Origin: an uncultured Clostridia bacterium
GTDB lineage: Bacteria; Bacillota; Clostridia; Christensenellales; Borkfalkiaceae
Direction of reading: 5' to 3'
NCBI GenBank assembly: GCA_947626935.1
Contig: CANQUD010000002.1
Location: forward strand, 17,587-81,586
Length of the DNA stretch: 64,000 nucleotides
Shown here: positions 1 to 64,000 of the stretch, in pieces
How positions within the stretch are numbered: the first letter of the stretch is position 1
How the letters are laid out: every line of letters begins with the position of its first letter
Made by a program: the position numbers and the translations under genes
The notes under the pieces: generated by a model
Databases searched by the model: none
What the model saw: only the letters and a program-made list of their open reading frames with translations
Told to the model about the DNA's origin: nothing

Positions 1-2
1 TT

Positions 3-1580
3 TTGGAGTGCATCGACTTTGTCCTCGGCGCAAAAGCCGACAAGGGCATGGTGCGCTACGGCGAGAGCGAATGCCTCGTGCGGGCGGAATTCTCCTATTC
101 CGACCCAGCCGTTTGCGAACTTTTGACGGAAATGGACTTTGAGGCGGACGAATCGCTCGTCATCACGAGAAAACTCAACACGGAAGGCAGAGGTTCGTTG
201 AAATTGAACGGCTGCCCCGTCACTGCCGCCATGCTCAAGCGGATCACCTCGCTCCTCGTGGACGTCCACGGGCAGAGCGAGCATTTCTATTTATTGAAGG
301 AAAGCAACCAGCTCCATCTCCTCGACACGATCGCGGGCAGTCCCGTCGCCGCGGCAAAGGCGGACGTTCGGGAATTTCTCGCCGAGAGAAAGTCTATTCT
401 CAATGACCTGCAGCTACTCGGGGGAGACGAGGGGGAACGCAGCCGCCGTCTCGATATCCTTCGGTTCCAGATCGATGAACTCGAGCGGGCAGACCTCAAG
501 GAAGGAGAGGAAGAGTCCCTTGTTGTCTCCCGAGAAAAATTCCGCAACGCCGAGAAGATCAAGGACGGTCTATCCGAATCGAGGGAATATCTCCTCTCCG
601 ACGGGGGATGCTGTGACTGTCTGCGGGGAGCCGCACATGCGCTCCGCGCTCTTTCGAGATATGCGGACAGCTATTCCGCGCTTGCCGAACGGCTGGAAAA
701 CTCCGCCGCGGAGATCGAGGATGTCGGCGGAGAGATCGAGGGGGAACTCGATTCCCTCGACGTGGACGAGAGAGAAGCCGAGCGCGTCGAAGCCCGCCTC
801 GACGAACTAAAGAGTCTCAAAAAGAAGTACGGCGGATCCGTTTCCTCTGCGATCGCTTTCTTGGAGAAAGCCAAAGAAGAGTGTTCTCTCCTCGAAAACA
901 GCGCCGAACGGTACGAAAAACTGACGGGTGAACTTGCTCGGGTGGACGATCGGCTTTTTGCGGCGTGCCTCAAACTGACAAAGGCAAGGAAAGAGGCAGC
1001 CAAGGACTTTTGCGGACGGGTAACGGACGAACTTACGACGTTGAACATCGGCACGGCGAGATTCGAGATCGAATTTGACGATTACTCCCGCGAGGACGTC
1101 GGAAAGGCGACCGCCGAGGGACTTGGCGGCGTCAAATTCCTGTTTTCCGCAAACAAGGGGGAGCCTCTGAAGGAACTCGGAAAGATCATCAGCGGCGGCG
1201 AGATGAGCCGTTTCATGCTCGCCGTCAAGGCGCAGATGTCGGGAGTGACGAGCCTCGGCACGTACATCTTTGACGAGATCGATGCGGGGATCGGCGGAAA
1301 GACGGCAAAAGTCGTCGGGGAAAAGTTCTGCAAGATCGCAAAGGCGACGCAGATCATCGCCGTTTCCCACCTCGCACGCATCGCTTCCTTTGCCGACCGA
1401 AATTTTCTCATCGAGAAGAAAGAAGACGGCGAGAGAACGTGTACGCAGATCCGTCTGTTGGACGGTGAAGAGAAAAAAAGAGAGGTTGCACGGCTCATCG
1501 GCGGAAATACGGGAGAAATTGCCCTTCGCCACGCAGAGGAGCTATTGCAGGAAGCGGAAGAATACAAAAAATCCCTCTGA
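3..1580 (+). CDS. recN: DNA repair ATPase RecN, 5' end cut by window edge
   Basis: RecN is an SMC-like ATPase of double-strand-break repair that acts on DNA ends in the cytoplasm. The frame is open at the left edge, and the first residues (ECIDFVLGAKADKG) match the part of RecN just after the Walker A loop, so about 35 N-terminal residues including the P-loop are missing; the TTG at position 3 is not a real start. The middle is a long Glu/Leu/Arg-rich coiled coil. The C-terminal ATPase half carries the signature ISGGEMSRF and the Walker B stretch YIFDEIDAGIGG followed by the switch histidine region AVSHLARIA. recN followed by spoIVB is a standard clostridial order. Identity is secure. Confidence 0.95.
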   Translation: MECIDFVLGAKADKGMVRYGESECLVRAEFSYSDPAVCELLTEMDFEADESLVITRKLNTEGRGSLKLNGCPVTAAMLKRITSLLVDVHGQSEHFYLLKESNQLHLLDTIAGSPVAAAKADVREFLAERKSILNDLQLLGGDEGERSRRLDILRFQIDELERADLKEGEEESLVVSREKFRNAEKIKDGLSESREYLLSDGGCCDCLRGAAHALRALSRYADSYSALAERLENSAAEIEDVGGEIEGELDSLDVDEREAERVEARLDELKSLKKKYGGSVSSAIAFLEKAKEECSLLENSAERYEKLTGELARVDDRLFAACLKLTKARKEAAKDFCGRVTDELTTLNIGTARFEIEFDDYSREDVGKATAEGLGGVKFLFSANKGEPLKELGKIISGGEMSRFMLAVKAQMSGVTSLGTYIFDEIDAGIGGKTAKVVGEKFCKIAKATQIIAVSHLARIASFADRNFLIEKKEDGERTCTQIRLLDGEEKKREVARLIGGNTGEIALRHAEELLQEAEEYKKSL

Positions 1581-1646
1581 TGCCATTGCGGCGGTCCGAA
1601 TAGAAGTTGACAGCTTACGCAAAATAATCTCCAAACGGAGGTTTTC

Positions 1647-2657
1647 ATGCGTAAGCTGAAATTTTTTTTCGCGGGTTTTGCGCTTCTCCTCGTCTTTGCC
1701 TTCTTTGGCGGGACGTCGATGCGGGCAAACGCCGCTTCTGATGAATATTATCTCGGAGGAATGACGGCAGGGTTTTCCCTCTCCGCGGGCGGCACGGAAG
1801 TCATCGGACTCTCGGAGATCGCGGCGGAGGACGGCATCCACCGTCCCGCCGAGGAAGCGGGGATCAAGGTCGGCGATCTCATCTGCGCCGCGGACGGGAT
1901 CAAAATCGGAACGATCTCCGATCTCAACCTCGCGCTCGATCGGAGCCACGGCAAAGAGATCAAGTTTACGATCAAACGGGACGGGGAAAGCGCGGAAGTC
2001 GGTATCACACCCGTCAAGGACGGGAAAAACGGGAAATATAAGATCGGAGTCCTCATCCGAGACACATTAACAGGCATCGGCACGGTAACGTATATCAAAA
2101 AGGATACGCTCGAATTCGGCTCTCTCGGACATGCGGTCTGCGATGAGAACAATCGGTCGCTTGCGATCTCCGATCCCAAGGTCTACCTCTGCAGCGTCAT
2201 CGGCGTCAATAAGGGAAAGCGCGGCAAGGCGGGGGAGTTAAGAGGACTTTTCATCAACGATAAGACGATCGCCAAAGCCGAAAAGACGGGGGAAACGGGT
2301 CTTTACGGGACTTTTGAAAGGGGATATGACTTCTCGCATACCGAAACGGTCAGGATCGCGCCGTTGTCCGAAGCGACGATCGGCAAGGCAGTCATCTACT
2401 CGACGATCGACGGCGTCTGCCCGCAGGAGTATGAAATTTGCATTGCAAAAGTGGATGAGAACAACAAGGAAAACAAGAATTTTGTCATCAAAGTGACAGA
2501 TGAAAAACTCATCGAAGAGGCGGGCGGCATCGTACAGGGCATGAGCGGAAGTCCGATCGTGCAGAACGGCAAGCTCATCGGAGCGGTGACGCACGTATTT
2601 TTGAACGACCCGACGCGTGGCTACGGCATCGGCATCGAAAATATGATAAAGAATTGA
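1647..2657 (+). CDS. spoIVB: SpoIVB-type serine peptidase
   Basis: SpoIVB is the secreted forespore peptidase that triggers pro-sigma-K processing across the intermembrane space during sporulation. The 336-residue product starts with an uncleaved-type signal anchor (residues 5-30), followed by a PDZ domain (about 50-125) and an S55 peptidase domain with GHAV (His162) and GMSGSP (Ser302) motifs. The ATG is preceded by a strong GGAGG site. It lies 66 bp after recN, as in many spore formers. In most relatives spo0A comes next; here a membrane protein follows instead. A terminator at 2677-2702 closes the unit. Confidence 0.93.
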   Translation: MRKLKFFFAGFALLLVFAFFGGTSMRANAASDEYYLGGMTAGFSLSAGGTEVIGLSEIAAEDGIHRPAEEAGIKVGDLICAADGIKIGTISDLNLALDRSHGKEIKFTIKRDGESAEVGITPVKDGKNGKYKIGVLIRDTLTGIGTVTYIKKDTLEFGSLGHAVCDENNRSLAISDPKVYLCSVIGVNKGKRGKAGELRGLFINDKTIAKAEKTGETGLYGTFERGYDFSHTETVRIAPLSEATIGKAVIYSTIDGVCPQEYEICIAKVDENNKENKNFVIKVTDEKLIEEAGGIVQGMSGSPIVQNGKLIGAVTHVFLNDPTRGYGIGIENMIKN

Positions 2658-2676
2658 AATTTTCGCGATCGAAAGA

Positions 2677-2702
2677 AGATCCTCTTGCGAGGGTCTTTTT
2701 TC
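2677..2702 (+). terminator. intrinsic terminator after spoIVB
   Basis: AGATCCTC and GAGGGTCT form an 8-bp stem (one G-T pair) around a TTGC loop, followed by a run of six T. Confidence 0.75.
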
Positions 2703-2750
2703 TATTAACAAAAAAATCCTGAAATTGATGACTCATATTTTCGCAATTTC

Positions 2751-2779
2751 TTGACAAAACGACAATATTTTGCTAAAAT
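2751..2779 (+). promoter_or_regulatory. sigma-A type promoter
   Basis: TTGACA at 2751-2756 and TAAAAT at 2774-2779, spacer 17 bp. It drives the SpoIIM-like gene, with about 110 nt of leader containing two very short reading frames. Confidence 0.8.
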
Positions 2780-2788
2780 ATGAGCGAT

Positions 2789-2857
2789 ATGAAAAGTTAT
2801 GATATCGGCGACTTTTCAGAAACATCATCCTCGGGAATCCTTAAAAGATTATGCTGA
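2789..2857 (+). CDS. possible 22-codon leader peptide
   Basis: An ATG ten bases after the -10 hexamer opens a 22-codon frame (begins MKSYDIGDFSETS, ends at TGA 2855-2857). A second 15-codon frame with a good Shine-Dalgarno (AAAGGGTG) starts at 2870 in the same phase and overlaps the start of the next gene. No known peptide is recognised. They could be leader peptides that couple or attenuate translation of the membrane protein, or chance. Confidence 0.25.
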   Translation: MKSYDIGDFSETSSSGILKRLC

Positions 2858-2898
2858 AAGGGTGAAATCATGTTGAGAGACGGTTCATATCATAAGGT

Positions 2899-3495
2899 AT
2901 GGACCTCTTTTTTCTGAAAAACTTCTTTTCCCGCATTTTCGAACGGAAAAAGACCTTGATCGTCCTTTCTCTCCTGCTCCTCGTGTTTACGATCCTCGGG
3001 GCGTGCTTTGTCACGTCCGAGGCGATCTATGAATATCATCTTTCCGTCTGCGACGGCTTCCTGCTCGATATCTGTTACTCGGATACGAACGTCTTTCTCA
3101 TCTTTCTCGAGCGATTCGGCGGGTGTGCGCTCCTCATTCTTCTTGTCTTGGTCGGAAGCGTGCATCCCGCTGCGCTCATCCTTCCCGTTGCGGTCCTTGT
3201 CTACAGAGCCTTCACGTTCGGGGGAAGTCTGTATGTCTTTTTTGACTATTATGGGCTTTCGGGCGCCATGGTCGTGCTCATTCTCTACCTTCCGATCCAT
3301 CTCTTGACGGACGCGCTGCTCGTCTTTGCGGCGACGGTCGCTTTTGCACGGGCGTTTCGCTCCTGCGACCTACTTTCCGACCTGAAAGATCTCTTTTGGG
3401 ATTTTTTGACCTTGTTACTCCTTGCTGCAGCAATCTATCTTGCGGAAATGTTCCTGCTCCTCGCCTTGTTTCATCCGATAGGTAAAATTTTGTAA
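2899..3495 (+). CDS. polytopic membrane protein, SpoIIM-like
   Basis: The 198-residue product has a short basic N-terminus (FERKK) and about five hydrophobic segments (about 18-40, 72-95, 95-118, 125-160, 170-195). Length, topology and position beside spoIVB and a DD-carboxypeptidase suggest the SpoIIM/DUF95 family, whose member in B. subtilis is part of the DMP peptidoglycan-hydrolase complex in engulfment. No catalytic motif is expected in this family, so the call rests on context and hydrophobicity profile. The start is uncertain: ATG 2899 has only a weak AAGG site, and a frame with a better site overlaps it. Confidence 0.5.
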   Translation: MDLFFLKNFFSRIFERKKTLIVLSLLLLVFTILGACFVTSEAIYEYHLSVCDGFLLDICYSDTNVFLIFLERFGGCALLILLVLVGSVHPAALILPVAVLVYRAFTFGGSLYVFFDYYGLSGAMVVLILYLPIHLLTDALLVFAATVAFARAFRSCDLLSDLKDLFWDFLTLLLLAAAIYLAEMFLLLALFHPIGKIL

Positions 3496-3529
3496 GCGTA
3501 TTTTGGGGAAACTTTCACAAACTGTTTGC

Positions 3530-4675
3530 ATGAAGAAGTTGATTTGCGGCGCTGCCGTGCTTGCGGCAGGCGTCCTGATGTTGGGAAGCGGCGTGCACGT
3601 TTCGGCACTCGAGACCGAGCCGAATTGCAAGGCGGCATATTCGTGCGATTACGGAACGGGCACGGTGATCTATTCAAAAGATGAGGAAAAACGTCTCCCG
3701 ATCGCGAGCATGTGCAAGATCATGACGCTGCTTTTGTCCTTCGAAGCGGCGGACCGCGGGGAAATTTCCTATGACGAAATGATCACGGTGAGCGAAAACG
3801 CCGCAAGCATGGGGGGATCTCAAGTCTTTCTCGAGGCGGGGCTTTCCTATTCGGCGGAAGAACTCCTGAAGTCCATAGCGGTATGCTCTGCGAACGATTC
3901 GTGCGTCGCCATGGCGGAAAGGATCGGCGGAAGCGAGAGCGCATTTCTCGAGAAGATGAACGCAAGGGCAAAAGAGCTGGGGGCTGAAAATACTCTCTTT
4001 GCGAACTGTACGGGACTTCCGAAGGATCCGCAATACTCTTGCGCGAAGGACGTTGCCGTCATGCTGAAAGAACTTTTGAAGCATGAAAAGTATTTCGAAC
4101 TGACAAAAATCTGGCTCGAGGACTTTCATCATCCCGACGGAAGAATTATTCAGATGACAAATACAAATAAGCTCATCCGATTTTACGACGGATGTGACGG
4201 CGGCAAGACGGGATATACCAATGAAGCGGGATCCTGCCTTGCAGCGACCGCAAAGAGGGGGGAAACCCGCATCATCGCCGTCGTCATCGGTGCGGAAAAC
4301 TCCAAACAAAGAAATGCGATCGTCTCCTCGCTCCTCGACGAAGCTTTCAACAGCTATGAGAGCCAAACGATTCTGGAAAAGGGCAAAAAGCTCGAGGAAG
4401 GCGTATCTGTCCTCGGAAGCAGGGTAAAAGAGGTCGAGATCTGCGCGGAAGAGAATCTCACCGTGTTCGGAAAAAAGGGAGAAACCCGAAACTTTACAGT
4501 CGAATATCAGATAGAGCCGCTCCGTGCGCCGATCGAAGCAGGGACAGAAGCGGGGGAAGCTGTTCTGTATCGCGACGGCATCGAGATCGGACGTGTAAAG
4601 CTCGTTTCGATGACGGAAGCGCCCGCTTTGAACTGGTGGGACGCCTTCCGAGAGACTGCGAAATCATGGAATTGA
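3530..4675 (+). CDS. D-alanyl-D-alanine carboxypeptidase (S11, DacF/DacB type)
   Basis: This penicillin-binding DD-carboxypeptidase trims the terminal D-Ala from peptidoglycan stem peptides outside the membrane. The 381-residue product has a signal peptide (1-26). The three active-site motifs are S60-MC-K63, S120-A-N122 and K226-T-G228. A C-terminal beta domain follows, and an amphipathic end (ALNWWDAFRE) could serve as membrane anchor. A TTG at 3503 is in frame upstream, but ATG 3530 places the signal peptide correctly; neither has a clear ribosome site. It is one of two paralogues in the window (the other is at 9392). Position among sporulation genes suggests a spore cortex role, by inference. 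Confidence 0.9.
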   Translation: MKKLICGAAVLAAGVLMLGSGVHVSALETEPNCKAAYSCDYGTGTVIYSKDEEKRLPIASMCKIMTLLLSFEAADRGEISYDEMITVSENAASMGGSQVFLEAGLSYSAEELLKSIAVCSANDSCVAMAERIGGSESAFLEKMNARAKELGAENTLFANCTGLPKDPQYSCAKDVAVMLKELLKHEKYFELTKIWLEDFHHPDGRIIQMTNTNKLIRFYDGCDGGKTGYTNEAGSCLAATAKRGETRIIAVVIGAENSKQRNAIVSSLLDEAFNSYESQTILEKGKKLEEGVSVLGSRVKEVEICAEENLTVFGKKGETRNFTVEYQIEPLRAPIEAGTEAGEAVLYRDGIEIGRVKLVSMTEAPALNWWDAFRETAKSWN

Positions 4676-4682
4676 CAATTTA

Positions 4683-4705
4683 ACATAGTACTATGTCAGA
4701 CATAA
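4683..4705 (+). repeat. copy 1 of the intergenic palindrome family
   Basis: The 14-bp palindrome ACATAGTACTATGT (4683-4696) overlaps TATGTCAGACATA (4692-4704). The right part of the copy also forms the ascending arm of the terminator at 4699-4737. Other copies are at 15384, 33370, 46453, 57029, 57082 and 61811. Confidence 0.8.
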
Positions 4706-4737
4706 TAGCGAATTCTTCGCCATTGTGTCTTTTTTTC
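4699..4737 (+). terminator. terminator after the DD-carboxypeptidase, built partly from the repeat
   Basis: GACATAATAGCGAA pairs with TTCGCCATTGTGTC (one mismatch, one G-T) around a TTC loop and is followed by seven T. Confidence 0.8.
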
Positions 4738-4766
4738 TTGTAAAAAATTTTTCCGCGTGCTATAAT
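4738..4766 (+). promoter_or_regulatory. lysA promoter
   Basis: TTGTAA at 4738 and TATAAT at 4761-4766, spacer 17 bp. Transcription would start near 4773, which excludes the upstream ATG at 4769 as the lysA start. Confidence 0.8.
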
Positions 4767-4783
4767 AGATGTCGGGTGAAACA

Positions 4784-6112
4784 ATGAACGAAAGAGAAAC
4801 TTTGAAGGTCAATGCAAAGGGGCATCTTGAGATCGGCGGCGCGGACTGCGTCGACCTTGCAGCCGCGTTCGGGACGCCGCTCTATGTGTTCGACGAAGCG
4901 CACATTCGCAAGATGATGCGCGTCTACCGTGACACTTTGCAGGAGAAATACGGCGGAAACGGACTTGTTTTGTACGCTTCGAAGGCATTTTCGTGCGAAG
5001 CAATGTATTTGATCGCGGCACAGGAGGGACTTGGAGCGGACGTCGTTTCGGGCGGGGAACTCTATACGGCGATGCAGGCGGGATTCCCCCCCGAAAAGAT
5101 CTATTTCCATGGGAACAATAAGCTTTTCAGCGAAATTTCCTACGCTCTTGACTGCAAGATCGGCTGTTTTGTGGTCGATTCGCTCGAGGAAGCGGACTTT
5201 CTCGATCGGGAAGCCGAAAAAAGAGGTCTCGTGCAGAGCGTTCTTCTCCGCATCAATCCCGGAGTCGAAGCGCACACGCACGCTTTCGTCCAGACGGCGA
5301 CGCCCGACAGCAAATTTGGATTCTCGGTCTTTGACGGATCGGCAGAGAATGCGGTTTCGCACCTTCTCGGCAAGAGACATCTCTCTCTCAAGGGTTTCCA
5401 TTCCCATATCGGTTCCCAGATCTTTGAAAAGAACTCTTTCGTCCTTGCCGTTCAAAAAGTACTCGATTTTGCGAAATTCATCAAAGACAAGTACGATTTT
5501 GAGCTGAAAGAACTCAATATGGGCGGGGGATTCGGCATTTGGTACACGGACGACGATGCCAAGATCCCCGTGAGCGGCTACGGAGAATATTTCTCCGCGC
5601 TCATCGCTGCCGTCAAAGAGGGGTGCGCGAAGGACTCTCTTCCGCTTCCCCGCATTCTCATCGAACCCGGGCGCTCGATCGTCGGCGAGGCGGGCATCAC
5701 CCTCTACACGGTCGGCGCGATCAAGGAGATCAAGGGACTCAAGAAATACGTTGCCGTCGACGGGGGAATGTTCGACAACCCGCGCTATTGTCTCTACCAG
5801 TCGAAATATACCGCCGTACTTGCAAACAGAGCCTCGGAAAAGCCCGAGGAACTCGTCTCCGTTGCGGGGAAATGCTGCGAGAGCGGCGACCTCATCGGCG
5901 TGAACATGGCTCTCCCGAAGGCGAAAACGGGGGACATCATGGCAGTTCTTTCGACGGGAGCTTACAACTATTCCATGGCGAGCAACTATAACCGCAATCT
6001 CATTCCGCCCGCGGTTCTCGTAAAAGATGGGACGGCAGAGTACATCGTGAAGCCGCAAAGCTATGAAGATCTGGTGCGAAACGACGTCATTCCCGAAAAA
6101 TTGAGGAAATAG
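4784..6112 (+). CDS. lysA: diaminopimelate decarboxylase
   Basis: LysA is the PLP enzyme that decarboxylates meso-diaminopimelate to L-lysine, the last step of lysine synthesis. Visible motifs are the PLP-binding lysine in YASKAFSC, the HSHIGSQI segment, the glycine loop GGGFG, EPGRSIVG and the C-terminal CESGD and YNYSMASNYN active-site segments. I place the start at ATG 4784 (442 residues) because GGGTGA sits six bases before it and the promoter lies too close to the in-frame ATG at 4769. It stands alone with its own promoter and terminator. Confidence 0.95.
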   Translation: MNERETLKVNAKGHLEIGGADCVDLAAAFGTPLYVFDEAHIRKMMRVYRDTLQEKYGGNGLVLYASKAFSCEAMYLIAAQEGLGADVVSGGELYTAMQAGFPPEKIYFHGNNKLFSEISYALDCKIGCFVVDSLEEADFLDREAEKRGLVQSVLLRINPGVEAHTHAFVQTATPDSKFGFSVFDGSAENAVSHLLGKRHLSLKGFHSHIGSQIFEKNSFVLAVQKVLDFAKFIKDKYDFELKELNMGGGFGIWYTDDDAKIPVSGYGEYFSALIAAVKEGCAKDSLPLPRILIEPGRSIVGEAGITLYTVGAIKEIKGLKKYVAVDGGMFDNPRYCLYQSKYTAVLANRASEKPEELVSVAGKCCESGDLIGVNMALPKAKTGDIMAVLSTGAYNYSMASNYNRNLIPPAVLVKDGTAEYIVKPQSYEDLVRNDVIPEKLRK

Positions 6113-6135
6113 AACCACAATATCTTGATGAATTG

Positions 6136-6167
6136 AGCGGAGATTTCACAAAATGTCCGCTTTTTTC
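6136..6167 (+). terminator. terminator after lysA
   Basis: AGCGGA/TCCGCT and ATTT/AAAT arms with one internal mismatch and a CACA loop, then a T-run. Confidence 0.75.
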
Positions 6168-6196
6168 TTGCTTTTTTCTGACGAAATTGTTATAAT
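6168..6196 (+). promoter_or_regulatory. promoter of the M50-scp cluster
   Basis: TTGCTT at 6168 and TATAAT at 6191-6196, spacer 17 bp. The -10 ends only eight bases before the ATG at 6205, so the mRNA would be almost leaderless. Confidence 0.75.
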
Positions 6197-6204
6197 GGAT
6201 AGGT

Positions 6205-6930
6205 ATGATAAATAGCGATAGGATCATAGAACTCCTCGCAAGCTTTCTCGCAGTCATCGCCGTGTTGACCTGCCATGAGTTTGCCCATGCGTTCGTTGCC
6301 TATAAATGCGGGGATCCGACGGCGAAGCTCTACGGAAGGCTTTCGCTGAATCCCTTGAAACATTTCGACATCATCGGCTTGATCTGTTTCACTTTGGTCG
6401 GATTCGGCTGGGCAAAGCCCGTTCCGATCGATCCGAGCAATTTCAAGCGATATCGTCTGGGATTGGGGCTTACCGCAAGCGCGGGGATCGTCCTGAATTA
6501 CATCATGGCGTTCTTCTTTTACCCGCTCTTTCTTTTGGCGCTCAATTTTATGCCCGATATTCCCTTCCTGACAAGCTTTTTGACGTATTTGCTGTATTTG
6601 CTCTACGTCTACAGCCTCAGCTTTTGCGTGTTCAACCTGCTGCCCTTCTATCCGCTTGACGGATTCCGCATCGTTGACGCATTGAACAGGCGCCGCGGAC
6701 GCATTTACCGCTTCCTCCGTCAGTACGGGTACTACATTCTGCTCTTCCTGATCGTGGAAAGTTTCCTCTGCCGTGCTCTGGAACCGTTTATCTCTTTCAT
6801 GGGATATATGAATATCTTGGGTTGGGTCATGGATTTTGCGCAGAAGATCTTCGGCTTTCCCATCCTTGCTGTATGGGGATCTGCGTTCGGTGTGCCTTTC
6901 AATCAAATTTGGAGTACTCTTTTATGGTAG
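6205..6930 (+). CDS. M50-family site-2-type membrane protease
   Basis: An intramembrane zinc metalloprotease-like protein of 241 residues with about six hydrophobic segments. The zinc site HEFAH lies at about residues 25-29, and the second conserved motif NLLPFYPLDG, carrying the Asp ligand, lies near 147-156. It belongs to the short M50/rhomboid-like group next to scpA in many Firmicutes; its substrate is unknown. Its last codons overlap scpA by 7 bp, so the two are co-transcribed and probably translationally coupled. The promoter position implies a (near-)leaderless message. Confidence 0.88.
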   Translation: MINSDRIIELLASFLAVIAVLTCHEFAHAFVAYKCGDPTAKLYGRLSLNPLKHFDIIGLICFTLVGFGWAKPVPIDPSNFKRYRLGLGLTASAGIVLNYIMAFFFYPLFLLALNFMPDIPFLTSFLTYLLYLLYVYSLSFCVFNLLPFYPLDGFRIVDALNRRRGRIYRFLRQYGYYILLFLIVESFLCRALEPFISFMGYMNILGWVMDFAQKIFGFPILAVWGSAFGVPFNQIWSTLLW

Positions 6931-7721
6931 ATCGCGATAAATTCGAATCGGTCGTCGACTATACGACCGTGCTCAATAATTTTGAAGGACCCTTGGATCT
7001 TTTACTCTATCTCATCAACCGAGAGGAGATCGAGATCAAGGACATCTTTGTCTCGCAAGTGACGGAGCAGTTCCTCGACTACATGAAGGGACTTCCTTAT
7101 CTCGATGTCGACAAGGTGAGCGACTATCTCAACATCGCCGCCTCGATCATTAAGATCAAGGCGCAATACCTTGTCCCGAACCTCGACGACGACTTCGAAT
7201 ATCAGGAAGAGATCGACGATGAGAAGGATCGGCTCATTCAGGCGCTCGAAGAGTACAGGCTCATCAAAGAGGAGATGGGTAAGCTCAAGGAGCTGGAAAC
7301 GGTCGGTTACTATTTCAAGGAACCCGATAAGGACGTCGGAGAGACCAAGACGGTATTCAATCTTGACTCTTTGACCCTTGACGGACTCGTCACCGCCTTT
7401 CAGACGTTAATGCTTCAACGGGAGAGCAAGCGGGGGAACAGCGAGATCAGGGAGATCCCGCGCGACGAGTTCACCGTCGAAGAGAAGGCGGCGTATATCA
7501 TGGAAAGCCTCGAGGACGGGCAGTCCGTAAAGTTCGAGGAACTCTTTACAGAGGACTACACGAAGGCTGAGGTCGTGACGACCTTTCAGGCGATGTTGGA
7601 GCTTCTGAAGATGCAATTCCTGCTCGTAAAACAGGAAGTGGCGTTCGGAGAGATCATCATTTCACTCAACCCCGACAGAAAGGAGGAAGAACCCTTTGGA
7701 GAAATTGACGACTATAATTGA
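6924..7721 (+). CDS. scpA: segregation and condensation protein ScpA
   Basis: ScpA is the kleisin that bridges the SMC heads in the bacterial condensin. The typical N-terminus FEGPLDLLLYLI follows the start, then a helical, acidic middle and a C-terminal winged helix (about 190-250). The start at ATG 6924 (265 residues) is set by the conserved N-terminus and by GGAG at 6911; a longer frame upstream is the shadow of the protease gene. It overlaps the protease gene before it and scpB after it (26 bp). Confidence 0.95.
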   Translation: MVDRDKFESVVDYTTVLNNFEGPLDLLLYLINREEIEIKDIFVSQVTEQFLDYMKGLPYLDVDKVSDYLNIAASIIKIKAQYLVPNLDDDFEYQEEIDDEKDRLIQALEEYRLIKEEMGKLKELETVGYYFKEPDKDVGETKTVFNLDSLTLDGLVTAFQTLMLQRESKRGNSEIREIPRDEFTVEEKAAYIMESLEDGQSVKFEELFTEDYTKAEVVTTFQAMLELLKMQFLLVKQEVAFGEIIISLNPDRKEEEPFGEIDDYN

Positions 7722-8439
7722 GGCGATCTTATTTGCCTCTGGGAAGGCGGTCGCGATCGCCGATATTGCCGAAAAATTGGCTGTTTCCGAGGGAGAAGTC
7801 AAGCGCTCTCTCAATGAGTTGCGGGAAAGATTCGGGCAAGAACAGGGGATCCAGCTGCTCGAATTTAACAAAAAGGCGCAACTTGCGACCAATCCCGTCT
7901 ACAAAGACCAAGTTTGGGCGGTGCTCAATCCCATCCGCGAGAAGGAACTTACGCGGACCGTTCTGGAATGTGCAGCCATCATCGCGTACAAACAGCCCAT
8001 CACGAGGAGCGAGATCGAGCTTTTGCGCGGCGTCAACAGCGACTATGCCGTAAATGTTCTCCTCGATCTGAAGCTCATCTATCCGTGCGGAAGGAAAGAT
8101 GCGATCGGTCATCCGATCCTCTTTGCAACGACCGATGAGTTCTTGAAGCGCTTCAAGCTCAATACGCTCGAGGATCTCCCCGACTACGACCAGCTCATGG
8201 ATGCCATCCGCAATGCGACGATCGACGAGAGAGACAGCTATCTCTATGCCCGCGAGGACTACGTCGCGGAAGAAGATCCCGATGCGCCGACGGTCACGGA
8301 CACCGAAGAGGGGTCTGCGCACGAAAAGACGCCCGAGAGAGAGCCGAAAGCGCCGCCGAGAGAGGAAGTCCGTGACGGCTACGAGATCCCCGACTTCCTC
8401 AAGGGGCTTGACGACAGCGACCTTGTCAAGATCGGCTGA
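7696..8439 (+). CDS. scpB: segregation and condensation protein ScpB
   Basis: ScpB dimers bind ScpA and complete the SMC-ScpAB complex for chromosome segregation. Two winged-helix domains are visible in the first 170 residues (IIEAILFASGKAV; RTVLECAAIIAYKQPITRSEI). A perfect AGGAGG at 7681-7686 lies nine bases before TTG 7696, which fixes this unusual start inside the end of scpA. The 247-residue product ends in a roughly 60-residue acidic, proline-rich tail not seen in the short B. subtilis protein. Confidence 0.95.
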   Translation: MEKLTTIIEAILFASGKAVAIADIAEKLAVSEGEVKRSLNELRERFGQEQGIQLLEFNKKAQLATNPVYKDQVWAVLNPIREKELTRTVLECAAIIAYKQPITRSEIELLRGVNSDYAVNVLLDLKLIYPCGRKDAIGHPILFATTDEFLKRFKLNTLEDLPDYDQLMDAIRNATIDERDSYLYAREDYVAEEDPDAPTVTDTEEGSAHEKTPEREPKAPPREEVRDGYEIPDFLKGLDDSDLVKIG

Positions 8440-8469
8440 AGTTTTTCCGAAAATAAATATTTCTTTCGC

Positions 8470-8503
8470 ATTCGCCCATATTACAGTCATGGGCGAATTT
8501 TTT
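8470..8503 (+). terminator. terminator-like hairpin overlapping the ytfI start codon
   Basis: ATTCGCCCAT and ATGGGCGAAT form a perfect 10-bp stem with a 9-nt loop, followed by six T. The ATG of the descending arm is the best start codon of the next gene. Confidence 0.75.
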
Positions 8504-9070
8504 GTATGGTCCACGTTTGCGGGATGTGTTTTGACCTTTCTTCCCGTTTTTCTGTGGCTCGACGCCTATGTGGACGTACAAAAGAACAGAGCTTGGTTTT
8601 CCCTCTCCGCATACAGGCATCTGAAGTTGTTCGGCGGATACGGACAGCTCGACAGAGAGGGCATCGCCGTGCACATCTCAAAGAAGAAAGCCGTCTTCGT
8701 CCCGTACGACAAGATGGCGGACACAAGAAAGAAATTTGAGATCACAAAGGGCTTTCAGCTCTGGCGGTTCCGCCAGACCGTGGAAACGGGCGGGGCGGAG
8801 AGCGTTGCGGGGATCCTTGTCGCCGCGGCGCTTCAATCGGTCGGCGGTGGAGTCTTTGCCTATCTTCGGACAAGACATCCGTTTTTATCGTTGAAAAACG
8901 ATACGCTCCTCGGCGAAGAGGCGTGTTTGAAGATCTCATTTGAGACGGCGACCGTGTTCAACGGGTTCGTGATCGGCATGGCATTGGGGAAAAAAATATT
9001 GGAGGCAATTATAAATTGGATAAGAAAAAAAAGATCGACAGCATTCTCGAAAAGACGGCAGAACAGCTGA
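8489..9070 (+). CDS. DUF2953 (YtfI-like) membrane protein
   Basis: A 193-residue protein with one N-terminal hydrophobic segment (about 5-23), a basic middle and a second hydrophobic stretch near 165-180. Its place directly before gerW/ytfJ and after scpAB matches the DUF2953 gene ytfI of Bacillus and clostridia; molecular function is unknown, with an inferred forespore role. The start is doubtful: ATG 8489 has no ribosome site and lies inside a terminator-type hairpin. The gene overlaps gerW by 55 bp. Confidence 0.65.
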   Translation: MGEFFVWSTFAGCVLTFLPVFLWLDAYVDVQKNRAWFSLSAYRHLKLFGGYGQLDREGIAVHISKKKAVFVPYDKMADTRKKFEITKGFQLWRFRQTVETGGAESVAGILVAAALQSVGGGVFAYLRTRHPFLSLKNDTLLGEEACLKISFETATVFNGFVIGMALGKKILEAIINWIRKKRSTAFSKRRQNS

Positions 9071-9405
9071 CAAGCCTCATCGACGTCAATACGATCGTCG
9101 GGAAACCGATCCTGACGGCAAGCGGGGCACAGGTCATTCCGTTCACCAAGGTTACGATGGGGTATCTCTCGGGCGGTGGAGAATACGGAGAAGTCAAGGC
9201 AGTGAAGCTCGACGAGACCTATCCCTTTGCGGGGGGCGCGGGGACCGTCATCAACCTCAAACCGGCGGGTTTCCTCATCGATGACGGCGTCGAATGCCGT
9301 GTCGTCAAGCTCACGAACGACCCGATCGACGGACTCATCGAGAAAGCGGGCGAGATCGTCGGGAAGATCATCGAAAAGGTCGGGCAGGAGAATGAAAAAG
9401 TTTAA
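9016..9405 (+). CDS. gerW: spore protein GerW/YtfJ
   Basis: A 129-residue member of the YtfJ/GerW family, a forespore protein needed in B. subtilis for normal germination. Recognisable segments are the amphipathic N-terminal helix, GKPI, the core IPFTKVTMGYLSGGGEY and the VEVIKL-like strand near the C-terminus (DDGVECRVVKL). The start is TTG 9016, set by GGAGG at 9001 nine bases before it. It overlaps the YtfI-like gene before it and the carboxypeptidase after it (14 bp). Confidence 0.92.
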   Translation: MDKKKKIDSILEKTAEQLTSLIDVNTIVGKPILTASGAQVIPFTKVTMGYLSGGGEYGEVKAVKLDETYPFAGGAGTVINLKPAGFLIDDGVECRVVKLTNDPIDGLIEKAGEIVGKIIEKVGQENEKV

Positions 9406-10393
9406 GATTTTGTCCTTCGTTCTCATGGCGACTGTTGTAGCTTCTCTGCTCTCTGTCAAAGATGAGATCACGCCACAGGCGGTCGGCGTCGCAAGAGGGG
9501 AGTGTGTCGTCGAAGTCTCTTCCCGCCGTATTCTTCACGAAAAGGACGCGTATTCGATGCTTCCGATGGCAAGCACGACGAAAGTTCTGACGGCAATTCT
9601 CATCCTCGACGACTGCGACATCGATGAAGCCGTCATCGTTCCGAAGGAAGCCGAGGGAGTGGAAGGATCCAGTGTCTACCTACGTGCGGGAGATACCTAT
9701 ACCGTCCGTGAGCTTCTCTATGGGCTGATGCTGCGTTCGGGGAATGACTGCGCCGTGACCCTTGCCCTGCATCACAGCGGAAGTATTGAGACCTTTTCGG
9801 AAAAAATGAATGAAAAAGCGGCGCTTCTCGGGGCGGAAAGGAGCTATTTCGTCAATCCGCACGGACTTCCCGACAGCCGTCATCACACGACTGCGCACGA
9901 CCTTGCCCTGATCTCTGCCTACGCAATGGAGAATGAGACCTTCCGCGAGATCGTCTCATGCAAGTACTTTGAGCCTCGCAACTGGCAGAACAAGAACAAG
10001 ATGCTCTTTCGCTACGACGGGGCGGTCGGCGTCAAGACGGGCTTCACGGCTGCCGCGGGAAGATGTCTCGTCACCTGCGCCGAACGAAACGGCATGACAC
10101 TCGTCTGCGTCGTCCTGAACTGTCTGCAGATGTACGAACGCTCCGCCGAGCTTCTCGACGAATGTTTTGAGGCGTATCAGATCTACCGTCTCTGCGACAG
10201 CTCCAAGCCGTGGGAGAACTTCGCCGTCCGATGCGACTTCGACTATCCGCTGAAGAAAATTGAACTGCGGTCTTTGCGCTTTTCGGACACATTAAAAGAC
10301 CCGCTGCCGACCGAAAAGGGGGAAGTTGCGGGTCAAATGAATATCTACCTTCAAAACAACTTGCTTTTTTCACAGAATTTGTATATCATATAG
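9392..10393 (+). CDS. second D-alanyl-D-alanine carboxypeptidase (DacF-like)
   Basis: S11 DD-carboxypeptidase of 333 residues with signal sequence (1-22) and motifs S61-TT-K64, S116-G-N118 and K215-T-G217. In spore formers a DacF-type enzyme in this cluster sets cortex cross-linking; that role is inferred here. It is shorter than the paralogue at 3530, with a reduced C-terminal domain. The gene overlaps the end of gerW and the GGAG inside gerW serves as ribosome site, so the two are likely coupled. Confidence 0.9.
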   Translation: MKKFKILSFVLMATVVASLLSVKDEITPQAVGVARGECVVEVSSRRILHEKDAYSMLPMASTTKVLTAILILDDCDIDEAVIVPKEAEGVEGSSVYLRAGDTYTVRELLYGLMLRSGNDCAVTLALHHSGSIETFSEKMNEKAALLGAERSYFVNPHGLPDSRHHTTAHDLALISAYAMENETFREIVSCKYFEPRNWQNKNKMLFRYDGAVGVKTGFTAAAGRCLVTCAERNGMTLVCVVLNCLQMYERSAELLDECFEAYQIYRLCDSSKPWENFAVRCDFDYPLKKIELRSLRFSDTLKDPLPTEKGEVAGQMNIYLQNNLLFSQNLYII

Positions 10394-10430
10394 GAAGAAA
10401 GCAAGGAGCGCAGAGCATTCTGCAACACAA

Positions 10431-11144
10431 ATGCGGATCAATAAATTTCTTGCCGAACAGGGCGTCGCCTCGAGGAGAGGCGCCGACGGGATCATCGCCG
10501 AGGGAAGGGTGACGATCAACGGAAAAACGGCAAAGGCGGGGGACGATGTCTCTCCGTCCGACGAGGTCGCCCTCGACGGGAAGCTGCTTTCCCACAAAGT
10601 CAAGTTCGAATATTATCTTCTCAACAAACCGAAGGGCTTTGTCTGTACGGTGAGCGACGAAAAGACCGAGCGACCCAGAAAGACGGTCATGGACCTTCTG
10701 CCCGCGGGCGCGGGAAAGGTTTTCCCCGTCGGAAGGCTCGACTACAATACGGAAGGACTTTTGATCCTGACCAATGACGGGAGCCTTGCCTACCGTTTGA
10801 CGGCGCCGCAGAACGAGATCCCAAAGACCTATCTCGTGAAGGTCAACGGTTCCGTCACGTCCGCCCAGCTCAATCGGCTTCGGGAAGGTGTGGAGATCGA
10901 AAAGGGGATCGTCACGAAGAAGTGCCGCGTCAACGTCATCGAGACAGACAAGGCTTACACCAAGCTCCATGTCACGCTGACAGAGGGGAAGAACAGGGAG
11001 ATCCGCCGCATGTTTGAAGCCGTCGGAAAGCCCGTTGAATTTCTGAAGCGGATCAGACTCGGGGATCTGACACTGTCGGGTCTCGACCGCGGCGCATGCC
11101 GCAGTCTCTCCCCCGAAGAGGTATTCTATTTGAAAAATCTGTAA
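10431..11144 (+). CDS. rluB: 23S rRNA pseudouridine synthase RluB family
   Basis: A RsuA/RluB-type enzyme that isomerises a uridine in large-subunit rRNA. The 237-residue product has an N-terminal S4 RNA-binding domain (MRINKFLAEQGVASRR) and the catalytic motif GRLDYNTEG with the nucleophilic Asp, plus the family segment EGKNREIRRM. Adjacency to scpB is common in Firmicutes. Last plus-strand gene before the orientation switch. Confidence 0.93.
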   Translation: MRINKFLAEQGVASRRGADGIIAEGRVTINGKTAKAGDDVSPSDEVALDGKLLSHKVKFEYYLLNKPKGFVCTVSDEKTERPRKTVMDLLPAGAGKVFPVGRLDYNTEGLLILTNDGSLAYRLTAPQNEIPKTYLVKVNGSVTSAQLNRLREGVEIEKGIVTKKCRVNVIETDKAYTKLHVTLTEGKNREIRRMFEAVGKPVEFLKRIRLGDLTLSGLDRGACRSLSPEEVFYLKNL

Positions 11145-11175
11145 AAAATGACTCGCCGCTCGGCGAGTCATTTTT
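11144..11175. terminator. bidirectional terminator between rluB and the lipoprotein gene
   Basis: AAAAATGACTCGCC pairs with GGCGAGTCATTTTT around a short loop, giving T-runs on both strands between convergent genes. Confidence 0.85.
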
Positions 11176-11181
11176 AGAATG

Positions 11182-11776
11182 CTATTCAACGACAGGGCTA
11201 TAGGGTTGAAATCCGACCTTCAGGATATCCTCGAAATCGGATTCGATCTTGCCGTAGTTTTTCGGATATGCAAAATAAAAATATGTGGATTTCTCTGTGC
11301 CGTCCGAAAACCAAATCGTGATCGTTTCGCTCCCGCCGTCGTGGACAGTATATCTTGTCTCATACTCGTCTTGCCATGTATAAATGCCATCTGCAATGAT
11401 GGTTTCAAGCAAAGTTACGCCCTGCTGTTCGGTAAATTCTACGACAAGGGACGGGTGGTTGAAACGTTCTTTCAGCTTTTTTTCATAGCTCTCGGGCGTC
11501 TCGTCTTCGGGATATTCCCCGTATTCTTCCAGATAGTGCTCATAGCTCTGCCGAAATTTCTCAACCAGGCCTTCGATGTCGGCAACGCAGTCGTCCGTGA
11601 CGGTCCAAGCCGTAAAATCAAACGTGCGCGTATCGCGATAGGGGACGTCCGTCATTCCTTCCGTCGTTTCCACGACGATCCTGATGACCGTTTTTTTCGT
11701 CGAACTCGGTGGAGGGGGTACAAGCGGCGAGCAAGAGCGCAAAAAGGCAGAAGAACGGAACAAAAACTCTTTTCAT
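11182..11776 (-). CDS. putative lipoprotein, interrupted by a one-base frameshift at an A7 tract
   Basis: The start is ATG at 11776, with AAGGAG seven bases before it. The first 29 codons encode a lipoprotein signal (MKRVFVPFFCLFALLLAAC, lipobox LAAC) but run out of frame after a run of seven A (plus-strand T7 at 11691-11697). With six A the frame joins smoothly to the remaining about 170 residues, which begin TVIRIVVETTEG and form an acidic, beta-rich domain of unknown function. The cause may be a sequencing error, a slippage-prone (phase-variable) tract or real decay. It resembles nothing I can name. Confidence 0.55.
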
Positions 11777-11839
11777 TGCGGAACTCCTTATTGTTACAAC
11801 GATCTGAAGGAATGTTTTGTCCCGTTTCGTCCGAATTTT

Positions 11840-12448
11840 TTACCGAAAACTCCGCATGAGTCCGATCACTTTTCCCAAGATGCGGACGCTCTCCTGATTT
11901 TCGGGAATGATGTCCTCCATGGTGCTGTTTTCGGGGTGAAGCACGATCTTTCCGTCCCGCTTGTAGAAGCGCTTCACCGTCGCGCCGTCCATCGTACCGT
12001 CATCAAACATTGCAATGACGATCTCGCCGTTTTCGGCATTTTCCTGACGCTTGACGATGATCTTGTCGCCGTCATAGATGCCCGCGTCGATCATCGATTC
12101 CCCGTGCACGCGGAGAAGGAAGAGGTCGTCGCCCTTGAATTCCGCTTCGGGCAGGGAATAATAGCCCTCGTTATTTTCCACGGCAAGAATGGGCTGACCT
12201 GCATTTACGACGCCAAGGAGAGGCGCCCGAACGACGGAACTTCCGCGCACGACGACGGAACGGTTCTTCTTACTCGACTTGTCGAGATAGCCTTGATCGC
12301 GCAGGCGGTTGATATAATCGTACGCCGTCGCGGTCGATTTGATGTTCAAAGCGGCGCAAATGTCGCGGACAGAGGGGGGGAAGCCGTTATCGTCATTGTA
12401 TCGGCGGATATATTCAAAGACTTCCATCAATTTGTCGTGCTTGATCAT
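11840..12448 (-). CDS. lexA: SOS repressor LexA
   Basis: LexA represses DNA-damage genes and cleaves itself when RecA is active. The 202-residue product has a winged helix (about 1-65, with FPPSVRDICAALNIKS), a scissile Ala83-Gly84 bond, the catalytic Ser118 (GESM) and Lys159 (ATVK). The ATG is preceded by AGAGGTG. Its promoter (12467-12495) carries a LexA box over the -35 element, which indicates autoregulation. Confidence 0.96.
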   Translation of the reverse strand: MIKHDKLMEVFEYIRRYNDDNGFPPSVRDICAALNIKSTATAYDYINRLRDQGYLDKSSKKNRSVVVRGSSVVRAPLLGVVNAGQPILAVENNEGYYSLPEAEFKGDDLFLLRVHGESMIDAGIYDGDKIIVKRQENAENGEIVIAMFDDGTMDGATVKRFYKRDGKIVLHPENSTMEDIIPENQESVRILGKVIGLMRSFR

Positions 12449-12466
12449 CTTTCACCTCTCAAACCG

Positions 12467-12495
12467 ATTATATCATAAATGAAAACAGAATGCAA
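12467..12495 (-). promoter_or_regulatory. lexA promoter
   Basis: On the minus strand TTGCAT (12495-12490) and TATAAT (12472-12467), spacer 17 bp. Confidence 0.8.
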
Positions 12496-12506
12496 ACAAA
12501 TGTTCC
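12493..12506. promoter_or_regulatory. LexA operator (SOS box)
   Basis: CAAACAAATGTTCC matches the Gram-positive consensus CGAACRNRYGTTYC at all but one position and overlaps the lexA -35. It is also 20 bp upstream of the divergent promoter at 12526, which might share control. Confidence 0.75.
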
Positions 12507-12525
12507 ATGTTTTCGGAAAATTTTG

Positions 12526-12554
12526 TTGCATTTTTTTCGTCGCCGTGTTATACT
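12526..12554 (+). promoter_or_regulatory. promoter of the Cys-rich mini-protein gene
   Basis: TTGCAT and TATACT with a 17-bp spacer. The -10 ends six bases before the ATG at 12561, so the start point would coincide with the start codon. Confidence 0.75.
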
Positions 12555-12560
12555 ATTTTT

Positions 12561-12746
12561 ATGGAAACAAAAATGTGTGTGCTGGACGATGAAAAGGAGT
12601 GCGACGGCTGCATGGAGTGCATGGTGTGCGACCTCGACCCGTCCAAGCCCTGTGACAACTGCGGAAAGTGCCTCGACATCAAAGACTACGCGACGATCAA
12701 GATCGACAAGATCATCATGGACCCGAATTACGGAAAAAAGGAGTGA
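12561..12746 (+). CDS. 61-residue Cys-rich protein, possible metal-binding
   Basis: A small protein with seven clustered cysteines in CDGCMECMVC and CDNCGKC, which suggests one Zn or Fe-S centre. Similar short proteins sit between lexA and hflX in clostridia; no function is established to my knowledge. There is no ribosome site before the ATG, and the promoter position implies a leaderless mRNA. The 3' end overlaps the convergent hflX gene by 32 bp. Confidence 0.7.
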   Translation: METKMCVLDDEKECDGCMECMVCDLDPSKPCDNCGKCLDIKDYATIKIDKIIMDPNYGKKE

Positions 12747-13932
12747 ATTTTTCGGCGTAGATCGACGGGATGACGACCTTGACCTCTGCGCCGCCGTCCG
12801 TATAGGTAACGTTTTGTTCTGTACAATAGGATCGTATGGCGCTGTATTGCGCCATTTTTTCGTATGGGATCGTCAATGTCGCCAATACGAAATTGTCTCT
12901 CAACTTCTCAAAGATGCGCCGTTTGAGTGTCTCAAGCCCTAAATCGTTCGCCGCGGAAATGCAGACCGCATCCTTGGGGAAGGCTTCCGTGCTTTCGACA
13001 AGGTCGCATTTGTTCATGACGACGAGATAGGGGGCGGAGAAACCCATTTCTTCCAGCGTAGAGAGGGTCGTCTGAAGCTGCATTTCGTAGGCTCCGCTCC
13101 CGTCGCAGACGATGAGCGCAAGGTCGCAGTTCATGGCGCTCTCGAGCGTCGATTTGAAGGCTTCGATGAGATGATGGGGGAGACTCTGCAAAAAACCGAC
13201 GGTATCGACGAGCAAAAAGGGGACACTTTCGATCTCGAATCCCCTTGCCGTGGGATCGAGTGTCGCAAAGAGAGCGTTCTTGACGAACACATCGGCGCCC
13301 GTCAGATGGTTCAAGAGGGTAGACTTTCCCGTATTCGTATAACCGACGAGCGCGATCGTCATGACACGGTCCTTTTTTCTGCGCTCGACCTGCATCGCAC
13401 GGCGTTTTTCCGTCTCCTTGAGCTTCTCTTCGAGGGAACGGATGCGGTTCCTGATGTGCCGTCTGTCCGTTTCGAGCTTTGTTTCCCCGGGACCGCGCGT
13501 CCCGATCCCGCCTCCCAGTCTTGAAAGCGCTTCGCCCTTGCCTTTGAGGCGGGGATACAGATACTTGAGCTGGGCAAGTTCGACCTGGATCTTTCCCTCG
13601 CTGCTCTCGGCGCGGAGAGCAAAGATGTCGAGGATGAGCGTCGTTCTGTCGATGACTTTCCTGTCGTCGAGCGCCTTTGAAATGTTGAGCGTTTGGGAAG
13701 GGGAGAGTTCCCCGTTGAAGAGCACGGTGACGTCCAAGCCATCGAGCCTTTCTTTGAGTTCCGCAAGCTTTCCTTCGCCGATATAGGTGGCGGGATTGAT
13801 CTCCCGTATGGTCTGATAGATCGTCCCCGCGTATTCCGCGCCCGCGCTCTCGATCAACGAGACGATCTCCTCGTGAAGGACCTTTGTTCTGTCGTCCTCG
13901 ACGGGTTGAATGACATAGATGGTTTCGCTCAA
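12715..13932 (-). CDS. hflX: ribosome-associated GTPase HflX
   Basis: HflX binds the 50S subunit and splits or rescues stalled ribosomes. The 405-residue product has the N-terminal HflX domain with GGGIGTRGPGETKLE, then a G domain with GYTNTGKS (G1), DTVGF (G3) and NKCD (G4). The start is TTG at 13932, supported by GAGGAGG seven bases before it; it overlaps the xer stop codon (TTGA), so hflX is translationally coupled to the recombinase gene. Confidence 0.95.
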   Translation of the reverse strand: MSETIYVIQPVEDDRTKVLHEEIVSLIESAGAEYAGTIYQTIREINPATYIGEGKLAELKERLDGLDVTVLFNGELSPSQTLNISKALDDRKVIDRTTLILDIFALRAESSEGKIQVELAQLKYLYPRLKGKGEALSRLGGGIGTRGPGETKLETDRRHIRNRIRSLEEKLKETEKRRAMQVERRKKDRVMTIALVGYTNTGKSTLLNHLTGADVFVKNALFATLDPTARGFEIESVPFLLVDTVGFLQSLPHHLIEAFKSTLESAMNCDLALIVCDGSGAYEMQLQTTLSTLEEMGFSAPYLVVMNKCDLVESTEAFPKDAVCISAANDLGLETLKRRIFEKLRDNFVLATLTIPYEKMAQYSAIRSYCTEQNVTYTDGGAEVKVVIPSIYAEKFTPFFRNSGP

Positions 13933-14996
13933 TCGTCATCCTCCTCTGAGCGGTGCAGCTTGACCTTTCCCGCGACGGAACGGCGGTTGTCCTCGGTGAT
14001 CGCAGCATAGTGCTTCCGCGTCGTATTGACGTCCTTGTGCCCGAGAACGTCCGCTACGATATAGATATCCCTTGTTTCATGGTAGAGCGCCGTACCGTAG
14101 GTGGAACGGAGCTTATGGGGGGTGATCTTCTTGAGCGGCGTCACGATCTTGGCATATTTTTTTACGAGATTTTCGACTGCACGGACGGTGATCCGCTTGT
14201 ATTGCATGGAAAGAAAGAGGGGAGCGGGGGATTCTTTCGGGATCTTCGGGTCTCCTTTTTTCTGTTCCATATACGCCGCAAGCGCATCGGCAACTTCGTC
14301 CGAGAAGTACAAAATTGCCTGATTTCCGCCTTTCCGCGTGACGATAAAGGAATTGTTGTCAAAATTGATGCTCTCGTTGTTGAGTCCGACAAGCTCGGAA
14401 ATACGGATGCCCGTACCCAAAAAGAGGGTCAGAATGGCAGTATCGCGGACCATCGTTCTGTCGTGATAGGCGATCGCATGGTGGGAAAGCCCGTTTCCGA
14501 ACTCTGCAGTATTCAACATCTCATCGATCTCATTGTCGTCGAGGCGGATGATCTCCTTGTCATGAAGTTTGGGAGTGGGGACCTTCGCCGTATTGTTGAC
14601 GCCGATGAGACCTTTGTTGAAGAAATATTTGAAGAGGGAACGGACGGTCGAAAGCTTGCGGGCTTTGGCGCGTTCGTCACAGGAGAGACTCTTGTCTCCG
14701 AATGTATAATGGGAGAGGTAGGAAAGAAAGATCTCGATGTCGGTATCCGTGACCTGTTCGAGATCTTCAAGCGTAATTTCCTTGGGAGCTTTGCTCTTGA
14801 ATCTGCGCTTGGAGAGAAAATCGTAAAAGATCCTGAGGTCGTAGGCGTAATTGAGGCGGGTGAGGGTGCTGGTGCGTGTCTCAACGCCGCGGAAAAAATC
14901 CTCGCAGTAATCGGGAAGCTCCTCAAGAAGGGCATCGATCCGCTCGAGGTTATGAAGATTTCGCTCTTGATAGTAGTTGACGCTCTTTTTTGCCAT
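13929..14996 (-). CDS. xerS: tyrosine recombinase, XerS-like
   Basis: A phage-integrase-fold recombinase of 355 residues with the full catalytic set: Arg198 (GTGIR), Lys222, His294 and Arg297 (HKLR), His320 (LGH) and Tyr330. The N-terminal region ELPDYCEDFF with a following YDLRIFYDFL segment recalls streptococcal XerS rather than XerC/XerD. XerS enzymes act alone to resolve chromosome dimers at a dif site beside their gene, and a matching 32-bp site lies 63 bp upstream here. The true start is ATG 14996: the promoter (15003-15031) ends six bases before it, so the mRNA is leaderless. The XerS assignment is moderate; a XerD-like annotation is the alternative. Confidence 0.85.
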   Translation of the reverse strand: MAKKSVNYYQERNLHNLERIDALLEELPDYCEDFFRGVETRTSTLTRLNYAYDLRIFYDFLSKRRFKSKAPKEITLEDLEQVTDTDIEIFLSYLSHYTFGDKSLSCDERAKARKLSTVRSLFKYFFNKGLIGVNNTAKVPTPKLHDKEIIRLDDNEIDEMLNTAEFGNGLSHHAIAYHDRTMVRDTAILTLFLGTGIRISELVGLNNESINFDNNSFIVTRKGGNQAILYFSDEVADALAAYMEQKKGDPKIPKESPAPLFLSMQYKRITVRAVENLVKKYAKIVTPLKKITPHKLRSTYGTALYHETRDIYIVADVLGHKDVNTTRKHYAAITEDNRRSVAGKVKLHRSEEDDD

Positions 14997-15002
14997 GTCA
15001 GA

Positions 15003-15031
15003 ATTATACCTCAAAGGGTGGGAAATGTCAA
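15003..15031 (-). promoter_or_regulatory. xer-hflX promoter
   Basis: Perfect TTGACA (15031-15026) and TATAAT (15008-15003) on the minus strand, spacer 17 bp, with only six bases to the ATG. Confidence 0.88.
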
Positions 15032-15058
15032 CGGAATGCGGTGGGTGACACACAGGGA

Positions 15059-15090
15059 ACTATTCGCAAAACACCGATTTTACGAATAGT
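15059..15090. other. dif-like recombination site beside the recombinase gene
   Basis: Arms ACTATTCGCAAAA (15059-15071) and TTTTACGAATAGT (15078-15090) are inverted repeats (12 of 13 pairs) around the 6-bp core CACCGA. Two 11-bp-plus arms around 6 bp is the architecture of Xer target sites, and AAAA-core-TTTT recalls the streptococcal XerS site. It lies 28 bp upstream of the recombinase -35. Confidence 0.65.
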
Positions 15091-15383
15091 AAGAGGGCGG
15101 AAATTGGGAATTTAGCCTAAAATTACGGACTTCATCCGTATTTTTCGGAATTTTCGGATAAAATGTTCATTTGAATATGTACAGGAAATTTTGAGAAAAT
15201 TCCTAAAATTTTGTCCGAACGTTTTATGGAATTTTTCCGAAAACTCGGTACGATCCTTTCGGAAAAATGTATTTCTATCCCAAAAATGTCTGCACAATGA
15301 CATGATCCCGAAGCGTTTTTTCGGCAATTTTTCCCCGAAAATCACCGTTTTGCCTCTGAAATTCCCTCTGAAAAGTCCTTAAT
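15091..15383. other. AT-rich intergenic region rich in inverted repeats, no gene seen
   Basis: No reading frame with coding character. It contains several dyads built on TTTTCGG/CCGAAAA: a perfect 12-bp inverted repeat ATTTTTCCGAAA (15231-15242) and TTTCGGAAAAAT (15257-15268) with 14 bp between, and AGGAAATTTT/AAAATTCCT at 15183-15204. These may be accessory protein sites beside the dif-like sequence; that is inference. Confidence 0.5.
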
Positions 15384-15418
15384 ACTATGTCAGACATAGT
15401 TATTATGTCAGACATAGT
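15384..15418. repeat. copy 2 of the palindrome family, double
   Basis: The 17-bp palindrome ACTATGTCAGACATAGT (15384-15400) and a second TATGTCAGACATA (15404-15416), centres 18 bp apart. The amylase stop codon and last codons (TAC TAT GTC TGA) lie inside the second palindrome. Confidence 0.85.
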
Positions 15419-17240
15419 ATTGGGTCAAGATCCCGTAAGAACAGGCTGAAATGGAGATCTTGCCGTCAAAAATCTTTTCGGAGAGCAGTTCTTTCCATTC
15501 TCCCGCAAATTTGAGATTGTATTCGCACGAACTGCGGTTCACATAGACGACCACGCTTTTTTGACCGATCTTTCTTTGATAGACAATGCAGCCTGTATCT
15601 GCGAAAATTTCCCGATAGCTCCCCTCTGCAAAAATTTCTCTCAATGTTCCCGTACGGAGCTTGCCGAGTTTTTGGTAGAATCCGTGCAGTTCGCCGTCGA
15701 TATTGTCCCAAGGGAAACATCTGCGGCAGAACGGGTCCTGATATCCTTCCATACCCGCTTCGTCGCCGTAAAAGACGCACGGGACTCCCGGCAAAGTAAA
15801 CTGCAAAACGGCAGCCATCTTCAAAAGTTCCTTGGCTTTTTCGCGCTCTTCGTTGCTCATCCGAAGGACCGCCATTTTCTCTTTATCGTCGCATTCCTCG
15901 CCGCCGAACACCGTCAGAATTCTCGGGGTATCGTGGGAGCCGAGGATGTTCATGAGACAATCGAGCGTCTGTTTCGGATAATTGTCGAGGAGCATGGCGA
16001 TCGTCTCGCGCAGGAGATAGGTCATTCCCGTCCGTACAAAGTTGATGATGCCGTCCTTCAGAGGATAATTCATCACGCTGTCAAGCTCATATCCCTGCAA
16101 ATATTCCCGTCTGACGTCGTAGGAGATCTTGTTGGAAGCGTCCTCCCAAACTTCTCCGATCAAAATTGCATCGGGATCTTCGCTCTTGACGGTCTCCCGC
16201 AGCTTTTTCAGGAAGAAGTCGGGCAATTCATCGGCAACATCGAGCCGATATCCGCCGATCCCGTGACGGAGCCAATGTTTGAGAACGCCGTTTTCGCCCA
16301 TGATATACTCTTGATAGGAAGGTGATGCCTCGTTGACCTCGGGCAAGATCAGGATCCCCCACCAACATTCATAGAGCATGGGAAACTCTTTGAACGTATA
16401 CCAATCGGCATAGGGAGACTCTTTGGACTGGTAGGCGCCGAGCGTGGGATATTTCCCATATTTGTTGAAATACTTGCTGTCGTCGCCCGTGTGATTGAAA
16501 ACACCGTCCAAAATGATGCGGATCCCGTCATTTTCGGCTTCTTTGACGAGGCGGTCGAACTCTTCTTCCGTCCCGAGCAGGGGATCGATCTTCATGTAAT
16601 CGCCCGTGTCATAGCGATGATTGGAGAATGCCTCAAAGATCGGATTGAAATAGATGACCGTGACGCCGAGGTCTTTGAGGTACTTAAGTTTTTCTCTGAC
16701 GCCGTTCAAATTCCCGCCGAAAAAGTCATTGTTGAGGATCTTTCCCATCTCATTCGGGCGGAAGGACGGCATTCCGCCCCAGTCGGTGCGGAGATATCTC
16801 CCTTCGGCAAGCGGATGATCTCCTTCGCCCTTGAAAAATCTGTCGGGAAAGATCTGGTACATCACGCCGCCCTTGAACCAATCGGGCGTCGTGTAATCTT
16901 CGTCAAAGACGGTGATCTGCCAATCATTTTTGCCGTCGAATGCGCCTCTGCGCAGTTTTCCGCACATGAACCGTGCGCCGTCCAGTTCAAAATGATAAAA
17001 ATACAGTCCCGTCGCGTGAAAGCAAAGGCGGAGCGAGAAACAATTTTCTTCCCGTTCCATGGGGAAAAACTTTGCTTCTTCGCCGTTTTTCCATAAAACC
17101 AGCGTACAAGTTTGAGCGGAGAATGAAAATTCTCCGCCTTCACGATTCGTATAGAGATGAAGCGAAAGCTCGCTGCTGCGCGGGATCGCCCCGAGAACGC
17201 TCTTGCAAGCGCTGTCAAGTGGATCGTAGTAGAAACTCAT
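15408..17240 (-). CDS. GH13 alpha-amylase/neopullulanase-type glycosidase
   Basis: A glycoside hydrolase family 13 enzyme of 610 residues, without signal peptide, so intracellular. An N-terminal beta domain (about 1-115) precedes the TIM barrel with the four conserved regions: DGVFNH, GYRLDVADE (nucleophile Asp), GEVWED (acid/base Glu) and LGSHDT (Asp). As the last gene of the glycogen operon, 9 bp after glgP, it probably hydrolyses or transfers short maltodextrins released from glycogen; exact specificity is not visible. Its C-terminal codons are formed by the palindrome repeat. Confidence 0.9.
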   Translation of the reverse strand: MSFYYDPLDSACKSVLGAIPRSSELSLHLYTNREGGEFSFSAQTCTLVLWKNGEEAKFFPMEREENCFSLRLCFHATGLYFYHFELDGARFMCGKLRRGAFDGKNDWQITVFDEDYTTPDWFKGGVMYQIFPDRFFKGEGDHPLAEGRYLRTDWGGMPSFRPNEMGKILNNDFFGGNLNGVREKLKYLKDLGVTVIYFNPIFEAFSNHRYDTGDYMKIDPLLGTEEEFDRLVKEAENDGIRIILDGVFNHTGDDSKYFNKYGKYPTLGAYQSKESPYADWYTFKEFPMLYECWWGILILPEVNEASPSYQEYIMGENGVLKHWLRHGIGGYRLDVADELPDFFLKKLRETVKSEDPDAILIGEVWEDASNKISYDVRREYLQGYELDSVMNYPLKDGIINFVRTGMTYLLRETIAMLLDNYPKQTLDCLMNILGSHDTPRILTVFGGEECDDKEKMAVLRMSNEEREKAKELLKMAAVLQFTLPGVPCVFYGDEAGMEGYQDPFCRRCFPWDNIDGELHGFYQKLGKLRTGTLREIFAEGSYREIFADTGCIVYQRKIGQKSVVVYVNRSSCEYNLKFAGEWKELLSEKIFDGKISISACSYGILTQYYV

Positions 17241-17249
17241 TGCTGTGGA

Positions 17250-19676
17250 TTATTTTGTAAGGGGTTTGAGATTCCAGATCTTGGTCGCATAATCGCGGAC
17301 GCTTCTGTCGGCGGAGAAATATCCCGCAGCGGCAATGTTGTTGAGCGATTTTCTGTTCCATGCGAGTTTATCGTTGCGATAAAGCTCCGTCATGGCATTC
17401 TGCGTCTGCGCATAAGAATCATAGTCCGCAAGACACATATACGGGTCGGCGACGGGTGCGTTGCGCAGGAGATAGTTCGCGATGTCGGCAAACGAAGACC
17501 CGTTGAACCCGACGATGAGCGATTCGATGATCTGCCGCATCGCATAATTCTGGTTGTAATAGGCGCTGGAATTGTATCCGCTGCTCCAGAGCTGCTTGAC
17601 TTCCTCGGCTTTCAACCCGAAAATGAAGATGTTCTCCGCACCGACGCGCTCCGCCATTTCGACATTTGCACCGTCCAAAGTGCCGATCGTGAGCGCACCG
17701 TTGATCATGAACTTCATGTTCCCCGTGCCGCTCGCCTCTTTGCCTGCAAGCGAGATCTGTTCGGAGATCTCCGATGCGGGCATGAGCTTCTCGGACATGG
17801 TAACATTGTAGTTTTCCATGTAGACAACGTTGAGTTTTTCGTTGATCTTCGGATTCTTGCGGATGTCCTCGGCGAGGAAACAGATGAGTTTGATGGTCTG
17901 CTTCGCCATATCGTATCCTGCCGCAGCCTTTGCGCCGAAGATGTATGTCTTGGGAAGAACGTCGAGATCGGGATTTTCGCGCAGAGCGTTGTACTCGGCG
18001 ATGATATGGAGCACATTCAGAAGCTGGCGCTTGTATTCGTGCATGCGCTTCGCCTGAACGTCGAACAGGGTGTTCGGATCGACGACCGCACCTTGATAGC
18101 TCTTGGCATACGCCGCAAATTGCTCTTTTTTGATGCGTTTGATCTCTTCGAGGCGCTGCAGAACGCTCGTGTCGTTCTCGAATTTGCGGAATTCCGCAAG
18201 TTTTGCGGCATCCTTTGCATATCCCGTTCCGATGCAGTCATTGAGAAGTGCGCAGAGTTCGGGGTTGGACTGGTTCAGCCAACGTCTGTGCGCGATGCCG
18301 TTCGTGACATTGGTGAATTTCTCGGGCGTGTACTCATAGAAATCGTGGAAAATGCTGTCCTTGATGATCTCGCTGTGGAGTTCGGAAACGCCGTTGACGC
18401 TGTGCGACCCCATAACGCAGAGATTTGCCATGCGGACGGTATTGTGGGACAGGATCGCCATGCGGGAGATCTTGTTCCAGTCCCCGGGAAATCTGTGCCA
18501 GAGATCGTCGCAGAAACGGCGGTTGATCTCCTTCAGAATGCCGTAAATACGGGGAAGTCTGCGGGCGATCAAGTCCTCTGCCCATGTCTCGAGCGCTTCC
18601 GCAAGCACGGTATGATTCGTGTACGCGCATGTCGCCGTCGTGATGTTCCATGCGACTTCCCAGCCGAAATAGTTCTCGTCGACGAGAATGCGCATCAATT
18701 CGGGAATGGCAAGCGCGGGATGGGTGTCATTGATATGGATGGCTGCCATCTGCGGGAGCAGATTCAGGGATCCGTACCGACGCTTGTGGTCGGCGACGAT
18801 ACATTGCAGCGACGCGGAGACGAGGAAATATTGCTGTTTCAACCGCAACGATTTACCTTCATAGTGGTTATCCGAGGGATAAAGTACCTTGGAAATGAGC
18901 TGGGCGTCGCTGTCGTCCCGCATGACCGCCTCGTAGTTTCCCTGCGAGAAGAGCTGCATGTCGAACTTTTGCACCGCGCGGGAACGCCAGAGACGGAGCA
19001 CGCTGACCGCTTCGGAATCGGCACCCGAGACCATCATGTCGCAGGCGATCGCCTCCACCTCCTTGGCGTTGTGGTAGACGGTCTCCATGCCGTGGTCGGT
19101 CCACTTTTCCTCGAGTTCCCCGTCAAAACGGACGATGAACTGCTTGTCGGAACGCTGTGTCAACCACGCTTCGCCGCCCGGGAGCCAGACATCGGGAAGC
19201 TCCATCTGCCAGCCGTCGACGATCTTCTGTTTGAAGAGTCCGTATTGATAGCAGATCGAAAAGCCCATCGCGGGATAATTCTGCGTCGCGAGACCGTCCA
19301 AAAAACATGCCGCAAGCCGTCCCAAGCCCCCGTTTCCGAGTCCTGCGTCGGGTTCCTCTTCATAGAGTTCCTCGAGCGTGAGACCGAATCCCTTCAGCGC
19401 TCCCGCGATCGGTTTCTCGATCCCGAGATTGTAGACGCTGTTCTTGAGGGACCGCCCCATCAGAAATTCCATGCAGAGATAATAGACGCGCTTTGCCTTT
19501 GCCGCCTTGATCTTGAGATGGAATTTCTGCCGTTTTTCGAGCATGATGTCCCTGACGCTCATGACGACGGCTTTGTAGATCTGTTCTCTTGATGCCTCTT
19601 GTGCACTGACGCCGAAATAGCGCATCAGCTTTCCCGCAATCAGACGTTCTGCTTCCTGCTCTGTCATTTTAGCCAT
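17250..19676 (-). CDS. glgP: glycogen phosphorylase
   Basis: A GT35 enzyme that releases glucose-1-phosphate from glycogen chain ends. The 808-residue length is typical. Visible motifs include GNGGLGRLAACF, MGFSICYQYGLF, HINDTHPALAIPELMR and the PLP-lysine region SLAGKEASGTGNMKF. It sits between glgA and the amylase in the operon. The ribosome site is distant (GGAG about 15 bases before ATG), which suggests modest initiation. Confidence 0.97.
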   Translation of the reverse strand: MAKMTEQEAERLIAGKLMRYFGVSAQEASREQIYKAVVMSVRDIMLEKRQKFHLKIKAAKAKRVYYLCMEFLMGRSLKNSVYNLGIEKPIAGALKGFGLTLEELYEEEPDAGLGNGGLGRLAACFLDGLATQNYPAMGFSICYQYGLFKQKIVDGWQMELPDVWLPGGEAWLTQRSDKQFIVRFDGELEEKWTDHGMETVYHNAKEVEAIACDMMVSGADSEAVSVLRLWRSRAVQKFDMQLFSQGNYEAVMRDDSDAQLISKVLYPSDNHYEGKSLRLKQQYFLVSASLQCIVADHKRRYGSLNLLPQMAAIHINDTHPALAIPELMRILVDENYFGWEVAWNITTATCAYTNHTVLAEALETWAEDLIARRLPRIYGILKEINRRFCDDLWHRFPGDWNKISRMAILSHNTVRMANLCVMGSHSVNGVSELHSEIIKDSIFHDFYEYTPEKFTNVTNGIAHRRWLNQSNPELCALLNDCIGTGYAKDAAKLAEFRKFENDTSVLQRLEEIKRIKKEQFAAYAKSYQGAVVDPNTLFDVQAKRMHEYKRQLLNVLHIIAEYNALRENPDLDVLPKTYIFGAKAAAGYDMAKQTIKLICFLAEDIRKNPKINEKLNVVYMENYNVTMSEKLMPASEISEQISLAGKEASGTGNMKFMINGALTIGTLDGANVEMAERVGAENIFIFGLKAEEVKQLWSSGYNSSAYYNQNYAMRQIIESLIVGFNGSSFADIANYLLRNAPVADPYMCLADYDSYAQTQNAMTELYRNDKLAWNRKSLNNIAAAGYFSADRSVRDYATKIWNLKPLTK

Positions 19677-19707
19677 AATATATAAAGTCTACTCCTGAAA
19701 AAAGTGT

Positions 19708-21255
19708 TTATCTTAAGAGAGCGAGATACATTTCCTCATAATAATGTGCCGAGGATGCCCAGCTGAAGTCCGTCGTCATTGCCTTGTGAACGAGTTCTTT
19801 CCAGACTTCGCGGTTGCGGTAGACCCCGATCGCCTCATTGATGACATAGAGCATGTCATACGCGTTGTAGTCGTGGAAGGTGAAGCCGTTCCCGCCTGCG
19901 CCGAAGGGTGTGATGCTGTCCCTCAACCCCCCCGTTTCGCGCACGATCGCGACCGTGCCGTAGCGGGAAGCGATCATCTGCGAGAGTCCGCAGGGTTCGC
20001 TCTTGGAAGGCATCAGGAAGAGATCGGCGCCCGAATAGATCTTCCTCGAAAGATCGGAATTGAAGGAAATGACGGAGACGACTTTCCCGGGGTACCTTCT
20101 CGCAAGGTCGGAAAAATATGTCTCGTAGGAAGAATCGCCCGTGCCGAGCAGGATGAACTGCATATCCTGCCGAAGCGCCTGCTCGATGACCTCTCTGACG
20201 AGATCGAGTCCCTTGTGGGTGACGAGACGGGTGATCATGGCAAGAATGGGCGTGTCGGGCTTGACGGGAAGGTTGAGCATGCGCTGCAGTTCTTCCTTGC
20301 AGACGGCTTTCCCGTCCATTCGGTCCGCGCTGTAGTTTTCAAAGAGCGAAACGTCGGTCGCAGGGTCGTAATAGTCGGGATCGATGCCGTTCAGGATGCC
20401 GCGGAGCTTGAATTCGTTCCTGCGGATGATCGGATCGAGTCCGTGCGAATAGTACGGATCCTTGATCTCCTGCGCGTAGGTGGGAGAAACGGTCGAGAAG
20501 CATTCGCAGCACTCGATCGCCCCCTTCATGAGATTGATGCAGCGGTCATATTCCACAAGATTCTGGAAATGATAGGAGATCCCGAAGAGGTCCTCGAGGA
20601 TATCGAGGGAATATTTTCCCTGATACTCTATATTATGAATGGTAAAGACCGCGCGGATGAACTGGTACTCTGGACGGAAACAGTAGATCGTCTTGAGATA
20701 CAGCGCCGCAAGCGCAGCCTGCCAGTCATGGCAATGCATCACGTCGGGATAGAAACCGATGAAGTTCATCGTCTCCATGACGCCGCGGCAGAAGAACGCG
20801 AACCGTTCGCCGTCGTCATAGTAGCCATAGCAGCCGGGACGCTTGAAATAGTACTCATTGTCGAGGAAATAGAAGGTGACGTTGTCCTTTTTATACTCGA
20901 AAATGCCGCAGTACTGATTTCTCCAAGAGAGCGCGACGTAGGTGTTTCCGAGGAATTTGAAGTCCTTTCTGAAATCTTTTTTGATATCCTGATAGAGCGG
21001 GACCATGACGCGGACGTCATATTTATCCTCTCTTGCAAGCGCTTTGGAAAGAGACCCGATGACTTCGGCAAGTCCCCCCGTCGCGATGAACGGCGACGCT
21101 TCCGATGCGACAAACAAGATCTTTTTCTTCGCCTCCGCCGTCACTTCCGCAGGTTCCGCCCTGATCGGCTCCTCGGCTTTCCCCAAAACTTCCACATCGG
21201 GAAGATCGGGCGTCCGCTCCTTCTTTGTTCCCCTCTTTTTCGTTGTTTCACTCAT
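19708..21255 (-). CDS. glgA: glycogen synthase with charged N-terminal extension
   Basis: GlgA (GT5) transfers glucose from ADP-glucose to growing alpha-1,4 chains. The catalytic core starts at KILFVASEASPFIATGGLAEV (about residue 47), with the KTGGL-type loop written as ATGGL, and ends with the nucleotide-binding PSKSEPCGLSQM and GGLRDSI segments. ATG 21255 is preceded by AAGGGGGAGA. The first 45 residues form a Lys/Glu/Pro-rich extension (KKRGTKKERTPDLPDVEV) absent from short GlgA proteins. The product has 515 residues. Confidence 0.96.
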   Translation of the reverse strand: MSETTKKRGTKKERTPDLPDVEVLGKAEEPIRAEPAEVTAEAKKKILFVASEASPFIATGGLAEVIGSLSKALAREDKYDVRVMVPLYQDIKKDFRKDFKFLGNTYVALSWRNQYCGIFEYKKDNVTFYFLDNEYYFKRPGCYGYYDDGERFAFFCRGVMETMNFIGFYPDVMHCHDWQAALAALYLKTIYCFRPEYQFIRAVFTIHNIEYQGKYSLDILEDLFGISYHFQNLVEYDRCINLMKGAIECCECFSTVSPTYAQEIKDPYYSHGLDPIIRRNEFKLRGILNGIDPDYYDPATDVSLFENYSADRMDGKAVCKEELQRMLNLPVKPDTPILAMITRLVTHKGLDLVREVIEQALRQDMQFILLGTGDSSYETYFSDLARRYPGKVVSVISFNSDLSRKIYSGADLFLMPSKSEPCGLSQMIASRYGTVAIVRETGGLRDSITPFGAGGNGFTFHDYNAYDMLYVINEAIGVYRNREVWKELVHKAMTTDFSWASSAHYYEEMYLALLR

Positions 21256-21286
21256 GGATCTCTCCCCCTTAACGGATCGATATTTG

Positions 21287-22402
21287 TCAGAGCATTCTGC
21301 CCTTGGCAATGAAGTAAGGCAGGGCTTCGCAGCCTGCAAGGTGCCGTCTGTCACGGATGACGACGTTCTTATCGGTGATGACGCTGTCGAGTTCGACGTT
21401 CGTTCCGATGACCGTATCCTGCATGATGATGGAATTCTTGATGACGCTCCCCTTTCCGACCTTGACGCCGCGGAAGAGAATGCAGTTGTCGACCGTTCCC
21501 TCAATGACGCAACCGTCCGAGATCAAGGAGTTCTTCACGACTGCTCCGTCGATATATTTGCTCGGAGCGGAATCGCGGACCTTCGTATAGACGTCGCGCG
21601 CACCGAACAGTTCGTCCCGAACATCCCGTTGCAAGAGTTCCATGCTGTGGCTGTAATAATTCTGAAGGGAGCTGATCGTCGCGTAATATCCGCCGAACTT
21701 GTACCCGAAGATGCGGAGCGTGTCGACATTCTTTGCAAGGATGTCCCGTCCGAAGCTGGAAAGCCCGCGCGTGACGGCGTCCTGAATCGTGTTGATGAGG
21801 AATTCTCTGCTCATCACCATGATGTTGACGTAGAGATCGAATTTGCCGCTCTTGAGTTTCGGGTTGATCTTGAGACCCTTGAGTCTCCCCGTCTCGTCGG
21901 GCTGGAGCGTCATATAGTAAGAGGACTGGGCGGGTTCCGTCTCTTCGTGATAGACCATCGTAATATCGGCGTTCTTCTCTTCATGGAATCTCAAAATTTC
22001 CTGAAAATCCACCCGTGCGATGCCGTCGCAGTCCGTAATGACGACATAGTCCTCATTGCGGTGCGTCAAAAAGCCCGTGATCCCCATGAGCGCTTCGAGG
22101 CGCGTCGTGTAGGGAGCATCCGTCTCGTCCGAATAGGGCGGGAGCAGAATGATACCGCCGTCCTTTCTCGCAAGATCCCAGTCTTTGCCGCTGCCGAGAT
22201 GGTCGATGAGCGACTGATAATTGTTCTTCGTGACGATCCCGACCGTCGTGATCCCCGAATTCACCATGTTTGAGAGGGTGAAATCGATGAGGCGGTATCT
22301 TCCGCCATAGGGAATGGAAGCCATCGTTCTGTGGCGGGAGAGTTCGGGAATGTTTTCATCGTGAATATTCGAAAATATGACGCCTACTGCAGAATGTGCC
22401 AT
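21287..22402 (-). CDS. glgD: GlgD, regulatory/non-catalytic ADP-glucose pyrophosphorylase subunit
   Basis: GlgD is the partner of GlgC in Gram-positive ADP-glucose pyrophosphorylase. The 371-residue product keeps the nucleotidyltransferase fold (IPYGGRYRLIDFTLSNMVNSGI) and the C-terminal left-handed beta helix of hexapeptide repeats. The N-terminal GGxGxRL substrate loop of GlgC is replaced (VGVIFSNIHDE), in keeping with a non-catalytic role. It starts one base after the glgC stop, with GGGGGAAG as ribosome site. Confidence 0.94.
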   Translation of the reverse strand: MAHSAVGVIFSNIHDENIPELSRHRTMASIPYGGRYRLIDFTLSNMVNSGITTVGIVTKNNYQSLIDHLGSGKDWDLARKDGGIILLPPYSDETDAPYTTRLEALMGITGFLTHRNEDYVVITDCDGIARVDFQEILRFHEEKNADITMVYHEETEPAQSSYYMTLQPDETGRLKGLKINPKLKSGKFDLYVNIMVMSREFLINTIQDAVTRGLSSFGRDILAKNVDTLRIFGYKFGGYYATISSLQNYYSHSMELLQRDVRDELFGARDVYTKVRDSAPSKYIDGAVVKNSLISDGCVIEGTVDNCILFRGVKVGKGSVIKNSIIMQDTVIGTNVELDSVITDKNVVIRDRRHLAGCEALPYFIAKGRML

Positions 22403-22403
22403 C

Positions 22404-23597
22404 TTATTCTTCCCCCTTGTAATCCTTATCGATGATCTTTCCGCCCGCGACCTTTCCCGCGACGGAAATATTTCTGCCGAGAACGGCGATCCCGTTCCCG
22501 CTTTCCTTGCTTTCGCCGACCTCGGCGCCCTCTTCGACGACGACATTCTCGTCGATGATGGAATACAAGACCTTGGCGCCCTTCTTGACGACAGTGCCCG
22601 CCATGAGGACGCTGTCCTCAACGGTAGCCCCCTCTTCGATGACGACATTGGACGCGAGAACGGAATTTTTGACGTAGCCGTCCACCTCGCAGCCGAGCGC
22701 CACGAGCGAATTGCTCACGACCGCGCCGTCGCCGATGTGTTCGGGCGGTGCGAGCGGGTTCCTCGAATGGATCTTCCAATCGGGATCGCCCACGTCAAAG
22801 ACGGGATCTTCTCCGAGAAGGTCCATGTTCGATTCCCAGAGGGAAGAGATCGTTCCGACGTCCTTCCAATACCCCTTGAAACGGTAAGAGAACATCTTCT
22901 CCCCCGCATTCAGCATCGCGGGAAGGACGTCCTTTCCGAAATCCTTGGAAGAATCGGGGTTCGCGTCGTCCGCGGCAAGGTATTTGAAGAGCTTTTCCGC
23001 AGTGAAAATATAGATCCCCATGGACGCAAGATTGCTCTTGGGCGCCTTGGGCTTTTCTTCGAACTCATAGATGGACCCGTCCTCGCGGGTGTTGAGGATG
23101 CCGAAACGGGACGCCTCTTTCATCGGGACCTCGATGGCGGCGATCGTGCAATCTGCGCCCGTCGCCTTGTGGGCGCGGAGCATCTCGGCATAGTTCATCT
23201 TGTAAATATGGTCACCCGAGAGAATGAGCACATAATCGGGATTGTATTTTTTCATGAAGGGAAGGTTTTGGTAAATGGCGTTCGCCGTCCCCTCAAACCA
23301 CGACTGCTTTTTCTTCGCCTGATAGGGCGAAAGGATATGCACGCCGCCGAACGCGCGGTCAAGATCCCACGGCTGTCCGTTCCCGATGTATTCATTCAAT
23401 TCGAGCGGTTCATACTGCGTGAGCACGCCGACCGTATCGATGCCGGAATTGATGCAGTTCGAGAGCGGAAAGTCGATGATGCGGTACTTTGCGCCGAAGG
23501 CGACTGCGGGTTTTGCAATATTGTTTGTGAGCGCATAGAGTCTGGACCCCTGCCCGCCCGCAAGCAACATTGCGACACATTCCTTTTTTCTCAACAT
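22404..23597 (-). CDS. glgC: glucose-1-phosphate adenylyltransferase
   Basis: GlgC makes ADP-glucose, the committed step of glycogen synthesis. The 397-residue product starts [20 protein letters not shown], with the pyrophosphorylase loop [26 protein letters not shown], the substrate segment [12 protein letters not shown] and the C-terminal hexapeptide beta helix. I chose ATG 23597 because GGGGG lies before it; an in-frame ATG at 23612 has no ribosome site. Confidence 0.96.
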
Positions 23598-23619
23598 ATT
23601 TTTAACCCCCATAGATATA

Positions 23620-25545
23620 CTACTTTGTTTCCGCCTTCTTTTTGGATACGGGCGGTTCATAGACGAGATAGAGCGTCGTCAGCTTCGGCATCGGGATCTC
23701 GAGCGAATACTGCTTGCCGTGGCTGGGCTTCTTGACGGCAGAAAAGCTCTTTTTTGTCAGTTTCCCCTCTCCGCCGTATTTTTTCTCGTCCGAATTGAAA
23801 ATTATCTTATATTTGCCCCGCTTGTTGACGCCGAGCAAGTAGTCATCCGCATCGATCCCCGAATAGGACGTCAGGCAGATCACCTCGTTTCCCGCCTTAT
23901 CTTTGCGGATGAAGCTCACGATGTTCCTGTCCGCATCGTCGGGAGCGAGCCATTCGAACCCGTCCCAGCTGTCCTCGATCTCATAGAAAGCGGGCGTGTC
24001 CCGATAGAAATGATTGAGAGAGCGCACATATTCGGAGAGCTTCCCATGCATCTCATAGGTGTCGCGGAGGAAGAATTCGATCCCCTCTTTATAGTTCCAT
24101 TCCTTGAACTGTCCGATCTCGTAGCCCATGAAATTGAGCTTCTTCCCGGGGTGAGCCGCCATGTAGCCGAGGAACGCGCGGACGCCCGCAAACTTCTCCT
24201 CGTATGTCCCCGGCATCTTGTTGATGAGGGAACATTTCCCGTGCACGACTTCGTCATGCGAAATGGGGAGAATGTAGTTCTCGGAGAAGGCGTACATCAT
24301 CGAGAAAGTCAATTTGTTGTGGTTGTTCATGCGGAAATAGGGATTGAGACAGAGATAGGAGAGCATGTCGTTCATCCAACCCATGTTCCACTTGAAATTG
24401 AATCCGAGACCGCCCACCGAACCGGGCTTTGTCACAAGCCCCCACGCCGTGCTCTCCTCCGCGATCATCATCGCGTACGGGAAACGCATGAAAACGGCTT
24501 CGTTCAAACGGCGAAGGAAGGCGATCGCCTCGAGATTCTTGTTCTCGCCGTAGATGTTGGGGACCCATTCCCCCGGGCGCTTGTCATAATCGAGATAGAG
24601 CATGGAAGCGACGGCGTCCACCCGCAGCCCGTCAACATGGAATTTGTCGAAGAAGAAGCACGCGCCCGAGATGAGGAAGGAAAGGACTTCTTCCCTGCCG
24701 TAGTCGAAGCGGCGGGTCCCCCAGCTCTTGTGTTCCATCCTGTCCCACTGGCTGCTTTCATAGAGGGGCTGACCGTCAAACTCATAAAGTCCGTGCGCGT
24801 CCTTGGGGAAATGTGCGGGGACCCAGTCGACGATGACGCCGATCCCCTCTTTGTGGAAGCAGTCAACGAGATACATGAAATCATGGGGCGTCCCGAGGCG
24901 GGATGTCACCGCAAAGTATCCCGTTACCTGATATCCCCACGAGCCGTCAAAGGGAAATTCGGTGACAGGCATGAATTCGACGTGCGTATAGCCCATCTCC
25001 TTGACATACGGGACAAGCTCTCTCGCAAGATCGCGATAGGAAAGATAATTTCCGTCGTCATATTTTTTCCACGAAAGCAGGTTGACCTCATAGATGTTGA
25101 CGGGAGACGCAAAGATGTTTTTTTTCTTGATGGAATCAAGATAGGCTCCGTCGCTCCACTTGTACCCTTCGAGATCATAGAGTTTGGAAGCGGTCTGTGG
25201 TGCCGTCTCCGTATGAAAGCCGACGGGATCTGCCTTGAAGAGCTGCCGTCCGTCGGCTGCGGTAATACAATATTTATAGATGTCGTACTGCTTCAGTCCC
25301 GCGATGAACAACTCGAAAGATTCATTGTCGATCATGCGCTCCATGACGTCTGCGTCGGAATTCCATCCGTTGAAATCCCCGACAACGGACACAGAACGCG
25401 CATGCGGCGCCCAGACACGGAAGATATAGCCCTCCTTGCCGTTTTGCACCGCCTTGTGTGCGCCGTATGTTTCATAGATGCGGTCATTCTTTCCGTGGTG
25501 ATACAAATAGAGCGGGAAGTCCGTCTCTTTCATCGAATTGTCCAT
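23620..25545 (-). CDS. glgB: 1,4-alpha-glucan branching enzyme
   Basis: GlgB (GH13) makes the alpha-1,6 branches of glycogen. The 641-residue product has an N-terminal CBM48 ([20 protein letters not shown]) and a GH13 barrel with [16 protein letters not shown] (Asp), AEEST (Glu) and ISHDEVVHG, then a C-terminal beta domain. First gene of the operon, with GAGGGAA before the ATG and a promoter about 70 bp upstream. Confidence 0.96.
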
Positions 25546-25571
25546 GTGTGTTCCCTCAATGCGTGACGTCG

Positions 25572-25600
25572 GAAGATTCCGCCCGTCTCGGGCGATCTTT
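25572..25600 (-). promoter_or_regulatory. hairpin in the glg operon leader
   Basis: CGCCCG-AGA-CGGGCG with flanking AGAT/ATCT pairing lies in the roughly 60-nt leader between the glg start point and glgB. It has no T-run in the direction of glg transcription. Role unknown. Confidence 0.4.
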
Positions 25601-25612
25601 TTATCTTATCCT

Positions 25613-25641
25613 ATTATACTATATTTTGCGCGTACTTTCAA
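25613..25641 (-). promoter_or_regulatory. glycogen operon promoter
   Basis: On the minus strand TTGAAA (25641-25636) and TATAAT (25618-25613), spacer 17 bp. Confidence 0.8.
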
Positions 25642-25674
25642 TACCAAAATTCAAATTTTCCCCGTCTTTTTGAA

Positions 25675-25707
25675 AAAAAGAAAAAACCTCGGCGGGAAAG
25701 CCGAGGC
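25675..25707 (-). terminator. terminator after murC
   Basis: CCTCGGC and GCCGAGG form a perfect 7-bp stem around GGGAAA; the minus strand then has six T followed by a T-rich stretch. Confidence 0.85.
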
Positions 25708-25714
25708 AGAACAT

Positions 25715-27037
25715 TCAGTCCCTGATTTTCTTGGCGATCTCATAAATATCGCCGGCTCCCAGCACCAGAACAAGGTCCTTCGGTTTGACGACACTTCTCA
25801 AATATTTTGAAAGCCTTTCGGGTGACGAAACATAGACAGCGGACGGGAGCATTCCCGTAAGCCGCACGGCGCTGCCGTCGAATTCAAATTTTTCCCGTGC
25901 GGCGTACGTGCTGTAGATGACGGGACTTTCCGCCCTCGAAAGCGCTTCGATGAAATCGGGCATGAGGTCGCGTGTCCGCGTGTAGGTGTGCGGCTGAAAG
26001 ACGAGACGGACCTTGCCCTCGCAGATATGCTGTGCCGTGTAGAATGTCGCGGCGATCTCCTTCGGATGATGGGCGTAATCGCAGATGAGAGGCGCGCCGC
26101 AAAAACTTCCCACCCGTTCAAACCGCCGTTTCACGCCGCGGAAGGACTCGATCCCCTCTTTGATCTCTTCCGCAGTCAGCCCCAAAAGCCTCGCGCAGGC
26201 ATAGGATGCAAGCGCATTCATCACGTTGAAGATGCCGATGACGTTGAGATCGATCCGAACGACCGGGATCCCCTTCTCCTCGACCGTGAAGGAATAGACC
26301 TCTCTGTCGCTGCGAAGGGATGTCGCGCGGATGTCGCCGTTGTGAAGCCCGAAGGACAGGACATGCGGGATCGAGCGTGCACCGATATCGTCTGCATTGA
26401 CGACAGCCTTTTCCGACCCCGCCGCAAAGACTCGGTATGCCTCGAGGAGTTCCGCCTTCGTCTTATAGCAATCGGTGTGGTCGCGGTCGCAGTTCAGGAC
26501 GACGCCGATCTCGCTTTTCAGCTCCAAAAAACTGCGCTTGAACTCGCACGCTTCCGTCACGAAATATTCCCCGCCCTCGCTGTGATAATTTCCGAGGTCG
26601 AGGTCCTCTCCGCCGATATGGCAGGTGAACGCCCTCTTCGCCGACTTGAGGATGTGCGCAAGCATGCAGCTCGTCGTCGTCTTTCCGTGGCAACCCGCAA
26701 CGGAGACGACATGAGAGTACTCTCCCGCGATCGCGCCGAGAAGCTGTGCACGGGCAACGATCCGCTTGCCTTTCCGCCTTGCTCCTTCCAGCTGTCTGTG
26801 TTCGGGTAGGATGGCGCCCGTGACGACGACAAGCCCCTCTTCGATCTCTTCCTCTTCTCCGATATGGACGGGAATGCCGTTTTCGCGCAATTTTTGTGTA
26901 AAATGGCTTTCCGCCGCGTCACTTCCGCGCACGGAAAAGCCCTTATCCTTCATGCAAAGCGCAAGTGCGCTCATGCTGACGCCGCCGATCCCGATAAAAT
27001 AGACACCCGAAAAAGACCTGATTTCGGCAAAATTCAT
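25715..27037 (-). CDS. murC: UDP-N-acetylmuramate--L-alanine ligase
   Basis: MurC adds L-alanine to UDP-MurNAc in the first step of stem-peptide synthesis. The 440-residue product shows the N-terminal UDP-binding loop GIGGVSMSALA, the ATP site GCHGKTTTSCML, the ligase segment TEACEFKRSF and DYAHHPKEIAATF. It stands alone and divergent from spoVG. Confidence 0.96.
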   Translation of the reverse strand: MNFAEIRSFSGVYFIGIGGVSMSALALCMKDKGFSVRGSDAAESHFTQKLRENGIPVHIGEEEEIEEGLVVVTGAILPEHRQLEGARRKGKRIVARAQLLGAIAGEYSHVVSVAGCHGKTTTSCMLAHILKSAKRAFTCHIGGEDLDLGNYHSEGGEYFVTEACEFKRSFLELKSEIGVVLNCDRDHTDCYKTKAELLEAYRVFAAGSEKAVVNADDIGARSIPHVLSFGLHNGDIRATSLRSDREVYSFTVEEKGIPVVRIDLNVIGIFNVMNALASYACARLLGLTAEEIKEGIESFRGVKRRFERVGSFCGAPLICDYAHHPKEIAATFYTAQHICEGKVRLVFQPHTYTRTRDLMPDFIEALSRAESPVIYSTYAAREKFEFDGSAVRLTGMLPSAVYVSSPERLSKYLRSVVKPKDLVLVLGAGDIYEIAKKIRD

Positions 27038-27108
27038 GCTCTATCCTATGTTTTAGAGCGAATTTTTGTGTTTTTTTGCTAAAATTAACTAAATTTATTA
27101 GATAACTC

Positions 27109-27137
27109 TTGATGTTTTTAGGAAAATGTGATAACAT
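27109..27137 (+). promoter_or_regulatory. spoVG promoter, sigma-A type
   Basis: TTGATG and TAACAT, spacer 17 bp. Confidence 0.55.
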
Positions 27138-27170
27138 AATGAGCAGAAAGACATAAGGAGGGAACAACTT

Positions 27171-27458
27171 ATGACGATAGGAGATGTGAGGATACGTCAA
27201 GTGCGTCACACCAACGGAAAGCTGCGGGCAGTCGCCTCGATCACAATAGACGGCTGCTTTGTCGTGCACGATATCAGGATCTTCGAGCGCGAAGGGGCAT
27301 TCTTTGTTGCAATGCCCAGCCGCAAAGCATCTGACGGTAGCTACAAGGATATTGCACACCCATTAAATACAGAGACGCGCGAGTACATCCAGAAGGTCAT
27401 TCTGGAGAGCTACGAAACATTTCTTAAGGAAAACGGCGACAACGAATTTTCCGACTGA
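27171..27458 (+). CDS. spoVG: SpoVG RNA/DNA-binding regulator
   Basis: A 95-residue SpoVG-family protein; members bind nucleic acids and affect septation, sporulation and envelope genes. Signature segments are DVRIRQV near the N-terminus, ASITIDGCFVVHDIRI and FFVAMPSRKASDGSYKDIAHPL. AAGGAGGG precedes the ATG. Divergent from murC; a terminator follows at once. Confidence 0.96.
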   Translation: MTIGDVRIRQVRHTNGKLRAVASITIDGCFVVHDIRIFEREGAFFVAMPSRKASDGSYKDIAHPLNTETREYIQKVILESYETFLKENGDNEFSD

Positions 27459-27462
27459 ACCC

Positions 27463-27495
27463 GAAGAGGAGAACGGAATGTTCTCTTCTTTTTTT
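27463..27495 (+). terminator. terminator after spoVG
   Basis: GAAGAG(GA)GAAC pairs with GTTCTCTTC around GGAAT, followed by seven T. Confidence 0.75.
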
Positions 27496-27593
27496 GCCCT
27501 GAAAGGGATTTCAAACAGGTCAAAATAATGGAAATCACGGTTTTTTACAAAGTTTTGTGATAGAATAATGGAACAGATACACGGGGAAACGCC

Positions 27594-28538
27594 ATGATCT
27601 TAAACGTCGGACTCAGAACTGATATCGTCAACCATTACAGCGACTGGCTCTTTCGGCGGTTCCGTGAAGGGTTTGTCTATTCACGGAATCCCCTCTTTCC
27701 CATGCGTGTCAATTCGTACGATCTGTCGCCCGATGAGATCGACGCCGTCAGTTTTTGTTCAAAAAACTATACACCTGTTATGAGCCGTCTGCATGAGATC
27801 ACGGACCGTTTCCGCACCTATTTCTTCTATACGGTCACAGCGTATGAAGAGGACCTCGAACCGAACATTCCCCCGATCGAGGAAAGCGTCAGGACATTGA
27901 AAGAACTTTCGAAGCTCGTCGGCAGAGAAAAACTCGCATGGCGGTACGATCCCGTCCTTTTGACGTCAAAATATACAGCCGAACGGCATTTTGAGACGTT
28001 TGAAAGGCTGTGCGAGGAAATTTCACCCTACGTCTCCAAATGTATTTTTTCCTTTGTCGAGATGTTTGTCTCCATCGAAAAGAACATCAAAGACCTCATT
28101 CCGCTCAAGTCGGAAAGCAAACATTTCCTCGCAAGAGGATTCGCGAAGATCGCCGAAAAATATGATCTTCCTCTGCAGATCTGCTGTGCGGAAAACGGCT
28201 TTGATGTTTACGGAATCAAACAAGAAGGCTGTCTGACGCTCGAGACGCTCGGCGAAGTGAACAACTGCCGTTTCCGAAGCGTCAAGCACACGGGAAACAA
28301 GGCAGGCTGCAGGTGCATCCTCAGCCGCGACATCGGATGGTATGACAGTTGTCCGAGCAAATGTCTCTACTGCAACGCAAACCGCGGTCTCGAGGATGTG
28401 CAGGAGAATTTTGAACGCCACGACCCATACTCTCCCCTGCTCATCGGGCATCTGAAAAAGGAGGATACCCTACTCAAGGGTGTTCAGACGAGTTTTCTTC
28501 TCCACGACGGAAAGCAGCTCTCTCTGTTTGACATCTGA
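27594..28538 (+). CDS. DUF1848 protein with Cys cluster and C-terminal clamp-binding-type motif
   Basis: The 314-residue product matches DUF1848: an N-terminal RTDIVNHYSDWLFRRFREG segment (compare RTDIPAFY in the family), WRYDPVL in the middle and a C-terminal cysteine cluster CRCILSRDIGWYDSC...CLYC. The family is thought to be radical-SAM-like by fold and Cys pattern, but no reaction is known to me. The last eight residues, KQLSLFDI, contain QLSLF, the consensus pentapeptide for binding the DNA sliding clamp. The ribosome site is weak (GGGG). It is monocistronic and isolated on the plus strand. Confidence 0.75.
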   Translation: MILNVGLRTDIVNHYSDWLFRRFREGFVYSRNPLFPMRVNSYDLSPDEIDAVSFCSKNYTPVMSRLHEITDRFRTYFFYTVTAYEEDLEPNIPPIEESVRTLKELSKLVGREKLAWRYDPVLLTSKYTAERHFETFERLCEEISPYVSKCIFSFVEMFVSIEKNIKDLIPLKSESKHFLARGFAKIAEKYDLPLQICCAENGFDVYGIKQEGCLTLETLGEVNNCRFRSVKHTGNKAGCRCILSRDIGWYDSCPSKCLYCNANRGLEDVQENFERHDPYSPLLIGHLKKEDTLLKGVQTSFLLHDGKQLSLFDI

Positions 28539-28539
28539 A

Positions 28540-28578
28540 ACCAAGCCGCCTGCCGATCTGATCGGCAGGCGGCTTGGT
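28540..28578. terminator. 39-bp near-perfect palindrome between convergent genes
   Basis: A perfect 19-bp arm, ACCAAGCCGCCTGCCGATC, is followed by one T and its full reverse complement. No T-run follows on either strand, so it is either an atypical bidirectional terminator or an mRNA 3' end protector. Confidence 0.55.
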
Positions 28579-28582
28579 AGAA

Positions 28583-29458
28583 TTATTCTTTCACGATCTT
28601 TGCAAGGAAAAACCCTTCAAACAGATCTGTCGGGGGGATGCAGAGCGTTCCTTCCATGCTCGGAAGGTGCGGGATCCCCTCAAATGGTGTTACGGGTTCA
28701 AGACGGGATCTGCATGAACAGATTCCCCGCTTCACGACTTCCTCGTTCTCCCGTTTCAGAACAGAACAAGTGGAATAGACAAGCTCTCCGCCCTTCTTCA
28801 GCAATCGGAGAGCTTTTTTGAGCAGTTTTTCCTGTAAAACGGCACATTTTTCCACAAAGGCGGCGTCGATCCGCGCTTCTCTTCCCTCTGTGACCGTTCC
28901 GCTCCCGCTGCACGGCGCATCGAGCAAGATCTTGTCGAACGCAAATGCGTCATCGAGAAGAAGAGTGTCCGTGCAGATCGCCGTGACCCGACCCGCTCCC
29001 TGCCGTCCGAGATTGAATTTTAACCGCTGAAAGCGATTTTTGTCCCGTTCGCAGGCAGTGATAAGCGCTTTTCCGTCAGAAAGCGCCAAGAGTTCCGTCG
29101 TCTTTCCCCCGGGCGCCGCCGTCATGTCGAGCACGCTCTCCTTCTCCGAGGGTTTCAGATAGAGCGGCGGCAACATCGAGGAAAGACTCTGCAGATAGAT
29201 CTTGCCTTCTGTGTAAAGCTCTGTGTGCCAAAGATCCTCTTCCCTGACGTCCTTCAGAATGAGCGCGTCCGAGTACCACGGCACCTCTTCAAACGAAAAA
29301 CCCGCCTTCAAAAGGGCATTCTTCCCCTCTTCGGCGGTAATTTTTAAGGAATTGATGCGGAGCGTCACGGGACGGATGGCAGAATACCCCGCCTCAAAGG
29401 TTCCGAGAGCATCTTCACCGTGATCGGCAAGAAGGAGAGAGCGCAGAGCGGCGTTCAC
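28583..29458 (-). CDS. RNA (cytosine-5)-methyltransferase, NOL1/NOP2/Sun (RsmB/RsmF-like)
   Basis: SAM-dependent m5C RNA methyltransferase core: MTAAPGGKTTELLA (SAM binding), LDAPCSGSGT (catalytic Cys in PCSG) and YSTCSV (second conserved Cys). At 291 residues it lacks the extra RNA-binding domains of RsmF and RsmB, so the substrate (rRNA or tRNA) cannot be told. The start is GTG 29458, which overlaps the flavodoxin stop as GTGA; a longer open frame upstream is the flavodoxin shadow. Confidence 0.85.
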   Translation of the reverse strand: MNAALRSLLLADHGEDALGTFEAGYSAIRPVTLRINSLKITAEEGKNALLKAGFSFEEVPWYSDALILKDVREEDLWHTELYTEGKIYLQSLSSMLPPLYLKPSEKESVLDMTAAPGGKTTELLALSDGKALITACERDKNRFQRLKFNLGRQGAGRVTAICTDTLLLDDAFAFDKILLDAPCSGSGTVTEGREARIDAAFVEKCAVLQEKLLKKALRLLKKGGELVYSTCSVLKRENEEVVKRGICSCRSRLEPVTPFEGIPHLPSMEGTLCIPPTDLFEGFFLAKIVKE

Positions 29459-29928
29459 TTGATGTTTCCCGCCCATTCGGTAATGGTGCTGTCGGGCGTC
29501 ACCTGCGTCTTTTCGTTGAACTTGACGTTCAGGATCTGCTCGACCTTCCCCCCGCGGATCGCTTTTTTGAAGTCGCTGGGCGTGTGACCGAGCCAACCGC
29601 CGTTCGTGGCGAAGGGATAGACCGTCTTTCCCTTCCAATCGACGGACTTCATAAAGGATTTCACGGCGGGAGCGAACGTGTACCACCAAACGGGCGTCCC
29701 GAGCACGATCGTATCGTATTCCGCAATGTTGACGGCAAGCGGATAGAGCTGGGGAACATACCCGCTCTCCACTTCTTTTTTTCCAAGGCTGACGAGGACG
29801 TCATAGTCGTCGGGATAGTTCTTGACCGTTCTGATCTCGGCAATGTCGGCATCGATCTGCTTTGCGATCTTCCGCGCGACCGTCCGCGTGTTTCCCCCGA
29901 AAGAATAATAGACAACGAGCTTTTTCAT
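29455..29928 (-). CDS. flavodoxin
   Basis: A 157-residue FMN-binding electron carrier. The phosphate-binding loop is YSFGGNTRTVA, followed by isoalloxazine-loop segments GTPVWWYTFAPA and FATNGGWLGHTPSD. It belongs to the long-known flavodoxin-like group common in gut clostridia. It is 18 bp after the GTPase gene and translationally coupled to the methyltransferase. Confidence 0.9.
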   Translation of the reverse strand: MKKLVVYYSFGGNTRTVARKIAKQIDADIAEIRTVKNYPDDYDVLVSLGKKEVESGYVPQLYPLAVNIAEYDTIVLGTPVWWYTFAPAVKSFMKSVDWKGKTVYPFATNGGWLGHTPSDFKKAIRGGKVEQILNVKFNEKTQVTPDSTITEWAGNIK

Positions 29929-29946
29929 GTTCGGTCCCCCGATTTC

Positions 29947-30897
29947 TCAATAGAATGTTGCAACCTCTTCCGCTTCGGGAAGGGACGCCGTCCTCTCGGC
30001 GGTATAGACCTTCAGGACGGGTCCGAGTCCGCCGTAAAGTTTATGGTTTTCGATGTCGATGCGGGCGGTAATGACGAGCCAGTCGTTTGTTCGGACTTCA
30101 AGGGACGGATCTCCTTCACAGACGAGACCGCTGTAAGCGATGTCCGCGGCGCAGCAGGTCATGACGAGCCGACCGATGCCGAACGTCCCCGCCTTCATCT
30201 TCCGATCGAGCGCGACGATGCCCTTGAGACGGACCGTCTTTCCGTCGTATTTGTCGGGTTCCTCGCGGATGTCACGATAAAAATAGGCGTAGTCCCTGTC
30301 CTCGATGTTGATGACAGGTGCTTGGAGATCGTACGGAAGCGGATCCTCGATGTCATCGTATTCCGCCCTTCCGCCGATGTACTCATAGACGATATCGGGA
30401 CGGCGGGAAGCCGCTCGGACGATCTTGTGGAAGTCCTCTCTCTTCAGCTCGCCCTTGAAACGGTTGAAAACGACCATATCGGCATATTGGATCTTGTCGA
30501 ACACGAGCTGCCGCATGTTCGTATTGTAGGAGATGAAGGTGTTTGCATCGAAAAAGGTCATCACCTGCGCAATCATCCAACCGTCGGGCATCGCCTCGAA
30601 AAACCGATCGAGGAGCATCATCCCGTTCCATTCGACAACGACGCGCTCGGCATTGTTTTCCTTGGCGATCTTGGTGAGATTGGGAACGTTGAGTCCCTCT
30701 TCATCCACCTTTACGACGGCATACTTGCGCACGGCAAAGCGGGACGGCGTATACTCCTCTTCCCCGTCCTCGCAGACGAGCAACAGAGTTTTTTCGCCCG
30801 AATCGAAGCGTTCGTCCTCGAACGTCTCTTGTATGAATTTGGTCTTGCCTGCATCGAGAAACCCCAAAAACAGGTAGACGGGAACTTCTTTCGGCAT
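29947..30897 (-). CDS. CobW-like GTPase domain fused to a DUF1980/TIGR03943-like OB domain
   Basis: The N-terminal half is a CobW-type G domain (YLFLGFLDAGKTKFIQETF, then VEWNGMMLLDRF in the Walker B region) without the CxCC metal motif. The C-terminal about 110 residues (KYDGKTVRLKGIVAL... VMTCCAADIAYSGLVCEG) match the extracytoplasmic YcgQ-type OB-fold domain, including its CC and GLVC motifs. The two genes 29947-31977 are 3 bp apart and form a pair of metal-handling GTPases by inference. No transport partner (YcgR permease) is present nearby. Confidence 0.7.
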   Translation of the reverse strand: MPKEVPVYLFLGFLDAGKTKFIQETFEDERFDSGEKTLLLVCEDGEEEYTPSRFAVRKYAVVKVDEEGLNVPNLTKIAKENNAERVVVEWNGMMLLDRFFEAMPDGWMIAQVMTFFDANTFISYNTNMRQLVFDKIQYADMVVFNRFKGELKREDFHKIVRAASRRPDIVYEYIGGRAEYDDIEDPLPYDLQAPVINIEDRDYAYFYRDIREEPDKYDGKTVRLKGIVALDRKMKAGTFGIGRLVMTCCAADIAYSGLVCEGDPSLEVRTNDWLVITARIDIENHKLYGGLGPVLKVYTAERTASLPEAEEVATFY

Positions 30898-30900
30898 GCC

Positions 30901-31977
30901 TTACCCCAAAAACAATCCCTTGAGCTTCTCTTCGTCGAGCTTGCAACCGATGACGCAGAGCCTTCCCGTGACGGCGGGAGATCCCGTGCGGACATCGGCT
31001 TCCCCGGGGACGAAATCGAAATAGATCCAGTTTTCGCCGCCGTTCACATAGCCCTTTGCGCGGAGAACTTGCCCGTAGTCGCCCGAATCGAGCGCATTGA
31101 GCGCCTTTTGGAGCATTTCCTGCGAAAAGACCTTTGCGGTCTCCGTCCCCCAGCTCGTGAATATTTCGTCGGCATGATGGTGGTGATGATGTGCATGCCC
31201 CTCTTCATCATGATGACAATGTTCATGTTCGTCGTCATCATCGTGATGATGGTGATGGCAATGCTCATGTTCATCATCGTCGTCATCATCATGATGGTGG
31301 TGATGATGACATTCGCATTCGGGGTCGTCACACTCCTCTTCGTCGTGTTCATGCGCTTCCGCGGCAAGTTTATCGAGTTCCGCCTTGAGACTGTCCGTCT
31401 TTTGCATGGCGAGAAGGATATCTTTCCCGTCGAGTTTGTCCCAATCTGTCGTGATGACGGTGACGGAAGTGTGTTCCTTCAGAAGAGAGACGGCTTCCTC
31501 GGTCTTTGTCGGATCGGAAGTGTGAGAAAGGACGATGCAGCTTGCATTTTCCACTTGATCGAGGAAGAATTCCCCGAAATTGCGGAGATAGACCTTGCAC
31601 TTCTTCGCATCGACGACGGTGCAGAAGGCGTTAAGGGCGCTGTTCGGCACATCGGCGCGGCGGACTGCCTTGATGACGTCGGAAAGTTTCCCGACGCCCG
31701 AGGGTTCGATGAGGATACGGTCGGGCGAGAACTGCGCAGCGACCTTTTTCAAGGCTTCGGCAAAATCCCCGACGAGCGAACAGCAGATACAGCCCGAGTT
31801 CATCTCGGTGATCTCAATGCCTGCTTCCTTCAAAAATCCGCCGTCGACGCCGATCTCGCCGAACTCATTTTCGATGAGAACGACCTTCTCGCCGCAATAT
31901 GCCTCTTTGATGAGTTTTTTGATGAGCGTCGTCTTTCCCGCACCCAAAAATCCAGAAAAAATATCAATTTTGATCAT
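30901..31977 (-). CDS. COG0523 (CobW/ZNG1-type) metallochaperone GTPase with His/Asp-rich insert
   Basis: GTP-dependent metal chaperone of 358 residues: Walker A GFLGAGKT (9-16), the metal-site CxCC at residues 63-66 and Walker B ILIEPSG. A low-complexity insert at about 209-268 holds over twenty histidines with many Asp/Glu and four Cys and should bind several Zn or similar ions. The usual NKxD base-recognition motif is replaced by SHTSD, so nucleotide preference may differ. A C-terminal CobW domain follows. Zinc handling is inferred from the family. Confidence 0.85.
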   Translation of the reverse strand: MIKIDIFSGFLGAGKTTLIKKLIKEAYCGEKVVLIENEFGEIGVDGGFLKEAGIEITEMNSGCICCSLVGDFAEALKKVAAQFSPDRILIEPSGVGKLSDVIKAVRRADVPNSALNAFCTVVDAKKCKVYLRNFGEFFLDQVENASCIVLSHTSDPTKTEEAVSLLKEHTSVTVITTDWDKLDGKDILLAMQKTDSLKAELDKLAAEAHEHDEEECDDPECECHHHHHHDDDDDDEHEHCHHHHHDDDDEHEHCHHDEEGHAHHHHHHADEIFTSWGTETAKVFSQEMLQKALNALDSGDYGQVLRAKGYVNGGENWIYFDFVPGEADVRTGSPAVTGRLCVIGCKLDEEKLKGLFLG

Positions 31978-32014
31978 GAGAATGCCTCTGTTTGCTTGAA
32001 AGCCCCGTTTGAGA

Positions 32015-33244
32015 TCAGAATGCCCAGTTCCCGTCCTTGAAGAGCTGTACTCTCTCTCCGCTCTTTGTGACGCCGACGATCTCGAGATCTTTGCTGCCGA
32101 TCATGAAATCGACATGGATCGTGCTGTCGTTGATGCCCTTTTCCTTGAGCTGTTCCTTCGTCATGTCCTCAAAGCCTCTCACGCATTCGTTGAAGCCTCT
32201 GCCGAGCGCCAAATGGCAGCTTGCATTTTCATCGAAGAGGGTATTGTAGAAGAGAAGCCCCGTATTGTTGATGGGAGAATCATAGGCAATGAGGGCGCAT
32301 TCGCCGAGCATCTTCGCCCCTTCATCCATCGAGATCATCTTTTCGAGCAGTTCTTGATTCTTCTTTGCCTTGACTTCGACGACCTTGCCGCCCTCAAAGC
32401 GAATGGAGAAGTCCTCGATGAGTTCCCCCTGATAGGAAAGCGGCTTTGTGGAGTAGACGACCCCCTCCGCTTCCCCCGCCTTGGGCGAAATGAAGATCTC
32501 TTCGCTCGGGATGTTGGGGTTGAAATAGGCGCCGCCGAGAGTCTCTTCCCCGCCTCCGCAGAAATGGCTGCCGTCGATGAGTCCGACTTTGAGATCGGTG
32601 CCGTTCTTGGACTTATACTCCAAGGAAACGAGCTTGAGACGGTCGAGATAGTCACACTTCTCGGCAAGTTCATCGTTGTGACGGTGCCAATCCTTCACGG
32701 GGTCGGCTCCGTCTGCGCGGGAAGCCGTCAAAATGGCATCCCAGAGACGTTCGACGGCGCTGCTGCCTGTCGGAGCATCGGGGAACACCTTTTTTGCCCA
32801 CGCCCTCGAGGGGACGGCGGCGATACACCATTGATATTTGTTCTCCATCTCGTCACGGATGGGCTTGATGACCTTGGAACGGGACATGCGGACAGCCGTA
32901 AATTTCTCCTGATCAAGTCCCTTGAGACCGTCGGGATCGGCGGATTCAAGGTACAGCATAGCGGGAAGCTGCTCTTTTCTGTATTCGAGCTTTTCGATCT
33001 CCCACTTTGCAAAGGATTCCAAGGATTCCTGCTTCTGATATTTATAATGCGTCGTCACGAGAGGCTGGTGGCTCCAATCGACGGTCACTTTTCCCGCGCC
33101 CGCGCGGTACAGTTCCTCGACGACCATCTCGACGAACTCGGGTTGGTCGAGTTCCGCCTGCACGACGACCCATTGACCTTTCTTGACGTTGATGCCGGTT
33201 TTCGCAAGAAGTTTTGCATATCGTCTGAGCTGCAATTTATTCAT
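32015..33244 (-). CDS. M29-family aminopeptidase (AmpS/PepS type)
   Basis: A dinuclear-metal aminopeptidase of 409 residues. The C-terminal catalytic region has the expected ligands in NIPSEEIF, LGECALI, HLALGRGF and STIHVDFMIG. Broad-specificity peptide trimming in the cytoplasm is the family role. AAAGGAG precedes the ATG, and a strong promoter lies at 33286-33313. The gene is 37 bp before the metallochaperone pair and may be the first gene of that unit, which would fit a metalloenzyme-metallochaperone link. Confidence 0.92.
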   Translation of the reverse strand: MNKLQLRRYAKLLAKTGINVKKGQWVVVQAELDQPEFVEMVVEELYRAGAGKVTVDWSHQPLVTTHYKYQKQESLESFAKWEIEKLEYRKEQLPAMLYLESADPDGLKGLDQEKFTAVRMSRSKVIKPIRDEMENKYQWCIAAVPSRAWAKKVFPDAPTGSSAVERLWDAILTASRADGADPVKDWHRHNDELAEKCDYLDRLKLVSLEYKSKNGTDLKVGLIDGSHFCGGGEETLGGAYFNPNIPSEEIFISPKAGEAEGVVYSTKPLSYQGELIEDFSIRFEGGKVVEVKAKKNQELLEKMISMDEGAKMLGECALIAYDSPINNTGLLFYNTLFDENASCHLALGRGFNECVRGFEDMTKEQLKEKGINDSTIHVDFMIGSKDLEIVGVTKSGERVQLFKDGNWAF

Positions 33245-33285
33245 CTGAACTATCTCCTTTTTATATTGTTAAAGATTACCTTTTT

Positions 33286-33313
33286 ATTATAACCCTTTTT
33301 TTCGCAAAGTCAA
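33286..33313 (-). promoter_or_regulatory. promoter of the aminopeptidase unit
   Basis: TTGACT (33313-33308) and TATAAT (33291-33286) on the minus strand, spacer 16 bp. Confidence 0.75.
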
Positions 33314-33369
33314 ACATATCACAAAAAAAGGTGAAAATTGCTTTTCAAATCGCATTTTTCGCCTTTTTA

Positions 33370-33398
33370 CATAGTATTATGCCAGATATAGTACTATG
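33370..33398. repeat. copy 3 of the palindrome family, diverged
   Basis: Plus strand CATAGTATTATG, then CCAGATATAGTACTATG. Read on the minus strand it supplies the last codons of nrdG (GTA CTA TAT CTG GCA) and the TAA stop. Its central palindrome carries two changes (TATATC/GGCATA). Confidence 0.65.
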
Positions 33399-33892
33399 TT
33401 CCCTTGCTCTCTTGTACGTTTCAAGTCGAGGACGCGCTGGTTGGAAGAGCCGCGGAATTTCAATCGGATGTCCTTCAGCTCCTCAATGAACGGTCCGTCG
33501 ACGAGAACATCGATCTCGGAGAGAAGTTCTCTGACCCCCTCTCCGTTGTCCTCCTTGAGCGTCCCGTTTTCATAGGTGTAACCCGTGTAGCACCAAATGT
33601 CCTTTTCGGGAAATCTCTCGCGGAATTTTCTGATAAACGGAAGGAGCACGGTCCTGTTTTCGGGTTCGAAGGGATCACCGCCGAGAAGAGACAGTCCCGC
33701 GATGTAATCGGGCGCAAGCGCCTCGAGGAGTTCCTCTTCCGTCTCTCCCGTAAAGGGTTTTCCGTACGAAAAATCCCATGCAACGGAATTGAAACACCCC
33801 TTGCAATGCCTTCTGCAACCCGAAACAAAGAGGGAGACTCTGACTCCCTCTCCGTTTGCGATATCATATTTTTTGATCTCTGCGTAGTTCAT
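33377..33892 (-). CDS. nrdG: anaerobic ribonucleotide reductase activating protein
   Basis: Radical SAM enzyme that installs the glycyl radical on NrdD. The 171-residue product has the CRRHCKGC cluster motif (CxxxCxxC), GGDPFEPEN and a C-terminal family segment FRGSSNQRVLDL. It follows nrdD by 23 bp. Its last residues (IVLYLA) are encoded by the palindrome repeat. Confidence 0.95.
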   Translation of the reverse strand: MNYAEIKKYDIANGEGVRVSLFVSGCRRHCKGCFNSVAWDFSYGKPFTGETEEELLEALAPDYIAGLSLLGGDPFEPENRTVLLPFIRKFRERFPEKDIWCYTGYTYENGTLKEDNGEGVRELLSEIDVLVDGPFIEELKDIRLKFRGSSNQRVLDLKRTREQGNIVLYLA

Positions 33893-33915
33893 GCGGTTAT
33901 CCGTTCAGAATGTCC

Positions 33916-36084
33916 TCAAAGGTGCAGGACCCTCTCTCTGATCTCCTGCGTTCTGCCTTGGTTCCAGAACTGCGTTCCGATATAACCGCACGTGCGGCGG
34001 GCAACGTTCATCTTGCTCTGGTCGCGGTTATGGCAATACGGGCATTCCCAGATGTATTTGCCGTCCTCTTCCACCGTGACGATCTCGCCGTCGTATCCGC
34101 AAACTTGGCAATAATCGCTCTTTGTATTGAGTTCCGCATACATGATGTTGTCATAGATGAACTGCATCACGGAAAGGACTGCGGGGATATTATCCTGCAT
34201 GTTGGGAACTTCGACGTAGGAGATCGCACCGCCCGGGGAGAGCTGCTGGAATTCGCTCTCGAACTTCAGCTTGGTGAATGCGTCGATCTGTTCTGTCACG
34301 TGAACGTGATAGCTGTTTGTGATATAATTCTTGTCGGTCACGCCGGGGATGATGCCGAATCTCTGCTGAAGCGCCTTGGCGAACTTGTACGTCGTGCTCT
34401 CGAGCGGCGTTCCGTAAAGGGAGAAGTCGATATTGTGCATCGCCTTCCATTCCTTGCACTTGTCGTTCATGTGCTGCATGACGGAGAGCGCAAACGGCTT
34501 CGCATCGGGATCGGTATGCGATTTTCCCGTCATGTACTTCGTGCATTCATAGAGTCCCGCATAGCCGAGCGAGATCGTGGAATACCCGCCGTACAGGAGT
34601 TTATCGATCTTTTCCCCTTTCTTGAGTCTCGCAAGAGCGCCGTACTGCCAAAGAATGGGCGCTGCGTCGGAAAGCGTGCCCTTGAGCCTGTTGTGGCGGC
34701 ACATCAAAGCCCTGTGGCAGAGTTCGAGCCGTTCGTCGAAGATCTTCCAGAACTTCTCCCGATCGCCGCCCGAGGAGAGCGCAACGTCGACCAGATTGAT
34801 CGTGACGACGCCCTGATTGAACCTTCCGTAGTACTTCGGCTTGCCGTTTTCGTCAAGATACGGCGTCAGGAAGCTGCGGCAGCCCATACAGGTGTAGCAA
34901 TGCCCTTCTCCGTTGCGGTCGACCTTGTACTCGAGCATCTTCTTTTCGGAAATATAGTCGGGGACCATGCGCTTTGCCGTGCATTTTGCGGCGAGGCAGG
35001 TAAGATACCAATATCTGCTTCCCTCACGGACATTGTCCTCTTCGAGAACATAGATGAGCTTGGGGAAGGCGGGCGTCACCCAAACGCCCGATTCGTTTTT
35101 GACGCCTTGGATGCGCTGGTTGAGCGTCTCCTCGATGATCATGGCAAGATCTTCGCGCTCGCGTTCGTTGCGGGCTTCGCCGAGGTACATGAATACGGTC
35201 ACGAAGGGTGCCTGTCCGTTCGTCGTCAACAGGGTCACGACCTGATACTGAATGGTCTGGATGCCCTTTTTGATCTCCTCGCGGAGCCTCTTTTCGGCAA
35301 TGCGGTTGATCGTATCTTCCATGACGGCGACATCCGCAAGCTCCTCGGCGACTTCGGCGCGGATCTTACGGCGGCTGATGTCGACAAAGGGAGCAAGGTG
35401 CGTCAGGGAGATCGACTGTCCGCCATACTGGTTGGAAGCGACCTGCGCGATGATCTGCGTGGCGATATTGCAAGCTGTGGAGAAAGAATGCGGCTTCTCG
35501 ATGAACGTCCCCGAGATCACGGTTCCGTTCTGGAGCATGTCCTCAAGGTTGACGAGGTCGCAGTTGTGCATGTGCTGGGCATAGTAGTCCGCATCGTGGA
35601 AGTGAATGATCCCCTCCTCGTGCGCTTCGACGACGTCACGGGGAAGCAGGAGCCTGCGGGTCAGATCCTTGCTGACTTCGCCCGCCATATAGTCGCGCTG
35701 GACGGAATTGACGGTCGGATTTTTGTTGGAATTTTCCTGCTTGACTTCTTCATTGTTGCATTCGATGAGCGTGAGGATCCGCTCGTCGGTCGTGTTTGCT
35801 TTTCTGACGAGGGCACGGGAATAGCGGTAAGTAATGTACTTCCGCGCAACGGCAAACGCCTTTTGGTCCATGATCTGATTCTCGACGAAGTCTTGGATCT
35901 CTTCGACGCTGACGGCACGGTTGAGATCCCCCGCCAAAGCGGAGACCTTCTCGGCGATCGTATTGATCTGGTCCTCGGAGAGGCGGTTGTCGACACTCAC
36001 CTCATTGTTTGCCTTGCGTACGGCGCTGATGATCTTTTGGACGTCGAAGCTGACTTCCGCACCGTTTCTCTTGATGATCTTCAT
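33916..36084 (-). CDS. nrdD: anaerobic ribonucleoside-triphosphate reductase
   Basis: Glycyl-radical enzyme that makes dNTPs without oxygen. The 722-residue product starts with an ATP-cone (MKIIKRNGAEVSFDVQKI). The C-terminus has a four-Cys zinc site (CQVCGY, CPYC) and the glycyl-radical loop RTCGYIGTQ. ATG 36084 is set by GAGGAG and by the conserved start; the frame continues upstream but the promoter lies there. The upstream region carries NrdR-like boxes. Confidence 0.97.
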   Translation of the reverse strand: MKIIKRNGAEVSFDVQKIISAVRKANNEVSVDNRLSEDQINTIAEKVSALAGDLNRAVSVEEIQDFVENQIMDQKAFAVARKYITYRYSRALVRKANTTDERILTLIECNNEEVKQENSNKNPTVNSVQRDYMAGEVSKDLTRRLLLPRDVVEAHEEGIIHFHDADYYAQHMHNCDLVNLEDMLQNGTVISGTFIEKPHSFSTACNIATQIIAQVASNQYGGQSISLTHLAPFVDISRRKIRAEVAEELADVAVMEDTINRIAEKRLREEIKKGIQTIQYQVVTLLTTNGQAPFVTVFMYLGEARNEREREDLAMIIEETLNQRIQGVKNESGVWVTPAFPKLIYVLEEDNVREGSRYWYLTCLAAKCTAKRMVPDYISEKKMLEYKVDRNGEGHCYTCMGCRSFLTPYLDENGKPKYYGRFNQGVVTINLVDVALSSGGDREKFWKIFDERLELCHRALMCRHNRLKGTLSDAAPILWQYGALARLKKGEKIDKLLYGGYSTISLGYAGLYECTKYMTGKSHTDPDAKPFALSVMQHMNDKCKEWKAMHNIDFSLYGTPLESTTYKFAKALQQRFGIIPGVTDKNYITNSYHVHVTEQIDAFTKLKFESEFQQLSPGGAISYVEVPNMQDNIPAVLSVMQFIYDNIMYAELNTKSDYCQVCGYDGEIVTVEEDGKYIWECPYCHNRDQSKMNVARRTCGYIGTQFWNQGRTQEIRERVLHL

Positions 36085-36131
36085 AATTTCTCCTCGTAAT
36101 TTTTCCCGTGATTTTTCCCCGAAGGGTGAAA

Positions 36132-36155
36132 AAGCGTTTCCCGCAGGAAACGCTT
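36132..36155 (-). terminator. hairpin at the 5' end of the nrdD transcript
   Basis: AAGCGTTTCC and GGAAACGCTT form a perfect 10-bp stem with a 4-nt loop, followed on the minus strand by T-rich sequence. It overlaps the predicted start point, so it may shield the mRNA 5' end or cause early termination. Confidence 0.5.
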
Positions 36156-36157
36156 CT

Positions 36158-36186
36158 ATCATACACGATATTGAAAAAGATGTCAA
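36158..36186 (-). promoter_or_regulatory. nrdDG promoter
   Basis: TTGACA (36186-36181) and TATGAT (36163-36158) on the minus strand, spacer 17 bp. Confidence 0.8.
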
Positions 36187-36194
36187 GTGTTTTG

Positions 36195-36242
36195 GCACAA
36201 TATTTAGATAAAAATTTTTGGAGTCACCACTATATCTTGTGG
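36195..36242. promoter_or_regulatory. pair of NrdR-like boxes upstream of nrdDG
   Basis: CCACTATATCTTGTGG (36227-36242) agrees with the NrdR consensus ACACWATATATWGTGT at 13 of 16 positions. A weaker GCACAATATTTAGATA lies at 36195-36210, starting 32 bp away (three helical turns), the usual spacing of paired NrdR boxes. Confidence 0.65.
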
Positions 36243-36319
36243 TTTCGTCGGTTTTTGGCGAAATATGCGCATGAAACAAAAGGCGCAAATGTTACACGCT
36301 GAAAGCATGAAATTTCGGG

Positions 36320-37243
36320 TCAGAATTCGCTCACTTTGAGATTGCTCAAGATCTCCTCGTACTTGTCTTTCGTGAAGGAGATCGTGCCGAACGTCGTGAC
36401 CGCCGCAGTCCCCGCAGCGACGCCCGCGCGGAGAATATCGGGAAGGTCTGCTCCCTGCTGCATCATGTTCGCGACCGCCGCGACCATCGCGTCTCCCGCG
36501 CCGACCGTGGAATTGACTGCGACATTGATGCTCTTGCAATAATAGTTCTTTGTGCCGTTCGTCAGGATCGCGCCGTCCCGTCCGAGAGAGAGCAGGACAT
36601 TCTTTGCTCCCCTGTCGAGCAGCTCCTTGCAGCCCGAGACCATTTCCGTGCGGCTCTTCAATTTTCTGCCGAGCGTATTCTCAAGCTCTTCGAGATTGGG
36701 CTTGACGAGATCGACGCCCGCCTCGAGCGCCGCAAAGAGCCGTCCCCCTTCCGTATCGACGATGCGGAGCGATTTGGGATCGACCGAGCGGAACAGTTCG
36801 CGGTAGTAGCTGTCGTCGACGCCGCGGGGCAAGCTCCCCGAGATCACGGTGACATCCGCGGATGACGACGAGGACTGGATCATGTGGAGAAGTTCGAGCA
36901 GCTTCTCCCCTTCCACCTGCCCGCCGACATCGTTGATCTCGGTGAGCATGGATCGCTTGTCGATACATTTATAGTTCTCGCGGACCCTGCCGCTGTTCCA
37001 GACGAACGTGAACCGTACGCCCTCGCGGTCGAGCGCGTCGATGAACATTTGCCCGTTCTCATTGTACATAAAGCCCGTCGCATGCGCTTCTCCGCCCAGT
37101 CTTGCGACGCCGATCGCGACATTGAGCGCTTTCCCCGTGAAGGAAAGGGCCTTGGATTTGACCACGTTCACCTTCCCGACGTTCAAAGAATCAAGCTCGA
37201 TCGTGACGTCAACACTCGGACTCATGCAGACAGTTAAAATCAT
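36320..37243 (-). CDS. fruK: 1-phosphofructokinase
   Basis: PfkB-family sugar kinase of 307 residues, phosphorylating fructose-1-phosphate (or tagatose-6-phosphate) to the bisphosphate. Signature segments are the N-terminal TVCMSPSVDVTIEL, GGQVEGEKL and the anion-hole motif GAGDAMVAAVA. AAGGAG precedes the ATG. No fructose PTS gene is next to it; it follows pfkA by 52 bp, so it probably serves the same glycolytic unit. Confidence 0.85.
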   Translation of the reverse strand: MILTVCMSPSVDVTIELDSLNVGKVNVVKSKALSFTGKALNVAIGVARLGGEAHATGFMYNENGQMFIDALDREGVRFTFVWNSGRVRENYKCIDKRSMLTEINDVGGQVEGEKLLELLHMIQSSSSSADVTVISGSLPRGVDDSYYRELFRSVDPKSLRIVDTEGGRLFAALEAGVDLVKPNLEELENTLGRKLKSRTEMVSGCKELLDRGAKNVLLSLGRDGAILTNGTKNYYCKSINVAVNSTVGAGDAMVAAVANMMQQGADLPDILRAGVAAGTAAVTTFGTISFTKDKYEEILSNLKVSEF

Positions 37244-37295
37244 TTCATACTCCTTGGCGGGATCTCCCCCCTTTGAAGGTCGCGCCGATTATTTT

Positions 37296-38258
37296 TTACA
37301 TGGAGATCATCTGAAGGGTCTCATAGAGTTCGTAATTGAACTTCTTCTTCATGGAGACGGCTTCGATGATATCCATATCGATGATCTCGTTCTTGTGGAT
37401 GCCGACGACACGGTTGCCGATCCCGTCCTTCAACAGGCGGACAGCCTTGTTCCCGAACTGCGCGGCAAGCATTCTGTCCGCCATGGAGGGCGAACCGCCG
37501 CGCTGGATGTGCCCGATGGTCGTAGCCCGTACGGAATAGGTCGTGATCTCCTGCAATTTCTTTGCGAAGGCTTCCGCCGTGACGGCGCCCTCCGCAACGA
37601 CGATGATGTTGGAGCGCTTGCCGTTCGCGCGGGAGCGGTTGATCCGCATGACGATGTCCTCGAGGTCATAGGCGATCTCGGGGACGACGATGATCTCCGC
37701 GCCCGACGTGATGCCCGCATAGAGAGCGATGTCGCCGCAGTGGCGCCCCATGACTTCCACGACGGAAATGCGTTCGTGCGAATTCATGGTGTCACGCAGT
37801 TTATTGATGATCTCGAGACAGGTATTGACCGCCGTATCGAAGCCGAGCGTATAGTCGGTATACTGCAGGTCGTTGTCGATGGTCCCGGGGATGCCGATGG
37901 TCGGAATGCCGTAGTCCTCGGTGAGGCACTTTGCGCCGCGGAAACTTCCGTCGCCGCCGATGACGACAAGCCCTTCGATCCCGTGCTTTTCCAGCGTGGC
38001 GACCGCCTGCTTCTGCCCTTCGACCGTGAGCATCTCGAGACATCTTGCCGTGCGGAGCACAGTCCCCCCTCTCTGAACGATGTCGGAGACGGACCGCATC
38101 TCCATCTGCCGCATGCTGTCCTCGATGAGACCCGCATAGCCGCGTTCGATACCAAAGACTTCCATGCCGAAATAGATGGCTGTACGGACGACCGCGCGGA
38201 TCGCCGCATTCATGCCCGGGGCATCGCCGCCGCTGGTAAGTAAACCTATCCTCTTCAT
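37296..38258 (-). CDS. pfkA: ATP-dependent 6-phosphofructokinase
   Basis: Phosphofructokinase I of 320 residues: LLTSGGDAPGMNAAIR (ATP loop), GGDGSFRGA, GTIDND with the catalytic Asp and EVMGRHCGD. ATG 38258 has GGAGG at the right distance; an in-frame TTG at 38264 is too close to it. The upstream region has an extended -10 (TGTTATAAT, -10 at 38289-38284). Location directly after dnaE is typical for clostridia. Confidence 0.97.
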   Translation of the reverse strand: MKRIGLLTSGGDAPGMNAAIRAVVRTAIYFGMEVFGIERGYAGLIEDSMRQMEMRSVSDIVQRGGTVLRTARCLEMLTVEGQKQAVATLEKHGIEGLVVIGGDGSFRGAKCLTEDYGIPTIGIPGTIDNDLQYTDYTLGFDTAVNTCLEIINKLRDTMNSHERISVVEVMGRHCGDIALYAGITSGAEIIVVPEIAYDLEDIVMRINRSRANGKRSNIIVVAEGAVTAEAFAKKLQEITTYSVRATTIGHIQRGGSPSMADRMLAAQFGNKAVRLLKDGIGNRVVGIHKNEIIDMDIIEAVSMKKKFNYELYETLQMISM

Positions 38259-38342
38259 ATCCAACCTCCGTATTCCGAGACCTATTATAACACACCCTTC
38301 CCAAAAAAGAAAGAGGTTTGAAAAATTCTTTTTCGATATTTT

Positions 38343-41300
38343 TCAGACGATCTTGACGCAAGGGTCGGGCAGGAACATCCGGATTTCCGCAAGCAAAGCC
38401 CGCGAGAGGCGGACGTTGTATTCATACCGTTTCCCGCCGTGAAGGATCTTCGCCTTTGTTCCGCCCTGATAGCCCTCGAGCGTCTCGATGAGTTCGTCGA
38501 AATCTTCATCGGTGATCGCCCTCGCATCCAGCCAGAGGACTTCGGGCGTGAGGACGGGTTCGTTCGCTTTCGTCTCCTCTTCGCCGTCCGACGAGAGCGA
38601 TTCGAGCGTATCGATGATGACGACGGGCGCCTTTTCGGAGGGAATATCGATCTTTCCCTTGATGCGGACGACGGCGTCCTGCTTGATGACGGAACGCGTC
38701 CTGTCATAGATCTTCGGGAAGGCAAGGCATTCGACGGAGCCGTACAGGTCCTCCACGGTGATGAACGCCATGAATCCGCCCGACTTCGTGCTGATCTTCT
38801 TGACTGTCGAGATGATCCCGCCCATCACGACAGGATCGCCCGCCTTGACGAGGTTATATGTCCTGTCATGCGTCTCTTCGTCCTCTTCGAAGTCGGTGAG
38901 CATGCCCGTGTTGAAGGTGCAGTCGCGGAATCTGTCCGCATACTTTTCGAAGGGATGCCCGCTGACGTACACGCCGAGAATGGATTTCTCCTTGGAGAGT
39001 AATTCTTCCTTCTCCCATTCGGGAATGTCGGGATAGTTCGCCTTGGGAGTCTCCTCGGAGAGGATATCGCCGAACAGGGACATCTGCATGCTGTTCTTCT
39101 GCTTTTCGATGCTCTGCATCCTGCGCATGAGGTCCTCATACACCGCTGTGTACTGCGAGCGGAAATGCCCCATGCTGTCGAAGGCTCCGCCGAGAATGAG
39201 CGCTTCGACCATCTTTTTGTTGACAAAGGAAATGCAGCGCATGAGGAAATCGGAGAAGTCGGCAAACGCCCCGTTCTTCTTGCGTTCCTCGACGACGCTC
39301 TCCATTGCCGAAATGCCGACGCCGCGCAGCGCACAGAGTCCTATGCGGATCCCGTCCCCTTCCACGGCAAAATATGCCTTGGAACGGTTGACGTCGGGCG
39401 GAAGGATGCGGATATTCTTCTCCTTCATGTAGACGATATACTTTGCGATCTCGTCGATCTTGGAGATGCGGTTGTTGAGAACGCCCGCAAGGAATTCCTT
39501 GGGATAGTACTTTTTCAGATACGCCGTCTGGTAGGTGACGACGGCGTATGCCGCCGCATGGGACTTGTTGAAGGCGTAGGACGCAAAGCTCTCCATCTGC
39601 GCGAACAGTTCCGCGGCGGTCTCGGGCGGAATGCCGTGCGACTGGCAACCCGTGATGTTTCCGTAGACGGGATCCCCGTTCTCATCGTGCCCCACGACCT
39701 TGTCCGTATCGCCGTAGATGAATTTTTCCTTTTGCGCCATCAGCTCGTTGAGGTGCTTTTTCGCCATGGCGCGGCGAACAAGGTCCGCCTGTCCCAGAGA
39801 GTAGCCCGCAAGATTCTGGAAGATCTGCATGACCTGCTCCTGATAGATGATGACGCCGTACGTCTTTTCGAGAATGGGTCTCAAGAGGGGCGTGAGATAC
39901 TTGATCTTGTCTGGTTCCGCCCTGTTTTTCAGATAGTCGGGAATGAAGTCCATGGGACCGGGGCGATAGAGGGAGATCCCTGCGATGAGATCCTCGAGGC
40001 AGGTCGGGTGGAGCTGTTTCATGAACCGCTTCATCCCCCCTTGCTCGAGTTGGAACACTGCGTCCGTGTCCCCTTCGGAGATCAGGTCGTATGCCCCCTC
40101 GTCGTCGCAGTTCTGCCCGAACTCGATATGTACCCCATAGTCCTCATAGATATAGTCGAGGGTCTTTTTGATGTCCGTCAGCGTCGTAAGGGCGAGGAAA
40201 TCCATTTTCAGCATCCCGATGGACTCGACTTCCTTCATGTCGAACTGGGTCGTGATGTCCTCGCCGTTCCGCGAAAGCGGAACATTGTCGGCGATCTTCT
40301 TTCTGCAGATGACGACGCCCGCCGCGTGCATGGACGTGTTCCGCGGCATGCCTTCCAGTTTGAGTCCCATATCGATGACGCGCTTCAGCGTCTCGTCCGA
40401 CTCATAGATCTCCACGAATTCGGGGTTTCGTTTCCCGATTTGATCGTCGAGCTTCTTCTTGGCTTCGTCGAGCTTGCCTTCAAGGTCGGCAAGCTTCATT
40501 TTCTCCTCATCCGTCGTGACTTCCGTGCCGCGCATGGCGCCGAGTGCCGTCTCCGCATCGGCGACCTTACTCCTTCTGCTCTCGATGTCAAGCCCCAAAA
40601 GTTCACGGATCGTCGACTTGCCGTCCATGAGTTTCGTCACTCTGTCGGTGTCCGAATAGGGCACCCGCATGACCCTGCCGACGTCCTTGATGACGGCACG
40701 GGACGCAAGAGTTCCGAATGTGACGATCTGTGCGACGTTTTCGGGATGATAGCGCTTTCTGACATATTCGATCGTCTCCCCGCGCCGCTCCGTACAGAAA
40801 TCGACGTCAAAGTCGGGCATGGAGACACGGTCGGGGTTCAAAAACCGCTCGAAGAGCAAGTCATAGCGGAGCGGATCGACGTTGGTGATGCCGATCGCAT
40901 AGGCGACGATGCTGCCGACGCCCGATCCTCTCCCCGGTCCGACGGGGATATCGTGCGACTTTGACCAGTTGATATAGTCCCAAACGATGAGGAAGTAATC
41001 GGCAAACCCCATCTTGATGATCACAGACAGTTCGTATTCCGCTCTCTTCTTGATCTCATCCGTAAGATCGGGGTAGCGCTTTGGAAGTCCTTCCCATGTC
41101 AAACGGGTCAGATATTCGGGGGACGGCGTGCCGTCGTCTGCCGTATAGAGCGGAATGAGCGTCTTGTCGTAGACGGGAGACCCGTCATCCTTCAAATTGA
41201 ACGGCGTGTCGATCTCGGAGACCTTGTCGGCGATGACGCGGGTATTGGCGATCGCCTCGGGAAGATCGGGAAAGACAGCTGCCATTTCGTCTCCCGATTT

Positions 41301-42020
41301 CATGTAGAACTCGTGCGTCTGCATCTTCATCCGCGTGGGATCGTCGAGCGTCCGCTTCGTCTGAATACACATCAAGACGTCCTGCATTTCCCAATCGTCC
41401 TTTTTGAGATAGTGGACGTCGTTGGTCGCAACGAGCTGGGCGCCGATCTCCCGCGCGATGCGGATGAGGTCGGGCAGGATCTGCTTCTGTTCGGGAATGC
41501 CGTGGTCCTGTATTTCGATATAAAAATCTTCTCCGAACAGGCTCTGCAGATAGAGAGCGAACTCCTTTGCCTTCTCGTATTCCCCCGCCATCAAAAGCTT
41601 GGGAATGCGTCCCGCAAGGCAGGCGGAAAGGCAGATGACCCCTTCGGTATGCTCCTTCAGGACTTGATAGTCGATGCGCGGACGGTAATAGTAGCCATCC
41701 ACAAAGGCGAGGGAATCGAGCTGCACGAGGTTGATATACCCCGCCTTATTTTTGGCGAGAAGAATGAGGTGGTCCGCCTTTTGATCGATGTGTTCCCGAT
41801 AGTCGTCGACGACATAAAATTCGCAGCCGATGATCGCCTTGATTTTGTTTTTCTTGCATTTTTCTGCAAATTTCAGGGAGCAGTACATGTTCCCGTGATC
41901 GGTCACGGCAACGGCGGAGATATTGTTCTCCTTGCAGTGGCGGACAAGATCATCCACCTTCACGGCTCCGTCGAGGAGGCTGTATTCGGTATGCAGATGA
42001 AGGTGTACGAAATCGGTCAC
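38343..42020 (-). CDS. dnaE: DNA polymerase III alpha subunit DnaE
   Basis: Replicative polymerase of 1225 residues with N-terminal PHP domain (HLHTEYSLLDGAVKV), the catalytic palm PDFDVDF, finger motifs, HhH and an OB-fold (VVMGGIISTVKKIST). QMSLF at about residues 979-983 is the expected sliding-clamp binding motif. A charged coiled-coil insert of about 55 residues (ADAETALGAMRG... KLDEAKKKLDD) splits the palm region near residue 475-530. The start is GTG 42020, overlapping the whiA stop as GTGA. Confidence 0.97.
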   Translation of the reverse strand: MTDFVHLHLHTEYSLLDGAVKVDDLVRHCKENNISAVAVTDHGNMYCSLKFAEKCKKNKIKAIIGCEFYVVDDYREHIDQKADHLILLAKNKAGYINLVQLDSLAFVDGYYYRPRIDYQVLKEHTEGVICLSACLAGRIPKLLMAGEYEKAKEFALYLQSLFGEDFYIEIQDHGIPEQKQILPDLIRIAREIGAQLVATNDVHYLKKDDWEMQDVLMCIQTKRTLDDPTRMKMQTHEFYMKSGDEMAAVFPDLPEAIANTRVIADKVSEIDTPFNLKDDGSPVYDKTLIPLYTADDGTPSPEYLTRLTWEGLPKRYPDLTDEIKKRAEYELSVIIKMGFADYFLIVWDYINWSKSHDIPVGPGRGSGVGSIVAYAIGITNVDPLRYDLLFERFLNPDRVSMPDFDVDFCTERRGETIEYVRKRYHPENVAQIVTFGTLASRAVIKDVGRVMRVPYSDTDRVTKLMDGKSTIRELLGLDIESRRSKVADAETALGAMRGTEVTTDEEKMKLADLEGKLDEAKKKLDDQIGKRNPEFVEIYESDETLKRVIDMGLKLEGMPRNTSMHAAGVVICRKKIADNVPLSRNGEDITTQFDMKEVESIGMLKMDFLALTTLTDIKKTLDYIYEDYGVHIEFGQNCDDEGAYDLISEGDTDAVFQLEQGGMKRFMKQLHPTCLEDLIAGISLYRPGPMDFIPDYLKNRAEPDKIKYLTPLLRPILEKTYGVIIYQEQVMQIFQNLAGYSLGQADLVRRAMAKKHLNELMAQKEKFIYGDTDKVVGHDENGDPVYGNITGCQSHGIPPETAAELFAQMESFASYAFNKSHAAAYAVVTYQTAYLKKYYPKEFLAGVLNNRISKIDEIAKYIVYMKEKNIRILPPDVNRSKAYFAVEGDGIRIGLCALRGVGISAMESVVEERKKNGAFADFSDFLMRCISFVNKKMVEALILGGAFDSMGHFRSQYTAVYEDLMRRMQSIEKQKNSMQMSLFGDILSEETPKANYPDIPEWEKEELLSKEKSILGVYVSGHPFEKYADRFRDCTFNTGMLTDFEEDEETHDRTYNLVKAGDPVVMGGIISTVKKISTKSGGFMAFITVEDLYGSVECLAFPKIYDRTRSVIKQDAVVRIKGKIDIPSEKAPVVIIDTLESLSSDGEEETKANEPVLTPEVLWLDARAITDEDFDELIETLEGYQGGTKAKILHGGKRYEYNVRLSRALLAEIRMFLPDPCVKIV

Positions 42021-42895
42021 GGTCGTTCTCCTTTGAGGGACATCAATTTATTCAGGCGGCGCTGCAGGGAACTCTTGGAGATCCCGAGGTAGTCCGCAAG
42101 TTCTGTATAGGTGAAGGTAGGGTTTTCGATCCGCGCCTTCAGCGTCTCTTTGAGTTGTGCGGAAAGCGCAATGAGATCGCCTTCCGTCAAGGCAGCGAGC
42201 GCACGGACCTGTCTGGCGCTTGCCGTCAGAGATCGGTCGACATTGCCCGCCATACAGTTCTCGAGACGGTTGCGGTTATTGTTCTCATCGCGGGCGGCGG
42301 CAGTTCTCTCGAGCGTGCGGAAGGAATTGTCCGCTCCGAGCACCGAAAGGAAATCTCCGATCCCCTCTCTGTTCTTACAATATATAACATGCCTGTCCGC
42401 ACGTTCGACGATCCCGCCGAGCAGGTGGAATCTGTCCGACACGTCCATGAAGAGTTCGGCATCGCGAAGGGACGGAAAGACAAATTCGAGATGATACCCC
42501 GTCTTGTTCTCTCCGCGGGGCAAAATACAGCTTCCCCCGCCCAAAAATGCCCCCTTCAGGAAGGCAAGGGCGGTCTCGTCCGTGTCGACGGGTTGCGAAT
42601 AGATCTCCTCCGCCCGTCCTTTTGCCCCCGTTCCCGTGTGCGAGAACGTGAGCTTGTCCCGTCCGTGTTTCGGATCGCGCACGGCTTCCGTCAGCGTCAT
42701 CCTGACGCCGAAACAGCTCTCCGCAATGCCAATAATATATGCCGCAACGGACTCATTCTCGCTTACAAAGGAAAAGCCATCTCCGCTTTCCTCTCCGCTC
42801 GTCATGAGGACGGCTTTGAGGAGCGCAAGGCGGCATTCCCTCTGTTCGGGAACGGTCTTTACGAGTTCGCGCTTGATTTCCGTGGTAAAGCTCAT
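42017..42895 (-). CDS. whiA: DNA-binding protein WhiA
   Basis: WhiA has a LAGLIDADG-like N-terminal domain and a C-terminal helix-turn-helix (FTYTELADYLGISKSSLQRRLNKL) and influences division and sporulation in Gram-positives. At 292 residues it is slightly shorter than B. subtilis WhiA. The usual rapZ and yvcK neighbours are missing and a PHP-domain gene takes their place. Confidence 0.95.
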   Translation of the reverse strand: MSFTTEIKRELVKTVPEQRECRLALLKAVLMTSGEESGDGFSFVSENESVAAYIIGIAESCFGVRMTLTEAVRDPKHGRDKLTFSHTGTGAKGRAEEIYSQPVDTDETALAFLKGAFLGGGSCILPRGENKTGYHLEFVFPSLRDAELFMDVSDRFHLLGGIVERADRHVIYCKNREGIGDFLSVLGADNSFRTLERTAAARDENNNRNRLENCMAGNVDRSLTASARQVRALAALTEGDLIALSAQLKETLKARIENPTFTYTELADYLGISKSSLQRRLNKLMSLKGERP

Positions 42896-42898
42896 ATC

Positions 42899-43669
42899 TT
42901 AAAGGTGTTCTTTGAACGCCGCAAAGCGGAAGGACGGAAGTCTGCCGTCGATGTTGTCGATCAGATCGAGCGGGACCCCCACGCGCCTGATCTGTTCCTC
43001 GGCGAGAAGGGTGTCTCCGATCCTGTCGACACTGTGCGCATCCGAGTTGATGACGAACCGCACGCCTGTTTGGACCACTTTGTCGAGTTCTTCATCGGTG
43101 AGATGCTGTTTTTTGGAGCTGATCTCGAGATACGTTCCGTAGTCGCGGCAGCATTTTGCGACCTCGACGGCGTCAGCAAAGCATTGGAAGTTCAGGTGCG
43201 TCAGAATGTCGATCGGATTCTTCTCGATACATTTGATATAGGCTTGCGTCGTGTATCGGATGAGCTTTTGGGACGGTTTGATGTGGAGCTGCGTGTCCCA
43301 CCAACCGCGCCAGCCGATCTTTCTGTCTGCAAATGTCTCATACTTCGCCATGACGTGCACGCCCATGAGAAAGATATCGAATACACTGTAGTCCTCTTCG
43401 GTGAAGTCGGTAAGTCCCGAGATCCCCCTCAAATTGCATTCCATGCCGACAAGGACTTTGATCCCCGTCTCCTTCTCCGCCTCGCGGCAATCGCGCACGA
43501 GAGAGGGAACTTCCTTTCTCTTCACGCCGAAAACGACGTGTGAAAAGCCGTGATCGGTGATCGCGACGGCGGAAAGTCCGAGTTCCTTCGCACGGACGGC
43601 ATTCTCCATGACCGTATTCTTTCCGTGCGAATACGGCGTATGCGTATGATAATCAGCAGTGAGTTTCAT
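42899..43669 (-). CDS. PHP-domain phosphoesterase (YcdX/histidinol-phosphatase-like)
   Basis: A trinuclear-metal PHP hydrolase of 256 residues with DYHTHTPYSHGKNTV, AITDHGFSH, GMECNL, and C-terminal INSDAHSVDRIG, i.e. the full metal-ligand set. Substrate unknown; histidine biosynthesis is unlikely as no his gene is nearby. Sits between murB (22 bp) and whiA (3 bp) in one operon. Confidence 0.88.
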   Translation of the reverse strand: MKLTADYHTHTPYSHGKNTVMENAVRAKELGLSAVAITDHGFSHVVFGVKRKEVPSLVRDCREAEKETGIKVLVGMECNLRGISGLTDFTEEDYSVFDIFLMGVHVMAKYETFADRKIGWRGWWDTQLHIKPSQKLIRYTTQAYIKCIEKNPIDILTHLNFQCFADAVEVAKCCRDYGTYLEISSKKQHLTDEELDKVVQTGVRFVINSDAHSVDRIGDTLLAEEQIRRVGVPLDLIDNIDGRLPSFRFAAFKEHL

Positions 43670-43691
43670 AAAGACTCCGTAAAATTACAGC

Positions 43692-44588
43692 CTATGTAGA
43701 TCGGTGAAAGGTCAACCGCCTGATCTCTTCCTTGAGAAGGATCCCCGTCTTTTTGAGTACGGTCGCCTTCACGGTATCGATGAGGTTGGAAACATCGTCC
43801 GAGATCCCCCCATCATTGATGATAAAATTCGCATGCTTCGGGGAGACGAACGCCCCGCCGCATTGCAGTCCCTTGAGTCCGCATCGCTCGATGAGTTCGC
43901 CCGCACCGCACCCTTTCGGGTTGACAAAGACGCAGCCCATGCTCCTTCCCTTGGGAAGAGAAGCCCTTTTTGCAAGAAAATCTTGGGTCTTTGCGGCGAT
44001 CTTTTCGCGGGACGAAGGCTCGGCACGAAAGACGGCTCCGACGACAAAGATATCTTCCCCGAAGGCGCTCGACTTTTCGCCGAATGCACAAGCCTCGTGC
44101 GAAAACACCTCGATCCGCCCTTTTCTTACGGCGAGGACGCGCAAGATCACGTCGGAAATGTGCCTTTCCTTCACGCCCGCATTCATCACGCAGGCGCCAC
44201 CGACCGTCATCGGAATGCCGACGAAAGGTTCCAATCCGCCGATCTGCTGTTCGAGCGCAAAGCGAAGGAGCGCACCGCCCGTCACGCCCGCTCCCGCGTA
44301 GAGCGTCGTCCCGTCCGAGACCAGTCCTTTCAGCATGTCCGTACGCATGAGGACGGCGTCCTGCTCGCCCTCGGGCGGAAGCGTGTTCGCCCCGGCGCCG
44401 AGCACGGCGTACGGAATGTGTTCCCTCTGCAGAAAGCTCCAGACCTCGGCAGCCTCTTCCGCATCGGAGGGGGAAACGGACAAGGAGACGGATCCGCCGC
44501 AGCCGATCGTCGTCGAGCGGGACAGGGAAAAGTTCCTTTCCGTCTTCAAGAAGGGAAACCTTTCCCTGAAAAGCGCATAGACACCCAA
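43692..44588 (-). CDS. murB: UDP-N-acetylenolpyruvoylglucosamine reductase
   Basis: FAD enzyme that makes UDP-MurNAc. The 298-residue type-II MurB shows TTIGCGGSVSLSV (FAD site), VLGAGANTLPP, GIPMTVGGACVMNAG and the catalytic Ser region SMGCVFVNP with AGELIERCGLKG. The start is TTG 44588 with GGAG before it. First gene of murB-PHP-whiA-dnaE. Confidence 0.95.
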   Translation of the reverse strand: MGVYALFRERFPFLKTERNFSLSRSTTIGCGGSVSLSVSPSDAEEAAEVWSFLQREHIPYAVLGAGANTLPPEGEQDAVLMRTDMLKGLVSDGTTLYAGAGVTGGALLRFALEQQIGGLEPFVGIPMTVGGACVMNAGVKERHISDVILRVLAVRKGRIEVFSHEACAFGEKSSAFGEDIFVVGAVFRAEPSSREKIAAKTQDFLAKRASLPKGRSMGCVFVNPKGCGAGELIERCGLKGLQCGGAFVSPKHANFIINDGGISDDVSNLIDTVKATVLKKTGILLKEEIRRLTFHRST

Positions 44589-44603
44589 TTTATTTTCTCC
44601 TTT

Positions 44604-44632
44604 ATTTTACCATATTCTTTATGACTTTTCAA
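44604..44632 (-). promoter_or_regulatory. murB operon promoter
   Basis: TTGAAA (44632-44627) and TAAAAT (44609-44604) on the minus strand, spacer 17 bp. The -35 begins inside the end of the neighbouring gene. Confidence 0.7.
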
Positions 44633-45525
44633 CGGGATTTCAGATATTTTTCAAGAAAATTTGCCTCTCTTCCCGCACGGGCGAGCGAGGCAAGCTCCTT
44701 TCTCGCTTCCGCAGAGGCAAAGACGCTCAAAGTCAATGAAGCCGAGCCTTCCGCGGGAGAGAACATGCCGATCTCCTTGAGAGAACCTCTTGTCTCTTCG
44801 GACAACAGCGCCTCGACAAGAGGCAGGCAAAGCTCCCTTTTCTCCCTTGAAAGCACGGAAACGTACTGGTAGAGGTCATCATACTCCGAAAGTTCTTCCC
44901 GATAGACCGTGACCTCTCTTGCCTGAAACCGACAGACGTCCCGCTGCGTTCCCAAAAGATAGCAGAATTCCCCGTTCAGGAATCTGATATAGGCTTCTTC
45001 CGAGGGAAGTTCCTCTCCCTCGATCCCATCGAGCTTCGCCGCAAGGACAGAAAGATTTTCCCCGCCGCAGGAGATCGCCGTCCTGCCCTCTTCCGAAAAG
45101 TCGTCGGAGAGGGAGAAACGGTAGTATTTCCCCATGCACCACGGGACGGCAAGACATTTTCCGCCAAGCTCCCCGCCCCAAGAAGGCTTTGAAAGATCGA
45201 TCGCACGCTCGGCGATCCCGTCCGTTCCGATCCCGAAGGAGATCATGTCGGGGCAGACGCCCCGCGAAAAAGCCTCTTTCACCCCTTCGGCGGTATAGTT
45301 CAAAATATAGTAATAGACGCCTTCCGAGGCAGTTTTTCGCGCGATCTTGCTCAAAAAAGATGTCCGCGACCCCTTTCCGCCCTCAAATGTATCCACATTC
45401 CAGACTTCTACGATCGAAGGTGAAACAGCTTTCCTCTCCTCGTTCTTTTTCGGAAGGAACAAGAGCAATGCGATCACCACAGCGATGAGCAGAAACGGTA
45501 CGGTCTTTCTTACGATCCCTTTCAT
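44629..45525 (-). CDS. membrane-anchored protein resembling family-1 solute-binding proteins
   Basis: A 298-residue protein with an N-terminal anchor (about 8-25) and no lipobox. The segment VEVWNVDTFEGGKGSRTSFLSKIARK resembles the first lobe of ABC family-1 binding proteins, and CPDMISFG resembles the usual PDV(I/M)S region, but it is shorter than true binding proteins (about 400) and has no transporter genes beside it. A ligand-sensing or orphan role is possible. No ribosome site is evident before the ATG. Confidence 0.5.
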   Translation of the reverse strand: MKGIVRKTVPFLLIAVVIALLLFLPKKNEERKAVSPSIVEVWNVDTFEGGKGSRTSFLSKIARKTASEGVYYYILNYTAEGVKEAFSRGVCPDMISFGIGTDGIAERAIDLSKPSWGGELGGKCLAVPWCMGKYYRFSLSDDFSEEGRTAISCGGENLSVLAAKLDGIEGEELPSEEAYIRFLNGEFCYLLGTQRDVCRFQAREVTVYREELSEYDDLYQYVSVLSREKRELCLPLVEALLSEETRGSLKEIGMFSPAEGSASLTLSVFASAEARKELASLARAGREANFLEKYLKSR

Positions 45526-45566
45526 ATATAATATTGTATTAAAGGGAATGTCCGTACATGCAAGAA

Positions 45567-45676
45567 GGGACGCCGTAGCGTCCCCTCTGCGCCTCTGCCG
45601 CGCACGCGTGTCCGCGGCAGAGGCTCTATTTCAAAGCGATACCGCTTGAAAATAGATTGTGTCACAGACACGCAAT
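45567..45676. ncRNA. cluster of four consecutive hairpins, candidate structured RNA
   Basis: Between the DUF1540 gene and the binding-protein-like gene lie four adjacent stem-loops: GGGACGC/GCGTCCC (45567-45584), a perfect 12-bp stem GCCTCTGCCGCG/CGCGGCAGAGGC (45591-45624), CTATTT-AGCG/CGCT-AAATAG (45626-45655) and ATTGTGTC/GACA-CAAT (45656-45676). No reading frame or T-run accounts for them. This may be a structured RNA, a processed leader or a REP-like element; the strand is not determined. Confidence 0.45.
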
Positions 45677-45683
45677 TATGCAA

Positions 45684-45842
45684 TTAACCCTTGCGATCTT
45701 CGAAGCTGTCACAGCAAGTGCAACGTTCCGCATTGCAGGCATTGCCGACGTGGATCTTCGCAAGTTCGCATGCCATTCCGTCACGGTTGAATTTGCATTC
45801 GGTGACGCCGCACGACACACCGCAGTTGATCGTATGTTCCAT
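45684..45842 (-). CDS. DUF1540 Cys-rich small protein
   Basis: A 52-residue protein beginning MEHTINCGVSCGVTECKF, with eight cysteines in the DUF1540 pattern (CxxxCxxxxC, then CxxxxCxCC), likely a small metal-binding protein. A perfect AAGGAGGG lies seven bases before ATG 45842. Divergent from rplI. Function is unknown; relatives are widespread in clostridia. Confidence 0.85.
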   Translation of the reverse strand: MEHTINCGVSCGVTECKFNRDGMACELAKIHVGNACNAERCTCCDSFEDRKG

Positions 45843-45897
45843 AGCACCCTCCTTATGAAGAGTATGCGCATCGGTTTGAAAAATATCGGAGATGATA

Positions 45898-45926
45898 TTG
45901 ACAAAAGGCGGAAAAGATTGTAAAAT
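45898..45926 (+). promoter_or_regulatory. rplI promoter
   Basis: TTGACA and TAAAAT, spacer 17 bp, followed by AAGGAG before the ATG. Confidence 0.85.
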
Positions 45927-45948
45927 AGAAAAAAAGGAGCGTGACAGT

Positions 45949-46392
45949 ATGAAAGTGATCCTCAAAGAAGACATAAAGGGAACGGGCAAACGGGGCGACG
46001 TCATCGAGGTCTCGGACGGATACGCAAGAAATTTCCTCATCAAAAAAGGGCTTGCGGAAGCGGCGACCCCTGCCGCCATCAACGAAATGAAGCAAAAAAA
46101 GACCTCGGAGGACTTCCACAAGGCAGAAAATGTCAAAGCTTTGAAGGAACTTGCCGCCCAGATCAGCGGAACAGGACTGACCCTCGCGATCCGCGCGGGC
46201 GAAAACGGAAAGACATTCGGGTCCGTAACGACGCAGCACATCGCCTCGGCGCTCGCGGAACTCGGGTTTGATGTCGACAAGAAAAAAGTCCTTCTGAAGG
46301 ATCCGATCAAATCTGTCGGTACCTATGATGTCGAAGTCCGCCTCATGGAAGGCGTTCTCTCCAAGATCAAAGTCAACGTCGTCGCACAATAA
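45949..46392 (+). CDS. rplI: 50S ribosomal protein L9
   Basis: L9 of 147 residues: [21 protein letters not shown], the [13 protein letters not shown] motif, a long connecting helix and the C-terminal rRNA-binding domain. It is monocistronic, whereas many genomes link it to dnaB or an rpsF-rpsR unit. Confidence 0.97.
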
Positions 46393-46411
46393 AAAAGCTC
46401 AAACAAATTTT

Positions 46412-46446
46412 AAGGTCGTCTGAAAAACAGACGACCTGATTTTTTG
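46412..46446 (+). terminator. terminator after rplI
   Basis: AGGTCGTCTG and CAGACGACCT form a perfect 10-bp stem with an A5 loop, then GATTTTTTG. Confidence 0.9.
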
Positions 46447-46452
46447 TCAAAA

Positions 46453-46476
46453 TATTATGTCTGACATAATACTATG
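46453..46476. repeat. copy 4 of the palindrome family
   Basis: The 19-bp perfect palindrome TATTATGTCTGACATAATA (46453-46471) followed by CTATG, between the 3' ends of convergent rplI and hydrogenase genes. On the minus strand TTGCAT and TAATAT flank it like -35 and -10 hexamers with a 16-bp spacer. Confidence 0.85.
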
Positions 46477-46518
46477 CAAAAGTATGATTTTTAATGGGAA
46501 TTTGTCCAAAATCTGCTC

Positions 46519-47991
46519 TCAAGGGATCTTTTTGGGCGTTTCGGAGACAAATTCTTTCAAAAGTTCCGTCCCCTTTTCGAGGGGAATGTTGACGCCCGCG
46601 CCGCCGACGCATCCCCCGAGGCATGCCATTCCCTCAAGAAGATACCCGTCGCGCTTTCCGTATTTGGCGAGCAGGAGAAGCCGTCTGCACGCCAAAAGCC
46701 CCTCTGCGCTGTCGACTTTGAACTCGACATCGGGATAGAGTGTCTTGAGGCACGCCTTGACGGCTCCCGAGACGCCGCCCGCTGCGCCGTATCCTCTCCC
46801 CGCGGCAGTCGCGCCTTCAAACTGCATTTCATCGCAATTTTCGGGTTCGATGCCCTTCGCCTCGAAGATCGCCGAGAGTTCTTCGAACGTGATGACAAAG
46901 TCGACGTCCGAACGCACCTTTTCATCGATCGCTTCCAGCTTTTTTGCGGCGCACGGACCGATAAAGACGACTTTTGCCGACGGATGTTCTCTCTTGATCA
47001 TCCGTGCCGTCGTCACCATCGGCGTCAACGTCTCGGAGATCCCCTCGGAAAGCGTGGGGAATTCCCTCTCCGCAAGCATGATCCACGAGGGACAACAGGA
47101 AGTCATCATGAACGGATGATCTCCCGAGGCGATCTTGCGGGCATATTTTTCGGCTTCGGCGTTTGCGCCGATGTCTGCCCCCGCGGCGACTTCGTAAACG
47201 GAAGAAAATCCGAGTTCCTTGAGCGCGGAGAACAATTTTCCGAGCGACACATTCTGCCCGAACTGCCCCACGCCAGACGGAGCGACTTCCGCCGCAATCT
47301 CATCCCCCGCCTTGATCGCGTTGATGAGCTGAAAGATCTGTGATTTGTCAACGATCGCGCCGAACGGGCAATAGACCATACACTGTCCGCAGGCGACGCA
47401 TTTTTCGGGATCGATGTAAGCCCGTCCGAGCCTGTCCGTCGAAATCGCATTCATTCCGCAATGCACGGCGCAGGGACGGACCCTGTGCACGACTGCCTCG
47501 TAAGGGCATGCGTTCTTACACTTCCCGCACCGCATACATTTCTCCTGATCGATGACGGCGCGTCTGTCCCCGTCGACGGTGATCGCGTGATTGGGACAGG
47601 CGTGGATACAGTAGCGGGCGATGCACTTTCTGCAAAGATCGCTGACTTCGTAGCGATCCTCTTCACACTTGTCGCATGCCGAGGGAATGACCTGCATGAG
47701 CGGCGGCCCATAGTATTTCTCGGAAATATTGCTCTTGTCGAAGCCGCTCGTCAGATGGGACGGCGAATCCTGCGGATTGAGCGACATCCCGATCGCAAGG
47801 CGGACACGGTCGGACGCGATGGAACGCTCACGGTAAATGCTCTCGCGATACCTCGGCTCGTCCGTCGGTGCGAGTTTATAGGGAATGGACTCCAGATCGT
47901 TGATGATGTCATCCGAAAAGAATGCCGCCTTGGCAACTTCGACAAAGACTTTGTGCCGCAGTTCAAAGGATGAACTTTGAAATTTGATCAT
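46519..47991 (-). CDS. [FeFe]-hydrogenase family protein (group B-like)
   Basis: The 490-residue product has an N-terminal region followed by ferredoxin-type clusters (CRKCIARYCIHACP, CMRCGKCKNACP, CVACGQCMVYCP) and an Fe-hydrogenase large domain with the three H-cluster motifs: TSCCPSW, GPCAAKK (in place of MPCxxK) and EGMACLGGCVGG. It probably couples reduced ferredoxin to H2 or acts as redox sensor. It is translationally coupled to adhE (ATGA overlap), linking NADH/ferredoxin disposal to alcohol formation. Catalytic versus sensory role is not settled. Confidence 0.85.
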   Translation of the reverse strand: MIKFQSSSFELRHKVFVEVAKAAFFSDDIINDLESIPYKLAPTDEPRYRESIYRERSIASDRVRLAIGMSLNPQDSPSHLTSGFDKSNISEKYYGPPLMQVIPSACDKCEEDRYEVSDLCRKCIARYCIHACPNHAITVDGDRRAVIDQEKCMRCGKCKNACPYEAVVHRVRPCAVHCGMNAISTDRLGRAYIDPEKCVACGQCMVYCPFGAIVDKSQIFQLINAIKAGDEIAAEVAPSGVGQFGQNVSLGKLFSALKELGFSSVYEVAAGADIGANAEAEKYARKIASGDHPFMMTSCCPSWIMLAEREFPTLSEGISETLTPMVTTARMIKREHPSAKVVFIGPCAAKKLEAIDEKVRSDVDFVITFEELSAIFEAKGIEPENCDEMQFEGATAAGRGYGAAGGVSGAVKACLKTLYPDVEFKVDSAEGLLACRRLLLLAKYGKRDGYLLEGMACLGGCVGGAGVNIPLEKGTELLKEFVSETPKKIP

Positions 47992-50609
47992 GTTCTGTTT
48001 TTCCGCCCATAGTAGGCATTCAGGTACATTTCTTTGATCTCGGACATGAGCGGGTAGCGGGGATTGGCGCCCGTGCATTGATCGTCGAAGGCGTCCTCGG
48101 TCATTTGGTCGAGCTTTTCGAGGAATTCTTCCTCGGTGTATTTCCCGTCAAGGGCTTCCTTGATCGTCATGGGCTGACCGATCTCCGCCATGAGTTCGCG
48201 GAGTTTCTTGATGAACTCCTCAACGACCGCCTCGTCCGTCTTTCCCGTACAGCCTACATAGCGAGCCGCATCCGCATACCGAGCAAGCGCCTGCGGATAG
48301 GCATACTGCGGGAACGTCCCCATCTTTGCGGGCGCTTCCGAGCTGTTGAATCGGATCACTTCCTCGAGCATGAGCGAGTTCGCCATCCCGTGTGCGATGT
48401 GGAAATAGGACCCGAGCTTGTGCGCCATCGAGTGGCAAACGCCGAGGAAGGCATTTGCAAACGCCATTCCCGCCATTGTCGCGGCATTGGCGACTTTTTC
48501 TCTCGCTTCGGGGTCGGCTGCCCCGTTTTTATATGCGGAAGGAAGGTAGGTAAAGAGCAGGCGGAGAGCTTCCTTTGCGATGCCGTTCGTGAAATCCGTC
48601 GCCATCACGGAAGCGATCGCCTCGAGCGCATGGCTGACGGCGTCGATCCCCGAGCAGGACGTCAACCCCTTTGGAATATCCATCATGAGGTCGGCATCAA
48701 CGATCGCCATATCGGGCAACAATTCATAGTCTGCGAGCGGATACTTTGTCCCCGTCGTCTCATCGGTGATGACGGCAAACGGCGTCACTTCGCTGCCCGT
48801 CCCCGCTGTCGTCGGAATGGCAACGAACAGCGCCTTGTCTCCCATGTGCGGGAAGGAATAGACACGCTTTCTGATGTCGGAGAACCGCATCGCCATGCCC
48901 TCGAAGTCCACTTCGGGATGTTCATACATGACCCACATGATCTTGGCGGCGTCCATGGGCGAACCTCCGCCGACCGCAATGATGACGTCGGGAGAGAAGC
49001 TCTTCATCCTCTCAAGCCCCTTTTTTGCACAGGCGAGCGTGGGGTCGGGAGTGACTTCGAAGAAGGTCTCGTGTTCGATCCCCTCTTCGTGCAAGATCTC
49101 ATTGATCCTTGCCGTGAACCCGCTGTCATACAAAAATTGATCGGTGACGATGAAGGCACGCTTCTTGTGATAGACTTCCGCGCCGAGTTCTTTGAGCGCA
49201 ACGCCCAGACAGCCGCGCTTGAAATAGACTTTATCGGGCGCTCTGAACCAAAGCATATTTTCTCTCCTCTCTGCAACCGTTTTGATTTGAATGAGATGTT
49301 TGACGCCGACATTCTCCGAAACAGAGTTTCCGCCCCACGATCCGCAGCCGAGGGTAAGGGACGGCGGGAATTTGAAATTGTACAGATCGCCGATCCCACC
49401 GTGCGAGGAAGGCGTGTTGACGACGATCCTGCAGGTGCGCATGACACTGCGGAATTTCTCGAGCTTTTCCTTCCCTTCCCGTACGTTGAGGTAGATGGAA
49501 GAAGTGTGCCCGAGACCGCCGTCGCGGATGAGTCTGTCCGCCTTCGCGACCGCGTCGTCAAAGCTCTCCGCTCTGTACATCGCAAGCACGGGAGAAAGTT
49601 TCTCATGCGCAAACGGTTCGGAAAGATCGACGCTCTCCACCTCGCCGACGAGCACCTTGCTCCCCTTCGGCGATTCAAACCCCGAAAGGCGGGCGATCGT
49701 CTCGGCAGATTGTCCGACGATCCTCGAATTCAGACCGCCGTTGACGAACATCGTCTCCCTGACCTTTTCTGTCTCTTCGGGCGTCATGAAATATGCGCCG
49801 CGCTTCTGCATCTCCGCCTTGAAGGCGTCATAGATATCCTTGAGGACGATGACCGACTGCTCGGATGCGCAGATCATGCCGTTGTCGAAGGTCTTGGAAT
49901 GCAAGATCGAGGATGCGGCAAGACGGATGTCTGCCGTCGAATCGATCACGGCGGGCGTATTGCCCGCCCCGACGCCGAGCGCGGGTTTTCCCGACGAATA
50001 CGCCGCCTTCACCATCCCCGGACCGCCTGTCGCGAGGATCATGTCCGACTCCCGCATGATCATGGCAGAGAGCGGAACGTTGGGACGGTCGATCCATCCG
50101 ATAATGTCCTCGGGTGCCCCCGCCTTGACCGCCGCTTCGAGGACGATCCGAGCCGCTTCGATGGTCGAACGCGTCGCACGGGGATGCGGCGAGATGATGA
50201 GACCGTTCCTCGTCTTTAAGGAGATCAAACACTTGAAAATGGCGGTGGAAGTCGGGTTGGTCGTGGGGATCACAGCCGCAAGTACGCCGATCGGCTCCGC
50301 GATGCGCGTAATGCCGAATCCCTCATCGTGTTCCAGAACGCCGCAGGTCTTTGTGTCCTTGTAGGCGTGATAGATGTATTCCGAGGCATAATGGTTTTTG
50401 ATGACCTTATCCTCGACGATCCCCATTCCCGTCTCCTCTACCGCGAGTTTCGCAAGCTTGATCCGCGCCTTGTTCGCAGCCATTGCCGCTTCAAAGAAAA
50501 TCTTATCGACCTGTTCCTGCGTGTAGGTCGAGTAGATCTCCTGCGCAGCGCGGACTCTTGTGAGAAGATTTTTCAACGAATCTTCATCGTTTACAATGAA
50601 ATCCTTCAT
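47988..50609 (-). CDS. adhE: bifunctional acetaldehyde-CoA/alcohol dehydrogenase
   Basis: AdhE reduces acetyl-CoA to acetaldehyde and then ethanol, forming spirosomes in the cytoplasm. The 873-residue product has an N-terminal CoA-acylating aldehyde dehydrogenase (catalytic Cys in FDNGMICASEQ) and a C-terminal iron-dependent alcohol dehydrogenase (GGGSPMDAAK, DAVSHALEAI, GVCHSMAHKLG). ATG 50609 follows GGAGG. Promoter at 50636-50664 and two dyads further upstream may be operator sites. Confidence 0.97.
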   Translation of the reverse strand: MKDFIVNDEDSLKNLLTRVRAAQEIYSTYTQEQVDKIFFEAAMAANKARIKLAKLAVEETGMGIVEDKVIKNHYASEYIYHAYKDTKTCGVLEHDEGFGITRIAEPIGVLAAVIPTTNPTSTAIFKCLISLKTRNGLIISPHPRATRSTIEAARIVLEAAVKAGAPEDIIGWIDRPNVPLSAMIMRESDMILATGGPGMVKAAYSSGKPALGVGAGNTPAVIDSTADIRLAASSILHSKTFDNGMICASEQSVIVLKDIYDAFKAEMQKRGAYFMTPEETEKVRETMFVNGGLNSRIVGQSAETIARLSGFESPKGSKVLVGEVESVDLSEPFAHEKLSPVLAMYRAESFDDAVAKADRLIRDGGLGHTSSIYLNVREGKEKLEKFRSVMRTCRIVVNTPSSHGGIGDLYNFKFPPSLTLGCGSWGGNSVSENVGVKHLIQIKTVAERRENMLWFRAPDKVYFKRGCLGVALKELGAEVYHKKRAFIVTDQFLYDSGFTARINEILHEEGIEHETFFEVTPDPTLACAKKGLERMKSFSPDVIIAVGGGSPMDAAKIMWVMYEHPEVDFEGMAMRFSDIRKRVYSFPHMGDKALFVAIPTTAGTGSEVTPFAVITDETTGTKYPLADYELLPDMAIVDADLMMDIPKGLTSCSGIDAVSHALEAIASVMATDFTNGIAKEALRLLFTYLPSAYKNGAADPEAREKVANAATMAGMAFANAFLGVCHSMAHKLGSYFHIAHGMANSLMLEEVIRFNSSEAPAKMGTFPQYAYPQALARYADAARYVGCTGKTDEAVVEEFIKKLRELMAEIGQPMTIKEALDGKYTEEEFLEKLDQMTEDAFDDQCTGANPRYPLMSEIKEMYLNAYYGRKNRT

Positions 50610-50635
50610 ACAGCCTCCGAATCGATCTTGTTTCA

Positions 50636-50664
50636 ATTATATCAATGATTCCCAAAATTGTCAA
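50636..50664 (-). promoter_or_regulatory. adhE promoter
   Basis: Perfect TTGACA (50664-50659) and TATAAT (50641-50636) on the minus strand, spacer 17 bp. Confidence 0.85.
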
Positions 50665-50692
50665 TATCCACAACAAATTCTTCGAAAACATT

Positions 50693-50732
50693 CTACAGGT
50701 CTTGTAGCAAGTCAAATACTCAAAATATTTGA
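50693..50732. promoter_or_regulatory. two dyads upstream of the adhE promoter
   Basis: CTACAGGTCTTGTAG (50693-50707) and TCAAATA-N7-TATTTGA (50712-50732) are perfect inverted repeats 30-70 bp upstream of the -35. They look like operators but match no regulator I know. Confidence 0.4.
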
Positions 50733-50741
50733 AAATGATGT

Positions 50742-50776
50742 CAAAAAAAGGGGCTTCCGCTCCACGAAAGCCGCTT
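50742..50776 (-). terminator. terminator after valS
   Basis: GGCTTTCG and CGGAAGCC stem with a 5-nt loop, then seven T on the minus strand; the plus strand also has a T-run. Confidence 0.8.
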
Positions 50777-50807
50777 TTTTGTATGTTTTCGAGATGACAA
50801 GCGAGGA

Positions 50808-53432
50808 TCAATCGTCGAGGAGATGTAGCTGACGTTCGATCTTTTCCTTCATGTCGAGATACTTGTCCTTCTTCGCCCTCTCGTCGTCGACGAGCTTCTT
50901 GGGCGCCTTTGAGACGAAATTTTTATTGAGGAGTTTCCCGTCGGCGCGGGCGATCTCACCCACGACGCGCTCGAGTTCCTTGGAGAGCCGTGCCTTTTCC
51001 TTTTCAATATCGACAAGTTCCCCGAGCGGAATGAACAGATGTCCGACTTCGCAGACATGCGAGAGTGTTTTCCCGCCCGCGGCGTCGCCGTTTTCGATGA
51101 AATCGATCTCGCTCGCGCCCGCAAGACGGAGAATGGACTGTTTGTTGACGCTGACGAGCCTCTTTTGATCGGTGACAAGATAGAGATGGACCTTTCTCGA
51201 AGGCGGGCAGTTGACATCCACCTTCATGGCGCGGACCGTCTTGATGAGGTCGATGATCCCCTCAAAGGTCTTGGCTTCTTTCTTATAGGATAGCTTCGTA
51301 TTGTAGCGGGGGTAGTCCTCGGAGATGATATTCCCCCTCTCGCCCGGCAGGAAGCTCCAGATCTCTTCCGTGACGAACGGAATGAACGGGTGAAGGAGCT
51401 TCAATGTGTTTTCGAGCACAAAGACGAGGACGCCGAGGGCGGACTTCTTTTTCTCCGCGTCGCCGCCGTAGAGAGCGGGCTTGGAGAGTTCAATATACCA
51501 ATCGCAGAAGTCGCTCCACGCAAAATCGATGAGCTTATCCGCCGCAATGCCGAGATCGTACTTTTGCAGGGAGAGCGTCACCTCGCGGATGGTCGCCATG
51601 AGGCGGGAAATGATCCACCTGTCGGCGGGCTGGAGACGGATCTGCGCAAGAGACGGCACCTCGCAGTCCACATTCATGAGCACAAAACGGGAAGCGTTCC
51701 AGATCTTGTTGATGAAATTGCGGGAAGCTTCCACCTTCGTCTCGGTGAAGCGTGTGTCATTCCCGGGGGCAACGCCCGTGACGAGCGAAAGCCTCAAGGA
51801 GTCCGCGCCGTACTTTTCGATGACTTCCAGGGGATCGACGCCGTTGCCGAGCGACTTTGACATCTTTCTCCCCTGTTCGTCGCGGACGAGTCCGTGAATG
51901 AGGACGTCGTGGAAGGGAACTTTTTCGGTATATTCGATCCCCGAGAACATCATGCGCATGACCCAGAACGGAATGATGTCGTATCCCGTTACGAGCACGT
52001 CTGTCGGATAGAAATAGTTGAATTCGGGGGTCTTTTCGGGCCAACCGAGCGTGGAGAAGGGCCAGAGCGCGGAGGAAAACCAAGTATCAAGGCAGTCGTC
52101 ATCCTGTTTGAGGTCATGGCTCCCGCACACGGGACAGACTACGGGATCCTCTCTCGAGCAGATCGTCTCCCCGCATTTACAGTACCAGACGGGAATGCGG
52201 TGTCCCCACCAGAGCTGACGGGAGATGCACCAGTCGCGGATGTTTTCTAACCAGTTGAAGTAAATTTTTGCGAAACGGTCGGGAACGAACTTTGTCTTGT
52301 TCTTGACAACGGCGTCGATGGCGGGCTTTGCGAGCGGTGCCATCTTGACGAACCATTGCTTCGAGACGATCGGCTCCACCGTCGCATGGCATCTGTGACA
52401 ATGCCCGACGTTGTGCGTGTGCGGCTCCACCTTGACGAGAAGTCCCGACTCTTTTATCTTTTCGACGATGCGCTTTCTCGCCTCATACCTGTCGAGACCC
52501 GCAAATTCGCCGCAAAGGTCGTTCATCGTACCGTCGTCGTTCATGACGTTGATCATGGGAAGATCGTGCCGCAAGCCCACCTCGAAGTCATTGGGATCGT
52601 GCGCGGGCGTGATCTTCACGGCGCCCGTCCCGAATGCGGGATCGACGTATTCATCCGCGACGACGGGGATCTTTCTGCCCATCAGCGGGAGAATCAACGT
52701 TTTCCCGACAAACTTCTTGTAACGTTCATCGGAAGGATTGACTGCGACCGCGGTATCCCCGAGCATCGTCTCGGGACGGGTCGTTGCGATGACGATTTTC
52801 TCGTCGGAACCTTCCACGGGATATGCGAAATGCCAAAAGAAGCCCGCATCCTCGGTATGTTCCACTTCCTCATCGGAAAGAGCGGTCTGACAGTCGGGGC
52901 AGCGGTTGATGATGCGGCTCCCGCGGTAGATGAGTCCCTTTTCATAGAGACGGCAGAACGCCTCGCGCACCGCCTTAGAGCACCGTTCGTCGAGCGTAAA
53001 GGCGAGACGGGACCAATCGCAGGAGCAGCCGAGTTTTTTCAGCTGTCCGACGATCGCGCCGCCGTACCGATCCTTCCACGCCCACGCACGGCGCAAAAAT
53101 TCTTCCCTTCCGAGGGATTCTTTGCTTGTCCCCTCTTCGCGAAGCTTTTCGACGATCTTATGCTCTGTCGCAAGCGAAGCGTGGTCTGTTCCCGGGAGCC
53201 ACAGGGCGGAATAGCCCTGCATGCGCTTGAACCGTATGACGATGTCCTGCATCGTCTCGTCCATGGCGTGTCCCATATGGAGCTTCCCCGTGATGTTGGG
53301 GGGCGGCATCATGACGGTGAAGGGGATCTTGGAAGGGTCCACTTCGGCGCGGAAGCAGTTCTCTTCCGTCCATTTTTCATAGATCCTGTCCTCAAAGTCC
53401 TTCGGATCGTACGTTGTCTGCATTTCTTTCAT
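50808..53432 (-). CDS. valS: valyl-tRNA synthetase
   Basis: Class I synthetase of 874 residues: HMGH (HIGH motif, [10 protein letters not shown]), the editing CP1 domain with [26 protein letters not shown] (KMSKS) and a C-terminal tRNA-binding coiled coil. The start is placed at ATG 53432 because the promoter (53480-53508) excludes a longer frame; ATG 53423 is possible. The leader is only about 40 nt, too short for a T-box. Confidence 0.96.
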
Positions 53433-53479
53433 AGGAATACCCGAACATTTCGTTTCACAGAAAAAAGTGAACATCAATT

Positions 53480-53508
53480 ATTATATCCCTTTTTTTCACC
53501 TTTGTCAA
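53480..53508 (-). promoter_or_regulatory. valS promoter
   Basis: TTGACA (53508-53503) and TATAAT (53485-53480) on the minus strand, spacer 17 bp. The -35 lies on top of the -35 of the divergent ABC promoter. Confidence 0.8.
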
Positions 53509-53531
53509 CAAAAGTCAGCATTGCATACAAT
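53502..53531 (+). promoter_or_regulatory. ABC importer promoter
   Basis: TTGTCA and TACAAT, spacer 18 bp, overlapping the valS -35. Confidence 0.6.
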
Positions 53532-53560
53532 GTATTATCCTAAATTTTACGGAGCGAATT

Positions 53561-54556
53561 ATGAAAAAAATTTTTGCGACTCTCGGAGCGGCGCTCTTTG
53601 CCCTCCTTCCCCTCTCCGCTTGCGGCGGGGAACAGAACGACGGACTTACCAAGATCCGTCTCAATGAAGTGACTCATTCCGTGTTCTATGCTCCCATGTA
53701 CATTGCCGATTCCCTCGGCTACTTCGAGGAAGAAGGCATCAAACTCGAGCTTACGAACGGCGGCGGAGCCGATAAAGTCATGACAGCCGTCCTCTCCGGC
53801 GATGCCGACATCGGATTTTGCGGTCCCGAGGCGGCTTTTTACGTCGCAACGGGCGGCACAAGCGATACACCGACCGTCTTTGCCCAGCTTACCATGCGGG
53901 ACGGATCCTTCCTCGTCGGAAGAAAGGAAGAACCGAATTTCAAGTGGGAAGATCTTGCGGGGAAGCAGATCCTCGCGGGAAGGCAAGGCGGCGTCCCCGC
54001 AATGACGTTCGAATACATTCTGAAGGAACATTCGGTCGAGAACTACACGCTCAACTTTGACGTCGCCTTCAACAACATGACGGCGGCATTCCTCGAAGGG
54101 ACGGCAGACTACTGCACGATGTTCGAACCTGTGGCTTCCGAGGTGCAAGCCGCGGGGAACGGACACATCGTCGCGGCGGTCGGATCGGCGAGCGGAGAAG
54201 TCCCCTACACGAGCTACATCGCGAAAAAGTCGTGGATCACGTCCCACCGCGACACCGTAAAGGGCTTCCTTCGTGCAATGCTCAAAGCCGTAAAGTACGT
54301 ACAGGAAGAGACGCCGGAGACGATCGCCGAAGGTCTCGTCAAAGCGTTCCCCGATACGACGAAAGCCTCTCTCGCGACGAGCATCCGCAGCTATCAGGGC
54401 ATCAACGCTTGGGCAGGCGACATGCAGATCACGGAAAAGAGCTACAACCGTCTGCTCGACATCATTGACGAAGCGGGCGAACTGACCGAACGGATCCCCT
54501 TTGCGACCATCGCAGACAATACTCTCGTCAAGGAAGTTTACGAAGAACTCTTTTAA
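53561..54556 (+). CDS. ABC importer substrate-binding lipoprotein (NMT1/SsuA-like)
   Basis: Lipoprotein of 331 residues: signal peptide and lipobox LSAC (Cys21). The fold is NMT1/THI5-like (VFYAPMYIADSLGYFEEEGI; GGGADKVMTAVLSGDADIGF). Such proteins bind sulfonates, nitrate, bicarbonate or pyrimidine precursors of thiamine; the sequence does not decide, and no TPP riboswitch is visible. First gene of a three-gene importer. Confidence 0.9.
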   Translation: MKKIFATLGAALFALLPLSACGGEQNDGLTKIRLNEVTHSVFYAPMYIADSLGYFEEEGIKLELTNGGGADKVMTAVLSGDADIGFCGPEAAFYVATGGTSDTPTVFAQLTMRDGSFLVGRKEEPNFKWEDLAGKQILAGRQGGVPAMTFEYILKEHSVENYTLNFDVAFNNMTAAFLEGTADYCTMFEPVASEVQAAGNGHIVAAVGSASGEVPYTSYIAKKSWITSHRDTVKGFLRAMLKAVKYVQEETPETIAEGLVKAFPDTTKASLATSIRSYQGINAWAGDMQITEKSYNRLLDIIDEAGELTERIPFATIADNTLVKEVYEELF

Positions 54557-54578
54557 CCAATGAACGGAAGGCACGCCT

Positions 54579-55316
54579 ATGAAAAACGAAATTCTGCGCT
54601 TTGAAGATGTAACGCTCACCTACCATACAAGACGCGGGGAAACGACGGCGGCTGACGGACTCACCTTCTCTGTTCGGGAGGGTGAATTTGTTGCCATCAT
54701 CGGACCCTCGGGCTGCGGCAAGACCACCCTTTTATCGCTCGCGGCGGGGCTTCTTGTTCCCTCTTCGGGCAAAGTGACGCGGCACGGAAGCTGTGGCTAC
54801 ATGCTGCAAAAGGATGAACTTTTCCCGTGGCGGACCATCGAAAAGAATATCTTTCTGCCCCTTGAGATCAAGCGGCAGAACACGCCCGAACGGAGAGAAA
54901 AGGCGCTCGGACTTGCGGGAAAGTACGGTCTTGCGGACTTTCTGCAGAGCTATCCGCCCCAACTCTCGGGCGGAATGCGGCAGAGGGCTGCGCTCATCCG
55001 CACCCTTGCGACGGAGCCTGACATCCTTCTCTTGGATGAACCCTTCTCCGCCCTCGACTATCAAACAAGACTCAACGTGTGCGAGGACGTCTCTTCCATC
55101 ATCCTCGGTGAGAAAAAGACTGCCATTCTCATCACGCACGATATTTCCGAAGCGATCTCCCTCGCCGACCGCATCATCGTGCTCACAAAGCGCCCCGCAC
55201 GGGTCGCCTTTGAGCACGAACTCGACTTCGGTCTGGAAAAACGTCCCATCAAGAGACGGGAACAAAGGCAATTTTCAAGGTGGTTTGAAGTCCTTTGGAA
55301 GGAGCTGAACGCATGA
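54579..55316 (+). CDS. ABC importer ATP-binding protein
   Basis: ATPase of 245 residues of the SsuB/TauB class: Walker A GPSGCGKTT, Q-loop YMLQKDELFPW, signature LSGGMRQRAALIRTL, Walker B ILLLDEPFSALD and switch His in LITHDISEA. Follows the binding protein by 22 bp and overlaps the permease start (ATGA). Confidence 0.93.
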   Translation: MKNEILRFEDVTLTYHTRRGETTAADGLTFSVREGEFVAIIGPSGCGKTTLLSLAAGLLVPSSGKVTRHGSCGYMLQKDELFPWRTIEKNIFLPLEIKRQNTPERREKALGLAGKYGLADFLQSYPPQLSGGMRQRAALIRTLATEPDILLLDEPFSALDYQTRLNVCEDVSSIILGEKKTAILITHDISEAISLADRIIVLTKRPARVAFEHELDFGLEKRPIKRREQRQFSRWFEVLWKELNA

Positions 55317-56119
55317 AAAACGGATTTTCGGAAGAACACAGAAAATATCTCGCGAGAGGAAAGAGAAAGCTCGCGCTCGTCTGGGTGCTGCGGATCGGCA
55401 TTCTCGCCCTGCTCTTGGGCATTTGGGAAGCAGTGACCGAACTCGGCTGGGTCGATCCCTTCCTGACGAGTTCCCCTTCCCGCATCTGCAAGACGATCGC
55501 CTCGCTCTATCTCGACGGCTCCCTCTTCTATCACATCGGCGTCACCCTGCTCGAGACGATCGTCGGATTTGTGATCGCCGTCGTGCTCGGCTGCATCGTC
55601 GCCCTTGCGCTCTGGTGGAGCGATACGCTCAAGCGGGTGCTCGAGCCGTATATCGTCGTGCTCAACGCCCTGCCGAAGATCGCGCTCGGTCCCCTCATCA
55701 TCATCTGGTTCGGAACGGGCAGCGAAGCGATCGTCTTTATGACGGTGCTCGTCGGGATCATCGTCGCGACCCTTCACATGCTGACGGCGTTCATGGAGAC
55801 AGACAACAATAAGGTCCTGCTTCTTCGTTCCATGGGCGCAAGCAAGCTTCAGATCCTGAAAAAGCTCGTCATTCCGTCCTCTCTCCCCGCCTTTATCTCC
55901 ATGCTGAAAGTCAATGTCGGCATGGCGTGGATCGGTTCGATCATGGGCGAATACATCGTTTCACGGGCGGGACTCGGATATCTGATCGTCTACGGCGGGC
56001 AGGTGTTCAAGCTCGACCTTGTGATGAGCGCGACCTGTATCCTCTGCGTGTTGGCTGCGGGAATGTACTTTCTTGTGGTGCTTCTCGAAAAGCTGATCGT
56101 AAAGGATGCAAAGAGCTGA
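55313..56119 (+). CDS. ABC importer permease
   Basis: Permease of 268 residues with about six membrane helices and the BPD motif region VLLLRSMGASKLQILKKLVIPSSLPAF (EAA loop). ATG 55313 overlaps the ATPase stop. The last 159 bp overlap the convergent transporter gene on the other strand. Confidence 0.92.
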   Translation: MKNGFSEEHRKYLARGKRKLALVWVLRIGILALLLGIWEAVTELGWVDPFLTSSPSRICKTIASLYLDGSLFYHIGVTLLETIVGFVIAVVLGCIVALALWWSDTLKRVLEPYIVVLNALPKIALGPLIIIWFGTGSEAIVFMTVLVGIIVATLHMLTAFMETDNNKVLLLRSMGASKLQILKKLVIPSSLPAFISMLKVNVGMAWIGSIMGEYIVSRAGLGYLIVYGGQVFKLDLVMSATCILCVLAAGMYFLVVLLEKLIVKDAKS

Positions 56120-57019
56120 AACAAACAGTCCCGCACCGCCGATCAAGGGATAAAACATTCCGACAATGCCCTTGAGACCGATCCGCGACAGACAAAACGC
56201 CGCAAAGAGCGTACCTGCCTTTGCGGCTGTTTTCTTTTTTCCGTGAAATTTGTCGCACGCGCTGAACGGGACATACAGGGATGAGACGAGGGAAGTCAGG
56301 ATCGCAAGTCCTACGGCGACTGCGAAAAACTTCCCCTTTGCGACCTGCAAAAAAGGCATCTCCGCGCGGACGGCATTCGCGCCTTCACGGCAGACACCGC
56401 CGAGGATACAGACCGCCGCAACGGCGATCAATCCCCCCGCAAACGACGCCGAAAGGACGGGGCGGGTCATCTCCTTTCCCGCATCCGTCAGAACGGGAGC
56501 CATCAGAAAGGCATTCATTCCCGCATAGAGCAGCCAACCGAAACGGGGTGTCTCCTTCCCCGTATCGGAAAAGACGATCCCGCCGCGGGCATAGAAAAAG
56601 ACGAGACAAAGGAGCAGCGGAACGAGGACGGAGTTGAGTTTCGAGACACCTTCCATGCCCTTTCCGAGAAAGTAGCAAGAGACGGCAAGCCCTCCGACGG
56701 ATAGAAGCGGCGAGATCGTCGGACAGAGCGCATCGAGTCCCGCGAGCATTCCCGCGGATGATACGAAGGCGCAGAGCAGAAAGATAAGCCGAACGAGATG
56801 CGCGGCACGTCCGAGGCGGGAAAGGAAGCCCGAATATCCCCCGAATTTTTTTCCGATCCGAAGATAGAGAAGGCACAGCAAAAAGAAAAAAAAACAGGAG
56901 CAAAGGAGCGGGACAAGAAAATTTTTACAGCCGAAAAATCGGACAAGTTCGGCTCCCGTAATGAATCCCGCCCCGATCGTCCCGCCGACGATGAAAAATG
57001 CTCCCCGCAGTACTCCCAT
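55961..57019 (-). CDS. YkvI-like (LeuT-fold) membrane transporter
   Basis: A 352-residue protein with about ten membrane helices. The start GAFFIVGGTIGAGFITGAELVRFF is the family signature (unwound first helix with GAGF). Function unknown in the family, probably transport. The hydrophilic C-terminal tail of about 45 residues (HHKKVHSRSQHAEDTG...) is encoded opposite the permease gene. There is no clear ribosome site at ATG 57019, and a palindrome copy lies where its -10 would be. Confidence 0.75.
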   Translation of the reverse strand: MGVLRGAFFIVGGTIGAGFITGAELVRFFGCKNFLVPLLCSCFFFFLLCLLYLRIGKKFGGYSGFLSRLGRAAHLVRLIFLLCAFVSSAGMLAGLDALCPTISPLLSVGGLAVSCYFLGKGMEGVSKLNSVLVPLLLCLVFFYARGGIVFSDTGKETPRFGWLLYAGMNAFLMAPVLTDAGKEMTRPVLSASFAGGLIAVAAVCILGGVCREGANAVRAEMPFLQVAKGKFFAVAVGLAILTSLVSSLYVPFSACDKFHGKKKTAAKAGTLFAAFCLSRIGLKGIVGMFYPLIGGAGLFVSALCILYDQLFEKHHKKVHSRSQHAEDTGRAHHKVELEHLPAVDDQISESRP

Positions 57020-57028
57020 TGCATTGTT

Positions 57029-57042
57029 CTATGTCAGACAGA
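57029..57042. repeat. copy 5 of the palindrome family, partial
   Basis: CTATGTCAGACAGA, with the right half-site altered, ten bases upstream of the YkvI-like start. Confidence 0.6.
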
Positions 57043-57081
57043 GGTCATTTATGAAAAAATTTTTGATTTTTTTTGAAATTT

Positions 57082-57098
57082 TATGTCAGACATAGTAC
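57082..57098. repeat. copy 6 of the palindrome family, upstream of the PadR gene
   Basis: TATGTCAGACATA (57082-57094) followed by GTAC, ending 9 bp before the -35 of the PadR-type gene. Confidence 0.85.
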
Positions 57099-57106
57099 TC
57101 TGCCTA

Positions 57107-57136
57107 TTGACAAAAAATGAAATTTGTACTATAATA
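57107..57136 (+). promoter_or_regulatory. promoter of the PadR-type gene
   Basis: TTGACA (57107-57112) and TATAAT (57131-57136), spacer 18 bp. Confidence 0.85.
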
Positions 57137-57162
57137 GGGAAAAAGTGCTAAGGAGGAAGTCA

Positions 57163-59244
57163 ATGGACGAGGATATCACGACGGTAGAGACAGACGACGA
57201 GAGAAATCCCGAAGCCGAAACGGACAACGAAAAGTCCGAAAAGGGCGTCAGTTCCGATCTCATCCGCGGTCACATCAACACGATCATTCTTCGTTCTCTC
57301 TATGACGGCGACAAATACGGCTACGAGATCATAGCCGAGATCGAGCGCAAGAGTTCAGGGCAATATTCCTTGAAACAGCCCTCTCTCTATTCCGCTCTGA
57401 AGCGCCTCGAGAAGGACGGATACATCACCTCATACTGGGGCGGCTCCGTCGGCGGCGGAAGAAGGAAATACTTCTCCCTCACCGATGAAGGCAAAGCGGT
57501 TTCCGAACAGAATCAAGCGGAGTGGGAGTACTCCCGCACCATCATCGATTCGCTCATCTCCGACCGCGACTTCGACTTCAACCAACCCGCTCCCACTGCG
57601 GTAGACATGAGTGTGCTCCGCAAATCGACTTCCCGCGTCCCCTCTCGGGACGGCGACGACGAGAGCGTCGAAGAGTTCAACTTCGAGACGGGCATCGACG
57701 AGACGGGACTGCGCGAACAGCTCGAGGAGACCTACGAGCAAAAGTCCAAGGCGTTAGAGGACGAATATGCGGAAAAGCTTGCCGCGCTCGACCGTGAACG
57801 CACGGACTTCGAAGCGGAGAAAGCCCGTCTCACGGAAGAGATGAACGCCCGCGAAGCCGAACTCAATGATTCCTACACGGCGAACCTTCGGCAGCTCTCC
57901 TTCATTCGCGAACAGCAAGAAGCGCTCCTTCAGGTCAAGAAGGACGAGCTGGAACGGGAACTCGAAGAAGAGCGTGAACGGCTCCAATCCGAGAAAGAAG
58001 ATCGGGAAGAAGCTCAATCGGAAGCGGACGAATCCCTCAAAACCGAACTCGAACTGCAAAAGCAGAAATATCAAGAGGAGAGCGAAGAGCACGCGCGGGC
58101 GATCCAAGATCTCCGCGAAGCCAACGAACAGGCGCTTTCCGAGCAGCGGGAAGCGAGCGAAGCCTCTCTGCGGGTGGAAAAGGAACTTCACGAAAGGAAT
58201 CTGCAGGAGCTGAACGAAAAGCACGAACGGGAAATGTCCGAACTGCAGGATTCCGCCAGACAGGAAAAGGAAGAAGCGGTCCGCAGAGCGCACGAAGAGG
58301 AAGAAAGGCTCCGTGAGGACAGACTTCAAGCCGAGAAAAACCGCTATAACGATCTCCTGAATGAGGAACGCAGCCGTTACAACAACGCCTTGGCGGAAGA
58401 AAATGCCCGCCACGAAGCGCAGATCCGTGACGACCGTCTCCGCTACCAACAGGCGCTCGACGAACAGCTCGCTGCCCTTCGGAGACAGATGGAACTTGAG
58501 ATGGCGGAGCGGGAAAAGAAGATCATCCACCGCAACTACATCTCCCTCGTCGACCCCGCCGCTGCCCAGCCGCAGACGGTCTACGTCCAGCAACCTGCCC
58601 CCGCTACTCCCGTTCAGGAAGCGCCGAAAGCGGAGAGCGAGGATTACCGCAACGTCGTCGGTCGGCTCTATGAAAACAGCGTCCGCTCCAACAACAGAGT
58701 TCCCGAAGATGCGGCAGCGACCCCCGTTTCTGGCATCGACTTCCGCGATATCCAAAAGCGTGCCGCCCGCGACGGACTGCGCGTGGAGACCGTCGGAAGC
58801 GAAACGAAGGAAGCCGCGGTCCATACCGACGAGATGAATACCGTTCATAAGGGAAAAGCTCTGTTCTTAAGCTCCCTCGTCGTGTTCTTCTGGTGCATCC
58901 TCATCGGCGGCATCACGATGGGACTCCGCGCTACCTTGACGATCCCCGTCGCGTACCCCTATCTCATGTGGGGACTCGGACTCATCCTTCTCCTCACGAC
59001 GGGACTCATGTACGCGAACCACTTCGGCGAAAACAGGTTGCGGAAACGTTCCTTGGCGCTCATCAATGCCATTGTCGTCTACGCGCTCATCGTCATCATT
59101 TCGCTGATCGTTGCCCTCTCCGTCAGGATCAATTTCGGAGACATTTCGCAGCTCATGACCTTCGTTCTCCTGCCTGCGATCTACTTCATCGGAGTTCTCA
59201 TCTTCGGAGTGTGCTACTTCCTTCAGGTCAGACCGAGAAACTAA
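57163..59244 (+). CDS. membrane-anchored PadR-family regulator with long coiled coil
   Basis: 693 residues in an unusual order. Residues 1-30 are acidic. Residues 31-112 form a PadR winged helix (LRSLYDGDKYGYEIIAEI, QPSLYSALKRLEKDGYI, RRKYFSLTDEG). Residues about 183-455 are an almost unbroken Glu/Arg/Leu coiled coil, about 40 nm if extended. Residues 460-560 form a Pro/Ala-rich linker, and four hydrophobic segments (about 566-588, 596-618, 630-655, 663-687) form a membrane domain. The DNA-binding end would be tethered to the membrane by a long rod. AAGGAGG precedes ATG 57163. Two palindrome copies upstream may be its operators. I know no characterised protein with this architecture. Confidence 0.85.
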   Translation: MDEDITTVETDDERNPEAETDNEKSEKGVSSDLIRGHINTIILRSLYDGDKYGYEIIAEIERKSSGQYSLKQPSLYSALKRLEKDGYITSYWGGSVGGGRRKYFSLTDEGKAVSEQNQAEWEYSRTIIDSLISDRDFDFNQPAPTAVDMSVLRKSTSRVPSRDGDDESVEEFNFETGIDETGLREQLEETYEQKSKALEDEYAEKLAALDRERTDFEAEKARLTEEMNAREAELNDSYTANLRQLSFIREQQEALLQVKKDELERELEEERERLQSEKEDREEAQSEADESLKTELELQKQKYQEESEEHARAIQDLREANEQALSEQREASEASLRVEKELHERNLQELNEKHEREMSELQDSARQEKEEAVRRAHEEEERLREDRLQAEKNRYNDLLNEERSRYNNALAEENARHEAQIRDDRLRYQQALDEQLAALRRQMELEMAEREKKIIHRNYISLVDPAAAQPQTVYVQQPAPATPVQEAPKAESEDYRNVVGRLYENSVRSNNRVPEDAAATPVSGIDFRDIQKRAARDGLRVETVGSETKEAAVHTDEMNTVHKGKALFLSSLVVFFWCILIGGITMGLRATLTIPVAYPYLMWGLGLILLLTTGLMYANHFGENRLRKRSLALINAIVVYALIVIISLIVALSVRINFGDISQLMTFVLLPAIYFIGVLIFGVCYFLQVRPRN

Positions 59245-59252
59245 CCGATCTC

Positions 59253-59289
59253 AAAAACGCCGTCGGATCGATGATCCGACGGCGTTTTT
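59253..59289. terminator. bidirectional terminator between the PadR-type gene and rho
   Basis: AAAAACGCCGTCGGATC pairs perfectly with its reverse complement (17 bp) around GAT, with T5 on both strands. Confidence 0.92.
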
Positions 59290-59297
59290 CTGCCCTT

Positions 59298-60740
59298 TCA
59301 GTTGTTTTTATAGATCCTCAACCATTCGGGAAGGCGGGCGACGAATTCGGCATTGTCCTGCGTCCGCTTCATCATGTCAAACAGTCCGATCGGATTGTCG
59401 AGGAGACCCCTCTCGCGAAGTTTATAGGATGCAGAAAGTTCCTCCGGCGAAAGGAGAAGGTCCTCTTTCCTCGTGCCAGAACGCTTGATGTCGATTGCGG
59501 GGAAGATCCGCTTTTCCGCAAGGTCTCGGGAAAGGAAAATGTCCGCATTGCCCGTTCCCTTGAATTCCTCATAGATGATGTCGTCCATGCGGCTGCCCGT
59601 CTCAACGAGAGCGGTCGCGAGAATGGTAAGGCTGCCCTGTTCGATGGTATTTCTGGCGGCGCCGAAAAAGCGTTTCGGCTCTCCGATGGCGCCCGCGTCG
59701 AGTCCGCCCGTCAGGATCTTGCCCGTATTTTCCGTCACGTAATTGTACGCCCGCGTCAGTTTTGTGAGCGAATCGAGCAGGATCACGACGTCCTTGCCGA
59801 GTTCCACAAGCCGTTTTGCGTGCTCGATCGTCAGAGTTGCGGCGCGGACATGCCGTTCCGCCCCCTCGTCGAACGTCGAATACACAACTTTTGCCTCGGG
59901 AACGCTCTGACGGAAGTCGGTGACCTCTTCGGGACGCTCGTCGATGAGCAGAACGATGAGTTCGATCTCGCTGTGCTGTTCGGCGATCGAGCGGGCGATA
60001 TTTTTGAGGAGCGTCGTCTTTCCCGCCTTCGGCGGTGCGATGATGAGTCCGCGCTGCCCCTTGCCGATTGGAATAAACAGGTCGAGAAGACGAAGAGAAA
60101 GCTCCCCATTCCCCTTCGAGAGAGCAATTTTCTCGTTCGCATACTGCGCCGTGAGATTGTCAAAGAGAGGTCTGTCTTCATATCGTCCCGCCAAACGTCC
60201 GTTGACTGTCCCGAGCACATCGAAGGCGGGAGAATCGTTCTTGAGACGAGGCGTCACCGTGCATGTGACAAAGTCCCCCTGCCGCAATTTCAGCGAATGC
60301 ACGACGGGTGCAGGGACAAAGACGTCCAAACCGCCGCCGGACGGCTGGCAGTTTTTCGCCCGCAAGAACCCGTAACCCGCGGGCGTCAGCTCCAGAATGC
60401 CGCTGTAGAGGACTTGGTCGCCCGCAAAGACCGTTTCGCGATACTCGGGCGAAGCGACGCCGAACCCGAACCCCCTGCTGCAGTGCTTGTGCTTGATCTC
60501 GTCGAGTTTATCGGGAATGGCGGGATCGAGATAGGTCTGTTTGGGCGGAGCGCCTCTTCTGGAGTGGGTGATCGGTTCGACACGTTCCATCAAGACGTCG
60601 AGAATGCCGTCGACAAGGGAAACTTTGTTGGTCGCGCAGACCTGCGCGACGCCGAGATGCCTGCCGAGAACGCGCAACGTCACGATCGGGAGCGTATCAA
60701 GATAATTTTTGTAATCTGCTTCAAGTTGTTCTTTGTTCAT
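59298..60740 (-). CDS. rho: transcription termination factor Rho
   Basis: Hexameric RNA helicase of 480 residues: RNA-binding cold-shock-like domain with [22 protein letters not shown]-loop [12 protein letters not shown], Walker B region [15 protein letters not shown] and Q/R-loop segments. The N-terminal region is longer and basic ([13 protein letters not shown]). Translationally coupled to the upstream hydrolase gene (ATGA). Confidence 0.97.
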
Positions 60741-61372
60741 ATTTCTCTCTCCATGACAATGATTTTTTGGATAACGGGAAGGGTGGAACCCGTGAGTTCC
60801 ACCTCATTTCCCCGATAAAACGGACCGCCGAGAGCCTTCAAAAAGGGCTTTTCATCCCCAATATCGACCGTAAGCCCTTTGACGAAGTAATGCATCGGGA
60901 TCACGACGGAAGGAGAAACGGCTTTCACGTACTTTGCCGCCTCGGCGCCGTCGATCGTGTAATTTCCGCCGACAGGCAGAAGCAGGACGTCTGGCTTTCC
61001 GATCTTTCGCACGGTATGCAAGTCGAACCTTTCTCCGAGGTCGCCCAAATGGCAGATGCGAACTCCGTCCATGACGAAGGAAAAAATCAAATTCTTTCCC
61101 CGTTTCGTCCCGTTTGCATCGTCATGAAAGCTCTCAACGGCTTCGATCTCGACCCCACGGACAGAAAATTTGCCCGCGCGGGACAAGATGACGGGATCTC
61201 CCCCCACGGCGCCGACATTGCAATGATCGTAATGGGAGTGGCTGACAGTCACAATATCGCTTTCGAGTCGCGGCAGAGGCAGCCCGATCTCTCCATACGG
61301 ATCGGTCAGAAGGCTCGTCCCGCTTTCGTCACGAAACAAAAAGCAGGAGTGCCCGATGTAGTTTATTTTCAT
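60737..61372 (-). CDS. metallo-beta-lactamase-fold hydrolase (UPF0173-like)
   Basis: A 211-residue MBL-fold protein with the metal motif SHSHYDHCN, HLGDLGE and a late HYF histidine. Related to the short UPF0173/UlaG-type proteins whose substrate is unknown. Middle gene of a tightly overlapping trio with the gene at 61369 and rho. Confidence 0.85.
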   Translation of the reverse strand: MKINYIGHSCFLFRDESGTSLLTDPYGEIGLPLPRLESDIVTVSHSHYDHCNVGAVGGDPVILSRAGKFSVRGVEIEAVESFHDDANGTKRGKNLIFSFVMDGVRICHLGDLGERFDLHTVRKIGKPDVLLLPVGGNYTIDGAEAAKYVKAVSPSVVIPMHYFVKGLTVDIGDEKPFLKALGGPFYRGNEVELTGSTLPVIQKIIVMEREI

Positions 61373-61755
61373 AGTTCCTCCGAAATAACTTTGATGTGAA
61401 TTTTAAGGGAAAATTTTTGAATTTGTTCCGACCCGAGATCGTACGAAAGTCTGCAAAAGATTTCGCAATCGGAAAAGAAAACCTTACAAAGACGGGTAAG
61501 AAGCGGGATCTGCGCGGTCTGTCCCCCGACTTCGATCGAAAAAAAAGAATTTCCGACACAAAAATCGGCGTCAAAGGACTGCGACCCGCGCCGTTTCATC
61601 ACGACACGATCCCAAAATAACTGCAGGGAGGAAGAATCGTCCTCGATCGGATATACGACCGTTCCTCCCTCCGCACATCGGTCGAGACTCCCCGTCGCAT
61701 GAAACCGCGACGACTTCCTCGGTGTGCGCGTTAAAATTTCGATCTGCGCTTTCAT
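61369..61755 (-). CDS. small beta-barrel protein, DUF1934 (YwiB)-like
   Basis: A 128-residue protein of alternating beta strands (SLQLFWDRVVMKRRG, FFSIEVGGQTAQIPL, KFSLKIHIKVI), consistent with the DUF1934 calycin-like family; assignment is moderate. Function unknown. First gene of the trio with the hydrolase and rho. The palindrome copy at 61811 lies in its upstream region. Confidence 0.5.
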   Translation of the reverse strand: MKAQIEILTRTPRKSSRFHATGSLDRCAEGGTVVYPIEDDSSSLQLFWDRVVMKRRGSQSFDADFCVGNSFFSIEVGGQTAQIPLLTRLCKVFFSDCEIFCRLSYDLGSEQIQKFSLKIHIKVISEEL

Positions 61756-61810
61756 GATTCATTCTGCCTTTTTTGATCTGTTTATAAACAAATTTTCAAA
61801 AAATTTTAAT

Positions 61811-61834
61811 ATTATGTCACACATAGTACTATGC
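61811..61834. repeat. copy 7 of the palindrome family
   Basis: ATTATGTCACACATAGTACTATG: TATGTC-A-CACATA with one changed base, followed by GTACTATG. On the minus strand TTGCAT and TAATAT flank it with a 16-bp spacer, pointing at the gene at 61369-61755. Confidence 0.75.
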
Positions 61835-61855
61835 AAGATGCCTTAAAAATCAAAT

Positions 61856-62485
61856 TCAGAGACATTTCATTGCCCAAGAGTACCCTTTTAACCCCTTTCT
61901 CAAAAGTTGATAGTCGGGAAGGATCCTCTCTACGCATTTCCAAAAAGCTGCGCTGTGATCGAGGTGCCGCGTGTGGCACAGTTCGTGGACGGCAAGATAG
62001 AGCGCAATCTGTTCGGGGACAAATGCCGAGCGGAAACTGTACGCGATCGACCCTTTCGCGTTGCAAGACCCCCACCGTGTTCTCGCGGACGTTACGGTGA
62101 TCTTTTCATAGCGAAATCCGTACCTTTCCGCGACCGTGCTTGTAAGCAGTGACATTCTCTCCCGCGTCAGCTTTTTGAGGAGAGCGATGAGCGCAGTTTC
62201 CCGTTTTTCCTGCGGCAGAAAGACCGTTTCCTCTCCGAGCGCAGGTTTCCCCGCCGCGATCGTTCTCTTCTTGCCGAAAATTTCGATCTCCGACCCGTCG
62301 GAAAGGTCGAGCCGAGGACAATTTTGCTGTTCCTTCAGCCGACGTGTTATCCAGAGACGATGTTTTTCCACAAATTCCGCGATCTTTTCCGCGGGATACT
62401 TCAGCGGCGACCGAACGATCACCGCTCCGTCCCGCACACAGACGGACAACGTCCTTCTTTTGCTTCTGACGACCGTATATTCCAT
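61856..62485 (-). CDS. YgjP/SprT-like zinc metallopeptidase
   Basis: The 209-residue protein has the YgjP-type fold and the zinc motif HELCH with the third ligand in RHLDHS, preceded by RTRWGSCNAKGSIAYSF, typical of this family. Substrate unknown; cytosolic. ATG 62485 follows GGCGGAG. Divergent from aroA. Confidence 0.88.
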   Translation of the reverse strand: MEYTVVRSKRRTLSVCVRDGAVIVRSPLKYPAEKIAEFVEKHRLWITRRLKEQQNCPRLDLSDGSEIEIFGKKRTIAAGKPALGEETVFLPQEKRETALIALLKKLTRERMSLLTSTVAERYGFRYEKITVTSARTRWGSCNAKGSIAYSFRSAFVPEQIALYLAVHELCHTRHLDHSAAFWKCVERILPDYQLLRKGLKGYSWAMKCL

Positions 62486-62521
62486 GTGCCGACTCCGCCT
62501 TTCCCCGCACGGGCAACTTTC

Positions 62522-62550
62522 TTGACTTCTATTTTTGATTGTGGTAAGAT
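62522..62550 (+). promoter_or_regulatory. aroA promoter
   Basis: TTGACT and TAAGAT, spacer 17 bp, six bases before the ATG at 62557: a leaderless layout. Confidence 0.75.
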
Positions 62551-62556
62551 AGATGT

Positions 62557-63822
62557 ATGAACGCTCTTCGGATCGAAAAATTGACCGCAAAGACGATCGA
62601 CGTTGACGTCCCGTCCTCAAAAAGTATCCTGAACCGTGCCCTTCTCCTCGCCGCCTTGACGGACGGCGACACCCTTCTGAAATGCAACGGCTTCGGCGAC
62701 GACACGGATTCCCTGCTCAACTGCCTTTTTGAACTCGGGATCAGGATCGAATGTACTCCGCAGGGACTTCTCGTCTACGGAAGAAAGAATTTCAACGAAA
62801 AAGCGACACTCAACGTCGGCAGCGCAGGGACAGTCGCGCGTTTTTTGACGGCGATCCTTGCCTTTCACGGCGGAGAGTATGAACTACGGGCATCCGAACA
62901 GATGTCTCGGCGTCCCATGGGCATCCTTCCGCTCCTCTCCTCGCTCGGCGCAAAGATCGAGCCTCTCGGAGAGAGCGGGCATTTCCCCTTTCTGCTCTCC
63001 TCGGACAAGATCAAAGCGGACAGAGCGGAGATCGAGACGGATACCAGCACACAATACGCAAGCGGTCTGATGCTTGCGGCGGCATTGGGCGAACGTCCCT
63101 TTCGGTTAGAACTTCTCGGCGGGAGAACGGCGGGGAGCTATCTCAAAATGACCGCCTCTCTCATTCGGGCATTCGGCGGAGACTGCACGGCTCTCCCCAA
63201 ACAGAACGGGTTTCTCGTGACTCCGATCTCTGCCCCGCCCAAGGAATTCGACGTGGAACCCGATGTTTCGGGTGCATGTTACTTCTATGCCCTTTCCCTT
63301 CTCTGCAATACGGTCGTCCGCGTGAAGGGGGTTCATTCGGATACCTTGCAGGGCGATATCAAATTTTTGGAGATTTTACGCGGAAAGGGCGTCCGAATCA
63401 CCGAAACAGACGACGGGATCGTCGCCGACGGGCGTTTTGTCCCCTTCTACAACGGGTTTGATGAGGACATCAAGGACTTCTCCGACCAAACGCTCACCCT
63501 TGCCGTCCTGGCGGCGTTTGCCGAATCGCCCTCCATTTTGCGGGACATTTCGCACATCAGAACACAGGAATGCGACCGTGTCAACGCCATTCTCGTCAAT
63601 CTGAACGCTCTCGGCGTTCGGGCTTTCACAAACGGCAATGACATTTTCATCGAACCGTCGCCCGTCCGTCCGTGCAAGATCGAGACATTCGGCGATCACC
63701 GCGTCGCAATGGCATTTTCCCTTGTCGGCTTGAAAGTCGGCGGCATCGAGATCGACGATCCCGTCTGCTGCCAAAAAACTTTTCCGAACTTCTTTGAAAA
63801 AGTGCAAACACTGACAAATTGA
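62557..63822 (+). CDS. aroA: 3-phosphoshikimate 1-carboxyvinyltransferase (EPSP synthase)
   Basis: EPSP synthase of 421 residues, sixth step of the shikimate pathway. The two-domain inverse alpha-beta barrel is marked by PSSKSILNRALLLAAL, NVGSAGTVARFL (compare LGNAGTAMR), SRRPMG (RP-x-G substrate loop), DTSTQYASGLM, the catalytic Asp in FSDQTL, and CDRVNAI and GDHRVAMAF at the end. No ribosome site; the message is probably leaderless. No other aro gene is in the window. Confidence 0.95.
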   Translation: MNALRIEKLTAKTIDVDVPSSKSILNRALLLAALTDGDTLLKCNGFGDDTDSLLNCLFELGIRIECTPQGLLVYGRKNFNEKATLNVGSAGTVARFLTAILAFHGGEYELRASEQMSRRPMGILPLLSSLGAKIEPLGESGHFPFLLSSDKIKADRAEIETDTSTQYASGLMLAAALGERPFRLELLGGRTAGSYLKMTASLIRAFGGDCTALPKQNGFLVTPISAPPKEFDVEPDVSGACYFYALSLLCNTVVRVKGVHSDTLQGDIKFLEILRGKGVRITETDDGIVADGRFVPFYNGFDEDIKDFSDQTLTLAVLAAFAESPSILRDISHIRTQECDRVNAILVNLNALGVRAFTNGNDIFIEPSPVRPCKIETFGDHRVAMAFSLVGLKVGGIEIDDPVCCQKTFPNFFEKVQTLTN

Positions 63823-63866
63823 ATGAAAGCACCGCCTCAAGAATGCCGCGGCTTCTTTCTTGGAAT

Positions 63867-63895
63867 AGTATAACATAAAATACCCGAAATGTCAA
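63867..63895 (-). promoter_or_regulatory. strong promoter directed antisense to aroA
   Basis: On the minus strand TTGACA (63895-63890) and TATACT (63872-63867), spacer 17 bp, starting in the loop of the aroA terminator and pointing into the aroA 3' end. Confidence 0.6.
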
Positions 63896-63912
63896 TCGGG
63901 TATTTTGTGTTT
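63877..63912 (+). terminator. terminator after aroA
   Basis: AAAATACCCGA and TCGGGTATTTT form a perfect 11-bp stem with an 8-nt loop, then a T-rich tail. Confidence 0.8.
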
Positions 63913-63986
63913 AGAAACAATCCATGTAGGTTTGTCAAACATATGAGACAGGGTGGGAAAGAAAAAAATCAGTGCAGGAGGCCGTC

Positions 63987-64000
63987 ATGGAGATAGTCTA
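63987..64000 (+). CDS. start of a gene cut by the window edge
   Basis: GGAGG at 63977-63981 lies five bases before ATG 63987, and the frame runs open (MEIV) to the right edge. Too short to identify. Confidence 0.5.

Follow-up and report, generated by a model that had tools for sequence, protein, structure and literature searches.

The window analysed here, a stretch of 64,000 nucleotides from the draft genome of an uncultured Clostridia bacterium, contains a lone Xer recombinase gene with a dif-like site linked to it. We consider it very probable that the two constitute a single-recombinase system for chromosome dimer resolution. The evidence, all of it drawn from sequence, consists of the linkage of gene and site, their conservation across the order (which we take to be the Christensenellales in the GTDB sense), the paired symmetry of the arms, the position at the replication terminus, the lack of XerC/XerD and the insertion of phages at the site.

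The xer gene, its neighbours and the linked site

The features of the locus are given below with the basis for each.

11840..12448, minus strand: LexA-type repressor gene (Pfam Peptidase_S24 and LexA_DNA_bind)
12715..13932, minus strand: HflX-type GTPase gene (Pfam GTP-bdg_N, GTP-bdg_M and MMR_HSR1), sharing 4 bp with the end of xer; presumably HflX, a name we assign from the domains of the product
13929..14996, minus strand: xer gene, encoding a single tyrosine recombinase of 355 residues from a clade sister to XerS (open reading frame, translation, Pfam, orthologue alignment, tree)
15003..15031, minus strand: predicted near-consensus xer promoter, TTGACA (15031-15026), 17-bp spacer and TATAAT (15008-15003), 6 nt from the ATG (sequence, similar layouts in relatives)
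15059..15090, no strand: dif-like site ACTATTCGCAAAA-CACCGA-TTTTACGAATAGT, a 32-bp arm-core-arm inverted repeat (sequence, uniqueness, conservation, skew switch, flanking phages in relatives)
15059..15071, no strand: xer-proximal arm, presumed binding site of one recombinase subunit (matrix, paired arm changes)
15072..15077, no strand: 6-bp core, presumed strand-exchange region, varying between species (matrix, core tally)
15078..15090, no strand: xer-distal arm, presumed binding site of the second subunit (matrix, paired arm changes)
15408..17240, minus strand: alpha-amylase family gene, beyond the site (Pfam Alpha-amylase)

Read from its ATG, xer encodes 355 residues; a longer reading from a GTG at 15053 is the alternative. 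The protein contains a Phage_integrase domain (PF00589; E=8e-28, 97.8 bits against a gathering score of 27.1). The putative catalytic residues, placed by alignment, are R198, K222, H294-x-x-R297, H320 and Y330; none of them varies among 16 orthologues aligned from several families. The intact reading frame, the domain and this invariance bear out an earlier, sequence-only reading of the window, which had described one tyrosine recombinase with a full catalytic set. The same reading had assigned the protein a XerS-like N-terminus. XerS is indeed its best NCBIfam model, but the strongest match to that model spans residues 163-345. An AlphaFold model (pLDDT 85, pTM 0.57) found XerA, XerD and XerH among its best PDB matches, with poor global superposition; as a prediction it confirms a tyrosine recombinase fold and nothing beyond. 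The closest orthologues, 86-89% identical, come from Clostridia MAGs of the rabbit gut ('Lapin' in the isolate names being taken as rabbit). Among named relatives, Candidatus Gallimonas, placed by NCBI in Clostridia incertae sedis, comes nearest (77% identity).

When the Xer protein was used to query its own genome (1,675,032 bp, 55 contigs, 93.7% complete), it matched itself alone. Three further integrase-domain genes are present, with the look, judged by eye, of Tn/phage-type integrases. Concerning the XerC/XerD equivalog models, the protein scored 158.8 and 148.7 bits, below the respective cut-offs of 335 and 329.6 bits. A XerC/XerD pair with a dif elsewhere had been named as one of three results that would overturn the proposal. 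No XerC or XerD was found in this genome, although with a draft that is 93.7% complete their absence from this one genome is not fully certain. Across the order, none of 247 genomes exceeded the XerD-model cut-off, while 212 had some match, in most cases a single one of about 150 bits from an open reading frame of about 355 residues. Since the cut-off is strict (4 of 14 control genomes pass it), the absence of XerC/XerD rests equally on this single-copy pattern. An FtsK gamma domain is present in the genome. One Xer in the genome together with one arm-core-arm site at a skew switch is the arrangement expected of a single-recombinase Xer/dif system.

The two arms of the site, ACTATTCGCAAAA and TTTTACGAATAGT, are complementary at 12 of 13 positions. 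Measured from its near edge, the repeat is 62 bp from the xer ATG, on the upstream side, and 27 bp from the -35 TTGACA; the earlier reading, which had noticed the 13-bp arms and 6-bp core, gave 63 and 28 bp. Of 13-6-13 repeats this good, there are three in the window, one of them at 11144, where converging genes end, and none in shuffled sequence. Because there are three, palindrome strength alone is not decisive, and we accept the site as real because it is conserved across relatives. A search for a second copy had been proposed as a check; in the 1.68-Mb draft genome no place other than the site matches the arm pattern with two mismatches or fewer. Exact matches to the site occur in 19 IMG/VR contigs, and the four small ones that were examined are tailed-phage-like or unclear. 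These matches were dropped as evidence, having no clear link to these hosts and being partly expected by chance. Exact matches to the site's arms in IMG/VR tailed-phage contigs (L278:1009-1034, L284:3132-3157 and L289:1044-1069) each lie shortly upstream of a terminase-like gene.

A tyrosine recombinase gene beside an att-like palindrome is the usual layout of an integrase, and xer could have served a decayed mobile element as its integrase, with the palindrome as that element's att site and the position at the terminus incidental. We regard this as extremely improbable. No mobile-element genes adjoin xer in the window, where its neighbours are hflX, lexA and the amylase gene, and about one copy of xer per genome is found across the order.

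The surroundings yielded several further observations. The -10 element of the xer promoter ends 6 nt before the ATG in the window and in many relatives, which suggests a leaderless mRNA. Rfam and tRNA scans of the whole window gave no matches. For the AT-rich, gene-free 300 bp adjoining xer, previously singled out as rich in dyads, no role could be demonstrated; its conserved part is the 32-bp site. A 17-bp palindrome, ACTATGTCNGACATAGT, occurs six times in the window with at most two mismatches (4690, 15384, 15402, 46454, 57080 and 61811; 0.01 expected), two of the copies forming a tandem pair where the amylase gene ends. It looks like the operator of a local regulon.

Conservation across the order and position at the skew switch

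Conservation of the site beside orthologous recombinase genes had been set as a test that could refute the proposal. A matching site was present upstream of xer in 117 of 123 distinct loci (counting those for which 700 bp or more of upstream sequence was available) from 16 families of the order. It lay within 1 kb of xer in 110 loci and 1.1-7.7 kb away in seven; in the remaining six no recognisable site was seen within the DNA fetched. The arms are nearly constant across the order (CTATTCGYAAAA/TTTTRCGAATAG) and the 6-bp core varies. Palindrome scans that used no consensus recovered the same arms upstream of xer orthologues, not just within the genus but also in further genera of its family and in further families of the order. 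With 88 distinct sites we built a matrix, which scored 20-51 bits at true sites and at most 0 in shuffled loci, most of the scored sites having also served to build it. Among hits of at least 15 bits in contigs of 824, 306 and 82 kb, the site stood alone. At one mirrored pair of arm positions we counted 66 T/A, 20 G/C and 12 unpaired combinations, a change of T to G in one arm usually being accompanied by A to C in the other. Such paired changes are expected if identical subunits read both arms.

Conservation of this kind could also reflect regulation, the palindrome being merely an operator at which the xer promoter is controlled, whether by the recombinase or by some other dimeric regulator. 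The site does lie near that promoter in the window, a variable spacer between fixed arms would suit an operator as well, and catalytically dead repressors with the recombinase fold exist (SroF and MrpR are among the fold matches). In addition, of 46 loci whose xer promoter could be recognised, 29 have a half-site-like sequence abutting the -35 element. These half-sites suggest autoregulation; the promoter in the window has none abutting its -35. Against an operator, the catalytic residues are invariant and the distance from site to gene ranges from tens of bases to more than 600 bp, and reaches 1.1-7.7 kb in some loci. In three of these (L051, L195 and L226), a point less favourable to dimer resolution, the site lies 1.1-2.5 kb from xer with no obvious element between, and inspection of a further locus (L170, in genome G067) for a hidden element revealed ordinary genes only. 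Taking the position and phage evidence described below into account as well, we judge the operator explanation very unlikely.

The site had been proposed as a candidate replication terminus, partly on the grounds that gene direction converges there. With codon-usage gene calls, used in place of a noisy longest-ORF strand count, nine genes run rightward and none leftward up to 11144, and three run rightward and 26 leftward at 11182-53432. These counts agree in substance with the 12/0 and 4/29 given previously. The accompanying prediction of a GC-skew switch at the site held in relatives but only approximately in the window itself, whose contig (82 kb, weak skew) has its cumulative maximum at about window position 21000, some 5.9 kb from the site. 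In a relative's contig of 823,664 bp the site, at 592,343-592,366, is about 0.3 kb from the cumulative maximum (592,040); in another of 306,472 bp, with the site at 220,430 and the maximum at 224,295, the gap is 3.9 kb. Two complete genomes from other families, their skew computed from sampled stretches, gave the same picture. In one of 2,969,292 bp, skew is positive up to the site (771,590-771,619) and negative from 773,001, with the opposite switch between 2.27 and 2.40 Mb. In one of 2,422,126 bp, with the site at 25,324-25,353, the sign changes between 20 and 32.5 kb and reverses between 1.22 and 1.32 Mb. In both genomes roughly half the chromosome separates the two switches, the site being opposite the presumed origin. 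The site therefore marks the skew switch in relatives of several families, a position at odds both with an operator and, since it is common to distant families, with a decayed element.

In the dimer resolution system that we favour, four copies of the one Xer recombinase would bind the two 12-13-bp arms on two sister copies of the site and presumably cleave where the 6-bp core meets the arms. Strand exchange through a Holliday junction would then convert a dimeric chromosome into two monomers at division, with the FtsK translocase probably bringing the sites together. A site at the terminus would fit this scheme because the terminus region is segregated last.

Integrase-less phages between the site and xer

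In four relatives, an ssDNA phage element without an integrase lies exactly between the site and xer. One is a gokushovirus and three are inovirus-like.

L062:4834-9671: gokushovirus element, with a capsid protein (E=2.7e-93) and pilot and replication proteins
L048:2500-9700: inovirus-like element, with Zot (E=7.5e-5) and Rep (E=1.2e-13)
L205:1657-5023: inovirus-like element with weaker signals, Zot (E=0.003) and Rep (E=8e-15)
L201:2395-6942: inovirus-like element with weaker signals, Rep_1 (E=7e-14) and an unassigned P-loop protein

No recombinase gene was recognised among the open reading frames listed between site and xer in these four loci. In L048 and L062 the amylase gene follows beyond the site, as in the window. 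In all four the distal site is intact and a partial copy stands at the proximal edge. The copy in L048 is a 24-bp direct repeat, AACAATGATTTTGCGAATAATTTG, comprising the core and one arm; the edges in L062 and L205 carry one arm in direct and inverted copies, and that in L201 has 13 bp. All four elements thus show the features of an IMEX, namely the lack of an integrase of their own, insertion at a dif and dif-like boundaries. Phages located between site and gene and flanked by partial site copies indicate that the site apparently recombines in nature. That they share its core and arm is hard to reconcile with a mere operator, and that they use the site while carrying no recognised recombinase speaks against xer being a relic of a decayed element.

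Filamentous vibriophages are known to integrate at dif via XerC/XerD (PMC5357621). Integration of gokushoviruses in E. coli depends on XerC/XerD and leaves dif unchanged on one side and a variable, phage-derived site on the other (PMC7062461). The elements found here are likewise integrase-less ssDNA phages at a host dif, as are CTXphi-type inoviruses (PMC5357621) and enterobacterial gokushoviruses, the latter leaving one intact and one variable, phage-derived site (PMC7062461). They differ in that the known dif IMEX phages use XerC/XerD, whereas here the hosts are Clostridia with a lone Xer. Kirchberger and Ochman reported no gokushovirus prophages in sequenced genomes of non-enterobacteria (PMC7062461).

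Relationship to XerS and other Xer systems

The recombinase had been described earlier as XerS-like, and one could suppose that the gene is simply XerS and the site a difSL. XerS (NF003462) is the best NCBIfam model at 195.8 bits, a score below the curated cut-off of 267 bits. In a tree of Xer proteins (midpoint root, with two long XerS branches), the proteins of the order together with three outsiders form a clade of their own (100/99), apart from XerD. It is sister (98/91) to the XerS clade (100/98) and does not fall inside it. The likeness therefore amounts to a sister relationship and not to membership. In phmmer comparisons, XerS proteins score 80-96 bits, a range that other Xer proteins also reach. 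The XerS/difSL system has a recombinase of similar length, gene-site linkage, AAAA/TTTT inner arms and a terminus location (PMC5357621). The system of Streptococcus and Lactococcus thus shares with the present one a single recombinase of about 356 residues, a gene-adjacent site and a terminus position, besides the sister clade. On the other hand, in the difSL of about 31 bp the arms are unequal and the region between them is 11 bp long (PMC5357621), and the site described here has a 6-bp core between arms of near-perfect symmetry; the arm sequence, the clade and the order also differ. As a positive control, the highest-scoring XerS gene was found by the same site scan to have a difSL-like sequence immediately upstream. 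On balance, a plain XerS/difSL system is unlikely.

Two of the three outsiders in the clade, G551 and G740, also have a XerD above the cut-off, and in G551 a site-like sequence of 22 bits lies upstream of the clade gene. This suggests that the module may coexist with XerCD or move, and close relatives beside a normal XerD outside the order are a point in favour of xer having come from a mobile element, as transfer of the module would be possible. In family f62, members have a full XerS-scoring gene and two have a diverged paralogue of 210-220 bits as well (L301, G653:C1:3302093-3303094; L302, G408:C1:861188-862186). Two loci from two other clostridial families, L308 and L313, encode Xer proteins of 335 residues with perfect palindromes about 150 bp upstream, ACTCAACAAAA-TTAAAA-TTTTGTTGAGT and ATTAGACAAAA-TAAAAA-TTTTGTCTAAT. 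This arrangement may represent one more linked module of the xer-dif type.

XerH/difH of Helicobacter and Campylobacter also consists of a single recombinase of similar length with a site near the gene (PMC5357621), and the fold is the same; similarity is weak (phmmer E=3.5e-6), and the phylum and the site are different. XerL/dif of Legionellales, which we compared by description, shares an order-wide single recombinase, long uninterrupted inverted repeats, use by IMEX and a site near the skew maximum (PMC9765430). The logic applied above to the inserted phages also uncovered that system (PMC9765430). It belongs to Gammaproteobacteria and not Clostridia, and in L. pneumophila dif lies more than 400 kb from the gene (PMC9765430), whereas here the two are linked in nearly every genome. 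The system is best filed as a further lineage of single-recombinase Xer/dif, beside XerS, XerH, XerA and XerL. We offer a wider scenario tentatively, as one that may well not hold in full: a separate Xer lineage sister to XerS would have taken over dimer resolution at the base of the order as a mobile gene-plus-site module, regulating itself through half-sites and serving as an integration portal for filamentous phages and gokushoviruses in Gram-positive gut bacteria.

In the open-access literature searched, with most subscription journals outside its scope, no description of a lone Xer with a linked dif in this order was found. According to reviews, nearly all bacteria rely on XerC/XerD; single recombinases are listed for streptococci and lactococci, epsilonproteobacteria and archaea, and Legionellales joined these exceptions in 2022. 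This order of common gut Clostridia would extend the list. Its minimal cassette of gene plus site, with arms of near-perfect symmetry, is suited to asking how a symmetric site orders cleavage and how FtsK controls one recombinase as opposed to two. In draft genomes of the order the site would also be an easy way of locating the replication terminus, and it reveals where filamentous phages and gokushoviruses without an integrase insert in these mostly uncultured hosts.
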